From Methanobacteriota archaeon (GTDB taxonomy: Archaea; Thermoplasmatota; Thermoplasmata; Thermoplasmatales; ARK-15), in assembly GCA_009758405.1 (NCBI GenBank), contig WSBC01000008.1, forward strand, positions 1 through 64,000: a DNA stretch of 64,000 bases, written 5' to 3'. The notes beneath the pieces were generated by a model. The model searched no databases and was not told the origin of the DNA. It saw only the letters and a list, made by a program, of their open reading frames with translations. Below, one piece after another: positions 1 through 64,000 of this stretch; position 1 is the first letter of the stretch; each line of letters begins with the position of its first letter. Both the position numbers and the translations under genes were made by a program.

Positions 1-660
1 TGCTACTCCCTCTGGAATTGATCCAACAGCAATATTTGCAATAACCCTATTGGTTGAACCATTTATCACTGAAACATTGTATGAATAAAAATTGGCAACA
101 TAAACATACCCATTTGATGAATCATATGCTACTCCCTCTGGACTTGATCCAACGGTAATATTTGCAATAACCCTATTGGTTGAAACATTTATCACTGAAA
201 CATTGTTTGAACCTTCATTGATAACATAAACATACCCATTGGATGAATCATATGTTACTCCATATGGATATAATCCAACAGCAATATTTGCAATAACCTT
301 ATTGGTGGCACCATTTATCACTGAGACATTGTCTGAATAAAAATTGGCAACATAAACATACCCATTTGATGAATCATATGTTACTCCAAATGGATATGAT
401 CCAACAGCAATATTTGCAATAACCTTATTGGTTGCCCCGTTTATCACTGAAACATTGCTTGAATTATAAATGGCAACATAAATATACCCATTGGATGAAT
501 CATATGCTACTCCCCATGGATATGATCCAACAGGAATACCTGTAATAACTGTATTGGTTGCCCCGTTTATCACTGAAACACTATTTGAATTATAATTGGT
601 AACATAAACATACCCATTGGATGAATCATATGCTATTTCAGTTGGTGATAAACCATTACC
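1..660 (-). repeat. Tandem 126-bp repeats encoding propeller blades
   Basis: The motif TGYTACTCC recurs at 1, 127, 253 and 379, with diverged copies TGCTACTCC at 505 and TGCTATTTC at 631. The spacing is exactly 126 bp (42 codons) each time. Neighbouring copies are nearly identical at DNA level, which points to recent duplication or gene conversion. The array runs off the left edge. Confidence 0.9.
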
Positions 661-921
661 TGTATTCACGAAATTTCCATTTATGAGAGAATTATTGAAA
701 AGAACAAGAGTATATTTTACATATCCTGCTGAATTGTTCTGACTACTATTCTGAGTGAATGGAGTGATATTTGTGTTGGATATATTTCCTGATGTGCTGC
801 TTGGAGAGATTGATTTTTCTGATCCTGATCCATATGCCATAACTAAAAATTCAGAGATCAAAAACAAGAGCAGTATTGAAACAGCCACTATCTTCATTAA
901 TTGACTTCTTTTATACATCAT
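1..921 (-). CDS. Secreted YVTN-type beta-propeller surface protein (3' end outside window)
   Basis: The reverse strand reads from ATG at 921 (a second ATG follows directly at 918) to the window edge without a stop: 307 codons. A GGGAAGTGA ribosome binding site lies just upstream of the start. Residues about 8-28 are a hydrophobic signal or anchor segment, followed by a Ser/Asn-rich linker. From about residue 85 the protein is made of 42-residue repeats with the core YDSSNGYVYV...NVSVINGATN, the pattern of the YVTN/NHL-like beta-propeller family found in archaeal surface proteins. No enzyme function is expected; adhesion or envelope structure is an inference. The ORF track misses it because the stop is outside the window. 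Confidence 0.85.
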   Translation of the reverse strand, partial: MMYKRSQLMKIVAVSILLLFLISEFLVMAYGSGSEKSISPSSTSGNISNTNITPFTQNSSQNNSAGYVKYTLVLFNNSLINGNFVNTGNGLSPTEIAYDSSNGYVYVTNYNSNSVSVINGATNTVITGIPVGSYPWGVAYDSSNGYIYVAIYNSSNVSVINGATNKVIANIAVGSYPFGVTYDSSNGYVYVANFYSDNVSVINGATNKVIANIAVGLYPYGVTYDSSNGYVYVINEGSNNVSVINVSTNRVIANITVGSSPEGVAYDSSNGYVYVANFYSYNVSVINGSTNRVIANIAVGSIPEGVA

Positions 922-1009
922 TTCACTTCCCTTAAACATATATAAGCCTAATTTAACATGAACAAATTTCTATATATATTTTTCCAATAAAAAAATACAT
1001 ATAGAATGA

Positions 1010-1571
1010 ATGCAAAAAAACATATAATAAGAAAATAAAGCCTTTCAACTTTATGCTTATTGGACCAGAGAAAAACGATTTAATCCCGTGTTTGCCTTAT
1101 GATAAGAATACTTCAGGAATTCAATATAAGCCATTTGTTGATTATAAAACTGATATTGCATCAGATAAATTACCCTTACCTTCTGATGCTTACTGGCATA
1201 CTTTAGAAGATGTATTGACACAATACGTGAGACATAACGACAACAAATTCGATTACGACAAGGAAGGAATAGCACATAGGAAACAAATCAATGCTGATAG
1301 GATAAGATACATAGGAAAGGAATCAAATAATATTGATGAGGCTTCTGTTTTAGGAATAGATGATAATTCATACCTTGAATATGAGAACGTTGAAGATTTC
1401 AAACAGTGGATTCTTTCATTGAAACCTAAGGATGTAAAGGATAAGGGAATATCTGAAAGGGGTCTTAGAAATTTTAAACAAAAAATTAAGAATGGCGGGA
1501 GATTAAAAAACAAGTCAAAGATCTTAAGGATACTTTTTGAATACTATAAGTCTAAATCAAGTGAACAATAA
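1010..1571 (+). pseudogene. Accessory hypothetical protein, frameshifted near its start
   Basis: The open frame 1053-1571 encodes 172 residues, but the same frame stays open upstream without an ATG. An ATG at 1010 lies in another frame and is followed by seven A residues (1014-1020). With six A the reading frame would run from ATG 1010 straight into the long ORF, giving a start like MQKTYNKKIKPF. I therefore read it as a gene of about 186 codons with a one-base homopolymer shift. The protein is charged, with no signal or membrane segment. I think I have seen relatives in other archaea as hypothetical proteins but cannot assign a function. An internal start at 1053 remains possible. Confidence 0.55.
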
Positions 1572-1642
1572 TTAATATTCTATAGATTAAATAAATAAAG
1601 CGGCACGTTTTAACGTCTTATATATATCCCCTAAATAATTAT

Positions 1643-1714
1643 GGGGCTGCCCGGATTTGAACCGGGGTCTCAGGCTCCCAAAGCCCGTAGGATACCAAGC
1701 TACCCCACAGCCCC
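1643..1714 (-). tRNA. tRNA-Pro (anticodon UGG)
   Basis: The reverse strand folds as a full cloverleaf: acceptor GGGGCTG paired with CAGCCCC, anticodon stem CGGGC/GCCTG with loop TTTGGGA giving anticodon UGG, and a T arm with GGTTCAAATCC. The gene is 72 nt, has no CCA encoded and shows no intron. It sits immediately downstream of the Lrp gene, whose stop codon abuts its 5' end. Confidence 0.95.
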
Positions 1715-2158
1715 TCATATCTCTGAGATCACTAGATATGTACTGGAATGGTCAATCTCGGGGAAGGATATTATTTTTTCTACTATTCTTTTTAATTCAT
1801 CCTTGTTCTTTGCACGTATTGTTATAAGAAAATCCATCTCCCCTAAAATGACAAAAACACTTTCTACTCCATCTACCTGTCTTATCTTTTTTGCAATCTC
1901 TTCCATGCTGTGTTGATGGTACTTTGCCTTAACGCAAGATAACGCATAAATATCGTACCCCAGGGCTTTGTAATTCAATTTTGTACTAAATTTTTCTATT
2001 ATCCCCTTATCAATCATCCTTTTTATCCTGTAATGCACAGTGGACTTGGATATTCCAACATTTTTGCTTATTTCCTCTAAAGATGACCTGGCATCTGTTT
2101 TTAAAATATCCAGTATCTTTAGGTCAATTTCATCAAGTTTTATTTTTTCCTCTGGCAT
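1715..2158 (-). CDS. Lrp/AsnC family transcriptional regulator
   Basis: This is an Lrp-type DNA-binding regulator of amino-acid or central metabolism. The N-terminal helix-turn-helix (about residues 8-55 from the ATG) contains IDLKILDILKTDARSSLEEI and a recognition helix ISKSTVHYRIKR. The C-terminal RAM ligand/oligomerisation domain (about 65-145) includes VESVFVILGEMDFLITI. The length is normal. I place the start at ATG 2158 (MPEEKIKLDEID); the track start at 2176 is a TTG six codons upstream and less likely. The gene ends directly at tRNA-Pro and may be cotranscribed with it. The target genes cannot be told from the sequence. Confidence 0.9.
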   Translation of the reverse strand: MPEEKIKLDEIDLKILDILKTDARSSLEEISKNVGISKSTVHYRIKRMIDKGIIEKFSTKLNYKALGYDIYALSCVKAKYHQHSMEEIAKKIRQVDGVESVFVILGEMDFLITIRAKNKDELKRIVEKIISFPEIDHSSTYLVISEI

Positions 2159-2176
2159 ACATTTGGGAAATTGCAA

Positions 2177-2624
2177 TAGCGTATTAAAATGTTTGGAAAT
2201 TTTTTCATAAAAAATTTTAATGTTAAATATTTTGTAAATTTAGCCTATTAGAAATCCTTTTTAAAAAATGATTTATTATTTTATTTATCTTGTGAGTATT
2301 GCGTAACAAAAATTTCATAATTAAATTCTTTCTAAAATTGATCCAATTAATCGAGCTAATCGAATACCAAGATTTATTTTAATTAGTGTACTTTTTTATT
2401 AATTCGATTTATAATATTTTAATTTTAATAAAGATCATTATATTTATGTCTTAAATAATATTGTTGTAATGCTTGCACTTAAATCCATTAACTAGCCCAA
2501 TGTAGGGATAAAAGGACCATTAAGTGAAGCAATGATCCAGTCAAAATATGGGGAGCAGATGATAATAAGTAGGATTCGTAGATAAAATTTCTAAAAAGCT
2601 GATAGTTAATTTTTTATCTATTAA
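2177..2624. other. AT-rich intergenic stretch with a short coding relic
   Basis: This gap of about 450 bp is very AT-rich and carries the divergent promoters of the Lrp gene and nadE. The only structure I can see is a short open stretch at 2469-2585 (listed separately). I see no tRNA, hairpin array or repeat. Confidence 0.5.
2469..2585 (+). pseudogene. Possible short gene relic with an in-frame TAG
   Basis: ATG at 2469 opens a frame MLALKSIN, TAG, then PNVGIKGPLSEAMIQSKYGE and a short basic tail ending with TAA at 2583. The composition after the TAG looks protein-like and unlike the surrounding AT-rich sequence. It is too short for an assignment and could be chance. I treat it as a decayed gene fragment; nothing nearby suggests that TAG is recoded. 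Confidence 0.25.
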
Positions 2625-3422
2625 ATGATTTATGCATATATGCTTGAAATTCAGTTACCTCTCCTAGCAGAGGAAACAATTGTAGAATTTATTAAATCTT
2701 TTTTGAACGGAAAAAAAGGAATAATTGGAATGAGCGGTGGTATAGATAGTACACTTGTAGCATATCTTGCAAACAAAGCAGCACCTGGAAAAATTATTGG
2801 AATTCATATGCCTGAAATTGAAAGTTCCAACGATGATGAAAAGGATGCAAGGGAATTTGCTGAAAAGATAGGCATTGATTTTAGGGTTTTTAATATAGAG
2901 AAATTCATATCTCCTTTCAGAGAGATCTATAATGATAGGAAAATTTTGGGTAATATAAAGGCAAGGATCAGAATGGTAGTATTATATTCAATAGCAAATA
3001 AAGAGAATGCGCTTGTGATAGGTGCAAGCAATAAATCTGAACTTTTAACAGGTTATTTTACAAAGTATGGTGATGGTGCATCAGATCTAATGCCAATTGG
3101 TGATCTATATAAAACACAAGTAAAATTGCTGGCTAGGAAGGTGGGATTACCTGAAAAAGTAATAAATAAGGTTCCAACTGCAGGATTATGGCCGGGTCAA
3201 AGGGATGAGGACGAACTTGGTATTGATTATTTTACCTTGGACAAAGTTCTTTATGGTATAGAGCTTTTAATGGATGACCTAAGGATATCTGAGGAAACAG
3301 GGGTAAATTTGGAGACTGTAAATAGAATAAGAAAAATGGTTGAAATTAGCAGGCATAAGAGGGTTCTCATCTATATTCCTAAGGTATCAATAAGGACTGT
3401 AGGATTGGACTTTAGGGAATAA
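2625..3422 (+). CDS. nadE: NH3-dependent NAD+ synthetase
   Basis: The enzyme makes NAD+ from nicotinic acid adenine dinucleotide, ATP and ammonia, the last step of NAD synthesis in the cytosol. The PP-loop signature SGGIDST lies at residues 37-43, followed by family motifs GASNKSELLTGYFTKYGDGA and the C-terminal P-loop partner region LWPGQRDEDELG. At 265 residues it is a stand-alone synthetase without a glutaminase domain, as usual in archaea. ATG 2625 is the first start; ATG 2640 (MLEIQ) is an alternative. The 3' end overlaps the convergent acdB gene by 11 bp. Confidence 0.95.
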   Translation: MIYAYMLEIQLPLLAEETIVEFIKSFLNGKKGIIGMSGGIDSTLVAYLANKAAPGKIIGIHMPEIESSNDDEKDAREFAEKIGIDFRVFNIEKFISPFREIYNDRKILGNIKARIRMVVLYSIANKENALVIGASNKSELLTGYFTKYGDGASDLMPIGDLYKTQVKLLARKVGLPEKVINKVPTAGLWPGQRDEDELGIDYFTLDKVLYGIELLMDDLRISEETGVNLETVNRIRKMVEISRHKRVLIYIPKVSIRTVGLDFRE

Positions 3423-4038
3423 CTACCATTTTTGCATCCACAACAACAGAACCATCATCTCTAACAATTACAGGATTCAGATCAAGCTGATCCACCTTAC
3501 CACCCATATCCATTACTAGCCTTGAAACCTTTAATAAAAGGTCAATTACACTTTCCTTGTCGACCTTTATGTTCCTAAATCCATCGAATATTTTTCTTGC
3601 CTTTATTTCATTTATCATTTCTCTAGCATCATACTCATCAATGGGTATTAGCCTGAAAGAAACATCCCTGTAAAGTTCGGTAAAAATACCACCAAGACCA
3701 AACATTATAGACTCCCCAAAAGTTTTATCCTTTATTACCCCTACAATTACTTCAATACCAGGTTTTTCCATACTTTCTATTAAAAATTTTGATTCTGGAA
3801 ATTTCTTCTTCATTATACTAAATTTCTCATTAAGCTCATCAAAGTCCTTAATATTAAGAATTACACCACCTACATCACTTTTATGCAATATCCCCGGATC
3901 TGACACCTTCAAAACTACTGGAAAATCAATATCGATTTTATCAGGCAAATTTTTAACAACAATTCCCTTGGGAACCCTTATTCCATACCTTGAAAGTAAA
4001 TCCTTAACCTCTTTTTCTTCCAATATCCTATTTTCCAT
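3412..4038 (-). CDS. acdB: ADP-forming acyl/acetyl-CoA synthetase, beta subunit
   Basis: This is the small ATP-grasp subunit that forms ATP from ADP and the phosphoenzyme made by the alpha subunit, the archaeal route for gaining ATP from acetyl-CoA or branched acyl-CoA. The ATP-grasp domain spans most of the 208 residues, with FPVVLKVSDPGILHKSDVGG near residue 40-60, GLGGIFTELYRDVSFRLIPI near 120-140 and the late LDLNPVIV motif. The gene overlaps the end of acdA by 11 bp, so the two are translationally coupled. In some archaea the two subunits are fused; here they are separate. Confidence 0.92.
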   Translation of the reverse strand: MENRILEEKEVKDLLSRYGIRVPKGIVVKNLPDKIDIDFPVVLKVSDPGILHKSDVGGVILNIKDFDELNEKFSIMKKKFPESKFLIESMEKPGIEVIVGVIKDKTFGESIMFGLGGIFTELYRDVSFRLIPIDEYDAREMINEIKARKIFDGFRNIKVDKESVIDLLLKVSRLVMDMGGKVDQLDLNPVIVRDDGSVVVDAKMVVIP

Positions 4039-5422
4039 ATTTATTCCTCCCTTTTAGGTATTTTCCTCTCATATATAGAACTTTTATCGCCTTTACGGTC
4101 CTTTCCATTGAGGGAAAAGCAGGTATGCCTCTCCTTTCTGCCTCAAGAATCATTCTTTTTCCAATCTTTGAACCTAGTATTCCCACCACCATAGGTTTAC
4201 CTTTCATATATTTCTCTAATACATCTATCAATGTTTCATCTACCTTTGCAGTTTGAAAAAGTGCATAGACTATAATTCCATCAACGTTTTGATCATAATT
4301 TAAAATCTCCAGTACCCTTGAATATTGTTCTGTTGATCCATCTGCAGTGAGATCTATAGGATTCTCAGCAGATCCGAATGGAACAATGTTTTCCTTAATT
4401 TTTTTCTTTGTTTCTTCGGATAGATTTGCAAGCTTCATTCCTACACCATTATTTTCTGATACAAGGTAATCTGCTGTTATTACACCAAGGCCACCTGCAG
4501 TTGTAATTATTGCTATTCTATCACCAAAAAGAGGCCTTTGATATGCAAGAACCTTCCCGTAATCCATAAGCTCTGTCTCTGAATATGCCCTTATTATACC
4601 GGCTTGCCTTAGTACACCATCAGTTATTGCGTCATTTGATGAAAGAGCCCCTGTATGAAGTGATGCCGCTTTTGCCCCCTCAGATGTCCTCCCTGACTTA
4701 AGAACTACTATTGGTTTTTTTAGAATTGTTTCCTTTGCCACTTTGTAAAACTCCCTTCCATCCTTGAAATTTTCAATATATAGAACAATACTTCCTGTCT
4801 TTTCATCATTCTCGAAATATTTTAGAAGTTCGTTCTCTGAAAGATCTATCCTGTTTCCAAGGTTAATAAAGGCAGAAATACCTGTTCCATATTCAGAGAT
4901 TGTATCCATTGTTAGGAGACCAAGGGCTCCACTTTGTGAAATAAATGCTATCTTGCCATCCCCGGGCAATGCCGTCCTTTCAGGAAGTGTTAAAGCAGTA
5001 CTCACATTAGATCTTGGAACATATATTCCAACCGTATTTGGTCCGATTATCCTTGTATTAGTTCCATTTATTTTTTGCAGAATCTCCCTTTCAAGCTCTG
5101 CACCCTTTTCACCTGTTTCAGAGAAACCCCCTGCTATAACTATAACATATTTTACATTCTTTTTTACGCAGGCTTCAACAGCATCTGGAACCAATGGAGC
5201 TGAAAGTGTAATTATTGCTAAATCAATCTCATCATTTATATCCTCGATGCTCGGATAGGTTTTTAAGCCATAGATTTTTTCACTTTTAGGATTAACAGGA
5301 TATATCCTTCCACTATAATTGAAATAAATAAGATTCTTTACAACAACATTTCCTATCTTTTTTTCATCGGATGAGGCACCAATAATTGCTATTGATCTTG
5401 GATTTAAAAGATGATCAAACAT
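4028..5422 (-). CDS. acdA: ADP-forming acyl/acetyl-CoA synthetase, alpha subunit
   Basis: This is the CoA-binding and ligase subunit of the acyl-CoA synthetase (NDP-forming). The N-terminal CoA-binding Rossmann domain begins SIAIIGASSDEKKIGN (about residues 10-26). The middle succinyl-CoA-ligase-like domain carries FISQSGALG. The expected phosphorylated histidine lies in ASLHTGALS, at residue 256. The length of 464 matches split archaeal alpha subunits. It is first in the acdA-acdB operon. Together with the peptide importer downstream it fits growth on amino acids with ATP made at this step; the exact acyl substrate cannot be read from the sequence. Confidence 0.92.
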   Translation of the reverse strand: MFDHLLNPRSIAIIGASSDEKKIGNVVVKNLIYFNYSGRIYPVNPKSEKIYGLKTYPSIEDINDEIDLAIITLSAPLVPDAVEACVKKNVKYVIVIAGGFSETGEKGAELEREILQKINGTNTRIIGPNTVGIYVPRSNVSTALTLPERTALPGDGKIAFISQSGALGLLTMDTISEYGTGISAFINLGNRIDLSENELLKYFENDEKTGSIVLYIENFKDGREFYKVAKETILKKPIVVLKSGRTSEGAKAASLHTGALSSNDAITDGVLRQAGIIRAYSETELMDYGKVLAYQRPLFGDRIAIITTAGGLGVITADYLVSENNGVGMKLANLSEETKKKIKENIVPFGSAENPIDLTADGSTEQYSRVLEILNYDQNVDGIIVYALFQTAKVDETLIDVLEKYMKGKPMVVGILGSKIGKRMILEAERRGIPAFPSMERTVKAIKVLYMRGKYLKGRNKYGK

Positions 5423-5439
5423 ATGATTTCGAGAATTAT

Positions 5440-6222
5440 TTATAATAAATTAATATTTTCATTTTCAGGAAATGATGCAAGTTTTTTAAGTGCTTCGAGC
5501 TCCATGTAGTGCAAACTTCCGATTATTACCATTATATGCGGTGTCGGACCTAGATCCCTTTCCTTAATCCTTTCAATTTTATCCGCTATAGCTCTCTGTT
5601 TTTCAGAACCCGCCTTAGATATTACTGCGATTATGGTATTTTTATCTATTGCATCTTTTCTGTACATTGATTCCATCTTCAAGAGAATATCAATACCCAT
5701 TAATGCTGACATTTCAAGACTTTCTCTTAGGTCAAGGAATACAAGGGTATGTAAACCAAGTTTTCTATTCTCAAGGACGAAATTATAAACACTTTCTGGA
5801 TAATAATCATATTCCGGAAATGGTATTGAAACAGATCTACCAAACTTGTAATTTTGTAGACCAAGGATCGAGGGAACAACACATTGAACAGAAATCCCGT
5901 TTATTATTTCATATTCAACATTATTCTGGATTGAGGAAATAACTAAACCAATATGAGTAGTAGCAATAATTGGATCTCCAGGAACAAGTAAAGAAACATT
6001 CATTTTTCTTGATCTTTCGACAAGAAATTCACTCTCTATAGTTTTTCTATCAAGTAGGGTAATTTTTCTGTTTATTAGATTTTCAAGCTCATCAAGGGTC
6101 ATATCAACTATTCTTGAAGTATATAATTCAAGATAAATTTCATCTGAGTCATTAATTTTTTCAAGAGCCTCCAATGTCATATGTTTTTTTGGATTCAAAC
6201 CTATACCGATCAACCTTAACAT
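5440..6222 (-). CDS. dphB: Diphthine synthase
   Basis: This SAM-dependent methyltransferase carries out the repeated methylations that form diphthine on EF-2 during diphthamide synthesis. It begins with the tetrapyrrole-methylase-like fold LIGIGLNPKKHMTLEALE and carries VPGDPIIATTHIGL (about residues 79-92), FPEYDYYPESVY and a C-terminal GPTPHIMVIIG. The length of 260 is typical of the archaeal enzyme. Its target histidine is visible in EF-2 in this same window (SIHRGPAQ). It lies 17 bp upstream of acdA on the same strand and may share its transcript. Confidence 0.94.
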   Translation of the reverse strand: MLRLIGIGLNPKKHMTLEALEKINDSDEIYLELYTSRIVDMTLDELENLINRKITLLDRKTIESEFLVERSRKMNVSLLVPGDPIIATTHIGLVISSIQNNVEYEIINGISVQCVVPSILGLQNYKFGRSVSIPFPEYDYYPESVYNFVLENRKLGLHTLVFLDLRESLEMSALMGIDILLKMESMYRKDAIDKNTIIAVISKAGSEKQRAIADKIERIKERDLGPTPHIMVIIGSLHYMELEALKKLASFPENENINLL

Positions 6223-6592
6223 AATTTAATATTAAAAACAAGTGATTAAACTTTTCTAGTTTTTGTAGATTTATGTTTAATTTTAAAATTTATTTATATA
6301 TTTTTGAAAAATTTTAATTAATGCTTAAATTTTATAGCCTCCAAAATATTTTTTTTGAATCATATTTTTTCAAGGTTATAAAATATTTATGGAAAGCTAT
6401 GTTTAATAATTTTATAAAATTTAAGATATGAAAAAATTATTAAAACACAATAAAATTATATAATTTTAAAAATAAATTAATTTACTAAATAGATATTAAT
6501 AAATAAATTTATTATTATGTTATTATTAAATTATTTTTCATTTTAAATCCATAGGAAAGGAATAAATAATGAATTGAATAAAATAAATAAAC
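6223..6592. other. Very AT-rich intergenic stretch
   Basis: About 370 bp of almost pure A/T between the divergent dphB and a small membrane-protein gene. It must hold both promoters. I see no gene, tRNA or convincing long repeat in it. Confidence 0.5.
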
Positions 6593-7021
6593 ATGAAAAA
6601 AGGATTTCTATTTAATTTTATTGAAAAAATTATAGAAAAGATTAATAAAATTGAGAATCTACCTAATACAGAGACCATAGAAGATGAGATTAAAAGTTTA
6701 AATGAAAAGATTGAAAGAGAAATAGACTCCTGTTCAAATAAAAACCTAAAAGATTATTTCACAAAATTTCTAAAAGCACAAAAACAACTTATATTAAGAA
6801 AAAGGATCAATTCTGGCGTGGCCCTTTTGATTTATTTTATTTATACTATTCTTGGTTCCCTGGTTGGTATTATCTTTCTTATAGGTATTTTCTTCACTAC
6901 ACAGGGGTTTATAGGCCATGTGTTAATATTTTTTTCACTATTGGGCTCAATAGTATCTATATTTATAGGCATATGGAGCATAAGGAATGAAATGGATTTG
7001 ACACGAGAACTTTTAAAATAA
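6593..7021 (+). CDS. Small membrane protein with N-terminal coiled coil
   Basis: No family recognised. Residues about 1-75 are charged and helical with a coiled-coil look (IEDEIKSLNEKIEREI). Two strong membrane segments follow, about 77-101 (LIYFIYTILGSLVGIIFLIG) and 107-129, then a short cytoplasmic tail. It stands alone between a divergent gene and tRNA-Val. The reading frame is clean and its lysine- and isoleucine-rich use matches neighbours, so it is probably real, but no function can be proposed. Confidence 0.65.
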   Translation: MKKGFLFNFIEKIIEKINKIENLPNTETIEDEIKSLNEKIEREIDSCSNKNLKDYFTKFLKAQKQLILRKRINSGVALLIYFIYTILGSLVGIIFLIGIFFTTQGFIGHVLIFFSLLGSIVSIFIGIWSIRNEMDLTRELLK

Positions 7022-7058
7022 GAAAAATTAATATAAAGAATAAATATGTTCAAGCCAA

Positions 7059-7132
7059 GGGCCCGTGGTCTAGCTGGTTATGACGTCGCTCTCACACAGC
7101 GAAGTTCACCGGTTCGAATCCGGTCGGGCCCA
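7059..7132 (+). tRNA. tRNA-Val (anticodon CAC)
   Basis: A full cloverleaf: acceptor GGGCCCG paired with CGGGCCC, discriminator A, anticodon stem CGCT/AGCG with loop CTCACAC giving anticodon CAC, and T arm CCGGTTCGAATCCGG. It is 74 nt with no intron. A TATA-like TTAATATAAAG lies about 30 bp upstream. The ORF-track start at 7080 of the next gene lies inside this tRNA and is wrong. Confidence 0.96.
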
Positions 7133-7187
7133 TTATATATTTTTTAAAAACAAAGTTTTATATTTAAATTCTCAATTTTTGTTTAAA

Positions 7188-8843
7188 ATGAAAGTAATTT
7201 CAAAAAATATAATAATATTGATAGTTGCATATTTTATTTACGGCATTTCCTGGTCAATTATTACACTACTCAGATATGAGTCTTTTAATGCAGGTGTTTT
7301 TGATCTTGGTGTTGCATCTGCTCTTCTTTACGGTGTTTTCCATCAACCTTTTCAATTATATTACAATGGGCAGCCAACAATGGCGATGAATAAGATGATT
7401 TATTTACTTATGGCCCCATTTTTCAATCTTTATCCTGATCCTAGGCTCCTCCTTATATTTCAATCATTTTTTATTCCTCTTGCAATTTTTCCAATCTATG
7501 GAATTTCTAAACAGGTCTTAAATGATGAAAAAATTTCAGTCATTATCTCACTTACCTACCTTTTTTATTATCCAATGGGGGGTGTCAATTGGTTCGATTT
7601 TCATTATATGTCACTAGTACCAACACTTTTTCTTACATCTTTTTATTTTCTTTTGAAAAAGAGTTATAGGTTATCAATAATTTTCTTTATACTTACTGAC
7701 ATTACAAATTTTTTAGTCCCGTTAATTATTATAATTTTTTCAATAATTTTATTTTTTACTGCAAGAAATGACAAAGAAAAAAGAATTTCAATTTTTTTAA
7801 TCATCTTTTCAACTCTTTTGTTTACATGGATTGTAATGTATTTTGGAGTTTCATACCTCACCTATTGGACTAATTATCATTCTATATCATATTATGTTTT
7901 AATGATTCAAACAAGTACAATGGAAAAGGTACTTTATATATTTTATATTTTTTTGCCAGTTTTATTTATTCCTTTTCTGGATAGAAAATATATTTACCTT
8001 ATTATTCCCTATTTAGGCTTTGCATTCTTGAACAACTATTTTCCATACATAGATCCAATGTTTTTTCAATACCCAAGTCTTATAACACCATTCATATTTT
8101 TATCCTTAATCTATGGACTTAAAGAATTAAGTAATATAAAAAAGATTAAAATTAGATCAATAAAAAATATAGCCATTGCAATACTTTCTATTAATATAGC
8201 ATTGGCAATTGTTCTAATGCCATGGGGACCTTTAAATTCCCAGGTTGTTTGTTCGTATGACTTAAAGGATAATATTAAAGTCACTCAGGAGGACATAGCA
8301 CTTGAAAATATTATAAAAATGATACCAAAGGGTTCATCGGTTTTAATCCAGGATAATATGCCACAGCTTTGCATTGGATATAATTGGACACTTCCCGACT
8401 TTTTAAAGAATAATACATTACCGGAATATATAATAACAGATCCATATTCCCATTTCTTTTACAATTATTCAGTTTATTATCCCCCTTATAATCAAACAAT
8501 GATTAGCCTCTTTAATATTTTCTTTATGCGTGGATTATATGGTATTTATGCTGAGTATAAAGGTATTATACTCTTAAAGCTAAACTATTCTGGAAGCCCT
8601 TTGATTTTTGAGCCAATATCTATGAACTTGACTGATGCCAAAAACAACATCCAATTTCTACCTCCCGGAAATTATTCAATATCATCCCAGGATAACGTAT
8701 ACATTAGAATATTAACTAATGATAATAAAATAATATATGAAGGTCCTGCTAAGGGGTATTTTTCTTTAAATATTTATTATTCAGATATAAAGATTGAAAA
8801 AATTGGAAATGGAATTGTTAGAATTCTTCAGGAATCACCTTGA
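7188..8843 (+). CDS. DUF2079-like polytopic membrane protein
   Basis: A multi-span membrane protein with about ten hydrophobic segments in its first 370 residues and a C-terminal extracytoplasmic domain. The early motif AGVFDLGVASALLYG is reminiscent of the DUF2079 family (remote GT-C glycosyltransferase-like membrane proteins). I start it at ATG 7188, because the track start at 7080 lies within tRNA-Val; a TATA box (TTTTATATTTAAA) ends about 20 bp upstream, implying a leaderless or nearly leaderless mRNA. It overlaps the convergent pckG by 9 bp. A role in lipid-linked sugar transfer or envelope synthesis is possible but unproven. Confidence 0.75.
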   Translation: MKVISKNIIILIVAYFIYGISWSIITLLRYESFNAGVFDLGVASALLYGVFHQPFQLYYNGQPTMAMNKMIYLLMAPFFNLYPDPRLLLIFQSFFIPLAIFPIYGISKQVLNDEKISVIISLTYLFYYPMGGVNWFDFHYMSLVPTLFLTSFYFLLKKSYRLSIIFFILTDITNFLVPLIIIIFSIILFFTARNDKEKRISIFLIIFSTLLFTWIVMYFGVSYLTYWTNYHSISYYVLMIQTSTMEKVLYIFYIFLPVLFIPFLDRKYIYLIIPYLGFAFLNNYFPYIDPMFFQYPSLITPFIFLSLIYGLKELSNIKKIKIRSIKNIAIAILSINIALAIVLMPWGPLNSQVVCSYDLKDNIKVTQEDIALENIIKMIPKGSSVLIQDNMPQLCIGYNWTLPDFLKNNTLPEYIITDPYSHFFYNYSVYYPPYNQTMISLFNIFFMRGLYGIYAEYKGIILLKLNYSGSPLIFEPISMNLTDAKNNIQFLPPGNYSISSQDNVYIRILTNDNKIIYEGPAKGYFSLNIYYSDIKIEKIGNGIVRILQESP

Positions 8844-10697
8844 ATTGTAAAAATAAAATGGAGATACATAATCCCCTGCCTTTGACCTTAGTTCAATTAG
8901 CTCTTTCCTTTCTCTTTCAAGTTCTTCAAGAATTTCCCTTGGTGTAGTGTTTATCCTCTCATAGATATTCCTTATCCTTTCATTTTTTGAAAGAAGCTCT
9001 GGTATTCTAATTGTAAATTGCTTCTCATAATCCTCTCTTTTATACTCCTTCCCCTGCACCTCTTTAAAAAGCCTTTTAAGATCCTCATATCTTGGAATAT
9101 TTCCCAGTGGAGTGTTTATTGCATCCACCTCATTATGTACCCTGAGTTCCATCCATTTTAGCCATATGGCCTTATCAGTTTTTTCATTCAAATATCTACC
9201 ATCTTTATCCTTGAGAAAATAATTTACTGTAAATACCTTTGGGACTTTCTTTAGCTTATCTTCAAACTTAATATAATTTTCGAGGTATTTTCCGAGATCA
9301 ACTGATAGGAACTCCATAATAGACATCGCATTAAATGTTCTTATTCCCTCTTTGCCCAATGCGGCTGCGGTAGTTTCAGACTCGATTGATGCTCCCTTCA
9401 TCACACCATTTTTCCAATTCAATGATTCACATATTGGAGGGCAGGTATCACTGTCCCTACCTCCAAATATTATTCCGCCCACTTCAACTCCTTCACTACT
9501 TTCAAGTGCCTGGTAATCTAGGTTTGGAAATGATCTTAAAGTAACTGTGAATCTTGCATTTTTATGTGATGGTGGTATTTCCTTACCTTCAGCATCCTTC
9601 TTACCCTTCCACCATTCGCCGCTATGGTTTATTCCCCTTTCAGGTATTTCTTCACCCATACCATTCCAGTATGGTTTTCCTTCGCTCACTAATACATTTG
9701 AGAATATTATTTCAGAATCACTGTGCAAAACTTCCCATATTATTGGATCATCTTTCTTATTTATTCCATCAATTATTCCGAAGACACCTGCCTCTATATT
9801 TATAGCCCTTGCCACCCCATCCACCGGCTTTATAAATACAAGATCATCTCCCACTAGCCTCTCTCCCGGTAGTGTACAGGTAGATGTTTTACCACACATT
9901 GATGGAAATGCACCTGTAAAATAGGTTACCCTGCCCTTAGGTCCATTCACACCCATCAGGAACATATGTTCTGATAGCCATCCCTCCTTTAGGGCCTTCG
10001 AGATTGTTATTCTAAAACCTGGCTTTTTAAGTCCAACTGTATTTCCTGCATATTGTGTATTTACAGCAAAACCTGTAAGGCCCTCAAGATCAAAATAAAT
10101 TCTTCTATTCTTAAGATTTTTACTTGTTTTTCTTTCGTCAAGTTCACCCTGAGAATGAACAAATTTTAAAAATTTTGCATCTGGTGTATTTTTAAACTTT
10201 TTATAGGCATTCCTATAAAGAATCAATTCACTGTGCATAACATATGGAGAATCTGTAATTTGTACGGCAAGTTCAGAGAATTTTGATTCAAGCGGACCTA
10301 GGGAGAAAAAGCCAATGTACATTGTTCTTCCAGCCATCTGATTTCTTAAAAGATTATGAATTTCCTTTAATCCCTCATCCCTTTGCATTACGTTAAGAAA
10401 TGGAAGTTCTTCTTTCTTTGGAAGGAGAATCTTGGTGTTTTCCTTATCCCTTGCCTGATCGTAATAGTTATCAAAATGGTAAGTATGCATTTCCTTTTTC
10501 AATCTACCCTCTTCACCTTCTTCAAGTGCCCTTTTTCTAACAAGATCAAAATCTTCTTTTTTATCTGAAACAACAAATATTTTTGATGGATTCAATAATT
10601 CAACATAGAATTCCAGAAATTCAAAAAGCTCACTGTTTTTTATTCCATCAAGTTTTTTGATCTCATCTAAATCAAATTTTTCTAAATTTGATTTCAT
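8835..10697 (-). CDS. pckG: Phosphoenolpyruvate carboxykinase (GTP)
   Basis: It converts oxaloacetate and GTP to PEP, GDP and CO2, the entry to gluconeogenesis from C4 acids. The P-loop TGAFPSMCGKTST lies at residues 261-273 with the family's reactive cysteine (268). Other GTP-PEPCK hallmarks are GVNGPKGRVTYF just before it, ERGINHSGEW and GGIIFGGRDSDTCPP. At 620 residues it is full length. A TATA-like TTTTTATAACC lies upstream of ATG 10697. It is transcribed alone. With the acd genes and peptide importer it fits a heterotroph that builds sugars from amino-acid carbon. Confidence 0.96.
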   Translation of the reverse strand: MKSNLEKFDLDEIKKLDGIKNSELFEFLEFYVELLNPSKIFVVSDKKEDFDLVRKRALEEGEEGRLKKEMHTYHFDNYYDQARDKENTKILLPKKEELPFLNVMQRDEGLKEIHNLLRNQMAGRTMYIGFFSLGPLESKFSELAVQITDSPYVMHSELILYRNAYKKFKNTPDAKFLKFVHSQGELDERKTSKNLKNRRIYFDLEGLTGFAVNTQYAGNTVGLKKPGFRITISKALKEGWLSEHMFLMGVNGPKGRVTYFTGAFPSMCGKTSTCTLPGERLVGDDLVFIKPVDGVARAINIEAGVFGIIDGINKKDDPIIWEVLHSDSEIIFSNVLVSEGKPYWNGMGEEIPERGINHSGEWWKGKKDAEGKEIPPSHKNARFTVTLRSFPNLDYQALESSEGVEVGGIIFGGRDSDTCPPICESLNWKNGVMKGASIESETTAAALGKEGIRTFNAMSIMEFLSVDLGKYLENYIKFEDKLKKVPKVFTVNYFLKDKDGRYLNEKTDKAIWLKWMELRVHNEVDAINTPLGNIPRYEDLKRLFKEVQGKEYKREDYEKQFTIRIPELLSKNERIRNIYERINTTPREILEELERERKELIELRSKAGDYVSPFYFYNSR

Positions 10698-10778
10698 GTT
10701 AAAAGTAATAATATGGTTATAAAAAAATTTTTCTAATTAAAAAAATTATTAAAAAAATGAAAAAAGTTATAAAAATTT

Positions 10779-13172
10779 TTAACTTTTAGGGGGGCCTTCC
10801 CATGGCTTTAATCCCTCTTTCTTTCTTTTTGAGGATAGGCACCTGAAACCTATTAATGCAAAGATTATTGCAAGAATTATTGCAACTATGATTATCCAGA
10901 ATAGGTAGGTGTAAAATATTGGAATAGGATAACCCTTTATAACTAGGCTAATGTTCCCGTTTCCTGATAGGGTGTAATTCTTTTCAGTTCCCATATTTAC
11001 GGGTGTAAGATAATATATCTCATCTATGTAGGCTTTGATTTGATAGTTTCCACCAGGTAGTCTGAATGTGGTGTTAGTGCTGTTTGAATAGCCCATTAAT
11101 GTACCGTTCTTTTCGACTATTATCCATCCATGTTGTATTGTTTTATTATCATTTCCCACAACGTCAATGTGAAGATAGTAAATGCTTGAGTAAACACTTA
11201 TATTTTTATTAGAATTTGCTACAATTGTTGAAGAATTAACTAATGATCCTTCCCAGTAAACATTGAGTGAATAATTACCAATTGGTACCCTGAATGTAAT
11301 GGATGTATTACCTGATGTCCCCGTGAATAAAAGACCGTTGTTTCCATTCATATAAATATTGGCATTTTCAACATTAATTCCCTTAGAATCCTTTATAATC
11401 AAGGATATGTAGAATATACTTGTATTTATTGTAATATTGGAATTCCCCTCTATGCTAATATCTGTTGAATTTACAAGTACACCCATATAATAGGATTTTA
11501 ATTCATATGAACCCTGGGGGAGAATGAATGAGGATGTTCCATTCATATCTGTAATGTTTAAGAACTGTCCATACGCATTTCCAACATAAATTTGTATTCC
11601 CTGAACAGGCACAAGATCGGAATCTATCGCCCTCATATTTACCATGTATATCTTAGAATTTACGTTCTGAACTATCGTACTTCCCTTGGCTATGAAATCT
11701 ATAAAGAATGTTTTATTTGCCACAATCTGATCCATATAATAAACCTTAAGGGAATAATTACCACCCACTGATAAACCAAGAGCCACCTCACCATTCTGGC
11801 TAGTTGTAAATATCTTTTCTTGGCCATTTGGATAATTAATATATACGAGGGCATTGTAAACAGGTGTATTGACCGATGTTAGAACTCTAAAATAAAGTAT
11901 ACCCGCCTCGGCCACCATGGTCACTGTTTCATTACCGGATACCCTAATTGTATCTCCTACTGTATAGGTTGTTTGATTATAATATATCTTTACCTTCCCT
12001 GGAAGAATTGTATTGTTCCAAATTATGCTTATTGAATATGTACCTGAAAATAATTCTATCTTTGTAAATCCTAAGGAATTAGTTGTATTTGAATAAGTGG
12101 CATTGCTGAGTGAAAGTGTAATTAATGCATGGGCCATTGGATTCCCCAAGGTATCATATAAATGGATATAAAGACTAACTGGTAAACCTATCCAAAAGTA
12201 TGAATAGCCAACCTCTAAGTATCCGTCAAATAAGTAATGTTCTTGGTAGTAGTAATATCCATTGTTGTCTAGAGCATAAACAACGATTGTATAATTCCCC
12301 TCTGGAAGTGCTGAATAATTAATTGATAACTGATAAATTGATGTAAGTGATACGGGTGTTCCATATATTTTTATCATTGGTTTGTCAAGAAGTATGCTTT
12401 TATTTGGCTCTATTATTTTTAAAGATACATTTTTTATATCATATCCTCCCAGTGGATCGTTAAGTATAGCATTGATATAGATTGTTTTGTTGGACCAATT
12501 CTCCTGAAATCCTACAACTGAAGTGCCATTGTAATTAAGCGTCTCAATATTCTTTATAAAAAGATGGGAGTAACTGTTAATTGCAATACCACTTGCATAT
12601 GTTGAATTTCCATAAAATACCCAGTATTGTGTTGATGCGCCACCGCTAAGAACAAAATGGAGATGCAATGTATCTCCAGCCTTTACCGTATATGTTCCTA
12701 GAGATACAGGTATTGTGTAAGATTCAATGGTTGTTGCAAGAATAGGATGAATGCTTCCAGTTGTTCCAATTTGTATTTCATTACCTGTCTGATTCCTGTC
12801 ATAGACGCTCAAGTAAAGGTTAGGATTGTTATCTGTACCGTAGAATTTTAAAAAAATCCAAAAATATGCAGTAGCATTTTGGAGGGTAAAATTACCAGCA
12901 AGTGCCGGATCAAGATACCAGTCTTCTATTATTGATTGCGTTCCTGTATCCACAGTTCCTCTATTTCCCATGGTTGTATTGAAAGTATATGTTGTATGAA
13001 CACCATTTATTGTATGTGTAACTGTATCGTTTTTAATATAAAAGGTGATGTTTTCAATGTTAACACTGGTTTTGACATAATCCGCCTGAACTGTGCTTGT
13101 TATATGGTTACTGCCAATAACTCCTGCCATCGCTATAAACATAATAGCAACTAAAATAGTAGCTAATTTCAT
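10779..13172 (-). CDS. Large surface glycoprotein with repeated Ig-like domains and C-terminal membrane anchor
   Basis: A 797-residue secreted protein. Residues 1-22 form a signal peptide. The middle is beta-rich and carries many N-glycosylation sequons (NxS/T). From about residue 330 it contains successive 70-90 residue Ig-like or carboxypeptidase-regulatory-like modules of the type PVYNALVYINYPNG...GNYSLKVYYMDQ. A membrane segment (YLFWIIIVAIILAIIFALIG) lies near the C-terminus, followed by a basic cytoplasmic tail. The architecture is that of an archaeal surface-coat protein; no catalytic domain is visible. The promoter shares a 20-bp element with the other surface-protein gene at 52949-53881. 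Confidence 0.8.
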   Translation of the reverse strand: MKLATILVAIMFIAMAGVIGSNHITSTVQADYVKTSVNIENITFYIKNDTVTHTINGVHTTYTFNTTMGNRGTVDTGTQSIIEDWYLDPALAGNFTLQNATAYFWIFLKFYGTDNNPNLYLSVYDRNQTGNEIQIGTTGSIHPILATTIESYTIPVSLGTYTVKAGDTLHLHFVLSGGASTQYWVFYGNSTYASGIAINSYSHLFIKNIETLNYNGTSVVGFQENWSNKTIYINAILNDPLGGYDIKNVSLKIIEPNKSILLDKPMIKIYGTPVSLTSIYQLSINYSALPEGNYTIVVYALDNNGYYYYQEHYLFDGYLEVGYSYFWIGLPVSLYIHLYDTLGNPMAHALITLSLSNATYSNTTNSLGFTKIELFSGTYSISIIWNNTILPGKVKIYYNQTTYTVGDTIRVSGNETVTMVAEAGILYFRVLTSVNTPVYNALVYINYPNGQEKIFTTSQNGEVALGLSVGGNYSLKVYYMDQIVANKTFFIDFIAKGSTIVQNVNSKIYMVNMRAIDSDLVPVQGIQIYVGNAYGQFLNITDMNGTSSFILPQGSYELKSYYMGVLVNSTDISIEGNSNITINTSIFYISLIIKDSKGINVENANIYMNGNNGLLFTGTSGNTSITFRVPIGNYSLNVYWEGSLVNSSTIVANSNKNISVYSSIYYLHIDVVGNDNKTIQHGWIIVEKNGTLMGYSNSTNTTFRLPGGNYQIKAYIDEIYYLTPVNMGTEKNYTLSGNGNISLVIKGYPIPIFYTYLFWIIIVAIILAIIFALIGFRCLSSKRKKEGLKPWEGPPKS

Positions 13173-13199
13173 ATATTTAGAATTTAATTATTAGTTTAT

Positions 13200-13219
13200 A
13201 AATATTTTGGTACAAATTT
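13200..13219 (-). promoter_or_regulatory. Promoter element shared by surface-protein genes
   Basis: AAATATTTTGGTACAAATTT on the plus strand (minus-strand reading AAATTTGTACCAAAATATTT) starts 28 bp upstream of the surface glycoprotein start and runs into its TATA box ATTTATAA. The identical 20 bp stands 27 bp upstream of the surface protein at 52949-53881. Equal spacing argues for a common upstream activator or repressor site, or a strong BRE/TATA combination. Confidence 0.6.
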
Positions 13220-13258
13220 GATGGAAAATAATTTATTCTAAAAATTTTATTCTCTCTT

Positions 13259-14620
13259 ATGGCATCCAAAAGGGGTCTATTTGGTACAAATGGAATCAGG
13301 GGTGTTGTAAATAGGGATTTGAACCCGGGCTTTATTGTAGAGGCATCCTTATCAATTGGTACATGGGCAAGGGAGAATTCAAAAATAATTCTGGGGATGG
13401 ATACTAGAATCTCTGGTAAATATATAAAAAAGCTCGTGGGTGGTGTTTTAATTTCCATGGGGCATGATGTTCTTGATGCAGGTATTTTACCTACCCCTGC
13501 ACTACAGCTTTCAGTAAGTAGATACGGTAATTTGGGAATAATGATTACGGCAAGCCATAATCCTCCAGAATACAATGGAATCAAGGTAATTTATGGGGAC
13601 GGTACGGAGATTGGGGAGGAGGATGAAAATAAAATAGAAGAAATTTTTATAAAAAAAGAATTTAAAAAGAACCCTTGGAATATCCAGGGAGAATTCGAAG
13701 AAATAAAAAATTTAAACATTGAATATGTTAAAAAAATATTGAGTATGGTAAAGAAGAATGAAATAAGTGGAAAAAGAATTGAGATTGCACTTGATTGCTC
13801 AAATGGGGCCTCCTTTGAAACTTCGCCATACCTTTTGAGGGCTCTAGGTATTAATTTTACTACTTTAAATTGCCAGCCAGATGGAACTTTTCCTTCACAT
13901 CTACCAGAGCCAAAGGAAGAAAATCTCCAGGAGGTTATGAAAATTGTAAAGGGTAATTATGATCTTGGGGCTGTGCATGATGGAGATGCAGACAGAGTAG
14001 CCTTCATCGATGGTAATGGTAGATTTGTAACTGGAGATAAGATTTTGGCTATTTTTACACTTGAAAAAATAAAAAAGAAAAGGGGTATAATTGTGGTTCC
14101 TGTCAGTGTTTCTATGGCAATTGAGGAGATAGCTAAAAAGTATGGATCAAAGGTAGTTTATACAAAAGTGGGGGCACCCATTGTAGCAAGAAAAATGATG
14201 GAAACTGGTGCAATATTTGGTGGGGAGGACAATGGAGGGTACATATTTCCAGAGATGCAGTATTGCAGGGATGGGGGCATGGCTCTTGCAAAGATGATAG
14301 AAATATTGGCTTTAGAGGGTACAACACTAGAAGAAAAACTAAAGGAAATCCCTGAATATTATAATTTTAAGGGTACCATTAAAATTGAAAAGGAGAAGAT
14401 AGATAAGGTAATGAGAAAATTGGAAGAAATTGTTAAGGGAAAAAATGTTGTGAGTATTGATGGTATAAAGGTAATTGAAGGCGATTCCTGGGTACTTGTA
14501 AGACCATCAGGTACTGAGCCACTTATAAGGATTTATTCTGAGGCTAAGGACAAGGAATCGGCACAAAGGATTTATATGGATTATAGATCCCTGATAGAAT
14601 CTATAATTAAAGAGATTTAA
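13259..14620 (+). CDS. Phosphohexomutase (phosphoglucosamine/phosphomannomutase family)
   Basis: An alpha-D-phosphohexomutase that moves phosphate between C1 and C6 of a hexose, feeding sugar-nucleotide synthesis. The phosphoserine loop TASHNPPEYNG has its serine at residue 99; the metal-binding loop HDGDADRVAF is at about 240; the sugar-binding loop GGEDNGG is near 322; the phosphate-binding RPSGTEPLIRIYSEA is near the C-terminus. At 453 residues it is full length. Archaeal members act on glucosamine or mannose phosphates, and the sequence alone does not decide which. ATG 13259 gives a short leader. It converges with the PfkB gene, overlapping by 14 bp. Confidence 0.92.
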   Translation: MASKRGLFGTNGIRGVVNRDLNPGFIVEASLSIGTWARENSKIILGMDTRISGKYIKKLVGGVLISMGHDVLDAGILPTPALQLSVSRYGNLGIMITASHNPPEYNGIKVIYGDGTEIGEEDENKIEEIFIKKEFKKNPWNIQGEFEEIKNLNIEYVKKILSMVKKNEISGKRIEIALDCSNGASFETSPYLLRALGINFTTLNCQPDGTFPSHLPEPKEENLQEVMKIVKGNYDLGAVHDGDADRVAFIDGNGRFVTGDKILAIFTLEKIKKKRGIIVVPVSVSMAIEEIAKKYGSKVVYTKVGAPIVARKMMETGAIFGGEDNGGYIFPEMQYCRDGGMALAKMIEILALEGTTLEEKLKEIPEYYNFKGTIKIEKEKIDKVMRKLEEIVKGKNVVSIDGIKVIEGDSWVLVRPSGTEPLIRIYSEAKDKESAQRIYMDYRSLIESIIKEI

Positions 14621-15464
14621 TCAGTGTATTTATATTGGGTAGTTTTTCTGGTATTCCACCTTTTGAAACTATTATAGATGCTACTTTCATACCTAGCTTG
14701 CAAGAATTAATTAGATCAAGACCATTTTTTAAACCTGCATAAAAACCTGCTCTGAAGGAATCACCAGCACCAACAGTATCCCTTTTTTTTACACTGTAAG
14801 CAGGTAATATAATTTTACCCTCCTTGCTTATTAACATACAGCCCCTTTCTCCCATTGTTACAATTACATTCTTTGTTTTTTCAAGAATATCACTCTCATC
14901 CATAAATTCAAGTGCCTTTTCAAACTCTATTTCATTCGCAAAAAATATTTCTGTTCTATCCACCATTTCTGAAAATTTTTCTCTATTGTACCTGTAATGT
15001 ATTTCTTGTCCTGGATCAAATGAAAATTTTCCCCTTATCAATTTTTTAATTTTTATATACTCTTCTGGATTTCCTGTTGAAAAATGTATCCACTCTCCCC
15101 TGGGCAAATTTTTATAATAGGTAATTTCTGACATTGGACCTTGGTCTATAAAAGCCACCTGCCTTGAACCATCACTTACTATGAAACATACAGGACTCAT
15201 TCCATATTCATTCTTTACAATGATGTTGTCAACATTTACACCCTTTTCTGTAAGTTCATCAATATGAATTTTTGGAAAACCTCCACCTATCCTAGAAAAA
15301 ATCTCTACATCTATACCAAGTAGGCCTGAAACATATGCAATGTTTCTTGCTGTTCCGCCAGCTCTTATTACTGTTTCCTTAACTGGAATTGATCCCTCCT
15401 CGGGTATCTTCTCAACCTTAATTATTATATCAAGGTTTATATGACCAAAAACCGATAGAAACAT
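14607..15464 (-). CDS. PfkB-family sugar or nucleoside kinase
   Basis: A ribokinase-like kinase. The N-terminal GHINLDIIIKV and AGGTARNIAY motifs and the C-terminal catalytic signature DTVGAGDSFRAGFYAG (aspartate as general base) are clear. The ATG at 15464 (MFLSVFGHINLD) is preceded by GAGGTGG about 8 nt upstream, so I prefer it to the track start at 15485. It lies 2 bp after the stop of the ABC permease, in one operon with it and the ATPase. Substrate is not evident: archaeal PfkB proteins include nucleoside, ketodeoxygluconate and phosphofructokinases. Confidence 0.87.
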   Translation of the reverse strand: MFLSVFGHINLDIIIKVEKIPEEGSIPVKETVIRAGGTARNIAYVSGLLGIDVEIFSRIGGGFPKIHIDELTEKGVNVDNIIVKNEYGMSPVCFIVSDGSRQVAFIDQGPMSEITYYKNLPRGEWIHFSTGNPEEYIKIKKLIRGKFSFDPGQEIHYRYNREKFSEMVDRTEIFFANEIEFEKALEFMDESDILEKTKNVIVTMGERGCMLISKEGKIILPAYSVKKRDTVGAGDSFRAGFYAGLKNGLDLINSCKLGMKVASIIVSKGGIPEKLPNINTLIKSL

Positions 15465-15465
15465 A

Positions 15466-16233
15466 TCATTTCCACCTCGATACAATAATCTCCCTATTAA
15501 ATATCTTTAGCGCAAATTTATATACAACTATATCTGATAATATTACAATTATACTCATAATAACTATAAGGAGAGAGGTGAGTGTGTATATCACTATTCC
15601 AAGAATAAAAATAATTAAGAGTGGAATAAGAATTATTGATGAAAATTGTTGAGCAGATCTTGGATCCATGGCACGTGATGAAAATACCAATGTAAGGAGA
15701 ATCATTAAAATTGTGGAAAAAGGGATAAAAAGAATTACTATACTATACCATGCATAGTTTGGAAATACTATTCCACCTAGTCTTAATGAGAGATAGTCAA
15801 CAAATAGTGTATAAAAACCAAGCACAATATATGTTGTGATTATTGTGGGAATAAATGGTGCAAGCATCTTTCCAATGAAAAGCTCCGAATCCTCAACAGG
15901 CGTGGCAAGTATTGGCTCGATGGTTCTCTGTGTCTTTTCACCAACAATACTGTATGAGGATATAGTAGATGCTAGAGAGAGTGGAATAATTCCAAAGAAT
16001 ATAAGATAACTGGTTGAAATGTAGGAAAAGATTTCAAGATTTTTTGCAGCTGATGCAGCATTTTGAATACTTCCCTGTGCAATAAGGCTGTTATATGTAA
16101 AGTAAATAACAATTAGCATTATAAATAAAAAAACAACAGGGAAAAATATAAATGAATATTTCACGGTAGTCAATGATAGTATTTCCTTAAGATCTTTTTT
16201 ATATATTGCCTTAATCACTCTTATGTCCATCAT
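15466..16233 (-). CDS. ABC-2 type transporter permease
   Basis: The membrane half of an exporter. It has about six hydrophobic segments, a long extracytoplasmic loop after the first (near residues 55-85) and the family motif VGEKTQRTIEPILATPVEDSEL around residues 90-110. The start overlaps the ATPase gene by 23 bp. Such two-gene ABC-2 systems export lipids, polysaccharides or drugs, or serve sodium export; no specific substrate is visible. Confidence 0.87.
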   Translation of the reverse strand: MMDIRVIKAIYKKDLKEILSLTTVKYSFIFFPVVFLFIMLIVIYFTYNSLIAQGSIQNAASAAKNLEIFSYISTSYLIFFGIIPLSLASTISSYSIVGEKTQRTIEPILATPVEDSELFIGKMLAPFIPTIITTYIVLGFYTLFVDYLSLRLGGIVFPNYAWYSIVILFIPFSTILMILLTLVFSSRAMDPRSAQQFSSIILIPLLIIFILGIVIYTLTSLLIVIMSIIVILSDIVVYKFALKIFNREIIVSRWK

Positions 16234-17128
16234 TATTCACCAACCTTAAATACAATTCCTCAAGTGTATGGCTTTCATCATAAACATATTCAATAGAAAC
16301 ACCCGCCTTTACCAAAGTTTCAACAATGATAGAATTCCTGATTCCAGGCTCATTTATTATTATCCTATTTTTATCAAGATAATAATTCAATCTCATTTCA
16401 TTCAGTATTTTTGTCACCATATCCACATTTCCCGTAAACTCAATCACAACCTTCTTTCCAAAAACCTCCCTTCTTAGATTGTCTGGTGTTCCAAAGGCAA
16501 CTATCCTTGTATTCAAAACGGCTATATGATCTGCCAGATACTCAGCTTCTGTGAGATTATGTGTGCTTAGTATTACAGTTTTACCTTCCTTCTTAAGGTC
16601 TTTTATAAAATCCCTCACAATCTTTGATGTCTCAGGGTCTAATGAGGCAGTAGGTTCATCAAGGTAAATATAGTCAGGATCGTGTATTAGTGCCCTTATT
16701 AGTGCTAGCTTTTGTTTCATTCCCTTTGAAAAATTTCCCACAGGATCATTTCTCCTTTCCCAAAGAGAAAATTTTTCAAGATAATACTTAATCTTCTCTT
16801 CCGCTGATCTTTCATCCATTCCGTATAAACTAGAAAAAAATTTTAGGTTTTCAATGGCATTAAACCTTTCATAAAGTCCAGGATTTTCAGTTAATAAACC
16901 GCTCATCCCTCTAATCCTTTTTTTCTCCTCAAGAATGCTCATGCCATCTATGTATGCATTCCCCTCTGTAGGATTAATAATGCATGTGAGAATTCTGATT
17001 GTTGTAGTCTTTCCTGCACCATTTGGACCTAGAATAACAAATATCTCACCCTTATTTATTTTAAGATTTATTCCCTCTATTGCTGTTACGTTATCAAAAA
17101 CCTTTTTTAATTCCACAATTTCTATCAT
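16211..17128 (-). CDS. ABC transporter ATP-binding protein
   Basis: The ATPase partner of the permease downstream. Walker A GPNGAGKTTT (residues 35-43), signature NFSKGMKQK, Walker B YIYLDEPTASLDPE and switch histidine in STHNLTEAE are all present, so it should be catalytically competent. The roughly 80-residue C-terminal extension is typical of ABC-2/DrrA-like ATPases. It is the first gene of a three-gene operon ending in the PfkB kinase. Confidence 0.92.
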   Translation of the reverse strand: MIEIVELKKVFDNVTAIEGINLKINKGEIFVILGPNGAGKTTTIRILTCIINPTEGNAYIDGMSILEEKKRIRGMSGLLTENPGLYERFNAIENLKFFSSLYGMDERSAEEKIKYYLEKFSLWERRNDPVGNFSKGMKQKLALIRALIHDPDYIYLDEPTASLDPETSKIVRDFIKDLKKEGKTVILSTHNLTEAEYLADHIAVLNTRIVAFGTPDNLRREVFGKKVVIEFTGNVDMVTKILNEMRLNYYLDKNRIIINEPGIRNSIIVETLVKAGVSIEYVYDESHTLEELYLRLVNNDGHKSD

Positions 17129-17292
17129 TCTCTTTTGTTTAAATTTAAAAATGAATTTAAACTTTTGTAATATAATACTTCAAAAAACATATTTAAAAAT
17201 ATTATCAAATTTCTTTAAAAAAATCTTAAAATTGTTCTGATAACCCTTCAATCAAAAAATTTTTTATAAAAAGTTTGATTTAAATAAATTAA

Positions 17293-17366
17293 CGGGCCCG
17301 TCGGGATTTGAACCCGAGCCTGGGGCTCCGGAAGCCCCTATGCTTTCCGAGCTACACTACGGACCC
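17293..17366 (-). tRNA. tRNA-Arg (anticodon CCG)
   Basis: The reverse strand gives acceptor GGGTCCG paired with CGGGCCC (one G-U), anticodon stem GGGGC/GCCCC with loop TTCCGGA giving anticodon CCG, and T arm TCGGGTTCAAATCCCGA. It is 74 nt, without an intron. It starts 16 bp after the rps27ae stop on the same strand and may be processed from the ribosomal-protein transcript. Confidence 0.95.
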
Positions 17367-17381
17367 CGGTGAGTATAAATA

Positions 17382-17534
17382 TTATTTCTTTTTAAATTCT
17401 GTGTAACCGCACTTACCACATGTGTACCTGTCCTGATGCTCTGCAAGGAATACACCGGGACCACATTTAGGGCAGCTTTTCCTCTTTCTAATAAGTTTAC
17501 CATCCTTGATTTCATATAGCTCTCTCTTCTGCAT
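17382..17534 (-). CDS. rps27ae: Ribosomal protein S27Ae
   Basis: A 50-residue zinc-ribbon protein of the small ribosomal subunit, too short for the supplied ORF track. Reverse-strand translation from ATG 17534 begins [19 protein letters not shown]; the zinc ligands are in CPKCG (about residue 21) and CGKCGY (about 39), and it ends EFKKK. Archaeal S27Ae lacks the ubiquitin fusion of eukaryotes, as here. It follows rps24e by 2 bp and is the last protein gene of the rpoE-spt4-DPCK-rps24e operon. Confidence 0.95.
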
Positions 17535-17536
17535 AC

Positions 17537-17839
17537 CTATTCACCTTTTTTCCCCTTCAATCCATGCCTTATCAAAATAAAATCGGGTTCTATCTTTTTA
17601 GCAAAATCAACATTCTCATATATCTTGCAATATCCCTTTACAAGCTGCATACCGAAAGTTGTTCTCATTCTATCGATTATTACCCTTTCTATCTCGGCTC
17701 CCATATTCTTGCCAATTAGGCCCCTTACCTCATTTCTGGAGGGTGTTTTTTCCTTAGGATGTCTTACAACGAATTCTATCTCAGTCCTATGAAGGAGAGG
17801 ATTCTCCCTCTTTGAAATTATTTCAAGCTCCATCTTCAA
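17537..17839 (-). CDS. rps24e: Ribosomal protein S24e
   Basis: A 100-residue small-subunit protein. The family pattern [20 protein letters not shown] at the N-terminus, followed by [13 protein letters not shown] and [16 protein letters not shown], identifies it. The track start (MKMELEI) overlaps the dephospho-CoA kinase gene by 17 bp; the second ATG (MELEI) is equally possible. It is paired with rps27ae, as is common in archaea. Confidence 0.95.
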
Positions 17840-18341
17840 TCACCATCTTTTCAAATATTTCTTCCGTTCTCTTTTTAATATTTTCATCTACCTTTATCAG
17901 TGCTAGACCCATATTTGGTATCCCGTATATAATTGTAACGCCTAACTGGGCATAAAAAATACATACTAATGATGCTAGATCCTCCTCACCCACTACCTGG
18001 ATTGCAGGAACGGAGTTTTCCAGTGAGTATTTTATAGACCTAAATAAATCGTAGGTAATATAACCTGGTGGATTTTTTACAATTATTCTATGCTTAAAAA
18101 CATTAAGAAGTTTTTCATGAAACCTGATTCTCCTTGACTTAAGATCAAATATAGATAGTTTTGGTTTTATCCCTAAGTGAATAACTGTTTCTGTTGTTTC
18201 ATCACCGACACATATTAATTTTGTTTCATCTTCAACCATTTTGGACAATTCATTCCCCGAAAGAACCTTGCCCACAGGTTTCGAAAGCTCATCCCTCAGA
18301 TAATCAGGAAGTCTAAGCCTTTCACCTTGTTTTAATTGCAT
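17823..18341 (-). CDS. GTP-dependent dephospho-CoA kinase (DUF359)
   Basis: The last step of archaeal CoA synthesis: phosphorylation of dephospho-CoA with GTP. The protein has the DUF359 layout: RLPDYLRDELSKPVGKVLSG at the N-terminus, CVGDETTETVI, LKSRR and the later VVGEEDLASLV. At 172 residues it is full length. It is unrelated to bacterial CoaE. It overlaps spt4 upstream by 20 bp and rps24e downstream by 17 bp, so all are translationally coupled; linkage to rps24e and spt4 is a known archaeal gene order. Confidence 0.88.
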   Translation of the reverse strand: MQLKQGERLRLPDYLRDELSKPVGKVLSGNELSKMVEDETKLICVGDETTETVIHLGIKPKLSIFDLKSRRIRFHEKLLNVFKHRIIVKNPPGYITYDLFRSIKYSLENSVPAIQVVGEEDLASLVCIFYAQLGVTIIYGIPNMGLALIKVDENIKKRTEEIFEKMVIEDGA

Positions 18342-18507
18342 ACTCGCCTTCCTTTGATTTTCCTATCTTTTTCGCAAGCAAAGATAGCTCAGGTTTTATT
18401 ATATAAATATATCCATCCCATTCGAGGGTAGTCTCACCACCACATTCTGGACATTTTAAATCCCTAGTTATTCTACCACATTTTCTGCACGCTCTAAGTT
18501 CCTTCAT
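18322..18507 (-). CDS. spt4: Transcription elongation factor Spt4 (RpoE'')
   Basis: A 61-residue zinc-finger protein that pairs with Spt5 on RNA polymerase to support processive elongation. It carries CRKCGRITRDLKCPECGG, the two CxxC pairs of the archaeal Spt4 zinc ribbon, followed by WDGYIYIIKPELSLLAKK. It overlaps rpoE upstream by 14 bp and the kinase gene downstream by 20 bp. Confidence 0.95.
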   Translation of the reverse strand: MKELRACRKCGRITRDLKCPECGGETTLEWDGYIYIIKPELSLLAKKIGKSKEGEYAIKTR

Positions 18508-19072
18508 TCTTTATATCCTCCAGTTTCCCCAATCCTGGCTGCCTCATGGTCAGCCCTATCTTGCTTGCTGCAAGATTCTCATCGTTCAAGGATAAGGATA
18601 CAATTCTAACCCTTACCTTGTCCTTTACCCTCAGCTCTTTTTTTGTATCTTTTCCAATCAGCCTTTTTCCTTCAAGATCTATGTCAAACCTGTCATCCAT
18701 TACTTGACTAATATGAAGAAGACCATCCAAAACCCCAAAGTTTATGAAGGCCCCAAAATTAGTTATGTCTGAAACTGTTCCCTCTACAACTTCCTGCATC
18801 TCTGGATGAAATACTATTGCCTTGTATTCAACCTTCTGGTAGACACCCCCATCCCCCGGTATTATTCTACCATCCCCCACCCTTTTTACTTCAAGTACAG
18901 CAACAATAATGAACTTCCTCTCCTGGGGGTCCTGAACCTCTGTCTTTTCAAAGGACTTCACTCTTCCCTCTAGTTTCTGATAGGTAAGTTCGTTTATTAT
19001 CTTGTCAGGATCCTCACCTAACATTGATGGGGGTATCCTTATTACATCCTCATAATCAAGTAACATATACAT
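18494..19072 (-). CDS. rpoE: DNA-directed RNA polymerase subunit Rpo7 (RpoE')
   Basis: The stalk subunit of archaeal RNA polymerase, partner of Rpo4 and counterpart of eukaryotic Rpb7. The N-terminal RNP-like domain begins LLDYEDVIRIPPSMLGEDP; the C-terminal S1/OB domain spans about residues 82-180 with VEGTVSDITNFGAFINFG and DGLLHISQ. At 192 residues it is of normal length. The start may be at 19072 or the ATG two codons later. It is the first gene of the rpoE-spt4-DPCK-rps24e-rps27ae operon, with a TATA-like stretch AAATATTTAATAA upstream. Confidence 0.95.
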   Translation of the reverse strand: MYMLLDYEDVIRIPPSMLGEDPDKIINELTYQKLEGRVKSFEKTEVQDPQERKFIIVAVLEVKRVGDGRIIPGDGGVYQKVEYKAIVFHPEMQEVVEGTVSDITNFGAFINFGVLDGLLHISQVMDDRFDIDLEGKRLIGKDTKKELRVKDKVRVRIVSLSLNDENLAASKIGLTMRQPGLGKLEDIKNEGT

Positions 19073-19152
19073 AATGGTACTACCTAAAACAATATGTTAT
19101 TAAATATTTTTCTTTGACAAATTTTATTAACCATCTATTATTATGAAAAAAT

Positions 19153-19395
19153 ATGAAGTTTGTTACATTTATAAATGCATATCCTGATAAATATTCGAAT
19201 ATGTTTATGTTATTGAAGAATATGCATGTGCCTGAAAATATAAAGATTGTTTCAAGTTATTTCATATTTGGAAAACCTGATGCAATGGTAATATTTGAAT
19301 CTCAAGATGAGTCCACGGCATTCAAATTCGTAGAATCCTTTGCAGGTGTAGGGGATACTGAAACACACGTGCTTGTTGATGTGAACAGAACATGA
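19153..19395 (+). CDS. Small alpha/beta protein coupled to elp3 (GYD/DUF3303-like)
   Basis: An 80-residue protein beginning MKFVTFINAYPDKY, with predicted beta-alpha-beta pattern and DAMVIFESQDESTAFKFVES. The size and pattern resemble small ferredoxin-like dimeric-barrel proteins (GYD or DUF3303 type), but this is a fold-level impression. Its stop overlaps the elp3 start by 4 bp (ATGA), so the two are translationally coupled. A link to tRNA modification is an inference from that coupling only. Confidence 0.7.
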   Translation: MKFVTFINAYPDKYSNMFMLLKNMHVPENIKIVSSYFIFGKPDAMVIFESQDESTAFKFVESFAGVGDTETHVLVDVNRT

Positions 19396-20966
19396 TAGAT
19401 GCTGGAAAGATTATAGCTGATTCTATTATTAATGGGGAAATAAAAACAAGGGAAGATTTTGAAAGATTAAAGGTAAAGATTGCAAAGGAGAACCACATGG
19501 CAATACCTAGAAACAGCGATATCTTGAAACACATACCGGAAGAACTTAGGGAAAAGTATTCCCATATAATCATTAGGAAACCATCAAGGACCCTCTCTGG
19601 TGTAGCAATAGTGGCAGCCATGACCTCACCTTTTCCATGTCCACATGGAAAATGCATCTATTGCCCAGGTGGTGTGGAATACAATACTGCCCAGTCCTAT
19701 ACAGGAAAGGAGCCCGCTGCCCTGAGGGCAATAATGAACGACTATGATCCATACAGGCAGGTAAAATCGAGGATAGAGCAGTTAAGGAGTATTGGCCACT
19801 CAACGTCAAAAATAGATGCGATTGTAATGGGTGGAACTGTAACTGCTAGACCGGAGCAATATCAAGTTGAATTTGTCAAGGGTATGTACGATGCAATGAA
19901 TGGCTTTGTTTCAGAAAATATAAATTTATCTAAATTATACAATGAAATTTCAGATAATAGGATGATTGGTCTCACCTTTGAAACTAGACCTGACTGGTTT
20001 TATGAAAGGGAGATTGATATTGCATTAGGTTTAGGTGTAACTAGAGTAGAACTTGGAGTACAGACGACATTTGATGATATACTTGAAAGGGTAAACAGGG
20101 GTCATGGTCAGACGGAGGTAATTAGGTCTACACAACTTTCAAAGGATGCTGGTCTAAAGGTTGTTTACCATATGATGCCAGGTTTGCCAGGTTCAACACC
20201 CGAAAAGGACATTGAGAGCTTCAGGAAAATTTTTCAGGATAGCAATTACAAACCAGATATGTTGAAGATATATCCAACCCTTGTGGTCGAGAATAGCGAA
20301 CTTTATAAATGGTGGAGGGAAGGTATCTACAAACCATATCATGAAGAAGATTTTCTTGAAATTTTAATAGAGATTAAAAAGATAGTACCTAAATGGGTGA
20401 GGATACAGAGGGTGGAAAGGGACATACCTTCTCCATTGATAGTTGATGGAATAAAAAGGAGCGATATTAGGGAACTTGCATATAGGAAGATGAAATCCAT
20501 GGGATTGCACTGCAATTGTATCAGGTGCAGGGAGATAGGAAGGAAAATAGAGAGAGGTGAAATAACTGAGAATCCAAGGATAGAGATGTTAAGGGAGGAT
20601 TACTATGCCTCAGGCGGAAGAGAGATATTCCTATCCTATGATGATGTTAACAATGATGCAATAATTGGATACTTAAGACTGAGGATACCTTCAATTGATG
20701 CCCATAGACCCGAAGTAAGGGATTCAAGCGCAATTGTAAGGGAACTGAAGGTGGTGGGAAAAGAGGTGCCCATTGATAAAAGATATGGTGATGCCTTTCA
20801 GCATATGGGATTTGGTAAGGGTTTAATGGAGGAGGCAGAGAGAATTAGCAGAGAAGAATATGGATTGAAGTATCTTCTTGTACTGAGTGGAATTGGGGCA
20901 ATTGAATATTACAGAAAACTTGGTTATGAAAAATATGGCCCCTATGTAAGGAAATTACTGTATTGA
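19392..20966 (+). CDS. elp3: tRNA wobble-uridine modifying enzyme Elp3
   Basis: The archaeal tRNA carboxymethyluridine synthase, using radical SAM chemistry and acetyl-CoA at U34. The unusual radical SAM cluster motif CPHGKCIYC lies at about residues 81-89, followed by GGTVTARP and TFETRPDW. A C-terminal GNAT domain (about 380-524) ends with LSGIGAIEYYRKLGYEKYG. The zinc-binding HCNCIRCREIG linker is present. At 524 residues it is complete. It converges with pyrF, overlapping by 12 bp. Confidence 0.95.
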   Translation: MIDAGKIIADSIINGEIKTREDFERLKVKIAKENHMAIPRNSDILKHIPEELREKYSHIIIRKPSRTLSGVAIVAAMTSPFPCPHGKCIYCPGGVEYNTAQSYTGKEPAALRAIMNDYDPYRQVKSRIEQLRSIGHSTSKIDAIVMGGTVTARPEQYQVEFVKGMYDAMNGFVSENINLSKLYNEISDNRMIGLTFETRPDWFYEREIDIALGLGVTRVELGVQTTFDDILERVNRGHGQTEVIRSTQLSKDAGLKVVYHMMPGLPGSTPEKDIESFRKIFQDSNYKPDMLKIYPTLVVENSELYKWWREGIYKPYHEEDFLEILIEIKKIVPKWVRIQRVERDIPSPLIVDGIKRSDIRELAYRKMKSMGLHCNCIRCREIGRKIERGEITENPRIEMLREDYYASGGREIFLSYDDVNNDAIIGYLRLRIPSIDAHRPEVRDSSAIVRELKVVGKEVPIDKRYGDAFQHMGFGKGLMEEAERISREEYGLKYLLVLSGIGAIEYYRKLGYEKYGPYVRKLLY

Positions 20967-21614
20967 ATCTATTATATTTTCCACTTCTTTTCTTGGTTTT
21001 TCAGATTCATATATTGATCTTCCAATAATCAAAAAGTCAGCTCCACTTTCAATAACTTTTTTAGCATTACCCCCTTGTACACCTATTCCCGGTGCAAAAA
21101 GCTTCATATTGGGGAAATTTTTCCTATAAATCTCTATCCTTTCTGGCCTTGTCCCTGGAACTATAAAACCATTAACACCAGCTTGAACAGAGATCCTGGC
21201 AATATCCATAGAGACAGGTTGAATAAATTCTAGGGCACCAGGATGGGTCATTTCCACAACAGAATAAACCTCTCCTGGGGAGAATGATTCCACCACAGCC
21301 CTTATGGAATCACTGCCTGTAAACCCCTGAACAATTATACCTTCTGCACCATTCTGCTTTGCCAATAGTGCTATCATTTTATTAGTATTTGGTATATCAG
21401 CCAGTTTGAAATCACATATTACCTTTGTCAACTTTGATAAATCCCTTACAATGGAAATTCCTGAAGATAATACAAGTGGATACCCCACCTTGATACCATC
21501 AATTAAGTCTGATATTTCTAATGCAAGCATAAGTGCCTTTTCTCTGGACTCAATATCAAGTGCAACTATTATTCCACTTTTTTTCTCCATAAAATTGATA
21601 AATTCTACGTACAT
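20955..21614 (-). CDS. pyrF: Orotidine 5'-phosphate decarboxylase
   Basis: The last step of UMP synthesis. The catalytic motif DFKLADIPNTN has the Lys-x-x-Asp pair at residues 70 and 73; the phosphate-binding loop FAPGIGVQGG follows near 190-200. At 219 residues it matches archaeal enzymes. ATG 21614 has GGTG about 12 nt upstream; the alternative start at 21590 (MEKKSGIIVALD) lacks a ribosome binding site. It lies 14 bp after the DHH gene, probably on the same transcript. Confidence 0.95.
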   Translation of the reverse strand: MYVEFINFMEKKSGIIVALDIESREKALMLALEISDLIDGIKVGYPLVLSSGISIVRDLSKLTKVICDFKLADIPNTNKMIALLAKQNGAEGIIVQGFTGSDSIRAVVESFSPGEVYSVVEMTHPGALEFIQPVSMDIARISVQAGVNGFIVPGTRPERIEIYRKNFPNMKLFAPGIGVQGGNAKKVIESGADFLIIGRSIYESEKPRKEVENIIDSIQ

Positions 21615-21628
21615 TTTAAATTTTGCAC

Positions 21629-23077
21629 CTATACCACACTGCCTAGCTGCCTCTTAATTATTGTATCCAGAATTTCAACAAACTCAATCTCCCTTCCCCG
21701 GGGAATTGAGCCACCTGCTGCTACATTATGGCCTCCACCATTACCGCCCACAGCAATAGCAGCCTCCCTAATTGCTCTTGATAGATCTAGGCCCTTTTCT
21801 ATTAGGGACCTTGGTGCCCTCCCTGATACCTTTATTGTACCGTACTCATTGTCGGCAAATCCTATTATTGGAAGTGAAGGATCCGCTATTCCAGAAGATA
21901 ATATTATTGATGCAATAGTACCTATCACTGTGTCTGGTATATTGCTACCTGCATTAAAATATTGTAGGTGTTGCATTTTATTAATTCCTATATCCTTTAA
22001 ATAATCAATTCCATCAAGTATGATCTTTCTATGTTTTTGAAGAAGGCCTACAGCCTTCCTGTATTCTACATCCCTATCTCCCTTTGCCACCCTAAAACCA
22101 GTAATTGCATCTCCATATCTGCCACACGCATTAAGGAGCGTGGCAAACTCCTTTGCATCCCTTAAATATGTACCCTCCTCTTCTTTAATAAGTGTGTAAA
22201 CCTCACCTATCATTCTCTCCGCCATCATGCTTCCATAACCCGATGTTATTATATTTTTAACAAGGGAGCTAAGTATTTTCCTCTTCTCATCCTTAGTTAA
22301 GTCCACCCACCTCCTCCAATTCTCACCATCCTTAAGGGGTATTGAAAGATTTTTGAGGAATTCTATTGCTCCCCTTTCATCACCCGTGATATTCGGTAGA
22401 ATGGGATCTGATACATATTCAAGCATTTTGTATACAGGCCGTGTCTCCCTTCCAAAAAACCTTGCATCTATTTCTACCTTTAAAAGGCCAAATTCTTCTG
22501 CCTCCTTTAATATATATCTATTTGTTCCTGCAAGCTTTAAAAAGGCAATATCTTGGAGATCGCCTACTGCACCCACAATAGCAAGTGGACTCAAGTTTAC
22601 ATTCTTTGAATTAAGTTCCCTAGCAACAAGGTATGTCACACCTGCCCCGCTTATATCTATTCCTCCATCCTTACCAAAAAGATGGGGATTTAGCTGTAAT
22701 ATGTCATCTTTGCTTATTTCTTCAAAAAGATCCGTTAATGTTTTCCTCTTTTCTTTTGGAACAACAGGTATAAGATCACTCGGTGAGTGGTGGTCGGTAA
22801 TAATTACATTCATACCATGCATCTCATGAACCATCCCGCTTCCGAGGTCTGTAAACCAGTATAATTGGCTATTATTTTTTTTAATTTCATCAAGAGTACC
22901 AGGATCTAGCTGTTTTAGAAAAATGACCTTATGGTTTTTCCCTATAGAATCCAGGGCTGAAGATGCAATAGCAGCTGAGGTAATGCCATCTGCATCTATA
23001 TGAGAAACAATTAATATGTCATCATATTTTATGATTTTTTCCGCAAGTTTTTTAGCCTGTGTAAGATATTCCCTCAC
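21629..23077 (-). CDS. DHH-family phosphoesterase (archaeal RecJ-like)
   Basis: A DHH/DHHA1 phosphoesterase, the family that contains archaeal RecJ-like nucleases and the GINS-associated nuclease. Motif SHIDADGITS is at residues 25-34, TDLGSG at 76-81 and the naming motif TDHHSP at 94-99. The C-terminal DHHA1 region ends with VGGNGGGHNVAAGG. Length 482. The start is a GTG. Known relatives act in DNA repair, replication or RNA turnover; the sequence does not decide between these. It is followed by pyrF. Confidence 0.88.
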   Translation of the reverse strand: MREYLTQAKKLAEKIIKYDDILIVSHIDADGITSAAIASSALDSIGKNHKVIFLKQLDPGTLDEIKKNNSQLYWFTDLGSGMVHEMHGMNVIITDHHSPSDLIPVVPKEKRKTLTDLFEEISKDDILQLNPHLFGKDGGIDISGAGVTYLVARELNSKNVNLSPLAIVGAVGDLQDIAFLKLAGTNRYILKEAEEFGLLKVEIDARFFGRETRPVYKMLEYVSDPILPNITGDERGAIEFLKNLSIPLKDGENWRRWVDLTKDEKRKILSSLVKNIITSGYGSMMAERMIGEVYTLIKEEEGTYLRDAKEFATLLNACGRYGDAITGFRVAKGDRDVEYRKAVGLLQKHRKIILDGIDYLKDIGINKMQHLQYFNAGSNIPDTVIGTIASIILSSGIADPSLPIIGFADNEYGTIKVSGRAPRSLIEKGLDLSRAIREAAIAVGGNGGGHNVAAGGSIPRGREIEFVEILDTIIKRQLGSVV

Positions 23078-23119
23078 ATTTACATCTAAACAGGATTTAT
23101 TATATCAAAATTTTGTTTT

Positions 23120-24289
23120 TTATTTTTCATGGTTTACTTTTTTAAAGAATTTCAATAATATAATAATTGAAGATATTTGAAGAATGATAATGTATAAAAC
23201 AATTATAAGAATCTGGTTAAAGAAATATCCAACAAATATGCTAGATATCAATAACCCGTATCCATAGGAGGTATTTAATGCTCCAAAAACTGACCCTCTG
23301 TGTTCCTCCTCAATATAACTGGCTACAACTGATCTTGTAACTGTATCGTTGATCCCAGTAAATGCACCAAATAATAGACCTAGGAGCATGAAAACTAAAA
23401 TATTATGAAAACTAACCATTGAAATGATTAATATTGCCAATATAGGACCAATAATTATTATTTCCTTTCCAATTTTATCATATGCTATGCCAAAGATAAA
23501 GCCAAATATACCTTCACCCACCATAGCAAGTGTGAATATTAATGTTACCTCATACTGTTCTAAAAATCCCTGAGCCAAAACCAGTATAAATGAGATATGG
23601 AAGATTCCAGCTGCGCTTAACCCTATGCCAATAAAATAATACATGAGATGCCTCTTTTTAATTCCCCTCTCTATCTTTTTCCTAGGTTCAAAGTTTATCT
23701 CCTTTTTTGAATATTTATAGGAGACATATAAAGATAAAATACTCAAAGTTGCAGGTATTGCCAAAAATAGAAATGCATCTCTGTAACCGTAATTATAAAA
23801 AAGCATCACGGATATTATTAAAGGGCCTATTACAGCACCTGCCTGATCGAGTAAATTCTGTAATGCAAATGAATATCCAATTCTGTTTTCAGATGCCACT
23901 GTTGAAATAACATAATCCCTTGGTGGAATTCTTGTTGCACGACCCATCCTCTCCATAATGATTAAGATTGATGCAATAATGTAATTATTCGCTAATGCAA
24001 GTAATGGTACTGCAAAAAGATTGATTGTATAACCTAAAAACATCATCCCCCAGTAGTTTCTTGTCCTATCCGAAATCTTTCCTGAAACGGATCTGAATGA
24101 GTATCCCAAAAAGTCTCCAATACCTATCACAATACCTAAGGCAAATACGGACCCACCAAGTACATATGTAAAATATTGTGGTATTATACTTCTTGCACTT
24201 TCGTAGGTCATGTCAGCGAAGAAACTCACTATACCTATCAGAATTATTAGCCTCAAATTTGGACTTATTTTCTTTATTCCCTTACTCAT
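23120..24289 (-). CDS. Major facilitator superfamily transporter under fluoride-riboswitch control
   Basis: A 12-span-like MFS protein (about 389 residues from ATG 24289; the track start at 24301 is GTG). The loop between membrane segments 2 and 3 carries the MFS-type RSVSGKISDRT; a basic central loop near residue 200 (EPRKKIERGIKKRH) separates the halves. It is the last gene of a three-gene unit: its start overlaps the 129-residue protein gene by a few bases. The aptamer at 24912-24963 heads this unit, so the transporter is a candidate fluoride exporter or HF-stress protein. That role is inferred from regulation, since MFS proteins are not among the classic fluoride exporters (CrcB/Fluc, CLC-F). 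Confidence 0.85.
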   Translation of the reverse strand: MSKGIKKISPNLRLIILIGIVSFFADMTYESARSIIPQYFTYVLGGSVFALGIVIGIGDFLGYSFRSVSGKISDRTRNYWGMMFLGYTINLFAVPLLALANNYIIASILIIMERMGRATRIPPRDYVISTVASENRIGYSFALQNLLDQAGAVIGPLIISVMLFYNYGYRDAFLFLAIPATLSILSLYVSYKYSKKEINFEPRKKIERGIKKRHLMYYFIGIGLSAAGIFHISFILVLAQGFLEQYEVTLIFTLAMVGEGIFGFIFGIAYDKIGKEIIIIGPILAILIISMVSFHNILVFMLLGLLFGAFTGINDTVTRSVVASYIEEEHRGSVFGALNTSYGYGLLISSIFVGYFFNQILIIVLYIIILQISSIIILLKFFKKVNHEK

Positions 24290-24662
24290 ATTTAAATTCA
24301 CTTAGGATAGTGTACCTTTCTATTAGGTCATCAATTTCTTGATTTTTCCTAATTTCTCTAGAATTTTTTATTTTGTTCAAATTTAAAAATTGTGACATAA
24401 GCCCTGAAAGATTAAATGCAAGAACTTGATTTTCCTTTAATATTTGAAATATCTCAAATTTTAAAGCTGCTATTTTTCCTTCAATCTCAAAACTTTCCTT
24501 CCTAAGGTTCCATAACTTTTCCTTTTTTTCAAGATAATTTTTAAAGAGTTCATTTACTTCTTCCTGTGAAAATTTTTCATCCTTGCAGGGATAGGAAAAT
24601 ATTTCTACATAATTGATACCAAGCTCTTTCATAATATCTTCAACAAAATCACCTAAGGACAT
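24282..24662 (-). CDS. Small helical protein in the fluoride-responsive operon
   Basis: About 126 residues from ATG 24662 (MSLGDFVEDIMKELG), which has GAGGGTGAGA just upstream; the track start at 24671 is GTG. The middle is strongly coiled-coil (ELFKNYLEKKEKLWNLRKES). No membrane segment and no known family that I recognise. The start overlaps the upstream coiled-coil gene by 14 bp and the end overlaps the MFS gene by 8 bp, so the three are coupled. It might form a complex with the upstream protein. Confidence 0.7.
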   Translation of the reverse strand: MSLGDFVEDIMKELGINYVEIFSYPCKDEKFSQEEVNELFKNYLEKKEKLWNLRKESFEIEGKIAALKFEIFQILKENQVLAFNLSGLMSQFLNLNKIKNSREIRKNQEIDDLIERYTILSEFKYE

Positions 24663-24891
24663 TAATCTCACCCTCTAGCTCCTCAATATATTTTTTCATT
24701 ATTTCCCTGTCCTTTTCAATTTTATTTTTTAAATTTTGATAATAATTAAGTGAGTATCTTTTTTTACTTATTTCCACCTCAAGCTTTGATATCTCCTCAT
24801 CAATGTATTTTATTTTTTCAATCAGGCAACTTTTAATTCTACATATTACTAGTGAATTATCCTGGCTTAGATTTACATTATTCCTTTCCAT
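24649..24891 (-). CDS. Small coiled-coil protein, first gene of the fluoride-responsive operon
   Basis: An 80-residue protein that is almost entirely amphipathic helix (KIKYIDEEISKLEVEIS), with an N-terminal CRIKSC pair of cysteines. It starts with ATG 24891, about 20 nt after the end of the fluoride aptamer, with AAAGGTTGAT as a weak ribosome binding site. No known family recognised. Its place as first gene downstream of a riboswitch suggests a role in the fluoride response, but the function is open. Confidence 0.7.
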   Translation of the reverse strand: MERNNVNLSQDNSLVICRIKSCLIEKIKYIDEEISKLEVEISKKRYSLNYYQNLKNKIEKDREIMKKYIEELEGEINVLR

Positions 24892-24911
24892 ATAATCAAC
24901 CTTTTTTTATT

Positions 24912-24963
24912 TAGTAGGCGTTATCACCAAAAACTGGATTTAAGGCGAACGCCATCGCCTTTT
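24912..24963 (-). promoter_or_regulatory. Fluoride riboswitch (crcB motif)
   Basis: The reverse strand reads GGCGATGGCGTTCGCC, then TTAAAT, a short hairpin CCA-GTTTT-TGG, then TGATAACGCCTACT. This matches the fluoride aptamer in every conserved part: stem AAGGCG/CGCCTT closing the loop ATGGCGTT, the loop sequence GGCGTT forming a perfect six-pair pseudoknot with AACGCC, the TGAT before it and the TACT tail. The aptamer starts at the predicted transcription start and ends about 20 nt before the first start codon. No poly-U terminator is visible, so control of translation, or of transcription by another route, is more likely. Known fluoride aptamers usually turn genes on when fluoride rises. 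Confidence 0.94.
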
Positions 24964-24979
24964 TTCTATATAGATTTTT

Positions 24980-24989
24980 AATATTTAAG
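24980..24989 (-). promoter_or_regulatory. TATA box for the fluoride-riboswitch operon
   Basis: The reverse strand reads CTTAAATATT here, about 20-25 bp before the first bases of the aptamer. This is the expected spacing for an archaeal TATA box if transcription starts right at the aptamer. Confidence 0.55.
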
Positions 24990-25252
24990 TATTTTGAATC
25001 ACAATTTTTTTTAGTTTTTAATATACTATTTAAAAAATGACTTTTATCACATAATTTGCTCGTAAAAAAATAATTGAATTTTAGTATGTAAAATAATTTT
25101 AAATTAGCTAATTAAAAATAAAAATTATGGGCTTGATTTTAAAAAATTATAATTTGATCAAATCGCATTTTATAAAATTCTTTGTAAATTTAAGAATGGA
25201 TTACATAGAAGATTTAGTTATCCTAAAATTTATTAGGTTTTTAACTTTAAAG

Positions 25253-26551
25253 ATGAGCGTTAATATGGGTATCAATAGTTCTAATAATTTAATAAGTGAA
25301 AAATTCATTGGTCTGGAAGAATACCTTACAAAGGGAAAGGGAATAGGAGGTAAGTTGAAGAGATCTCCGGAAGACTTTATAGTTGAAGAAATACCACTTG
25401 ATATAAAAAGAAAAAGTGATGGGAAAAATACAATAATTAAGGTGAAACTAAGGAACTGGGAAACAAACAGGTTTGTTATGAAACTCGCAAAGGAACTTAA
25501 AATAAACAGAAATTCAATAAATTTTGCTGGAACAAAGGATAAAAGGGCAATAACTGTTCAATACTTTTGTATCAGGGATTTTAATGGTAATCTGAAAATA
25601 AATCTCAAAGATGCAGAGATACTTGAATCCTTTAGGACAGATTATTGCCTTGACCTAGGGGATCTCTACGGTAACTTGTTTAAGATAGTGGTATCAGATG
25701 CTGAGGATGAAGGAAGAATAGAAAATATTCTTAAGGAGTTTTCTCCATACTTTCAATTCCCCAATTATTTCGGTGTACAGAGGTTTGGAAGTAGTAGGCC
25801 TGTAACACATATAGTGGGTAAATTTATAATCCTTGGAAGGTTTGATGAGGCAGTAAGGCATTATATAGGCCTAACATTTGATTTTGACAGGAACCTTGAG
25901 GCAAGAAAATATTTTTTTGAAACCCTTGATCCTGAAGGTACACTCAGGTTAGCTAAGGGCAAGATGGATTATGAGTATATTTTACTGAAACATTTAATTG
26001 AGAAGCCAGGAGATTATGCTGGTGCAATTTCCAGGCTTCCTAGAAATCTAAGAATGATGTTCGTTCATGGTTATCAAGGTTATCTTTTTAACAAAATAAT
26101 AAGTGAAAGGATTAGAAGATTTTCATTATTTCAACCAATGGTGGGGGACATTGTTTTGCCCGTAGATTCCCTTGGACTTCCAATAAATGAAAGGTACATT
26201 ATGGTTACAAATGAAAATATTAATACAATTGAAAAAAAGATTATTGAAAAAAAGGCATACATTTCAGGCATACTTTTTGGAAGTGAGAGTAAATTTGCAG
26301 GTGGTGAAATGGGAGATATAGAAAGGAGTATTGTTGAAAAGGAAGGTATAGAGGAAAATATGTTTAAAATAAGGGAAATAAGGGAGATATCTAGCAAGGG
26401 AAGCAGAAGGGCACTTGCAGCACCCTTTATGGATTTTTCATATGGTGTGAAAAAAAATGATGTTTATTTTGAATTTAAGCTTTTCAGGGGTTGTTATGCT
26501 ACCTCTTTTCTCAGGGAGTTTATGAAAAGGGATGTGCTTTATTTTTATTGA
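25253..26551 (+). CDS. truD: tRNA pseudouridine synthase D
   Basis: Makes pseudouridine 13 in tRNAs. The N-terminal region GIGGKLKRSPEDFIVEEIP, the catalytic-domain motifs NFAGTKDKRAITVQYF (catalytic aspartate in the GTKD motif), PNYFGVQRFGSSRPVTH and the late FMDFSYGVKK with FFLR-like ATSFLREFMKRD identify it. Family proteins begin close to the GIGG motif, so the track start at 25127 adds about 40 unlikely residues; I prefer ATG 25253 or 25265. It is divergent from the fluoride operon and converges with the radical SAM gene, overlapping by 32 bp. Confidence 0.93.
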   Translation: MSVNMGINSSNNLISEKFIGLEEYLTKGKGIGGKLKRSPEDFIVEEIPLDIKRKSDGKNTIIKVKLRNWETNRFVMKLAKELKINRNSINFAGTKDKRAITVQYFCIRDFNGNLKINLKDAEILESFRTDYCLDLGDLYGNLFKIVVSDAEDEGRIENILKEFSPYFQFPNYFGVQRFGSSRPVTHIVGKFIILGRFDEAVRHYIGLTFDFDRNLEARKYFFETLDPEGTLRLAKGKMDYEYILLKHLIEKPGDYAGAISRLPRNLRMMFVHGYQGYLFNKIISERIRRFSLFQPMVGDIVLPVDSLGLPINERYIMVTNENINTIEKKIIEKKAYISGILFGSESKFAGGEMGDIERSIVEKEGIEENMFKIREIREISSKGSRRALAAPFMDFSYGVKKNDVYFEFKLFRGCYATSFLREFMKRDVLYFY

Positions 26552-28049
26552 TCTTTAACTCTGATAAATCCGAAATAAGATATCCCTTTCTTTTTGCAAC
26601 TCTTTCTATTGTTTCTATGAATGACCAGTAAAATGGATAAATTAAATAGTAATAAAGATGCTCGTTGAAATAATTTCTGAGTATTCTTTTTCCCTGCCTT
26701 ACACCATGACTAAGACATAGTTTAAGAAGCTCCTGCTGGGTATCTGTAAGCTCATATGCCCTGTACCAATCCTTGTTCTTTAATATACCCATAGGCACAA
26801 AGAACATGGGCATTATTATTGCCTTAAAATCCCAAAGTCTCTCCACAAGTTCTATTGTCTTTATTACATCCTCCTCTGTTTCCTCAGGAAGACCTACTAT
26901 AAGTGTCATTGCAGGCACAAGCCCCGCATCCTGCATTACACCCGCAGCCTCAACAACAACATCTGGCCAATTCTTTGTTTCAAAGGGCTTTGCCTTATTT
27001 GGCATTATTATTTCTGCCAGTCTTGGTGATCCTGTCTCTATCCCTATCTCTGCCCCCCACCAGTCCTGATCCTTTTTGATTATCTCAGAAACCCTTGTAA
27101 GCATTTTATCATTTTTTTCACCTGCAAGTATTGCTGCAAGGCTGGCATGGCTCCAGGCGATTGTTTTATAGTATTTTTTTGTAAGTTCATGAAGCTTTAT
27201 CAATTTCTCAGTTTTTGGAATATAATCAAGGGATCCATATAATGGAACATCTTCAGCGTGAAGTATCCCCGATCTTACACCTTCTCTATAATTGACCTGA
27301 AGCTCCTTTTCAATCTTTTCATATGGATAAAATCTTAAAGCCCTAAGGGTAACAGAACAGAACTTGCAACCCCTTATACATCCTCTCATTATCTCAATAA
27401 GACCATTAACACTTGCATGTTTAATCTCAGATATCTCCTCTATGGTTGGTGCATCTTTATTGTTCATAACCACAAATCTTGGCAATTCCTCATTGTTAAT
27501 GGCCTTTTTAACAAGGTCTACAACTATTTTTTCACCCTCGCCGTCAACAACAGTATCTATACCCCATTTATCCATGAGATCCTTTCTATAATTCCATTGC
27601 CATGCAGAAGGACCTCCTGCAATTATCTTAATTCCTCTATTTTTTGCCCTTCTCACAGTATCAGATTCCATCAACCTTGCGAAAGATCTTGCATTTAATG
27701 GCTCCTCTTTAAATATTGAGGCAAAGGTAGAGGAGGGGGGACCAAAACCAAAATAATCGTGATGGGATAATAATAGCACCTTAGCATTATCAATATATCT
27801 ATCCAGATAATCCGGATCCACTACAAGGGTGTCAATACCTGAATCCAGAAGTTTTGCCTCTATCTTCCTTATTCCATATGATGCCTGCCATGGAATTCCT
27901 TTTTTGTTCTTCATTTTTGGTGCAAACAAATAAAGCCAGAATTTTTCCGGAAAGAGTACAGGGACACCTGTGGCACCAAACCCCAGGAATTCCTTACCGT
28001 GGTGATTGCTCATCATTGTTCTATCTGTTGTTATAATAACATCGGCCAA
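26520..28049 (-). CDS. Radical SAM protein with N-terminal B12-binding-type domain (candidate tetraether lipid enzyme)
   Basis: A 509-residue protein. An N-terminal Rossmann-like cobalamin-binding-type domain (about 1-190, with IIAGGPSAW and DGEGEKI) is followed by a radical SAM domain whose cluster motif CIRGCKFC lies around residues 222-229 and by GIETGSPRLAEI. The C-terminal part is rich in aromatic residues (EHLYYYLIYPFYW). Archaeal proteins with this layout include GDGT ring synthases (Grs) and tetraether synthase (Tes); membership is my inference from layout and memory of the family. It starts 2 bp after the wHTH regulator gene, so the two form an operon. Confidence 0.75.
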   Translation of the reverse strand: MADVIITTDRTMMSNHHGKEFLGFGATGVPVLFPEKFWLYLFAPKMKNKKGIPWQASYGIRKIEAKLLDSGIDTLVVDPDYLDRYIDNAKVLLLSHHDYFGFGPPSSTFASIFKEEPLNARSFARLMESDTVRRAKNRGIKIIAGGPSAWQWNYRKDLMDKWGIDTVVDGEGEKIVVDLVKKAINNEELPRFVVMNNKDAPTIEEISEIKHASVNGLIEIMRGCIRGCKFCSVTLRALRFYPYEKIEKELQVNYREGVRSGILHAEDVPLYGSLDYIPKTEKLIKLHELTKKYYKTIAWSHASLAAILAGEKNDKMLTRVSEIIKKDQDWWGAEIGIETGSPRLAEIIMPNKAKPFETKNWPDVVVEAAGVMQDAGLVPAMTLIVGLPEETEEDVIKTIELVERLWDFKAIIMPMFFVPMGILKNKDWYRAYELTDTQQELLKLCLSHGVRQGKRILRNYFNEHLYYYLIYPFYWSFIETIERVAKRKGYLISDLSELKINKNKAHPFS

Positions 28050-28051
28050 AT

Positions 28052-28414
28052 TTAATCACCCCTAAAATTACTCAAATGATCCCTAATCCTTTTAAGCTGT
28101 TTTTCAAGTCCATCATCCTCCATTTCATCAATATTTCTTTTTAGCTGTCTTATAAATGACTCGTACATACAGTAAAGAAAATTGCCATTTAATCTATAAA
28201 CAAACCTATGCCTAAATCTGATTCTTTCGAGTATACCCTTTTCGCTTAGTTCTTTTGTTATCTTTGAAATAAGAGATCTGCTTAGACCAATCCTTTTATG
28301 AAGCATGTAAACATCAACGGGTTCCTTATTCTCCATTATATTTTCTATAACAATACAATGTGTATCACTATAACCAAGCATATGTGCTATGTTTTTCCAA
28401 TTTTGTTTTATCAT
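28052..28414 (-). CDS. Winged-helix transcriptional regulator (MarR-like)
   Basis: A 120-residue DNA-binding protein. The wHTH spans about residues 20-75 with recognition-helix segment GLSRSLISKITKELSEKGIL and wing RIRFRHRFVYRL. A C-terminal helix probably dimerises. It is the first gene of an operon with the radical SAM protein. A perfect palindrome lies between its TATA box and start codon, the usual arrangement of an autoregulated repressor. The signal it senses is unknown. Confidence 0.82.
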   Translation of the reverse strand: MIKQNWKNIAHMLGYSDTHCIVIENIMENKEPVDVYMLHKRIGLSRSLISKITKELSEKGILERIRFRHRFVYRLNGNFLYCMYESFIRQLKRNIDEMEDDGLEKQLKRIRDHLSNFRGD

Positions 28415-28419
28415 AACAA

Positions 28420-28443
28420 AACTTCCAATTTTTATTGGAAGTT
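28420..28443 (-). promoter_or_regulatory. Palindromic operator in front of the wHTH/radical SAM operon
   Basis: AACTTCCAAT, TTTT, ATTGGAAGTT: two perfect 10-bp arms around 4 bp. It lies 6 bp upstream of the regulator ATG and over the expected transcription start, about 10 bp after the TATA box. A bound dimer would block initiation. It could instead be a terminator hairpin for rps10, but archaeal terminators rarely use hairpins. Confidence 0.65.
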
Positions 28444-28451
28444 GTATACTC

Positions 28452-28462
28452 TTTTTATATAA
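28452..28462 (-). promoter_or_regulatory. TATA box of the wHTH/radical SAM operon
   Basis: TTTTATATAAA, about 40 bp upstream of the start codon and directly before the palindrome. Expected initiation about 25 bp downstream falls inside the palindrome. Confidence 0.5.
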
Positions 28463-28475
28463 AAATTTTTACATT

Positions 28476-28787
28476 TCAGGATTTTAACTCTATTTCTATA
28501 TGTATACCATCGGGGATCTGTATTCTCATCAGCTGTCTTAATGCCCTTTCATCTGCCTCAATATCTATTAGCCTTTTATGTATTCTCATTTCCCACCTGT
28601 CCCAAGTAGCGCTTCCATCACCGCAGGGGGTTTTCCTTACAGGTACCACCAGCCTTTTTGTAGGTAATGGGACAGGTCCATGGAGTTCTACCCCTGTCCT
28701 TTGTGCGATGTTCTTTATTTCATTACATACCTCTTCTACCTTTTTATAATCATTCCCCGAGAGCAATATTCTTGCTTTATATACCAT
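28476..28787 (-). CDS. rps10: Ribosomal protein S10
   Basis: A 103-residue small-subunit protein. The start is ATG 28787 ([11 protein letters not shown]), preceded by GGTGAT; the track start at 28841 adds 18 residues inside the EF-1 alpha gene. Family motifs are [41 protein letters not shown] and the C-terminal [11 protein letters not shown]. It follows the EF-1 alpha gene by 23 bp, the standard archaeal pairing. Confidence 0.96.
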
Positions 28788-28810
28788 TTTATCACCAAAA
28801 TATAAAAAAA

Positions 28811-30082
28811 TTAAGATGTTTTCTTTACAACATCGATGCATAGACCTGCAGCCACAGTAATCCCCATATCTCTCACGGCAAATCTTCCTAGCTGCGGTAT
28901 CTCAGAGGATTTTTCAATTACTAACGGCCTGGTGGGTGTCACCTTTACTATTGCAACATCTCCAGTCCTTATGTAATCAGGTTTTTCTTGCTTGGTTGCA
29001 TTTGTCCTTGGATCAAGTGTCTTAACAATTTCACTGATTGTGCATGCCACCTGTGCGGTATGAACGTGAAATACAGGTGTGTAACCTGGGCTTATCACAG
29101 ATGGATGATTTAGAACAACTATCTGGGCAGTAAATTCCTGTGCAACAGTTGGAGGATTATCCGGCTTTCCGCAAACATCTCCTCTCTTTATATCGTTTTT
29201 TGAAATACCCCTTACATTAAAACCAATGTTATCTCCAGGCTCTGCTCTGGGCAATGGTTGATGATGCATCTCAATGCTCTTCACTTCCCCTGTCTTGTTT
29301 GCTGGCATAAATATAACTGTATCGTTAACATTCAGTACACCAGTTTCAACCCTTCCAACAGGAACTGTTCCTATTCCAGTAATTGAATAAACATCCTGAA
29401 CAGGTATTCTAAGTGGCTTGTCTATTGGCTTTTCTGGAAGCTTTAGCATATCCAGGGCTTCGACTAGTGTAGGACCCTTATACCAGGAAAGATTTGGACT
29501 TGGCTTAACAACATTGTCCCCCACATATCCACTAATCGGAACAAATATTACATCCTTATAGCCAACACTCTTCAAAAGTTTTTCCACCTCTGCCTTAACA
29601 TTGTTATATGCCTCTTGGCTATAGGGTGGTGTTGTTGCATCCATCTTGTTTACAGCAACTACCATTTGTGGTACACCAAGAGCCCTTGCAAGGAATATGT
29701 GTTCCCTCGTCTGTTCCTGTACTCCTTCCTTTGCAGATACCACAAGTATTGCTGCATCAGCCTGAGAAGTACCTGTTATCATATTTTTTACAAAGTCCCT
29801 GTGCCCGGGGGCATCTATTATTGTAATATAATATTTATTTGACTGGAATTCCTTGTGCGCCACATCAATCGTTACTCCTCTTTCCCTTTCTTCCTTTAGC
29901 CTGTCCATTACCCATGCAAACTCAAAGGTTGCCTTTCCCTTTTCAGCCGCCTCTTTCCTATACTGTTCAATAATTCTTGGATCTATTGCCCCAGTATCCA
30001 GTAATAATCTGCCCACAGTAGTCGATTTTCCATGGTCCACGTGACCTATGAAGACCACGTTTAAATGTGGTTTATTTACCAT
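28811..30082 (-). CDS. tuf: Translation elongation factor EF-1 alpha
   Basis: Delivers aminoacyl-tRNA to the ribosome in a GTP complex. G1 GHVDHGKST (residues 13-21), G2 region [11 protein letters not shown]3 DAPGHRDF and G4 NKMD are intact, followed by two beta-barrel domains ending VAAGLCIDV. Length 423 is normal. A GGAGGG ribosome binding site stands before ATG 30082. It is first in the tuf-rps10 operon. No intein is present. Confidence 0.97.
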
Positions 30083-30193
30083 TTTTTTCCCTCCAGCAAT
30101 GTATTTAATATTCCAAAAACCCTATAACGACCTTATATTTAATCCTTTGTAAACACCCTTCAATACGCTTATTCATCAAGAAGATTGGTTGTC

Positions 30194-30214
30194 AAAAAAT
30201 GTACCGAAAATTTA
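30194..30214 (+). promoter_or_regulatory. Related GTACC promoter element before the peptide-binding protein gene
   Basis: ATGTACCGAAAATTTAATA resembles the element before the two surface-protein genes (TTGTACCAAAATATTTATAA): the same TGTACC followed by an A-rich step into a TATA-like stretch. Transcription would start near 30235, leaving a leader of about 30 nt. The match is partial. Confidence 0.4.
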
Positions 30215-30264
30215 ATATCTTCTGTTACTTAATATCATATTACCTTCAAAAGAGGTAATGAGTT

Positions 30265-32919
30265 ATGGAGAAAAAAACAAGAAATGCAATAATAGCAATT
30301 ATAGTGGTTTTAGTAGTAGTGGTGGCAGCCTTTGCGGCCATTGTTCTTTGGCCTACAACAACCCCCTCAGTATCTGTAAGTGCTTCCACACAGCTTGCAC
30401 CAGTAGGCACACCAATAACATTTACGGCAATAATACCTTCGAGTATTTCCTCAAGTGTTACCGGTGTGAACTGGAATTTTGGTGATGGAACCACAGGAAA
30501 TGGAACTACAGTAACACATACTTACAACACTCCTGGAAACTATCTTGTATTCTTGAATGTAACTGAAAAAAGCGGTTATTTGAACAACCTTGGTAGCCTA
30601 TTCACTCTCACTATAACTTCACCAACAATAACAAATTCTGTTTATGCAGGGGAAATCACACAACCTGTTCTTACTGTAAACACCACACTTAATCCAAGTG
30701 CACCAATATTTAGTGTAAATGAGAAGGCTTATTTTGTTGGCTCCTATCTGCAGCCACCTACAGAGCCAAACTGGTCTTTGGCCTATTATATATTTAACTT
30801 TGGAGACGGTTCACAGAATGTCTTTCCAGTATACTATAACAACAGTTCAGGAGCATTTTTACCCGTGAATGTAACACATCAATATTCCTCCCCTGGATTT
30901 TACGTATTGAACTTCACCATAGTTACATACAATATAACGGAATTTGAGACGCACATTGTTAATGTTTCAGGGGTATTGCAATATCTTCCTTTAACGTACT
31001 TAAACAGTGTTCTTGCTTCCCCTCAGCATCACGTAATCTCCACCTTGAAAACAATATATGTTTCAACATCAACCCAAAAGGCAAGTGTGCTTAAAGGCCC
31101 AGGAAATGTACCAAACCCGAATGTAATTCAAGTGGTGGAAGTGGTACCTGCAGGTCCTTACTCCTTTGATCCTCAGATAGACTATGAGACAGTTGGTTAT
31201 GAAATAATTGCCAATGTGTATGAAACCTTAATAGCATACAATGGCTCATCAACATCCCAGTTCGTACCAATTGTAGCAAAGGAAGTACCATCTCTTTCCA
31301 ATGGCCTAATTTCACCAGATGGACTTAATTATACTTTTTATATAAGGCCTAATCTAACATTTGCAAATGGAGATCCACTCACAGTATATGACGTGTACAT
31401 GAGCTTTGTTAGGGCACTTCTATTTGTTCAGGGTTCTCCCGGAACAGCCGACTGGATTCTTGCACAGGATCTATTACCAGGGGGTGGTTTCTTACCAGGA
31501 TTATACACTAATGGCACAGCACTCTATCAGAATATAACCAGGGCAATAACATATAACAATCAAACACAGAGCATAACATTCCATCTTTTAAAACCGGATC
31601 CTGCATTCCTTTATTATATTGCCTTTGCCCTCGGCTCAGGAATAGTTGATTATAAATGGCTGGCGGCACACGGAGCAAATATTACAATGACACCCTCAGG
31701 CCTCCTTTATTATACAAGGTTTGGTAATGAAATGAATTATAATAATTACATAAGGTACAATGCAATGGGTTCGGGGCCATATATGATACAAAGCTATCTA
31801 TCAGGGCAATCCATAGTTCTTATACCAAACCCCAATTTCAAGCCAATACCTGGAGTACCAGGATATGATAAGATACCTACTTTAAAGGTATATATACAGT
31901 GGGTAAAGGACTACGAAACAGCCCTTCTAATGATGGAGAGTGGACAATCAGATATTACTACAGGTCTACCAACATCGGATTATCCAACTGTTGCTGCGCT
32001 TCAAGCCCAGGGAAAACAGAACATATATACTTTCCCAACACTAAGTGTATTCTTCTATAATTTTGTATGGAATGTGAACATTAGCCTTATGCAAAAGATA
32101 TATGGTTCACAGTACCATATGCCTTACAATTACTTTGCAAATCCACTCGTAAGAAAGGCATTTGCATATGCATTCAATTACACAAACTACATAGATAACA
32201 TAATTGGGAATAAGATATACCATGCCAACTTTGGCTTCCATTATACGGGAATAATTCCTGAGGGAATGCCAGGTTACATACCTCCAGATAAACTCCAGAA
32301 TGTTCCTGTTTATAATTTAACACTTGCAAAGAAATTTATGATGGAATCTGGTATGTACAATGTTAGTATTAATATACCAATTATAGTCTATGCAAGCGAT
32401 CCTGTTGATTTTGCAGCTGCAAGCATGTGGGCAAGCAATTTATCAAAGATGGATCCAAACATACAGGCAACGCCTATATACCAGCCATTTGCTACAACAA
32501 TAGGTTATATGGTTCCAGGAGAGAATCCAATGCCAATATATCTACTTGGATGGGCTCCAGACTATCCTTATCCTTCAGACTATGTAAATGCAATGTACCT
32601 TGAGAATGGAACATACCCGGGTGCAAATGGATGGAACTATACCAATCTAATGTCCTGGGGCTATAAGCAGGAGGCTCAGGAATGGAAGAATATGACTGAT
32701 CTAATACTGAAGGCAGACAGTACTTCAAACGTAACACTATCCCTTCAATACTTTGATCAGGCAGAACAGATAGCCGTTAACCTAACACTTTATGTATATA
32801 CATATCAGGCGAATGGCTTCTGGTATTATGCACCATGGATCCACGGTGTTGAATGGGAAGAGAACCCAATGATAGGTGGCGGTGGAGACACACTTTACTT
32901 CTACCTAACAAAGGGATAA
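30265..32919 (+). CDS. Oligopeptide ABC transporter substrate-binding protein with N-terminal PKD domains
   Basis: An 884-residue membrane-anchored binding protein. Residues about 6-31 are an N-terminal anchor (IIAIIVVLVVVVAAFAAIVL). Two PKD-like domains follow, with VNWNFGDGTTGN near 67-78 and FNFGDGSQ near 175-182. The solute-binding family 5 domain starts near residue 285 (QVVEVVPAGPYSFDPQIDYE) and runs to the end, with FYIRPNLTFANGDPLTVYDV. Many N-glycosylation sequons indicate an outside position. It heads the operon of two permeases and two ATPases. The PKD part probably holds the binding domain away from the membrane or binds surface partners. Confidence 0.9.
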   Translation: MEKKTRNAIIAIIVVLVVVVAAFAAIVLWPTTTPSVSVSASTQLAPVGTPITFTAIIPSSISSSVTGVNWNFGDGTTGNGTTVTHTYNTPGNYLVFLNVTEKSGYLNNLGSLFTLTITSPTITNSVYAGEITQPVLTVNTTLNPSAPIFSVNEKAYFVGSYLQPPTEPNWSLAYYIFNFGDGSQNVFPVYYNNSSGAFLPVNVTHQYSSPGFYVLNFTIVTYNITEFETHIVNVSGVLQYLPLTYLNSVLASPQHHVISTLKTIYVSTSTQKASVLKGPGNVPNPNVIQVVEVVPAGPYSFDPQIDYETVGYEIIANVYETLIAYNGSSTSQFVPIVAKEVPSLSNGLISPDGLNYTFYIRPNLTFANGDPLTVYDVYMSFVRALLFVQGSPGTADWILAQDLLPGGGFLPGLYTNGTALYQNITRAITYNNQTQSITFHLLKPDPAFLYYIAFALGSGIVDYKWLAAHGANITMTPSGLLYYTRFGNEMNYNNYIRYNAMGSGPYMIQSYLSGQSIVLIPNPNFKPIPGVPGYDKIPTLKVYIQWVKDYETALLMMESGQSDITTGLPTSDYPTVAALQAQGKQNIYTFPTLSVFFYNFVWNVNISLMQKIYGSQYHMPYNYFANPLVRKAFAYAFNYTNYIDNIIGNKIYHANFGFHYTGIIPEGMPGYIPPDKLQNVPVYNLTLAKKFMMESGMYNVSINIPIIVYASDPVDFAAASMWASNLSKMDPNIQATPIYQPFATTIGYMVPGENPMPIYLLGWAPDYPYPSDYVNAMYLENGTYPGANGWNYTNLMSWGYKQEAQEWKNMTDLILKADSTSNVTLSLQYFDQAEQIAVNLTLYVYTYQANGFWYYAPWIHGVEWEENPMIGGGGDTLYFYLTKG

Positions 32920-32997
32920 AACATTTTTTTTATTTTTTTTAATTAAGTATTAAATACATTATTACATTTATAGGTAAAAAAGGAGGCTCAGATTCTA

Positions 32998-34068
32998 ATG
33001 AAGCTTTCCACATACATAATTAGAAGGACTTTAATGTTAATACCAACATTGATTGGTCTGAGCATAATTGTTTTTGCCCTGAGCAGGGCAGGGGGTATAA
33101 ACTTAGTTATATCAGCATATATAAACCCGCACCTCCCCTATCAGTTACAGAGAGAACAGCTCATTAATGAGTTTCATTTAAACGATCCAATTTGGGTACA
33201 ATACTATTATTATATGGTTGGATTGTTCCAAGGAAACTGGGGTTATACAAGGACCCCAATATATACAGGTCCTGTTACAGATGCAATTATGATATTTTTA
33301 CCTAACACCATACAGCTTGCTATAGTAAGTTTTATAATTGCTGTAATTATAGGTATACCTGCAGGACAGGCCTCGGCCGTTAGGAAGGATAGCTTTTTTG
33401 ACCAGCTTACAAGGGTAATAGCATTTGTTGGGATATCATTACCTGTTTTTTGGTTGGCACAAATACTTAGCCTGGCCTTTGCAACAAAGACAATATCACC
33501 CTCCTTTGATATTCTTCCTCTAAGTGGGACTGTTGACCAGGTACTTATTGCAGGTGTTTCGTGGATAAATGCTCAGGGGATATCTAGCCCTACGCACGTG
33601 ATGATGATTGATGCCCTAATACATGGAAACCTGCCAATATTCTTCTCCGCACTGAGGCATGTAATACTCCCGGCAGCTACTCTTGCGTTCACAACAATTG
33701 CTGTAATAATGAGGTATATGAGGGCAAGCATGGTGGAAACACTCAACATGGATTATGTAAAAACGGCCAGGTCTAAGGGTATTCCGGAAAGAATAGTAAT
33801 AAAGGTTCATGCAAGGAGGAATGCACTGATACCTGTTGTAACTGTCCTTGGATTAACTTTTGCAGGATTGCTTGCAGGTGTTGTTGTAATAGAGACTATA
33901 TTTAACTATCCGGGCATGGGGTACTGGACTGTTCAGGCAATGTTAAACTATGATACTGGGGGAATAATGGGCACTACCTTACTTTTTGGCATTATACTTG
34001 TTATTGCAAACTTCATTGTTGACCTTCTTTATGCCTACATAGATCCAAGGATAAGGCTTGGTGAGTGA
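32998..34068 (+). CDS. Oligopeptide ABC transporter permease (DppB-like)
   Basis: The first membrane subunit, 356 residues with about six membrane segments. The N-terminal LSTYIIRRTLMLIPTLIGLS and the ATPase-docking loop DYVKTARSKGIPERIVI (about residue 245-260) identify the DppB/OppB group. An AAGGAGG ribosome binding site stands about 10 nt before ATG 32998. It overlaps the next permease gene by 4 bp (ATGA type). Confidence 0.93.
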   Translation: MKLSTYIIRRTLMLIPTLIGLSIIVFALSRAGGINLVISAYINPHLPYQLQREQLINEFHLNDPIWVQYYYYMVGLFQGNWGYTRTPIYTGPVTDAIMIFLPNTIQLAIVSFIIAVIIGIPAGQASAVRKDSFFDQLTRVIAFVGISLPVFWLAQILSLAFATKTISPSFDILPLSGTVDQVLIAGVSWINAQGISSPTHVMMIDALIHGNLPIFFSALRHVILPAATLAFTTIAVIMRYMRASMVETLNMDYVKTARSKGIPERIVIKVHARRNALIPVVTVLGLTFAGLLAGVVVIETIFNYPGMGYWTVQAMLNYDTGGIMGTTLLFGIILVIANFIVDLLYAYIDPRIRLGE

Positions 34069-34997
34069 ATATGTTTGATAAAATGAGTGATTCCTGGAAA
34101 CCAAGAATTGAAAACTTTAAGATTACAATGAAAATACTTTTAAAGAGTCCTGCATCAGCAATAGGCCTAATAATTGTCCTCGTATATTTCATAATTGCAC
34201 TCCTTGATCAAGTGGACCCGTATATCCTGGGGATCACTACTAACGTAAACACACTAATACCAAACTATGTAAATACAGCACCCCAGCCACCTAGCTGGCT
34301 TACTAATCCATGGGATTTTTCCCTTCCATTCGGTACAACTTACCCTGGGATAAACCTGTATGATGGTATTATTAAGGCAATAAGGATTGATATAGCCTTC
34401 TCCCTATTTGTAGTAGTATCAGGCGCAATTATAGGTATAGTGCTTGGTGTTTTCTCAGCCTTCTATGGTGGATGGTTTGATGAAATAATAATGAGATTAA
34501 CAGACATCTTCTTTAGTATACCCTACCTGGTACTTGTTATAGCACTTGGTGTTTTCCTTGGTAGGTCCCTGGAGATTCTTTCAATTGGATTAATAATATT
34601 ATGGTGGCCAATATATGCAAGGGTAGTAAGGGGACAGGCATTATCAATTAAGGAGCAAACATACGTTGAGGCTGCAAGGGCATCGGGTGTTAAAAATAGC
34701 AGGATAATATTTAGACACATTCTCCCGAATACAATGGCTCCAATATTTGTTCAGTTTTCCTTTGATCTTGCAACCATAGTACTTGCTCTTGCCACCCTTT
34801 ATTTCATAGGCTTTGCACCGTCGAACTCCTGGCTTCCAGAGCTTGGATTTCTTTCAAGCATTGGTTATGAATATGCAATAGTTGGTGATTGGTGGACAAT
34901 AGTTTTTCCAGGTTTTGCACTCATGATATTTGCCCTAGGAATGAACCTTCTTGGGGATGGACTTAGGGATGCTCTAGATCCCAGGTTAAGGAGATGA
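34065..34997 (+). CDS. Oligopeptide ABC transporter permease (DppC-like)
   Basis: The second membrane subunit, 310 residues. It begins with a cytoplasmic segment and the first membrane span IGLIIVLVYFIIALLDQVDP, and carries the docking loop YVEAARASGVKNSRIIFRHI (about 200-220) and the typical end NLLGDGLRDALDPRLRR. Translation is coupled to the upstream permease by overlap. The ATPase gene follows after 4 bp. Confidence 0.93.
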   Translation: MNMFDKMSDSWKPRIENFKITMKILLKSPASAIGLIIVLVYFIIALLDQVDPYILGITTNVNTLIPNYVNTAPQPPSWLTNPWDFSLPFGTTYPGINLYDGIIKAIRIDIAFSLFVVVSGAIIGIVLGVFSAFYGGWFDEIIMRLTDIFFSIPYLVLVIALGVFLGRSLEILSIGLIILWWPIYARVVRGQALSIKEQTYVEAARASGVKNSRIIFRHILPNTMAPIFVQFSFDLATIVLALATLYFIGFAPSNSWLPELGFLSSIGYEYAIVGDWWTIVFPGFALMIFALGMNLLGDGLRDALDPRLRR

Positions 34998-35001
34998 TCC
35001 C

Positions 35002-36369
35002 ATGGAAAAGCAACCTTTATTGATTGTGAGGAATCTTAAAACACACTTTGTTACATGGAAGGGCGTAGTTAAGGCCCTGGATGGAATAGACCTTGAGATA
35101 TATCCTGGGGAAACCCTGGGACTTGTTGGTGAAACTGGCTGCGGGAAATCAGTTACCTCCTATTCCATTATGGGTCTTCTTCCTCCCACACAGGGGACAA
35201 TTGTTGAAGGTAGTATATTTTTCAATGGAATTGAATTAACAAAGAATGTTGGAAAGGATGTAATAATTAAATATAAAGGTAAGAAGGCAAAAATTAAGGT
35301 GAACAGAAGAGCTTACAATAAGACACAGGATTTCCTGAACAAGATAAGAGGAAAGGAAATGAGTATGATCTTTCAGGAGCCAATGACAGCATTGAATCCT
35401 GTTCTTAGCATAGGCTACCAGCTTACTGAGCCTCTTATTCAGCATAAAAAATATGAACTAATGATGAGAATACTGGCCAGGCATACATTAGGGGATAAGG
35501 ATTTTGAAGAGATTAAAAATGCTGTTTTTGGGGAGGAAAAAGAAAGATTAATGGAGCTCTCAAAAGATCCATTAAAATATGCCCTTATAGAACAGATAAA
35601 ATCAATATACTATAGGAAGGATTTAACATCCTTGCAGAAAAATGAGCTCCTAAATGAGCTTAGAAAGAAGAAGGGTATATCAAGGTTCCATCTTAGCGTA
35701 TATAAAAAGATTGTTGAGAGCAAGTATGAGAGCATTTTTTTCAAAATTCCTCTTTTGAGCTCTTATCTTATGAGACCTCTTAGGGAAGAGGCAAATAAAA
35801 AGGCAATTGAACTCCTTAGAATGGTGAACATATATGAACCAGAAAGTCTCCTGAGTGCATATCCTCATGAACTAAGTGGTGGAATGAGACAGAGGGTAAT
35901 GATTGCAATGGCCCTTTCATGCGATCCAAAACTCCTTATAGCGGATGAGCCAACAACCGCCTTAGATGTTACCACGCAGGCTCAAATACTAGATTTAATG
36001 AAGGATTTGAAGGAAAGAACATCCGCATCAATACTATTCATCACACATGATCTAGGGGTGATAGCGGACATGGCTGACAGGATCTCTGTAATGTATGCGG
36101 GAAACGTTGTTGAGAATGGTAATAAGATGCAAATATTCTATAATCCGAAGCATCCATATACTAGGGGTCTTTTAAGATCGGTACCGACTGAGGAGACCAT
36201 GAAATCAAAGCTCCATATAATACCTGGTTCAATACCAAATATGATAGATCCTCCCAAGGGCTGCAAGTTCCATCCAAGGTGTGAATTTGCAATGGATATA
36301 TGCAGCAGGGAAAGGCCACCCATGAAGGAGATAGAGGAGGGCCATTATGTTGCATGCTGGCTTTATTAG
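35002..36369 (+). CDS. Oligopeptide ABC transporter ATPase (DppD-like) with central insertion
   Basis: Walker A GETGCGKS (residues 43-50), signature LSGGMRQR (about 291), Walker [13 protein letters not shown] and the C-terminal peptide-transporter motif [19 protein letters not shown] are intact. At 455 residues it is more than 100 longer than usual DppD proteins. The extra, highly charged helical part lies between the Q-loop ([12 protein letters not shown], about 118) and the signature. Such insertions occur in archaeal oligopeptide ATPases; the role is unknown. It forms the ATPase pair with the next gene. Confidence 0.92.
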
Positions 36370-36381
36370 AGGTGAATCAAA

Positions 36382-37665
36382 ATGGGCAACACTCTGATTG
36401 TTGGAAGGGGCCTTAAAAAGTTCTTTGAGATAAAGACAGGACTTTTTTCAAGGAAGAGATTAAATGTAAAGGCTGTTGATGGAGTGGACATAACTATAAA
36501 TAAGGGTGAGGTAGTAGGTTTAGTGGGTGAATCGGGTTGTGGAAAAACTACCCTTGGAAGGCTAATTTTGAGATTGATAGAGCCCACGGATGGTGAACTT
36601 TACTACAATCCATCTGAGGAGATATTGGAAAAGATAAAGAATGGTGAAAAGATTTCACAGGATGAATTAAAAAAATATTCCATATTTCATATGGGAAAAA
36701 ATGATGTTAGAGAACTAAGAAGGCATATGCAAATTGTTTTTCAGGATCCTTACTCTTCCCTTGATCCCAGGTATCTTATCAAGGACATTATTGCAGAGCC
36801 CCTAAGATCATTTGGATGGGATAGCAAGGATGCATACAGCAGGGTTGAGGAACTTCTAAAGAGTGTTGGCCTTGGACCAGAGTTTATGAACAAATTCCCA
36901 CATGAATTATCGGGAGGTCAGAGGCAAAGGGTGGCAATTGCCAGGGCGCTTGCACTGAAACCAGAGTTTGTTGTCCTGGATGAACCTACCTCTGCCCTAG
37001 ATGTCTCTGTTCAAGCGCAAGTTTTGAATCTCCTTGATGATCTTAGAAAGGAACTGGATCTTACCATGCTATTTATTTCGCACCACATCCTTGTTGTAAG
37101 GCACATCGCAGATAGAATAATGGTGATGTATCTTGGAAAAATAGTGGAGATTGCAGAGACAAAAGAAATTTTTAAGAATCCACTCCACCCTTATACACAG
37201 GCACTTCTTTCTGCAGTACCTGTTCCTGATCCAAAAACTAAGAGAATGAAGATTCATTTAGAGGGGGAAGTACCAAGTCCAGTCAATCCTCCCAAAGGGT
37301 GCTCATTCCATACAAGATGCAAATTTGCCTTTGAAAAATGCGGATGGACCGCGAATGAACTTGTGGAGTATCTAAGGCTTGTCATGGATCCTACAAGGAA
37401 TGAAGAGCTAAAGGGTAATATTCTTGATGAAATTGAAATAGTTAGTGACACCGAACTAATAATGAGATTCAAAGAACTTGAAAATCCTGGAAACATAAGG
37501 GGTGTTATTGATAAGGAGAAGATAAACAATAATATCAGGGCCTTCTATGGTATAATGGGAATAGAAGCATCCGGTAAAGAAGTAAAAATAAAGCTTTACG
37601 AACCAAAGGTGCCTGAATTAAAGAATGTTGGTAATAATCATTTCGTTGCTTGCTTCCTCCACTAA
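36382..37665 (+). CDS. Oligopeptide ABC transporter ATPase (DppF-like) with late insertion
   Basis: Walker [11 protein letters not shown] (about residues 49-58), Q-loop [12 protein letters not shown], signature LSGGQRQR (about 175), Walker [13 protein letters not shown] (about 197) are intact. The C-terminal motif [19 protein letters not shown] is followed by about 90 extra residues before the terminal HFVACFLH, which normally comes soon after the cysteine motif. The insertion contains [19 protein letters not shown] and may be a small regulatory domain. It is the last gene of the importer operon and meets convergent chrB with a 4-bp overlap. Confidence 0.92.
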
Positions 37666-38105
37666 AGATTTCCTACCTTTTTTTTACAATATGCATAGAG
37701 AGCATCATATAATGGGAACTGTAGCCTCATATTATCATAGTCATCTTTAGAAATTATTCTGAATCCTTCCGCTGCTGCCTCGAGACCTGCACCCTCCGGG
37801 GCTGGGTCCGGTATATCTGCATCCGCAGATCTTACTATCTTTGCCAGTTCAAGTATTGCAGGATCTTTTATTCCATATTTTTTTATTATTGCATCGAAGC
37901 TCACATATTCCTTTCCATTTTCTATATAATGCCCTAGTTCAACACCTGGTACATCAAATGGAATTGCATTTTCTTTCTTTGCCACTTCAAGAACCTTTTC
38001 TGGCTTGACAAAAAGGAATTCCGCATCTTCGTCAACAAAATTTTTAATAAGCCATGGACACGCAATTCTATCCACCTTTGCCCTTTCTCTTGTTACCCAC
38101 TTCAT
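37662..38105 (-). CDS. ChrB-domain protein (chromate resistance family)
   Basis: A 147-residue single-domain protein. It starts with the domain signature [19 protein letters not shown], followed by [10 protein letters not shown] and [20 protein letters not shown]. In bacteria this domain is the C-terminal part of ChrB, linked to chromate resistance; stand-alone copies are common in archaea. No chromate transporter ChrA lies nearby, so chromate is only one possibility. A mobile element begins 45 bp upstream of its start codon and may have separated it from upstream control sites. Confidence 0.8.
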
Positions 38106-38245
38106 AGTTATTGCTAAACTTATTCACTATTTAACATTTTTTAATTATTCAGTATCTCCGAATGATTAAAATCTAGGTGTTTGGATATAATTAATATGGT
38201 AATTTGATGGAAAAATTTATTATTAGGATATACTTTATATATACT

Positions 38246-38398
38246 ATGAAAAAAGTACCTATTGTCCATGAAAATCATCTTGAGGTTTACAATATCACCG
38301 GATATTTTACAAGGACTGTAACAAAATTTGGAAACAGTGCTAAGATAGATTGCCCTAAAGAATACCTTGGAAGAAAGGTAATTGTGGTTGTCTTATGA
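38246..38398 (+). CDS. DUF2080 transposon-encoded protein
   Basis: A 50-residue protein from ATG 38246 (MKKVPIVHENHLEVYNITG), with FGNSAKIDCPKEYLGRKVIV resembling a short AbrB/SpoVT-like strand pattern. The DUF2080 family is known from archaeal insertion sequences. A TATA box (TTTATATATACT) ends at the start codon, so the mRNA is leaderless. The track start at 38204 is upstream of this promoter. Its stop overlaps the transposase ATG. Confidence 0.82.
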   Translation: MKKVPIVHENHLEVYNITGYFTRTVTKFGNSAKIDCPKEYLGRKVIVVVL

Positions 38399-39456
38399 GT
38401 TTGGTTGGGCGGTACATCCTTTCACTTCATACTCTTGAAAAATTTATAAATGATTCATTACATTTGATGAATCATTCAGACCATCTGAGTGGATTTTACT
38501 ATAACAAATATTTACTGAAAGCAACATGTTTGAATACTTACGTTTAAACTGTAAATAACAGGGCGGATTCATTGCATCTAGCAATAGAAAGGACAGGGAT
38601 CAAGGATATAATGGATTCAATGTTCTCAAGGATAATGGCAATCACAAGGCCATTCAACTTCTCATATAAAAAGATAATGCTTGCATTTGATTACACTTAC
38701 TGGGATTTTTATGGAAAATCTAGCAATCCCTGGATAAGGGGATGGACAGGAGAGGATGGAGTAAATGGTAAATTCTATTTTCTTACGGCGAGCATGGTTA
38801 ACGATGATTTCAGATTGCCTTTGATATCCATACCATCAACGGTATTAGAGAAAATGTCAATAGAAATAACATCTTTATTGTAAGTTCTTAAGAGAAATTT
38901 CAATAACATAGATCTTGTTTTATTCGACAGGTGGTTCTATACAAAAGAGTTGATGCTTTCACTGAACAGTATGGTTAACTATCTCATATTTGTGAGGAAG
39001 AATTCAGAAATAAGAAGAGAACTGGAATCGATGGAGATGGGTGAGAAAAAGATCAAACTTCTTGAATTCACATATTACAGGGATGGAAAGAAAATAAGTG
39101 ATGCAACATATATAGCATTTCTAAGGAAGATATTTGACCACAGGACAGAGGAATACTATGATTGGGCATTTGCAACAAACTTAAAGGAGGTGAATCTTGA
39201 TGAAATAGTAGGGAAATACAAGATAAGATGGAGGATAGAGAATATATTTAGGGTGCAGGATGAAGCAACAATAAAGAGCAAATCCCTGAACATAAATGTA
39301 AGGTATTTTCTGTTTGTGTATGAGCAGGTTCTGGAGGCAATATGGTATCTGTATTTCTCAAAGGAGATGAGCTTTAAGAGATTTATAATAGAGCTAAGTG
39401 AAACCTGTTCAAAGATGGTGGATAACGAGGAGAGAAAAAGGAAAATTAGATCATAA
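38395..39456 (+). pseudogene. DDE transposase with two in-frame TAA stops
   Basis: One frame of 354 codons runs from ATG 38395 (overlapping the DUF2080 stop) to 39456, interrupted only by TAA at 38545-38547 and TAA at 38881-38883. The two track ORFs (38572-38883 and 38950-39456) are pieces of it. The likely catalytic acidic residues are in LAFDYTYWDFYGK, LVLFDRWFY and WRIENIFR. The sequence is otherwise well preserved, with no frameshift. The element cannot make a full transposase unless the stops are read through. Confidence 0.85.
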
Positions 39457-39858
39457 ACAGTTATTGAGTTTATGATTTACGGGCCCATTTTCCTTTTTCC
39501 CTCACCAGAAATTAATAGAAAAGTGACTCTTAAATCTTTAGTTAATTCGGAGATACTGTTATTAATAAAAAAAGTTCTTAAGAAATTTTTTCTAAGAAAA
39601 ATAATTTTTATTCATTGAGGAAAATGATAAATTCAATGGGGACCATCCTTGGATTCAATGTATGTAAGGATGATATAATGAGGTGCTTTGATATGAGGTA
39701 TCCTCGACCCTTACATATAAGTGTGAACAATGTTATTAAATGTCTAAAAACAAAATAGATGATATAAATGGATAAATTACAAATTATTAAAAAATATTAT
39801 ATTTAATTACAATCTTTATTATCAAACTTGCATTTTTCTCTATAACCAGGTGAATAAA
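39457..39858. other. Intergenic stretch with a 44-codon open frame
   Basis: About 400 bp that includes the right end of the DUF2080 element and a short ORF at 39624-39758 (MINSMGTILGFNVCKDDIMR...). I do not recognise the ORF; it may be a relic. Upstream, TTCTTAAGAAATTTTTTCTAAGAA is a loose inverted repeat. The rest is AT-rich and carries the promoter of the truncated amt gene. Confidence 0.35.
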
Positions 39859-39957
39859 ATGAGTCCTGCAGATCTATTGTTCATGCTTGTTTCCGCAGCA
39901 CTTGTAATGATAATGACTCCCGGATTAGCTCTTTTTTATGGGGGTCTTGTAGGTGTC
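39859..39957 (+). pseudogene. Ammonium transporter (Amt), N-terminal fragment cut by IS110 element
   Basis: From ATG 39859 the sequence reads MSPADLLFMLVSAALVMIM followed by TPGLALFYGGLVGV, the first membrane span and signature of AmtB ammonium channels. Homology stops at the left end of the IS110-family element; the frame then runs a few codons into the element and ends at 39975. No further Amt sequence is visible after the element, so the rest of the gene is lost or moved. A separate intact amt gene elsewhere in the genome is likely but not visible. Confidence 0.85.
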
Positions 39958-39979
39958 ATGAAAAAGGCTTTTTGACCAC

Positions 39980-40141
39980 GATAACATGACGATGTTATTG
40001 TGAGAGTCGGAAAAGTGGTCGCCTTTGGTATTGACCTATAAAGGTCGTTTCCAAGGTTGACCACTTTTACGTCTCGACACTATACCTTGAAACAAAGGTG
40101 AATAGAAGATTGTCGAGATTTCCGACCCATAGGGCTCTCAC
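39980..40141 (+). ncRNA. Candidate IS110 bridge RNA
   Basis: A compact fold precedes the transposase gene. A 5' hairpin ATAACAT-GACG-ATGTTAT (39981-39998) is followed by an outer stem GTGAGAG (40000-40006) with CTCTCAC (40135-40141), continued by TCGGA/TCCGA. Inside are two hairpins. The first has arms AAAAGTGGTC (40011-40020) and GACCACTTTT (40059-40068), plus inner stems CCTTTGG/CCAAGG and GACC/GGTC. The second has arms TCTCGACA (40072-40079) and TGTCGAGA (40111-40118). One 5' hairpin plus two looped hairpins is the described layout of IS110 bridge RNAs (target loop, donor loop). Confidence 0.78.
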
Positions 40142-40162
40142 GAACCACATAGAGGTGGTCTA

Positions 40163-41306
40163 ATGATAATAGGATTGGATGTATATAAGGATTTGGTATA
40201 CGTGACAAGAATGGAAAACGATGGGAAAATAACAGAACAATACGAAATGAAGAACAGTGAAGAATCATGGAACAAATTTGTAGGGTAAATACATATTAGA
40301 AATGCCTGAGATAGCACTTGAAGCATCCACATCTGGAAAGCATGTTGCAAGGATTCTAAGTTATGCAGGTTTTTCAGTCCACATTGCAGATCCAAAGAAA
40401 CTAGCATTGATATTCAAATCATCTAAAAAGAATGACAGATCGGATTCAGAAAATCTTGCAAAATTACTTAGATTGAATGAATTTCCAGAGGCATATTTGC
40501 CATCAAGGGAATATGAAGAAATGAGGACACTGACAAGGCACAGAAAATACCTTGGTGAGGAGGTTGTTAGAATTAAAAACAAAGTGCACAGCATTCTATC
40601 ATTGAATGGTATAAAGATAAAAGCCACGGACATATTTGGGAAAAAAGGCCTTAGTGAATTATCAAAATCTATAGAGAGGCTTAGTTACTCTGAAAAGATT
40701 GTTATAAATGATATGCTAAAAAGAATAATTGACATAAAGGAAAGATCAGAAAAGATTGAAAATGAAATGGCAAAAATAGGCAAAGATAGAGAGGACGTAA
40801 AAAGGCTCATGACAATACCTGGGATAAATATATACATCGCAACTGGGATAATAGGTGAAATAGGGGATATTAATAGATTCAGGAATAAAGAGAGTCTAGC
40901 ATCATATGCGGGTCTAGTACCAAGGCAAGATCAATCTGGAAAAAATGATAGGAAAGGGCACATAACAAAGGAAGGGCCATCAATGTTAAGATATCTTTTG
41001 GTACTAGCTGCACATACTTTGATAAAATACTCTAAGAAGATGAAGAATAAGTATCTCAGTTCAGTAAAGAGGATTGAGAAGAATAGGGCAATAGTAGCAA
41101 TAGCAAGGATTCTCGCTGAAATGATATTCACTATGCTAAAAAAGAATGTTGATTTCGAGGATGAGATAATTCCATTAACTGAAAAGAAGGTAAAGAAAAT
41201 GATTGAAAGAGCAAATTCGGGATCTGGAGAAATAAACATTCAGGAAAACATAAAATTAATATCATCTAAAGGATTTAGGTCATTGTCAACTAAGCCTTTT
41301 TCATAG
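40163..41306 (+). pseudogene. IS110-family transposase, frameshifted near codon 41
   Basis: ATG 40163 (after GAGGTGG) opens the typical N-terminus MIIGLDVYKDLVYVT, ending at TAA 40286. The main frame continues +1 as KYILEMPEIALEASTSGK through the Transposase_20 region PGINIYIATGIIGEIGDINR and LASYAGLVP to the stop at 41304-41306. Dropping one G from GGG at 40283-40285 restores one ORF of about 381 codons. The DEDD aspartate (GLDV) is in the first piece. It is either decayed or expressed by frameshifting. The ORF-track entry 40302-41306 is the second piece only. Confidence 0.85.
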
Positions 41307-41454
41307 AAGATTGTAAGAAAACAAAGAAAGTAATATCAACAAAAGATGAGACAGGTATGAAAATTCTTAAATATTTAAATTTGGAGAGGTTTCAATAGCG
41401 CCCCATTACGATTATTAAGAAAAATCAGTAAAATAAAGGTTAATTTATCAATTT

Positions 41455-41541
41455 TTAATTTAAATCATGTAAACTTACGTCTTCATATTCTTTATTTTCT
41501 TTAAAATATACATCTCCTAATAACAACGTTTCCCAAGACAT
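41455..41541 (-). CDS. Small ORF (28 residues) at the end of the accessory operon
   Basis: Reverse-strand ATG 41541 with a strong GGAGGGATAAGT ribosome binding site reads MSWETLLLGDVYFKENKEYE and eight more residues to TAA. It is too short for the track. It may be the N-terminal stub of a gene truncated when the neighbouring IS110 region changed, or a real small protein. I see no other gene between 41315 and 41601; a plus-strand open stretch there (KDETGMKILKYLNLERF) may be another relic. Confidence 0.4.
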   Translation of the reverse strand: MSWETLLLGDVYFKENKEYEDVSLHDLN

Positions 41542-41601
41542 ACTTATCCCTCCTATTTTTCAATTCCATAAGAATTCTTTCTCTGATATTCCATTACACC
41601 T

Positions 41602-41941
41602 TTAACGCTTCTTTAGCTTATCCCCATCAACTTCAAAAATTTCATTAAATCGATTTCCTAACTCTTTCACATCAAATTTGGCCTTCCTCTTATAATCAAT
41701 CAGATAAATTACTATTACACGATTTTTTCTTTTCACATTCTCTGACCTGATTAATGCAACTACCACCTTTCCGTCTTCTAAATGCTTATCAATATAGATC
41801 TTATTGTTAATTGCATACCCTTCAGACCAGCCAGGCCATACCTCTATTTTCTCGAGATTAGATAAATTCTTTATTAAAAGATTATGAAGACTGGTCCTGT
41901 TCAATTTTTCCAATTTTTTTCATTTCTTTTAAATCCATCAT
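41602..41941 (-). pseudogene. Accessory hypothetical protein, probable poly-A frameshift at its start
   Basis: The track ORF of 103 residues begins at a TTG (41913) with a stop codon just upstream in frame. The tandem ATGs at 41941 and 41938 reach the same frame if the A7 tract in GAAATGAAAAAAATTGG had six A, giving MMDLKEMKKLEKLNRTSL. The product is a basic alpha/beta protein with EVWPGWSEGYAINNKIYI and VVVALIRSENVKRKNRVIVI; I do not recognise it. The ATG sits right at the stop of the upstream gene, as expected in an operon. A real TTG start is the alternative. Confidence 0.5.
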
Positions 41942-42267
41942 TTAATTCTCCTCCTTTTTACAATTTTTATCATCCATCGTGTTTTGCACCAAAATAATAA
42001 GACCAAAGATCATCAGGACTGAAATAATTGCAATAAATGCATTGGCTAAAGCAAAAGGCTCAATCCCCAGTATCGTTACAAGGAACTCGAACCCCAGAAA
42101 GCCCATGATCAGAAGAACAGGGAAGCCAGCCTATGCCACCTGAGACCGAACAAGAACCTGTCAAGTGTGCCTCGCCTGAATTCAGTATACTGCCAGAGCA
42201 GGACTGCCAGGTCCAGGAGCAACAGCCCCAGCCCCGCAAAGGACAATAAAACTACGAACAGGTCCAT
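41942..42267 (-). pseudogene. Frameshifted small membrane protein
   Basis: Reverse-strand ATG 42267 reads MDLFVVLLSFAGLGLLLLD and on to LRWHRLASLFF, then a stop. A second frame picks up at the same place as GFPVLLIMGFLGFEFLVTIL, then continues to VQNTMDDKNCKKEEN and TAA at 41942. Together they would give one protein of about 108 residues with three hydrophobic spans. The 5' half is clearly richer in G+C than the neighbours (many CTG codons), hinting at transfer. The track shows only antisense ORFs here. Confidence 0.6.
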
Positions 42268-42273
42268 ACTGCA

Positions 42274-42563
42274 TCAGAAGTACCTGTATGATTTAAATAG
42301 ATTTTCTGCAAAATCTTTTGCTTCTTCAAAGGTATCAAATTCCTTAATAACCTTATCATATGGATCGGACTTTATTTCACCACCAAAATTCCTAAAGAAG
42401 TAACAAGCATAGACCTCAAAAACATTTTTCTCTAGATTTTTCTGATTGACAGGCGGAACCTTTTTAATAGATCTCCTTTTTCAAAACAATATCCAATATC
42501 ATATTCTACAACACTATAATCCGAATTTGGTTTTCTTATATTAAACTCCTTTTCATTCACCAT
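42274..42563 (-). pseudogene. Accessory hypothetical protein with poly-A frameshift
   Basis: ATG 42563 follows GGGGTGATAAAA and reads MVNEKEFNIRKPNSDYSVVE and on to GDLLKR, then soon stops. The +1-related frame continues with KKVPPVNQKNLEKNVFEVYA, then FGGEIKSDPYDKVIKEFDTF, to the stop at 42274. One added A in the tract TTAAAAAGG rejoins the two into about 97 codons. Unknown family. It lies 18 bp after the 202-residue gene and 6 bp before the membrane-protein pseudogene. Confidence 0.6.
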
Positions 42564-42581
42564 TTTTATCACCCCTTTTAA

Positions 42582-43190
42582 TTATCTCATTTGGTTATAA
42601 CATTCATCTTTTAAATCTGGATATACTTCCGCTATCTTTTTCAATATCTTATTTTTCAATTTTATATAAGCATTAATCTTTCCTACCTTACCTTCTAGTT
42701 CTTCTAATAGATCTTCATAATTCGTCAAATTATGCCTTATGTAATTTACCATAATCCTGCTGAGGAAAGCATTATCAAGATCCTTTTCACTGAATATCAT
42801 GTTTTCAATGTGGTCAATCGCACCTTGATGAAAATTGTAATTCTCAATGGCTAGTTTTTTAATTTTTTCTATTTCCATTTTTTCCACTTCAATTTCAATA
42901 GAATCAATATATTTCAGAAGCTTACTTTCTTTCATCTTTGCTACTTTTTTCATTGCTTCGCTTCTTTTCATTGATTTTTCCTTTAATTCTAAGAAAATAT
43001 CACTGCCCTCTATTCTGTTCACCCTCTTAATTAAATATAATTTCATTTCAGGGGCCTTCCTATAATATGGATTCCTTACAGTAAGGTCTGGATCACCCAA
43101 TAAGCGTCTTATCATCGAGTCCGTCCAGCCCCTCGCCTTCAGCCCGGCCTTTGATATGTATTTTTTGTTAATTTTAGATTCCTCTTTCAT
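42582..43190 (-). CDS. Accessory helical protein, first intact gene of a decaying operon
   Basis: A 202-residue charged protein. The N-terminal module (about 10-60) reads KYISKAGLKARGWTDSMIRR, then LLGDPD...NPYYRKAPEMKLY, a compact unit that looks like a small nucleic-acid-binding or HTH-like module. The remainder is helical with coiled-coil character (SIEIEVEKMEIEKIKKLA). I recall similar N-terminal modules in other archaeal hypothetical proteins but cannot name a function. It starts a same-strand series of four further small genes, all spaced 0-60 bp apart. Confidence 0.6.
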   Translation of the reverse strand: MKEESKINKKYISKAGLKARGWTDSMIRRLLGDPDLTVRNPYYRKAPEMKLYLIKRVNRIEGSDIFLELKEKSMKRSEAMKKVAKMKESKLLKYIDSIEIEVEKMEIEKIKKLAIENYNFHQGAIDHIENMIFSEKDLDNAFLSRIMVNYIRHNLTNYEDLLEELEGKVGKINAYIKLKNKILKKIAEVYPDLKDECYNQMR

Positions 43191-43297
43191 CTCCTCGCTT
43201 CTTATATCCTTAAACTGTATTATAAAAATTTCTGAATTTCATGGAGGACTTAGCACACAGAATTGCTCCGAAAAAAAAACTGGCTGGGGGTCCAGAT

Positions 43298-43613
43298 CAA
43301 TATGATATGTATATGTACGGTTTCTTGCCCTTTGCCTCTAGAGTCTCGCCCAGCCTTAAAAACTTGAGGATCGAAAATATAACATCTATTTCATATTCTA
43401 TGTCTGAATAGTCAGAGATAATAACTGAAACACTCTCCAGTTTTTTTGTTCTTATCTGTTATTACCAAATGTTCGCCCATGGTTTCCACAATATTAGAAA
43501 AAACGTCAACAATGCTCTTCTGTTCCTCCTTTTTATCAGTGCCATCCATTTGTTTTTCTGATGATTTTTTAATAGCTTCCATTACTACGTTTTTTAAGGC
43601 ATTTTCAGGTCAA
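43298..43613 (-). pseudogene. Frameshifted accessory gene relic, 5' end missing
   Basis: A reverse-strand frame reads ENALKNVVMEAIKKSSEKQM...NIVETMGEHLVITDKNKK and then stops. Removing one A from the A7 tract at 43441-43447 joins it to LESVSVIISDYSDIEYEIDV...RLGETLEAKGKKPYIYISY with TGA at 43298. The upstream end meets the TnpB fragment, which probably removed the start. Function unknown. The track ORF 43446-43628 is its antisense shadow. Confidence 0.5.
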
Positions 43614-43777
43614 AGAATGGAATACTGATACATGCGGATCTCAATGCTGTATATAACATAATAATGAAGGCATTCTTAGAAGCATTTGCAGACGGAATAG
43701 AGGGTATAGGGTTATACCCACGAAGTTTAAGCATCCCTGAGTTCACGGGGATGATAACTTCCAAAGGTAAATGTTAA
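43601..43777 (+). pseudogene. TnpB C-terminal fragment with right-end hairpin
   Basis: The plus frame reads FRSKNGILIHADLNAVYNII, then ...EAFADGIEGIGLYPRSLSIP, the last RuvC motif (the aspartate in HADLNA) and C-terminal tail of an IS200/IS605-type TnpB. A hairpin CATCCC-N10-GGGATG (43732-43753) follows the coding tail, as at the right end (omega RNA 3' part) of such elements. All of the N-terminal part is missing. It differs from the TnpB of the nearby IS607 element, so it is a separate older insertion. Confidence 0.75.
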
Positions 43778-43798
43778 CATGGTTAACAGAAACCATAA

Positions 43799-43933
43799 CC
43801 TGACCCTTATGAAAATGGTATTCTCGAATTCATTGAGAAAGGAGAGAATATTACAGGTGAATCTTTACACGGGGAGTTTGAAAAATTCAAGAATATTATA
43901 AATATACTGTATAATGTTGATGTTTTTGCGGGT
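43799..43933 (+). pseudogene. 5' piece of a host gene split by the IS607 element
   Basis: After a stop at 43796 the plus frame reads ...ENGILEFIEKGENITGESLH and on to YNVDVFAG, reaching GGGT at 43930-43933. The same gene appears to resume at the GGGT at 45849-45852 in the same frame as PNFLNIRDKSNKIPYLTRTR. Joining the two at GGGT gives an uninterrupted ORF of about 90 codons. The gene's own start is not clear. Function unknown. Confidence 0.55.
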
Positions 43934-43934
43934 T

Positions 43935-44130
43935 TTACTCTATATAGGCATAGATAGGTATGAATCACTATACCTATCATATCCAAAATAGAGCTTGGGT
44001 TTCACAACTTCATATAACTCCCTCGCGAGTTCATCGGGAGTCTTCTGTTCCACCCCTGTCAGGAAGTACCCACCCACCAGCGTAGGCAAGATATTCGAAT
44101 CCCACCAACTTATCTGATGGGGAACTCCCT
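43935..44130 (-). ncRNA. Candidate omega RNA overlapping the tnpB 3' end
   Basis: TnpB guide RNAs come from the 3' end of tnpB and the element's right end. Here the last 190 nt of tnpB contain a perfect hairpin GATAGGTAT-N8-ATACCTATC (43951-43976) and a stem ACTCCC/GGGAGT region near 44010-44035. The guide would be the flanking sequence just past 43931 on the minus strand. The 5' boundary is a guess. Confidence 0.4.
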
Positions 44131-45208
44131 CCATACTCAGATACAGGTTGATTGATGCGTTGAGTTGTCTATCTATTGTTAACCCACAGTTCTTACACCT
44201 AAATACTTTGCTCCCATTCAGGTCTTTGTTGATACACCCACATCTGGAGCATTTCTTTGATGTGTACTCTGGTGGTAATTCAATGCAGTTGTTCACACGG
44301 TTCTTTATATTTTTCCAATCAGTGCGTGAAATTTGTCTGTTCCATAGCCTAGATGATCTATACATATTTTCTTTTCTTAAGTCTTCGAATCCGTTATTTC
44401 GGGCAACTGAATTTATTACCCTTGCAATTTCAACCTGATGTTTTCTTGCCCTGTTCCTTTCCCTTTTTGAATATTTTCTTGATACTCCTTTAGCTTTCTT
44501 TGATTTTGATGCCTTCTTTTGTATGCTTCTTCTTTTTTCAAATGAAGATATATGTACTGTGGCAAGGGGTTTTGTATCTATCTTAATCCATCCTGCTTCT
44601 GGTGAATACCCATCAATTGAAAACATGTTCAAATCCCATGCTACCTTCTCTGCTAAATACTTAACATTATTCTTATTAGGTTCGTGTATTGGCAGATACA
44701 ATTTATCCAATGTGATTATAGGTTCCCCGATTCCACTTGAGGATATATTTTTAGGAAGCTTGAAATATCTTTTTGACAGGTCAAAGTAAATAAATTTTCC
44801 AGGTGAGATTGTCACTCTTAGTCTATCTCCTTCCAATTTACATAAGGTCTGCTTAACCCTTATAAACAGTCTTTTTGCTTTAGGGCATTTCATTTTTCTA
44901 TTTCCTTTAACATAGTTCTTTTTCCAGGAATCCATTATTGAAAAAGCTGTTTTTAGTGCGGAATCAACCCAATGGGATGCATATTTCCAGTCTTTAAGGT
45001 ATTTGTCCCTCAATTCTTTTTTAAATAGATTGTCCTTTCTGTAATTTGGAAGAATCCTAAACTGCTTTTTCCCCTCTATCTGAGTTTTTTTCCATTTTAT
45101 ACTATCCCATATGTCTTCTAACATTGAGTTCAATATCTCATTATATGCTATAATCAGATCCTTGATATCTTCCCCCTTATCATGTTTGAGTGAATAGGTT
45201 TTTAGCAC
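43940..45208 (-). CDS. tnpB: TnpB, RNA-guided RuvC nuclease of the IS607 element
   Basis: A full-length 422-residue TnpB. The N-terminal half holds the helical recognition part. RuvC motif I is around FSIDGYSPEAG (about residue 198), motif II near RKENMYRSSRLWN, the zinc finger is CSRCGCINKDLNGS...CKNCG, and motif III is TIDRQLNASINL (about 345). The C-terminal 70 residues after motif III (GVPHQISWWDS...) overlap the expected omega RNA. TnpB proteins cut DNA next to a TAM under omega RNA guidance and help retain the element. It overlaps tnpA by 29 bp. Confidence 0.9.
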   Translation of the reverse strand: MLKTYSLKHDKGEDIKDLIIAYNEILNSMLEDIWDSIKWKKTQIEGKKQFRILPNYRKDNLFKKELRDKYLKDWKYASHWVDSALKTAFSIMDSWKKNYVKGNRKMKCPKAKRLFIRVKQTLCKLEGDRLRVTISPGKFIYFDLSKRYFKLPKNISSSGIGEPIITLDKLYLPIHEPNKNNVKYLAEKVAWDLNMFSIDGYSPEAGWIKIDTKPLATVHISSFEKRRSIQKKASKSKKAKGVSRKYSKRERNRARKHQVEIARVINSVARNNGFEDLRKENMYRSSRLWNRQISRTDWKNIKNRVNNCIELPPEYTSKKCSRCGCINKDLNGSKVFRCKNCGLTIDRQLNASINLYLSMEGVPHQISWWDSNILPTLVGGYFLTGVEQKTPDELARELYEVVKPKLYFGYDRYSDSYLSMPI

Positions 45209-45779
45209 GTTCCACGACCTCCTTTTGCTTATGACTTCTTATTCCGTACAGTTTACCAGAAAAGTGAGAAATAATCGTAATTAGGTCCTCTAATAGTTCT
45301 TGTTGAGGTGGCTTTGCATCTGTTTGATTTATCACTTCAATGCTTGTTCCATGTTCTTCAAATACTCTTTTCAGTGTATCAAACCCGAACCTGGTAAGTC
45401 TGTCTTCATACAATATAACCACCTTATCCACTTCATTGTGTAAAATTTTATCCAAGAGTTTTAAGAACCCTTTTCTATTTTCATTTAAACCAGAGCCAAT
45501 ATCAGTTATTACTTCATGAACACCATATTCTTGTAGATATTTCACTTGTCGTTCCAAGTCATCTTTCTGCGTATTAGATGAAACTCTTGCATATCCAATA
45601 ATGCTTCGTATACCTTTTTCTCCCTGCAACCTTCTGATTTCCGATTCGGGTATCCTCCTGCGACCGCCAGGTGTCCTTACAATTCTAATTTTTCCCTGCT
45701 TGTCCCATTTCTGAATAGTCCTAGGGTGAAGGCCGAGAAGTAAACATGCCTCTTTTAACGTATATAATCTTTCAGGCAC
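45180..45779 (-). CDS. tnpA: IS607 serine recombinase (TnpA)
   Basis: A 199-residue transposase. The N-terminal MerR-like HTH (residues about 4-50, TLKEACLLLGLHPRTIQKWD) is followed by the resolvase catalytic domain with GYARVSSNTQKDDLERQ (active serine around residue 68) and VVILYEDRLTRFGFD with the conserved arginines. This order, HTH first and catalytic domain second, is the mark of the IS607 family. It is intact and coupled to tnpB. Confidence 0.93.
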   Translation of the reverse strand: MPERLYTLKEACLLLGLHPRTIQKWDKQGKIRIVRTPGGRRRIPESEIRRLQGEKGIRSIIGYARVSSNTQKDDLERQVKYLQEYGVHEVITDIGSGLNENRKGFLKLLDKILHNEVDKVVILYEDRLTRFGFDTLKRVFEEHGTSIEVINQTDAKPPQQELLEDLITIISHFSGKLYGIRSHKQKEVVERAKNLFTQT

Positions 45780-45849
45780 AGAATATTATATGACAAACAC
45801 CTATATAAAGTTATTTATTTTGAAACTGTTTGCTACGGCATACAGGATG

Positions 45850-45993
45850 GGTCCAAATTTCCTTAATATTAGAGATAAAAGTAATAAGATACCCTATCTA
45901 ACAAGAACAAGAAGTCTAAAGGAATCAATTGATCTTGTAAAAAATAACTTTGAATTTCTTTGGGAGGAAAAATTAAAAAAATTAAAGGCTTGA
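45850..45993 (+). pseudogene. 3' piece of the host gene split by the IS607 element
   Basis: The plus frame from GGT at 45850 reads GPNFLNIRDKSNKIPYLTRT and ends ...EEKLKKLKA with the stop at 45993, overlapping the convergent EF-2 gene by 12 bp. The track ORF starting at 45790 begins inside the element. See the 5' piece at 43799-43933 for the joining evidence. Confidence 0.5.
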
Positions 45994-48186
45994 ATAGTAG
46001 TCCTCATCGTAGGGCTCAGGTTTAAGCCCTTTCCTTTCCCTTATTTTTCTAACTACCTGATCCTGTAGCTCCCTTGGTACCCTCTCGTATCCTGCGTTTT
46101 CTGTGGACCAAAGTACCCTTCCGCTTGTTGCAGACCTTATTGCAGATGCAAAACCAAAGAGTTCAGCAACAGGGGCTTTAGCCACTATAGTTGTTTGATA
46201 CTCCTCCTGTTCTATGCTCAATATCACGCCCCTTCTCTGCTGTAATTCCCTTGTAACATTACCTACCTCTTCGGTTGGCACATTAAGGAATACATTCTGT
46301 ATTGGCTCAAGTAGTATTCTCTCAGCCTGGCACATTGCACCATATATTGCATTTCTTACTGCTGGGATTACCTGTGCTGGACCCCTGTGAATGCTATCCT
46401 CGTGTAGCTTTGCATCAACAAGCTTTACCTTAACACCATAAAGCTTTTCATTAGCAAGTGGACCCTTATCCACTGCCTCCATAAATGCCTGTTTAACAAG
46501 CTCCATTGTCTCATTTAAATATTGTATACCCCATGTCATGTCTAGAAGAATATTGGGTCCCTTTATTACCTCCACCCTTCTTGCCTCCTCCTTATCAAGT
46601 CCTAGGTCCTCAAGCTTCTTTGATAGTGTTTTCTTATCCTTGAACCTATCACCCTGCTGCACCTCTCCTGAAAGTATTCCCTTCACAACATTCTCCTCAA
46701 GTGGCTCTACCTCTATGTAGAACCTATTATGTTTGTTCGGTGATTTGCCCTCAAATGGTCCTCCTTTATGATCCACTGTTTCCCTATAGACAACAAGGGG
46801 CTCAGATGTCTCTACTTCAACCTTATAATCGTTTATTATTCTATAAAGTGTTACTTCAAGGTGAAGTTCACCCATGCCGGAGATCAGATGCTCTCCCGTT
46901 TCCTGGTTTATCTCAACTTGTATTGATGGATCTGCCTTAGCAATGAGCCTTAAAACCTCTATAAGCTTAGGTAGATCCTTTGTATACTTTGCCTCTATAG
47001 CCATTGTAACCACAGGATCGGAATAATGTTTCATTGGTTCAAAGGGCTCAATCCCTTTTATTGATGATACTGTTGATCCTGCTATAGCATCCTTAAGACC
47101 TACAATTGCCGCTATATTTCCTGCCTTTATCTCATCAACTGGGATCCTGTCAGGACCAACAAGCATTGCAAGTTGCTGAACCCTATAGGTTCTATCACCC
47201 ATATCTGAAATATAAAGCTCATCACCCTTCCTCAATGTTCCTGAATAGACCCTACCCACTGCTACCTCACCTGCATGTTGATCCACAATTATTTTTGTTA
47301 TCATTATTACTGTGGGCCCCTTCGGATCTGCATTTAAAAGTGATTTTCCCACATCAGAGTTTAGATCTCCCTTCCAGATCTGGGGGATCCTGTATTTCTG
47401 TGCTTCTGAGGGATTTGGTATATGATGAACAACCATGTCAAGCACTACCTGATGAAGTGGCGATCTCTTTGAAAGTGTTTTCTGATCACCATTCTTTAGA
47501 TATTCATAAACATCCTTAAACGTGATTCCATTCTTTTTCATTGAGCTAATGCTCAATGCCCATTTGTTAAATGCTGAACCAAAGGCAACAGTACCGCTCT
47601 CTACCTTCACCTGCCATGCCTCCTTGAACTCCTGTGGGGCATATAGCTTTATCAACCTGTTTACATCTGTAATTATCTTTGCAAACCTCTTCTGCATTTC
47701 CTCAGCGTTAAGCTTTAGCTCGTTTATTAATCTATCAACCTTGTTTATGAAAAGTACAGGCCTTACCTTCTCCTTCATTGCCTGCCTTATTACTGTCTCA
47801 GTCTGGGGCATTACACCCTCAACGGAATCCACAACCAGTATTGCACCGTCAAGTGCCCTCAATGCCCTTGTTACATCCCCTCCAAAATCTACATGGCCAG
47901 GGGTATCAATAAGGTTGATCAAATACTCTGTTCCATCCACCTCATGAACCATGGATGCCGCAGCTGCATTTATTGTAATGCCTCTTGCCTGTTCCTGTTC
48001 ATCATAGTCAAGAACAAGCTGTTTGCCTGCAAGCTCCTCACTCATCATTCCTGCCCCTGCAATTAGATTATCGCTTAGGGTTGTTTTTCCATGGTCTATG
48101 TGTGCAATAGTTCCAATGTTCCTGATCTTTGTTATATCATCCATTATTTTCGATGCTCTTCTAATGTTATCCTCTTTCCTTCCCAC
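45982..48186 (-). CDS. fusA: Translation elongation factor EF-2
   Basis: Moves tRNAs and mRNA after each peptide bond. The G-domain shows AHIDHGKTTLS, DTPGHVDFGGDV and NKVD. The diphthamide loop reads LHEDSIHRGPAQ, with the histidine that DphB and partners modify. I place the start at GTG 48186 (GRKEDNIRRA, the usual N-terminus), which has GGTGGT 5 nt upstream; the track start at 48195 is another GTG. Full length (about 734 residues). It follows rps7 directly in the rps12-rps7-fusA operon. No intein. Confidence 0.96.
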   Translation of the reverse strand: MGRKEDNIRRASKIMDDITKIRNIGTIAHIDHGKTTLSDNLIAGAGMMSEELAGKQLVLDYDEQEQARGITINAAAASMVHEVDGTEYLINLIDTPGHVDFGGDVTRALRALDGAILVVDSVEGVMPQTETVIRQAMKEKVRPVLFINKVDRLINELKLNAEEMQKRFAKIITDVNRLIKLYAPQEFKEAWQVKVESGTVAFGSAFNKWALSISSMKKNGITFKDVYEYLKNGDQKTLSKRSPLHQVVLDMVVHHIPNPSEAQKYRIPQIWKGDLNSDVGKSLLNADPKGPTVIMITKIIVDQHAGEVAVGRVYSGTLRKGDELYISDMGDRTYRVQQLAMLVGPDRIPVDEIKAGNIAAIVGLKDAIAGSTVSSIKGIEPFEPMKHYSDPVVTMAIEAKYTKDLPKLIEVLRLIAKADPSIQVEINQETGEHLISGMGELHLEVTLYRIINDYKVEVETSEPLVVYRETVDHKGGPFEGKSPNKHNRFYIEVEPLEENVVKGILSGEVQQGDRFKDKKTLSKKLEDLGLDKEEARRVEVIKGPNILLDMTWGIQYLNETMELVKQAFMEAVDKGPLANEKLYGVKVKLVDAKLHEDSIHRGPAQVIPAVRNAIYGAMCQAERILLEPIQNVFLNVPTEEVGNVTRELQQRRGVILSIEQEEYQTTIVAKAPVAELFGFASAIRSATSGRVLWSTENAGYERVPRELQDQVVRKIRERKGLKPEPYDEDYYSSL

Positions 48187-48196
48187 CTGTACCACC

Positions 48197-48760
48197 TTAC
48201 CTTGCAGATGCCGCTATTCTTTCTACCTCTTCCTTCTTGGAGATAGCAAAACTTGACATATCATAGTTTGAGGCCTTTATTATCTCGTCAGCAAGGCATT
48301 CATAAATTGGCTTTGAACTCCTGAATGTACACTGCATGGCACCAAGGGCTAAATTCCTGATTGCAAGATCTAGTCTTCTTGATGCGGAAACATCAACCGC
48401 CTTTGGCACTGCCACACCACCCATCTTTAGCCTTGTTACCTCTTCTCTGGGAGCAGCATTCTCAATTGCATTAACCAGTACCTGCAGGGGGTTTTTCTTT
48501 GTCTTTTCATTAATGATCTCAAATGCCTTCATGACTACCCTATAGGCACTCAGCTTTTTACCTGTGTATTTTTCTGTCCTCATCATATTGTTTATTAATC
48601 TTTCAACAACATTCATCTCCTTTTTACCAAGGTGTTTCCTTCCATGCACACCATGCGTATGTAAAACATACCTTGGTTTAAGGTTAAGATATTTAACAAG
48701 ACTGGGATCCTTTACCACTACCTCATCAGGATCGTATTTTCCAAATATGTATATCTTCAT
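48197..48760 (-). CDS. rps7: Ribosomal protein S7
   Basis: A 187-residue primary 16S-rRNA-binding protein. Family motifs: [40 protein letters not shown] and the end [24 protein letters not shown] precedes ATG 48760. It is the middle gene of the rps12-rps7-fusA operon, 4 bp after rps12. Confidence 0.97.
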
Positions 48761-48764
48761 TGGA

Positions 48765-49193
48765 TCACCTCACAGGCTTCTCCTTCCTGCCCTTAACAAG
48801 TTCCTTCAAGGATATTCCATTTACCTTTACTACCTTGTACCTAACACCAGGGATATCACCCTTTGATCTTCCTAACCTTCCCCCTATACCCTCTATAACT
48901 ACTTCATCATGCTCATCAATATAGTTAATTGCACCATCTCCGGGGGCAAAGGCTGTCACCACTTTCCCATTTTTAATTAATTGTACCTTTACTGCTTTCC
49001 TGATTGCAGAGTTTGGCTGCTTTGCCTCAATACCTATCTTTTCAAGAACAATTCCCTTTGCCTGTGGAGATCCCTCCAGAGGGTCACTTTTTTCTTTCAA
49101 CTTCAATACCCTCTTCTTATAATACCTATCACTCCACCTTAACTTTTGCCTCGATTTCTTCAATTTTTTAGCTGTATATAATCCATTGGCCAA
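48765..49193 (-). CDS. rps12: Ribosomal protein S12, TTG start
   Basis: A 142-residue decoding-centre protein with the archaeal core [20 protein letters not shown] and [20 protein letters not shown]. The only sensible start is TTG 49193 (TTG GCC AAT GGA), with GGTGATCC placed 4-5 nt upstream, so this is a strong ribosome binding site with a rare start codon. It opens the operon with rps7 and fusA. Confidence 0.96.
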
Positions 49194-49259
49194 ATTGGAT
49201 CACCATCTTTTTATTTTTATTCACTTGAATTAACAACCAGTATAAATAATCTATCATGG

Positions 49260-49772
49260 TTACCTGTTAAGGTATCCTATAAACTTGTGGAGAGGAAAAC
49301 CATTGCTCCAGTGCATTATGTAATTGCCAGAACTTGTTAACTCAAGCTTTGGCAGGATCTTGTAAATGAGACCTATATTTCCCTTCACCTCCATTCCAGG
49401 AGGTGCAAAAAGTCTCCATGGATCACCCTGCACCCTCTTAAGCCTGTATGCATATATGGGAAATACACCAGCCCTTGAGGTAAGCTTTATATGGCCTATT
49501 ATCTGTTCCTGGGCCCTGCCATTTGACATTGTAAACCTAATAACATCGTATATTGAGCTCTTCACCTCTATAGGGAATGAAAAATCATCCCTTATGGCAA
49601 TTATATCTATACCGAATGATCCGGCGGCCCTTAAAACAAGAAATGGCCTTTCAGCTATTTTTAAATAAAGACCCTTCTCATATTCATTGAAGGACCTTAC
49701 CATTTTTTCTATGAATTCCTTCTCACCCGATAGTATCTTTCTTAACTCCCTTTCATACACATTTCCTGCCAT
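49260..49772 (-). CDS. Hjc-type Holliday junction resolvase-like nuclease
   Basis: About 170 residues from ATG 49772 (MAGNVYERELRKIL); the track start at 49781 is GTG. The archaeal Hjc nuclease core is visible: an early glutamate in YERELRKIL, RAAGSFGIDIIAIRD with the catalytic aspartate, and FPIEVKSSIYD with the Glu-x-Lys pair. The C-terminal 60 residues (GDPWRLFAPPGMEVK...) extend past the usual Hjc and may be Thermoplasmata-specific. It lies 5 bp after the aTrm56 gene, in the same transcript. Confidence 0.82.
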   Translation of the reverse strand: MAGNVYERELRKILSGEKEFIEKMVRSFNEYEKGLYLKIAERPFLVLRAAGSFGIDIIAIRDDFSFPIEVKSSIYDVIRFTMSNGRAQEQIIGHIKLTSRAGVFPIYAYRLKRVQGDPWRLFAPPGMEVKGNIGLIYKILPKLELTSSGNYIMHWSNGFPLHKFIGYLNR

Positions 49773-49777
49773 TTTTA

Positions 49778-50794
49778 TCACAGCTCATCAAGATCCTTAC
49801 CAATTAGATCCGAAAGGTATCTATGGATGGATCTTATCCTTTCCACAGACCTTATCAATCCCTTCTTCCTATAATAATCAAGAATGTTTTCAAGTTTAAT
49901 TTTTTTTGTTCCTGATATAAGATTATCGGCCTGGCAAACTATCTTCTCCTCAATAGTCTCAGGGATTAAATCTGTTTCAGGGAGCCCCAGCTTAATGGCC
50001 TCTTCACTTTCTATTCCACCACCCACATGCCTCTTCACAATGTTCACTATATCTTCAGGATATCCTAGAGATCTCAATATGAGTGCACCCGTGATTCCAT
50101 GTGAAACACTATTATCCCTGGTCCTACCTATGTCGTGAAGGATTGCACCACATTCGAGAAGAGGAAGGTCTGCATTGCAGAGAACTCCTATCTTTAGTGC
50201 AAGGTCTGCCACAGCTATACTATGATCTATCAACTTTTCATCCGCACCCTGCTCCTTCAGGACCTTAATGCATTCGTCCCTGGTAAAAATCTTAACATTT
50301 TTACCATTTTTTGATGGAACTACCCTCATTATTCCATTAAATCTCTTTTTTAATTCATTTCCTTCAAAATATCTGTCAAGAAATATTGCAAGTGCGGAAA
50401 CCTCACTGTGAGGCTGATTTGTAATAGCAACATTGAAATCTGCCATCTTGTAAACCTCGCCCGGGACCTTTTCAGAACCAACAATAATGAGCAAATCCCT
50501 ATCCTTTGGGATTTCACTGATAATATCTTGGACAGGAATTCCATACATTGTAAGGTGTACCTTTACACCTTCAAAGGACTGCATATATTTTTTCCAGTTA
50601 ATGCCAGTCTTTATGGTGAAATTTCCACCAAACCTTTCAGTAATGTCATTAACAGTTTTTTCAAGCTCAGCATCCCTTGTGTTAACTAGAATCTCATCAG
50701 CACCAAATGCCCTAGAAACAAGGCATACATGTGTTGTTACCCTTTTATCCCTTTGTGGTCTGTGCCCGAGCCTAAGTACAGAGATTCTCACCAT
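49778..50794 (-). CDS. tRNA (cytidine-56-2'-O)-methyltransferase aTrm56 fused to an HD domain
   Basis: The N-terminal SPOUT part (about 1-165) starts VRISVLRLGHRPQRDKRVTT and has LLIIVGSEKVPGEVY and ITNQPHSEVSALAIFLDR, the archaeal Trm56 pattern for 2'-O-methylation of C56 in tRNA. The C-terminal part (about 190-335) is an HD phosphohydrolase-type domain: DHSIAVADLAL, GAILHDIGRTRDNSVSHG and KRHVGGG give the metal-binding histidines and aspartate. The start is ATG 50794, with GGTGGAT just upstream; the track start at 50806 overlaps the previous stop. The HD part may act on a nucleotide or the tRNA 3' end; this is unknown. Confidence 0.88.
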   Translation of the reverse strand: MVRISVLRLGHRPQRDKRVTTHVCLVSRAFGADEILVNTRDAELEKTVNDITERFGGNFTIKTGINWKKYMQSFEGVKVHLTMYGIPVQDIISEIPKDRDLLIIVGSEKVPGEVYKMADFNVAITNQPHSEVSALAIFLDRYFEGNELKKRFNGIMRVVPSKNGKNVKIFTRDECIKVLKEQGADEKLIDHSIAVADLALKIGVLCNADLPLLECGAILHDIGRTRDNSVSHGITGALILRSLGYPEDIVNIVKRHVGGGIESEEAIKLGLPETDLIPETIEEKIVCQADNLISGTKKIKLENILDYYRKKGLIRSVERIRSIHRYLSDLIGKDLDEL

Positions 50795-50805
50795 CAAATC
50801 CACCA

Positions 50806-51252
50806 TTATAGCCTGTCCATTGGTGGCTTTTCTATCTTCCTCTGCTTTACTTCCTCCTTTTCAATCTTTTCCTGTTTTGTCCCAAGGGAAAGGAATAAAA
50901 ATAATATTGAGAAAAAGGTTATGGCTGAAAGTATTATGGATGCAAGTGCCTCTAGGGCTATTAAGGGTATCAATATTTTTTCGTTGAAAAAGAAGAATAT
51001 TATGAAGCCTGTAAGAACTATGAGTATCCCTGATAAGAAACTTGATATTGTTCCCTGGATATTTGTATATTTAGGAAGAAATAAAACAAAGGATGCAATA
51101 CCTGAAGTTATTACGGGTAAAATAAAACCATAGATAGGTATATTGTATTGATAAATCAAATAAAGTGAAACGGCGGTGATGCCAATAAGTATTCCAGATA
51201 TAAGGCCGAGAATTCCCCCTCCTATCCTTGAAAAGTATTCAAAAATATTCAT
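50806..51252 (-). CDS. Four-span membrane protein
   Basis: A 148-residue protein with four membrane segments (about 12-33, 39-60, 66-90, 93-120) and a charged C-terminal tail (KQEKIEKEEVKQRKIEK). No family recognised. It overlaps the upstream regulator gene by 4 bp and ends where the aTrm56 gene begins, so it sits within one operon of regulator, membrane protein, aTrm56 and Hjc. Function unknown. Confidence 0.72.
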   Translation of the reverse strand: MNIFEYFSRIGGGILGLISGILIGITAVSLYLIYQYNIPIYGFILPVITSGIASFVLFLPKYTNIQGTISSFLSGILIVLTGFIIFFFFNEKILIPLIALEALASIILSAITFFSILFLFLSLGTKQEKIEKEEVKQRKIEKPPMDRL

Positions 51253-51749
51253 AATTCCACCCTTTCTAGATCATGACCCCTTATTTCAAACTTTGAACTC
51301 CTTTTTATTATACCCTTCAGGAATGTAAGTGATACGTTAAGGGATGACTGAACATCACCAAGAAAGATTGATTTTTTATCCCCCATGATTTTTAATATTG
51401 TTTCTTCATATTTATATATTTCTTCATCACTCATTGTTGCTATCCTTATAATTTCTGGAAGCTCAACTATGGGCATTGTGATGTTTATCTGAACTGTATC
51501 ATAATATGCCTTGTAAGATTTTGTCCTCTGGCCATTCTCTCTTATTGTCCACTGGCTTTCAACAAGTTTTATCTTCTCTAGATAAAATAGTGCCCTTTTT
51601 CCTTCCTCGCCATACTTTTTTTCTATTTCTTCAATTGTCATCCAGTTTGAAATAAGGTCTAGAAATAAATTCTTTTTAATTTCTGTATCTGATGTATGAA
51701 AAATTGCTACCATATCTGATGAATCATTAATTGCCTTTATCTTACTCAT
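51249..51749 (-). CDS. Archaeal ArsR-like winged-helix regulator
   Basis: A 166-residue protein. The wHTH covers about residues 22-75 (LISNWMTIEEIEKKYGEEGK, then ALFYLEKIKLVES). A second half (about 80-166) has NITMPIVELPEIIRIATMSD and probably dimerises or binds a ligand. The layout matches ArsR-related archaeal regulators, but I cannot name its signal. It is the first gene of the operon that runs through the membrane protein to aTrm56 and Hjc, and is divergent from pcc1. Confidence 0.72.
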   Translation of the reverse strand: MSKIKAINDSSDMVAIFHTSDTEIKKNLFLDLISNWMTIEEIEKKYGEEGKRALFYLEKIKLVESQWTIRENGQRTKSYKAYYDTVQINITMPIVELPEIIRIATMSDEEIYKYEETILKIMGDKKSIFLGDVQSSLNVSLTFLKGIIKRSSKFEIRGHDLERVEL

Positions 51750-51808
51750 ACTGATCCCTTACCTATATGCAAAAGTTAAATATATATTTTGAGATTATTT
51801 TTACCAGA

Positions 51809-52018
51809 ATGTTTGAATGTAAAATTAAAATTCATAGCGAAAATGCGCAGAAAATATTAAAATCTGTAGAGATTGAGAATAGGGGCTATGTGGAATCAAG
51901 AATAGAAGGGAATAAACTTATATTCGAAATAAAATCAAATAATTTTAAGAGTTTTTACAGGACTATAGAGGACCTTTTGGATTCCCTTTCCCTTTCTTTT
52001 AATATTATGAAGGAATAA
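51809..52018 (+). CDS. pcc1: KEOPS complex subunit Pcc1
   Basis: About 69 residues from ATG 51809 (MFECKIKIHSENAQKIL); the track start at 51767 adds 14 residues and is less likely. The pattern SENAQKILKSVEIENRGYVE, then SRIEGNKLIFEIKSNNFKSF is the Pcc1 dimerisation fold. Pcc1 dimerises the Kae1-Bud32 complex that makes t6A37 in tRNA. It precedes purC on the same strand by 30 bp, but purC has its own TATA box. Confidence 0.87.
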   Translation: MFECKIKIHSENAQKILKSVEIENRGYVESRIEGNKLIFEIKSNNFKSFYRTIEDLLDSLSLSFNIMKE

Positions 52019-52048
52019 TTTTTATATCTCCTTACAATTTTTTAATTT

Positions 52049-52933
52049 ATGGAACTAATCAGAGTAGGAAAGGTAAAAAAGGTTTATTCAGTAAATGAGA
52101 ATGAACTTCTTTTTGAATTCACCAACAATATTTCGGTTTTTGATAAAATAATACCTTCAGAAATACCAGATAAGGGTGCATCACTCTGTAGAACCTCAGC
52201 CCACTGGTTTGAGGTATCGGAGAGTATTGGTATAAAAACACATTTTATATCTCTGGAAGGCTGGAATAAAATGAGGGTGAAGAGATTTAAGATTGTGAAC
52301 AGAGGATCAAGGGAGCTAAAGAACTATTTAATTCCTCTTGAATTTATAACAAGATATTATGTTGCAGGATCCCTTTATGACAGGTTGAAGGATGGAAAGA
52401 TTAAGCCCATGGATATTGGCATAAAGAATTTTAGATATGGCGAACCCTTGCCAGAGCCATTTTTTGAGGTAACAACAAAGTTTGAGGAACACGATAGAAA
52501 TCTTGATTTTGATGAGGCAATGGAGATCTCAGGACTCGATAAAAAAGAATTGGAGGAAATAAGGGAAATAATATTGAAGGTGGATAAAAGAATAAACTCT
52601 GATGTAAAGGGCAGGGGTCTTATACACGTGGATGGTAAAAAGGAACTTGCCTTGGATTTTGAGAGGGTACCATATCTTGTTGATACCTTCGGAACAGCTG
52701 ATGAGGACAGGTTCTGGGATCTAAAGGAATATGAGAGGGGGAATTTTGTTGAACTTAGTAAGGAGTTTGTTAGACAGTACTATAGAAGTATAGGGTATCA
52801 TGCAAAATTGATGGAGGCTAGAGAAAAGGGATTACCAGAACCAGAAATACCTCCACTCCCAAATGATATGATTGAAAAAACAAGCCAGTTATATAAGGAA
52901 CTTTATGAAAAAATTACTGGAAAAAAATGGTAA
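52049..52933 (+). CDS. purC: Phosphoribosylaminoimidazole-succinocarboxamide synthase
   Basis: Purine biosynthesis: joins CAIR and aspartate with ATP to give SAICAR. Signatures: GKVKKVYSVNENELLFEFTN near the N-terminus, TRYYVAGSLYDR, EVTTKFEEHDRNLDF, HVDGKKELALDFERVPYLVD and the later GTADEDRFWDLKEYE. At 294 residues it is complete. A TATA box (TTTTTATATC) lies about 25 bp upstream of ATG 52049, suggesting a leaderless mRNA. Confidence 0.95.
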   Translation: MELIRVGKVKKVYSVNENELLFEFTNNISVFDKIIPSEIPDKGASLCRTSAHWFEVSESIGIKTHFISLEGWNKMRVKRFKIVNRGSRELKNYLIPLEFITRYYVAGSLYDRLKDGKIKPMDIGIKNFRYGEPLPEPFFEVTTKFEEHDRNLDFDEAMEISGLDKKELEEIREIILKVDKRINSDVKGRGLIHVDGKKELALDFERVPYLVDTFGTADEDRFWDLKEYERGNFVELSKEFVRQYYRSIGYHAKLMEAREKGLPEPEIPPLPNDMIEKTSQLYKELYEKITGKKW

Positions 52934-52948
52934 AAAAAATTAAAAAAT

Positions 52949-53881
52949 TTACTTCCTCTTCCTGAGGAAGAATGCAAGGGCTCCTACCACTATTATCACT
53001 GCCACCACGGCACCTATTATCAATGGAAGCGTGTTTGATGGGGCTGTCGGGGATATAACTATTGTATCACCTGAGGCTGTTGCATAGCCCGGTGTGGTTA
53101 TGGTGCTAGAAGGATCGTATACTATCTTCAGTGTATAATTACCGTTTAGTCCTGTATAAATACTGTTTGATATGCTCCAGTTTGCATAGAATAGTACATA
53201 CTTTGATGCATTGTAGTAGAATGTTGTTGTATTTGTAGTTGGATCATAGGTCCTCTGCCATGAGGAGAGTGATTTTGAAAGCATGGTAAAATTCAATGTA
53301 GACACATTGCTCATTTCGTTAAGCTTATCATTCTGATAATTTGATATCATTCCCATTCCGAAGAAATACTCGCCCATCTCATTAAGATCGTATTCTTCGC
53401 CATTATGCGAGATTTTAAAGCTTCCTTTTACCTCAAAGGCTCTCCATGAAAGATTTACCTTTGTTTCGCTCTTTGTCTTATTGAATATACCTGATACCCA
53501 AAGGTTTATTGTGAGGAGCTTAGTTATAACAAGTGCAGTGGAGTTTCCATGTAAAACAAGGTTAAATGTAAGGCTCATATTATCCACTGATACATTATGG
53601 TACCTTGACTTGAGCCAGCCCTCCATAAAGGATATTGCCCAATCTGATGGATTTGTAAAGTTCTCGGTAAATGAGTATGAAATTGTTGTGCCATTGAGTT
53701 TCTTAGAAATTGCTCCACCGGCAGGATATGTGAATATCAGAGATGCCTCTGAGTTTAGCTTTACATTAGCCAGCCCCTTGTCCGGATATATTGTCACGTT
53801 GAGATAACTGGCTGTTGCTGCAGGCACTGCTAGCGAAAGTAGGAATATAGATACTATCCCAACTACCAAAAGGTTTTTCAT
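52949..53881 (-). CDS. Secreted surface protein with C-terminal membrane anchor
   Basis: A 310-residue protein with a signal peptide (residues about 1-25, VGIVSIFLLSLAVPAATAS), a beta-rich ectodomain with many N-glycosylation sequons, and a single C-terminal span (LPLIIGAVVAVIIVVGALAFF) followed by RKRK. No enzyme motif. Its promoter shares an identical 20-bp element with the large surface glycoprotein gene at 10779-13172, so the two are probably expressed together. Confidence 0.78.
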   Translation of the reverse strand: MKNLLVVGIVSIFLLSLAVPAATASYLNVTIYPDKGLANVKLNSEASLIFTYPAGGAISKKLNGTTISYSFTENFTNPSDWAISFMEGWLKSRYHNVSVDNMSLTFNLVLHGNSTALVITKLLTINLWVSGIFNKTKSETKVNLSWRAFEVKGSFKISHNGEEYDLNEMGEYFFGMGMISNYQNDKLNEMSNVSTLNFTMLSKSLSSWQRTYDPTTNTTTFYYNASKYVLFYANWSISNSIYTGLNGNYTLKIVYDPSSTITTPGYATASGDTIVISPTAPSNTLPLIIGAVVAVIIVVGALAFFLRKRK

Positions 53882-53907
53882 AATTTAATCATTATTTATG
53901 TGAATTT

Positions 53908-53927
53908 AAATATTTTGGTACAAATTT
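53908..53927 (-). promoter_or_regulatory. Promoter element shared by surface-protein genes (second copy)
   Basis: AAATATTTTGGTACAAATTT, identical to 13200-13219 and placed 27 bp upstream of the start codon, against 28 bp in the first copy. On the minus strand it reads into a TATA-like ATTTAAAT. Confidence 0.6.
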
Positions 53928-53928
53928 T

Positions 53929-54909
53929 TTACTTTAATATCAGCATAGCATCCCCAAAGCTATAGAACCTGTATTTATTCTCCACCGCAATTCTGTAAGC
54001 CTCCATTATCCTGTCATAACCTCCATAGGCTGTAACAAGCATTATCAAAGAGGATTTAGGTATGTGAAAGTTTGTAATAAGTCCATCTGTTTTAAATTTA
54101 AAATTATATGGTTCCTTTATAAATAGATCTGTCTCAGAATATCCAGGGATTATTTTTCCATTTATTGAAGAGGACTCTAGTGCCCTTATAACAGTAGTTC
54201 CAACAGCAAATATTCTACCTTCAGTATTATTTAGCAAATCTGCTGTATCATTTGAAATATAATATAATTCCTTATGTAATTTTCCCTTTTCAATATCCTC
54301 ATTTTTGATCTCCTTAAATGTTGCATAGGAAATATGAAGGGTAACATAGGCAATTTTAACACCCTTTTCCTCGATTTTTTTAATTAGATCCTCTGTAAAA
54401 TGAAGGCCTGCAGTTGGTGATGCTATTGACCCATTAACCCTTGCAAAAACAGTCTGGTATCTTTCAGTATTTTCTATTTTTTCCTTAATATAAGGGGGTA
54501 ATGGCATTTGACCATATTTTTCAATAATTTCCATTATTGGGGCATCAAAGTTAATTCTTGCCAATCCTTCTTCCTTTTCAATTACCTCGCCACTATATTC
54601 ACCAACTTTCAATATTGTACCGGGTTTTATATTTTTACCCTTAACTAGAAATGAGTTCTCATTTGGTGAGATTAGTAATAGTTCTATCTTGCCTCCTGTT
54701 AATTTTTTTCCATAGAGCCTTGCCTTGATTACCCTTGAGTTGTTAAAAACTAGAACATCTCCCCTTCCAAGGTAGTTGATTATTTCATAAAATAACTTGT
54801 GTTCTATTGTATTTCCAACTACCATCAATCTTGAATGATCCCTTGGCTCCACCGGCCTTTGGGCAATTAAATCCTTTGGTAAATAATAATTGTACCTTTC
54901 CAAATCCAT
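53929..54909 (-). CDS. queA: S-adenosylmethionine:tRNA ribosyltransferase-isomerase (QueA family)
   Basis: In bacteria QueA transfers the ribosyl group of SAM to preQ1 in tRNA to form epoxyqueuosine. All marks are present: YYLPKDLIAQRPVEPRDHSR at the N-terminus, NNSRVIKARLYGKK, SIASPTAGLHFTEDLI, VGTTVIRALES and the end GGYDRIMEAYRIAVENKYRF. It is full length at 326. Archaea normally make archaeosine rather than queuosine, so the gene is notable; it may serve a salvage route or a different 7-deazaguanine branch. It stands alone, divergent from the nucleotidyltransferase gene. Confidence 0.92.
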   Translation of the reverse strand: MDLERYNYYLPKDLIAQRPVEPRDHSRLMVVGNTIEHKLFYEIINYLGRGDVLVFNNSRVIKARLYGKKLTGGKIELLLISPNENSFLVKGKNIKPGTILKVGEYSGEVIEKEEGLARINFDAPIMEIIEKYGQMPLPPYIKEKIENTERYQTVFARVNGSIASPTAGLHFTEDLIKKIEEKGVKIAYVTLHISYATFKEIKNEDIEKGKLHKELYYISNDTADLLNNTEGRIFAVGTTVIRALESSSINGKIIPGYSETDLFIKEPYNFKFKTDGLITNFHIPKSSLIMLVTAYGGYDRIMEAYRIAVENKYRFYSFGDAMLILK

Positions 54910-54987
54910 ATGTCATAAATAGATCCATTATTTTAAATCAATGTTTTTTGATGAAAAATATTTATATCTAATATATATATACTATCT

Positions 54988-55713
54988 ATGGAGGCCGTAA
55001 TACTTTCAGGGGGCTTTGCAAAAAGACTATTGCCAATTTCTGAATTCATACCCAAGCCACTCCTTCCTCTTGGTGGAAGACCCATCCTGGACCATATTAT
55101 TTCAAAAGTAAAGGCAATTGGTATTGAAAATATATATCTATCTGTAAATAAAAGATTTTCAGATCAATTTTTATATTACGCATCAAAAATTAAAGATGTT
55201 AACATAGAGGTAATAGTTGAACCAACAAACTCTGAGGAAGAAAAATTTGGTGCAATAAGGGGATTGGGCTTTGCAATTGGAAATATAAAAAGGGATGATT
55301 ATCTTGTAATTGCTGGAGATAACTATTTTGATTTTGATCTTTTGCCTATGAAAGAATTCTTTATTAAGAAAGAAAAAACAACGGTGGCCCTCTATGACAT
55401 TGGGTCAACAGAAATGGCAAAAAAATACGGAGTGGTAAAGGTAGATAGTGATTTCAGAATTCAGAGCTTTGAAGAAAAGCCTATCAAACCAAAAAGCACA
55501 TTGATAAGTACAGGAATTTATATGTTTAAGAATGATTTGCCTGATATAATAAATAAATATTTAAAGGAAGGGGGAAATCCTGACCAGTTAGGTCATCTGA
55601 TTGAATGGATGATTAAAAATGATACTGTTTATGGCTTTCCTTTCAAGGGAAGATGGTATGATATAGGATCAATTGATATTTATAAAGAGGTTTTTAACAG
55701 TTTTGTTAAATAA
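54988..55713 (+). CDS. Sugar-1-phosphate nucleotidyltransferase
   Basis: Activates a sugar phosphate with an NTP to give a nucleotide sugar. It begins with the binding loop LSGGFAKRLLPISEFIPKPL (residues about 6-25) and has GDNYFDFDL for metal binding, FEEKPIKP and the late GFPFKGRWYDIGSI. At 241 residues it is a short glucose-1-phosphate thymidylyltransferase-type enzyme without a C-terminal hexapeptide domain. A TATA box ATATTTATATC lies about 25 bp before ATG 54988, so the mRNA is leaderless. It may supply sugars for surface glycans. Confidence 0.9.
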   Translation: MEAVILSGGFAKRLLPISEFIPKPLLPLGGRPILDHIISKVKAIGIENIYLSVNKRFSDQFLYYASKIKDVNIEVIVEPTNSEEEKFGAIRGLGFAIGNIKRDDYLVIAGDNYFDFDLLPMKEFFIKKEKTTVALYDIGSTEMAKKYGVVKVDSDFRIQSFEEKPIKPKSTLISTGIYMFKNDLPDIINKYLKEGGNPDQLGHLIEWMIKNDTVYGFPFKGRWYDIGSIDIYKEVFNSFVK

Positions 55714-55833
55714 TATTTATCAGGTTTTTTACCTGCTCTGGTAAAACATAATTAACAAAAATGCTATGAAAAATTTTTAAAAATAACATTGTAAATATCT
55801 TTCTTTACCCACTAATAAGGGAGAGGTGAAATC

Positions 55834-58134
55834 ATGGATAAAGTAATGAAAAGGGATGGTACAATAGTCCCCTTTGATAGAAAAAAGATAACCACTGCAA
55901 TTTACAAGGCCATGAAGGCCACTGGCTTTGAAAATTACAACGAGGCTGACAGGCTATCCCAGATAGTTGTAAAAAGGCTGGAGGAAATGGGTCTGGAGGT
56001 ACCTAAGGTAGAGGAGATACAGGATGTTGTTGAAGAGGTCTTGATGATCCAGGGTTATACAAATGTGGCCAAGGCCTACATACTTTACAGGGAGAGAAGG
56101 AAGATAATCAGGGAAATTAAAAAGGCCTATGGTGTAAAAGATGACCTGAAGCTCTCCCTTAATGCAATAAAGGTTCTGGAATCCAGATATCTTCTTAAAA
56201 ATGAGAAGGGGGAAGTGATAGAAACCCCGGGCCAGATGTTTGAGCGTGTTTCTAAATATATTGCACTCATTGACATATTATACGATGAATTGATATATGA
56301 TATAAATGGATCCCAGAGGCCGTGGGAGGTAAAGGATGTAAAGGAGCACACACTTACCTACTGGGAATATGATATGATAAAGAGGGCATATTCCATAATG
56401 AATCTCGAGGGAAGAATGAAGGTGCCCTTTGAAAAGGTAATTTCAATAATAAATGAAAAGGAAAGAGAGATAGAAAAAACATCCATGGTTTTCTATGATT
56501 TAATGAGCAAGAGATACTTCATACCCAACTCGCCAACACTAATGAATGCAAACACAGAGATAGGCCAACTCTCAGCCTGTTTCGTTATACCTGTTAATGA
56601 TTCAATGGATGGCATATTTGATGCTGTTAAATTTGCTGCTTTGATTCACAAATCCGGTGGGGGTACAGGCTTTTCGTTTTCGAGGCTCAGACCCAAGGGG
56701 GATCTGGTTGGTTCAACAAAGGGTGTTGCCTCTGGACCTCTTAGCTTTATGAGAATATTTGATGTAGCGACAGATGTAATAAAGCAGGGAGGTAAGAGAA
56801 GAGGAGCAAATATGGGGATTTTAAGGGTGGACCACCCAGACATACTTGAGTTCATAACGAGCAAGGATTCGGAAAATAAAGTACTTACAAATTTCAACAT
56901 AAGTGTGGCAGTGACTGATGAATTCATGAGGGCGCTTGAAAATAATACCACGTATCCTTTAAGGAATCCCAGGAATGGTGAGGTGGTAAGGGAGGTGGAG
57001 GCGAGGCGTATATGGGATCTGATAGTTTCACATGCATGGGCAACAGGAGATCCTGGTGTAATTTTCATTGATGAGATTAACAGACATAACCCCACGCCAC
57101 ATTTGGGTGAAATAGAGAGCACAAATCCCTGCGGTGAACAGCCATTGTTGCCATACGAATCCTGCAATCTTGGATCAATAAATCTCTCACTTATGGTTGA
57201 TGAGGATGGTAGCATAAACTGGGAAAGGCTAAGGCATGTGGTAAGGGAATCTGTTCATTTCCTTGACAATGTTATTGATGCTAACAAATTCCCATTGCCA
57301 CAGATACAGGAAATGACAAGGAAAAATAGAAAAATAGGGCTTGGGGTAATGGGATTTGCAGAGATGCTTATTAAGATGGGCATACCCTATAATTCTGAGA
57401 AGGCACTTGAAACAGCTGAAAAGGTTATGAAATTCATTAATGATGAGAGCCACAGGATGAGTATGGATCTTGCTGAAAAGAGGGGAGTATTTCCTGCCTG
57501 GAAGGGCTCAGTATGGGAAAAGAAGGGAATAAGGATAAGAAATGCAACAACAACCACAATTGCTCCAACTGGTACAATATCCATTATTGCTGATACAAGT
57601 TCATCGATAGAGCCTCTCTTTGCCCTATCGTTTATAAGGAATGTTCTTGACGGGGCACAGCTTTTGGAGGTAAATCCACTCTTTGAAGAATATGCAAGAA
57701 GGAATGGTTTTTATAGCGATGAAATAATGAGGGAGATAGCAAAAACAGGTTCTATACAGCATTTAGATCTTCCTGAGGAGGCAAAAAGGATATTCGTTAC
57801 TGCATCCGATATAGATCCAGAATGGCATGTCAGGATGCAGGCATCTTTTCAGAAATATACTGATAATGCAGTAAGCAAAACAATAAATATGAGGAATGAG
57901 GCAACTATTGCTGATGTTGAGAAGGCATACATGCTTGCATATAAGCTGAAGTGCAAGGGAATAACTGTATACAGGGATGGTAGCAAGAGTGTGCAGGTTC
58001 TAACAAAGGGAACAGAGAAAAAGAAGGAGGAGAAAAAAATAGAGCTCGAATTTAAGCCTAAAGACACTGAGTTATTACAAGTTGATAGCACCTTTGACTC
58101 CGCATGCCCTACAGGCAAATGTGAGCTATCATGA
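55834..58134 (+). CDS. nrdJ: Adenosylcobalamin-dependent ribonucleotide reductase (class II)
   Basis: Makes deoxyribonucleotides. An N-terminal ATP-cone (residues about 1-95, [20 protein letters not shown]) gives allosteric control. The catalytic domain shows [31 protein letters not shown], the active-site region [20 protein letters not shown] (about 430) and [20 protein letters not shown]. The C-terminal CPTGKC provides the shuttle cysteines. Length 766, no intein. GAGAGGTG precedes ATG 55834. The next gene overlaps by 4 bp, which suggests a linked regulator. Confidence 0.95.
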
Positions 58135-58790
58135 AATCAATACAGCTTTACATGGACCTGCAGAAGCTTGGAATGGTAAATTCACACTTTTATCTTCACG
58201 ACAAGAGGCTTGTTGTTACAAAAATAATAAACTATGATGGAGGTCACATAACATATATAGCTGAAATTAGCAGATCTGACTTTATAGATGAAAAAACAAT
58301 AAGCTTAAAAAAGGAGGAAATAATTAAAAGATACTCCCTTGAAACATTTGAATTAATTTCTGTTGACAGAAAAAACAAAAATTATAAGGTTTTAATTGTT
58401 CAAAAATTACCCGATCTATTTTCTATGATTTACAATGAAATGAACTATAGTGCCTTTATTGTACCTCCAGTGATTGTAAGTAGCGAAAATATGATGGTGA
58501 CATTATTAGTGAAGGATGAGAAATTGGACTACCTCCTTCAATTCCTTAAAAAATTTGGAATAAACTATAGAATTATTAGGAAAACTATGATACCTAGGGA
58601 GAGGGGGCTTACGGTAAGGCAATGGGATGTTGCAATTACAGCAATTTCTATGGGATACTACTCAATTCCTAAGAAGGCAAAATTGAAGGACATTGCAAAA
58701 AAGTTTAAGATTTCTGTTCCTGCAGTTCAGAGGATCCTTAGAAGCGTAGAAATTAAAGCTATGGAGGAGTATTTTAATCCTCTATTATAG
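58131..58790 (+). CDS. HTH_10 (Bat-like) transcriptional regulator coupled to nrdJ
   Basis: A 219-residue protein. The C-terminal part (about 160-215) is an HTH_10 DNA-binding region of the bacterioopsin-activator type: [20 protein letters not shown] followed by [19 protein letters not shown]. The N-terminal 150 residues form a sensor-like alpha/beta part with no recognised ligand site. The ATG overlaps the nrdJ stop (ATGA), so it is translated with the reductase. Control of deoxynucleotide synthesis is a fair inference from the coupling. Confidence 0.8.
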
Positions 58791-58913
58791 GTCATTAGTA
58801 AAAATATCATTATTTTTTCTATAAATTCTTTAATTTTATTTATATAAATATTGTAAAAAATTTCTAAAGTTACTAAAGAAAAATTTTATTTTTGAGTTTG
58901 GATTCTAAATTCA

Positions 58914-59996
58914 ATGCTAAGAATTAATGATGCTGATATAATATTAAAAAATGATCCTTTGAAAAAGATATATATTGAAATTACAAGTGGTTGTAATTTA
59001 TCCTGTAAAATGTGTTACAGAAATTTTTGGAGTGATCCCGTTGGGAACATGGAGAAAAGAATATTCTATAAGGTGTTAGAGGATGCAAATGAATTTGATG
59101 AATTGAGTGATATACACTTTGGAGGCATAGGTGAACCATTATTTCATCCAAACTTTAATGATTTTCTAAAATCAATACCAAATAAGTATAATATTGAAAT
59201 CTCAACAAACGGTACTCTTCTAAATGAGATATATTCAAGAAAAATTGTGGAAAAGGGGGTTAAAATGGTTATATTTTCAATAGATTCACCTCAAGAACAG
59301 GGATTTATGGACATAAGGGGAATTAAATCCAATATAATATACAGAAATATAGAAACTCTAAATAAGATAAAAAACGAAATGAGAAGTGATTTTCCCGAGC
59401 TTGAAATAGAGTTTGTTGCAATGCGTTCAAACATAGAATCACTTCCACAGATGGTAGAGGTAGCAGATTCCCTTGGTGTTTCCAAATTCCTGGTTTCCCA
59501 TCTTCTACCACTTGATGAAAAATTGAAAGATGAGATTGTTTATAACACAAATGAATTCAATATATATTTTGATGAATTCATAAGGAAGGCAATGTCTAAA
59601 AGGATAATGACAACAATGCCAGAATATTCACTAAAGACAGAGAGGATATGTGATTTTATGGAAAGAAGGAGCACTGTTATCTCATGGGATGGTGAGGTAA
59701 TTCCTTGCTATAGATTCCTTCATGAGTATCCAGAGTATATTTTTGGAAGGAAAAAGACTGTAAAGAGATATTCCTTTGGAAATATAATGAAAAGAAGACT
59801 GAAGGACATATGGTACGGAGATGATTACAGGAAATTCAGATGGATAGTAAAGTCATCCCTCTATCCTTCCTGTATAGACTGCGTTTTTGCTGATAAAAAA
59901 TGCAACTTTGTTCTTGACACATCACTTGATTGTGAGGGTAATTCACCCTCCTGCGGTGATTGTCTCTGGTCTAGAAGGCTAATTCTCTGCCCCTAA
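58914..59996 (+). CDS. Radical SAM/SPASM protein, possible tungsten-enzyme cofactor maturase
   Basis: A 360-residue radical SAM enzyme with CNLSCKMC at residues 27-34, followed by IHFGGIGEPLFHP. The C-terminal SPASM-type region is rich in cysteines (CYRFLHEYPE; YPSCIDCVFADKKC; CEGNSPSCGDCLWSRRLILC) and should hold extra Fe-S clusters. The N-terminal KIYIEITSGCNLSCKMCYRN resembles the Cmo-like proteins encoded beside aldehyde:ferredoxin oxidoreductases. No such oxidoreductase gene lies in the window, so the substrate is uncertain. It stands alone. Confidence 0.8.
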   Translation: MLRINDADIILKNDPLKKIYIEITSGCNLSCKMCYRNFWSDPVGNMEKRIFYKVLEDANEFDELSDIHFGGIGEPLFHPNFNDFLKSIPNKYNIEISTNGTLLNEIYSRKIVEKGVKMVIFSIDSPQEQGFMDIRGIKSNIIYRNIETLNKIKNEMRSDFPELEIEFVAMRSNIESLPQMVEVADSLGVSKFLVSHLLPLDEKLKDEIVYNTNEFNIYFDEFIRKAMSKRIMTTMPEYSLKTERICDFMERRSTVISWDGEVIPCYRFLHEYPEYIFGRKKTVKRYSFGNIMKRRLKDIWYGDDYRKFRWIVKSSLYPSCIDCVFADKKCNFVLDTSLDCEGNSPSCGDCLWSRRLILCP

Positions 59997-60030
59997 ATAT
60001 TTATATATTTAATTTTAATAATTTAAATCA

Positions 60031-61851
<1,821 letters not shown>

Positions 61852-61897
61852 TTATTAATACATTAAATTTAAATAATTGTATTTAATTGGGATAAAC

Positions 61898-63010
61898 ATG
61901 GATGTAATAAGGGGTTTCAAAGGAATTGGTTATTCTAAGTCGCTCAATCCGCTTGACCCTTACTTAACATTGCCATACGATGAAATAAAGGGTAAAAAAA
62001 GGTTAGAGTATTTAAAAAAGAGTAATTATAATTTTGTAAGAATAATTCTTCCAGAGGAAGGCGAAGATCCACTTTTAACCATAAGGTCTTTTATGTCTAA
62101 AAAGATATTTGAAAGGGATAAGAAAGATAACATATACTTATTTGAACAGGAGTTTTATTACAGAAAAAGGAGGTACTTAAGAAGGGGATTCATTGCACTT
62201 CTCAATTTAGACTATGCAAGGGAAAAGGTTCATCCTCACGAAAAGATTTTTCAAGCACCGATGATACAAAGGCTTAAGCTTTTGGAAAAAACTGGATTTG
62301 ATCTCGAGCCAATTTTCCTTCTTTATGATGAAAGATTAGCCAAATGTTTTAGATTTGAAAATTTAGAATTACTTGCGTGGGGAGAAGAGCCTGCTGGAAT
62401 AATAAACAGACTGTATTCATCAGAAATCAACTTCGATGGATGTGATGCTGGTGAATTTGTAATAGCGGACGGGCATCATAGGTTTTCAGCTGCTCTTGAA
62501 TTTTATAAAAATAAAAGTGTTGCTGGCTGGATTATGGCATATTTTGTAGATTTAAATAATGAATCTTTATTCATTCTACCTTCATACAAGGTAGTAAAGG
62601 GGGCTAAATTTAATATTAATGAATTAGAGGATTATTTCGATATTGAAAAGTTAGAAGGAACTTTTAATTTACTCAGAAAAAACGCATTTTTGATGCAAAG
62701 TAAAGAAGGTTCTTATATTCTTTATTTAAAAGAAAAAAGCGATTTACCTGAACCTGTTATATTTGAAGAAATAATTATGAAAAAGATTATTAGATTAAAA
62801 ATAAATGTTAAAAATGTAAAGACCTTTAGATCCGTTGATAATATTTCTTTGTCAAAAAATGACGTTTCATTTATTTTCAGACCACCTTCACCAAAGGAGG
62901 TATGGGATTTTGCTATAAAAGGTGGAATTATGCCTCAGAAATCCACATATTTCTACCCAAAAATTGCTTCTGGACTGAGAATTTTTGATAAAATTAATTT
63001 TTTTAATTAA
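61898..63010 (+). CDS. DUF1015-family protein
   Basis: About 370 residues from ATG 61898 (MDVIRGFKGIGYS); the track start at 61877 is a TTG. Family marks: LPYDEIKGKKR in the N-terminal part, EFVIADGHHRFSAALEFYKN in the middle (a ParB/SerK-like motif) and the end MPQKSTYFYPKIASGL. DUF1015 proteins are widespread in archaea and bacteria, and a relation to nucleotide-dependent kinases such as SerK is suspected from the DGHHR motif. It is followed by the convergent tRNA-Met. Confidence 0.85.
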   Translation: MDVIRGFKGIGYSKSLNPLDPYLTLPYDEIKGKKRLEYLKKSNYNFVRIILPEEGEDPLLTIRSFMSKKIFERDKKDNIYLFEQEFYYRKRRYLRRGFIALLNLDYAREKVHPHEKIFQAPMIQRLKLLEKTGFDLEPIFLLYDERLAKCFRFENLELLAWGEEPAGIINRLYSSEINFDGCDAGEFVIADGHHRFSAALEFYKNKSVAGWIMAYFVDLNNESLFILPSYKVVKGAKFNINELEDYFDIEKLEGTFNLLRKNAFLMQSKEGSYILYLKEKSDLPEPVIFEEIIMKKIIRLKINVKNVKTFRSVDNISLSKNDVSFIFRPPSPKEVWDFAIKGGIMPQKSTYFYPKIASGLRIFDKINFFN

Positions 63011-63032
63011 AAAGTAGTTTTAAGATACATTA

Positions 63033-63134
63033 TGCCGGGGCCGGGGATCGAACCCGGGGCCTTCGGATTTCCCAAGTCCTTTTTAAAAAAGGAACCCTAT
63101 GAGTCCGACGCTCTACCAGCTGAGCCACCCCGGC
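63033..63134 (-). tRNA. Elongator tRNA-Met (anticodon CAU) with a 29-nt intron
   Basis: The reverse strand gives acceptor GCCGGGG paired with CCCCGGC, discriminator A, D arm with AGCTGGTAGAGC and T arm GGGTTCGATCCC. The anticodon stem CGGA/TCCG closes only after removal of 29 nt (63069-63097, reading GGGTTCCTTTTTTAAAAAGG...) inserted after A37, the canonical archaeal intron site. The mature loop is CTCATAA. The first pair G-C and lack of initiator features indicate the elongator. The rps3ae stop abuts its 5' end. Confidence 0.94.
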
Positions 63135-63135
63135 A

Positions 63136-63753
63136 TTATGTGAGCTGAGTTTGGGAAGGAATTGAAAGAAGGTTGGATTTCCTTACCTCTATTTTCTTAA
63201 TGTTGTATACTGACTTTACATTCTTTTCAATGTCCTGAACAATCTTATCTGAGAGCATGTAATTTACAAACTCATAAAAATTCATTTTTGTTCCATTGTT
63301 TAAAACAGCCTCTATTATCTTTTTCCTTATTGCACTTTTTAATGAAGAATTTATCCTTTTATCTGCAATGGCCGTAATCTTTACCCTAATTGTGTAACCA
63401 TCTGACGTTGTAACTGGGAATATTGCATCTATTCTAGATCTCCTTCTCCTTACCAGTCTTCTAATATAGTCCTGTGTAACATCGTGACCAATGAAATGTG
63501 TAAATGCCTGATTCCCATCTATTTTATTTACCTTGAAATAAAGCTTAACATACTCCTTTTTAATATCCCCATTAATATTATATAGGGTTGTTTCTGCCAC
63601 TCTCCCCATTACCTGTTCTGGAGTTTCAGCTGGCGTCTCGGCTATTTCCTTCAAACCAAGACTTTCAGGTGTAAGTATTTTGTACCAGCTCTTAGCCTTC
63701 CACTTATCCTTAATCTTTTTAGCAGCTGCCCTTTCCGAAACTTTCTGAGACAT
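63136..63753 (-). CDS. rps3ae: Ribosomal protein S3Ae (S1e)
   Basis: A small-subunit protein of about 205 residues from ATG 63753 (MSQKVSERAAAKKIKDKWK); the track start at 63783 adds 10 unlikely residues. Family marks: KSWYKILTPESLG, GRVAETTLYNINGD, HFIGHDVTQDYIRRLVRRRR and VTTSDGYTIRVK. A TATA-like AACATCTCCC region is not convincing, so its promoter is unresolved. The gene ends 1 bp before tRNA-Met on the same strand. Confidence 0.95.
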   Translation of the reverse strand: MSQKVSERAAAKKIKDKWKAKSWYKILTPESLGLKEIAETPAETPEQVMGRVAETTLYNINGDIKKEYVKLYFKVNKIDGNQAFTHFIGHDVTQDYIRRLVRRRRSRIDAIFPVTTSDGYTIRVKITAIADKRINSSLKSAIRKKIIEAVLNNGTKMNFYEFVNYMLSDKIVQDIEKNVKSVYNIKKIEVRKSNLLSIPSQTQLT

Positions 63754-63889
63754 ATATATGCACCAATTGAGATTAAAATCCATAAAGGGAGATGTTATTT
63801 AAATTTTTTTGAGATTTTTAACTCTTATTCACCAAATAATATGGCCTAAAAATAGTTTATTGATATTAAAAATATTATAAAAAAAATTA

Positions 63890-64000
63890 TTAAAGTTTTG
63901 GAACAAGGGCAGAGGCAATTGGGGATCCCCATCCTGTTACATAGTCCCAGCCAACCTGCGCATTATAATAGCCATTACTTGGTCCAGAGACAATGTCGTG
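63890..64000 (-). CDS. C-terminal end of a sedolisin-like (S53) protease (5' part outside window)
   Basis: Reverse-strand codons from the window edge read HDIVSGPSNGYYNAQVGWDY, then VTGWGSPIASALVPKL and TAA at 63890. A GWDYVTGWGSP-type ending with HDIVSG just before it is the C-terminal region of kumamolisin/sedolisin serine-carboxyl peptidases, acid-active secreted enzymes. Only 36 residues are visible, so the call rests on this motif. A secreted acid protease would supply the oligopeptide importer. Confidence 0.8.
   Translation of the reverse strand, partial: HDIVSGPSNGYYNAQVGWDYVTGWGSPIASALVPKL

Follow-up and report, generated by a model that had tools for sequence, protein, structure and literature searches.

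A fluoride riboswitch is located upstream of a three-gene operon on the minus strand of the DNA analysed here, a stretch of 64,000 nt from contig WSBC01000008.1 of an archaeon of the Thermoplasmatales (the window). The arrangement is probably a fluoride-response operon with a conserved core of two small genes, CC1 and CC2, to which the third gene, encoding an MFS transporter, was added locally. The aptamer is the same full element, with stem and pseudoknot, as the known fluoride (crcB) riboswitch RF01734, but the copy in the window precedes a coiled-coil gene pair and not an exporter gene.

The fluoride aptamer and its operon

The elements of the locus are, in the order of transcription:

24980..24989, minus strand: TATA-box-like CTTAAATATT, from sequence reading, ~25 nt upstream of the aptamer region
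24908..24968, minus strand: fluoride riboswitch aptamer RF01734, from cmscan and covariation on 27 aptamers
24948..24953, minus strand: 5′ strand of the pseudoknot, GGCGTT, pairing with 24917-24922
24917..24922, minus strand: 3′ strand of the pseudoknot, AACGCC, in the predicted unbound fold paired with the ribosome-binding site
24895..24902, minus strand: ribosome-binding site AGGTTGAT of CC1, with a predicted unpaired probability of 0.13 that rises to 0.86 when the pseudoknot is formed
24649..24891, minus strand: CC1, an ORF of 80 aa, predicted coiled coil, the conserved first gene
24282..24653, minus strand: CC2, an ORF of 123 aa, helical, the conserved second gene
23120..24286, minus strand: MFS transporter of 388 aa (PF07690, 1.3e-31), the lineage-specific third gene
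21629..23077, minus strand: DHH/DHHA1 protein with a DHH_CID domain (archaeal RecJ/GAN type), from Pfam

When the whole window was compared with Rfam by cmscan, RF01734 matched over its full length at 24908-24968(-) with 51.2 bits (E 2.8e-11), well above the gathering score of 34 bits. The first-pass annotation had read a fluoride aptamer with a stem and a six-pair pseudoknot from the letters and had proposed a run of Infernal with this model, and its reading was borne out. The aptamer is the only RF01734 copy in its own genome (1.30 Mb in 34 contigs, 88.8% complete). Its P1 stem is formed by GGCG and CGCC, and its pseudoknot by the six pairs between GGCGTT and AACGCC. In an alignment of 27 aptamers from the order, most of which precede CC-type genes, the pseudoknot was paired in 100% of the cells, with five of the six pairs changed on both sides. 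The covariation score of the whole aptamer structure was reached by 0 of 500 shuffles, and sliding the partners by 1-3 columns lowered the pairing over the whole structure from 93% to 44-60%. The fluoride riboswitch upstream of CC1 is real, and fluoride binding and control of expression by this copy are predicted from the known class and from folding. The position of CTTAAATATT suggests a transcription start near the 5′ end of the aptamer. Archaeal occurrence of the fluoride riboswitch has been reported previously (Weinberg 2010, PMC2864571).

Folding of the leader suggests how the switch might work. In the unbound fold, GCCU of the 3′ strand of the pseudoknot pairs with AGGU in the ribosome-binding site of CC1; the bound state was modelled by withholding both pseudoknot strands from pairing. 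The resulting gain in accessibility was matched by 24 of 400 random pseudoknot sequences. Among 23 loci, 13 showed a rise of more than 0.15 in the predicted accessibility of the Shine-Dalgarno sequence, and 2 a fall of that size. These predictions suggest a translational ON switch, with a clear signal in the window and a weaker one in some relatives. As in the known class, binding of fluoride-Mg to the aptamer, at the mRNA's 5′ end, would close the pseudoknot, and the closed pseudoknot would free the AGGT of the ribosome-binding site, so that translation of CC1 and, via overlapping stop and start codons, also that of CC2 and the MFS gene is predicted to increase.

CC1 begins 17 nt past the end of the aptamer, and the neighbouring genes CC1/CC2 and CC2/MFS overlap by 5 nt each, as expected for the coupled three-gene operon described earlier. 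CC2 measures 123 aa from its ATG and 129 aa from an upstream GTG. The DHH/DHH_CID gene follows 42 nt downstream of the MFS gene and is possibly co-transcribed with the operon. Neither small protein reached the cut-off for any family in Pfam or NCBIfam, in keeping with the initial description of them as proteins of no known family; NCBIfam matches to Rad50, RoaM and YabA lay far below the cut-off and were taken as coiled-coil noise. Like CrcB/Fluc operons, the locus has a fluoride riboswitch directly upstream, and two small tandem genes superficially recall Fluc pairs, but CC1 and CC2 are helical and coiled-coil-like; a degenerate Fluc pair was rejected, there being neither PF02537 nor membrane-like sequence. 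A phage origin of the pair was also considered and rejected, and no relative was found among viral contigs. At a distance from the operon, the window carries a tRNA gene (63033-63134(-)) with an insertion of ~30 nt in the region of the anticodon loop, probably an archaeal intron.

The CC1-CC2 pair across the order

The comparison set comprised 117 genomes of the order, the genome of the window and 116 relatives, and RF01734 was present in 91 of them. The genes behind 80 retrieved match regions were clustered, and three types dominated: a complex-I/hydrogenase-like operon carrying PF00146, PF00346 and PF01058, tandem MutS-domain-V genes, and genes of the CC type. The operon and the MutS genes agree with formate hydrogen lyase and mutS, which are named, together with K+/Cl- transport, in the paper on the motif's discovery (PMC2864571). 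Most fluoride riboswitches of the order (about 45 retrieved loci, e.g. L032 and L061) precede the operon resembling complex I and hydrogenase-4, and the tandem genes with MutS domain V, ~500 aa in length, were observed at L059, L064, L084, L087, L098, L102 and L103.

The CC2 of the window groups with nine other proteins whose genes immediately follow riboswitches in the f1 and f2 families of the order. An earlier search had found CC2 homologues in 44 of the 117 genomes; a merged CC2-core profile, combined with the positions of aptamers and CC2 homologues, gave the counts of genomes with and without the switch. By this profile, riboswitch-CC1-CC2 is present in 24 genomes of three families (both f1 genomes that have CC2, 11 of 13 in f2 and 11 of 13 in f4), with the CC2 core located 132-505 nt behind the aptamer. 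The first-pass annotation had proposed a search for the same pairing of riboswitch and operon in relatives; what recurs is riboswitch-CC1-CC2, and the MFS gene is not part of it. A CC2 core without riboswitch was found in 40 genomes of family f6, where the CC2 loci tested had no aptamer at the gathering score. The f6 loci inspected typically show an overlapping small-large gene pair as in CC1-CC2. CC1 equivalents stand first in the riboswitch loci of three families, and in f4 the aptamer is followed by a miniature CC1 (about 41-44 aa) and then by a CC2 of 66-97 aa. The profile of the window CC2 matched the f6 form with P 3e-10 and the f4 form with P 1e-7. The profile match between CC1 of f1/f2 and f6 was not significant, and the equivalence of CC1 in f6 therefore rests on position and overlap. 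Since the pair is conserved both with and without the switch, CC1-CC2 appears to be a conserved module of two genes that has come under fluoride control.

The neighbours of CC1-CC2 vary widely among loci. In the genera g21, g23, g25 and g33, Pfam matches and gene order place the pair after an RPA-type gene with an OB fold and the partner of that gene, and at L146 and L147 (genomes G010 and G016) it directly follows an apparent dnaJ gene. An alignment of Aciduliprofundum CC2 proteins only, when compared with the genome contigs, found five loci, all of DHVE2/Aciduliprofundum. At four loci of the Aciduliprofundum family (L088, L089, L094 and L163) a second copy of CC1-CC2 precedes the riboswitch in the same orientation, and the aptamer is flanked by two copies of the pair. 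In Aciduliprofundum, the riboswitch-CC1-CC2 locus has a divergent gene for inorganic pyrophosphatase (PF00719; L170:897-1424(-)), a known fluoride-sensitive enzyme, and an upstream gene for a CitMHS-type transporter (PF03600; L169:222-1298(+)). In genus g11 of f4, a 64-aa CC2-like gene is divergent to a CLC gene (L220 and L221), and no riboswitch was found there.

The transporter gene and the known exporters

The third gene of the operon is a clear member of the MFS drug/anion transporters (PF07690, 1.3e-31, 110 bits, over the cut-off) and reached no curated subfamily. Within the 117 genomes of the order it had no match better than 29% identity, and at the chosen cut-off it matched in 44 of 293 genomes of the phylum, its own included. 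No fluoride riboswitch was detected within ~1.5 kb on either side of the loci of its 19 closest relatives outside the order; two of the genomes concerned, G179 and G183, have a fluoride riboswitch elsewhere. An MFS gene also follows CC1-CC2 in four genomes of one genus of the Aciduliprofundum group, but the two proteins share 28 bits, belong to different subfamilies and are unrelated beyond the superfamily. Most riboswitch-CC1-CC2 loci are without an MFS gene, among them all of f4 and that of G004. In G004, the nearest of the genomes with the pair, a small gene that reads as HU/HTa histone-like takes the place of the MFS gene. Judged from these sequence comparisons, the MFS gene is specific to the lineage of the window and probably a local addition.

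The known exporters are nearly absent from the order. CrcB (PF02537) was found neither in the operon nor in its genome, which is 88.8% complete, and exceeded the cut-off in 3 of the 117 genomes of the order. Of 164 genomes taken from the phylum, 60 had CrcB, all of these from outside the order. By position, CrcB follows the riboswitch at 37-76 nt in two genomes outside the order, G120 and G161, and directly in one inside it, G089. CLC proteins are encoded in 88 of the 117 genomes, with none found in the Aciduliprofundum family, and, in contrast to loci of the CLC-F antiporter, none was seen behind a riboswitch here. The class comparison was made with the protein of one relative, G043, which scored 121 bits to the ClcA-type Cl- transporter and 56 bits to CLC-F, the window genome's own copy having been only read; the G043 protein resembles Cl-/H+ exchangers, not CLC-F. 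The own CLC gene lies on the contig of the window just beyond its end (L162:6213-7975; G000 contig C32, about 66212-67974) and is broken by an apparent frameshift into two frames of 362 and 226 aa, with the break near a GSGGSGG motif; the assembly may contain an indel here, or the gene itself may be broken. As an exporter that would explain the locus it was rejected, being not riboswitch-linked and ClcA-like in the relative. The initial observation that neither CrcB/Fluc nor CLC-F is encoded at the locus thus stands.

The first-pass annotation had suggested from this observation that the MFS protein is a new type of exporter for fluoride or HF, with CC1 and CC2 as its accessory proteins. The gene does sit in the riboswitch operon with overlapping reading frames, an exporter is missing from a genome that has no CrcB and from which, among the proteins examined, no CLC-F-like one emerged, and the unrelated MFS gene behind the pair in the Aciduliprofundum group would count as a second recruitment. 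We nevertheless regard this explanation as unlikely and did not retain it, because the gene is lacking from most loci that have the switch and the pair, the two would-be recruits come from different subfamilies, and the 19 relatives of the window protein show no link to the riboswitch. The 5-nt overlap with CC2 keeps the MFS protein in consideration: it may help to expel fluoride or a weak acid, or it may be a passenger. A different transporter, the benzoate transporter of Pseudomonas putida, confers fluoride tolerance indirectly, without lowering internal fluoride (PMC13104614).

A possible role of CC1-CC2 in the fluoride response

The fluoride-response operon with CC1-CC2 as its core thus remains the explanation that we favour, and our best guess is that the pair acts in the cytosol, as a factor for stress or genome maintenance, and not as an exporter. 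Structure models of moderate confidence were obtained for the f2 proteins. CC1 was modelled as two helices, one short and one long, and CC2 (pLDDT 79) as a strand-strand-helix-helix start followed by a 78-residue helix, which includes the second helix of the N-terminal part, and a short helix. Neither model had a significant match in the PDB, and a profile search of the PDB returned only coiled-coil chance matches, e.g. GCN4. The recurrent pairing, the gene overlap and the predicted helices suggest joint synthesis of CC1 and CC2, which most likely assemble into a coiled-coil hetero-oligomer in the cytosol. Such a complex would act as the effector of the response to fluoride stress, probably by protecting a cytosolic process.

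As to the process concerned, genome maintenance is the least weak lead and a tentative one, not a result; it comes from the position of the pair at the tail of the RPA-type operon in four genera and from the MutS-like pairs that are controlled by riboswitches, and, given how widely the neighbours of CC1-CC2 vary, it depends mainly on one operon type.

A rival reading is that both proteins are DNA-binding regulators, made upon fluoride stress, that switch other genes. The two strands and two helices at the start of the Aciduliprofundum-group model would suit such a role, one f2 CC2 gave weak fold matches to CopG (TM 0.80 on 41 residues), MatP and Arc, and three of eight CC2 proteins matched a phage 'transcriptional regulator' family with values up to 9.5e-6. 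However, none of the fold matches was significant, and the N-terminal part is absent in f4 and apparently not conserved in the CC2 of the window. Since a part that is missing from f4 cannot be the shared function of CC2, we consider regulation of this kind slightly less likely than export by the MFS protein. That this riboswitch copy is a stray or without function, and that the order of the genes came about by accident, is hardly credible: the CC2 of 40 f6 genomes does manage without an aptamer, but the pseudoknot covaries, the RF01734 score is strong, and the aptamer stands shortly before CC1 in 24 genomes of three families.

A response operon built around CC1-CC2 is of interest because a riboswitch with a known ligand assigns a stimulus to genes of otherwise unassigned function; in this case, it marks as fluoride-responsive a widespread pair of archaeal proteins that is new to description. 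HF readily passes into cells in acid habitats. The analysis also exposes a gap in the order, in which 91 of 117 genomes have the riboswitch, CrcB almost never occurs and the one CLC compared is chloride-exchanger-like. It is conceivable, though we would not yet call it probable, that most of this acidophile-rich order answers fluoride via a separate regulon that tolerates or repairs the damage, consisting of a complex-I-like complex, MutS-like pairs and the previously undescribed CC1-CC2 complex, or else via an undescribed export route. Aciduliprofundum boonei appears to carry CC1-CC2, and this cultured organism may allow the role of the pair in the fluoride response to be tested.
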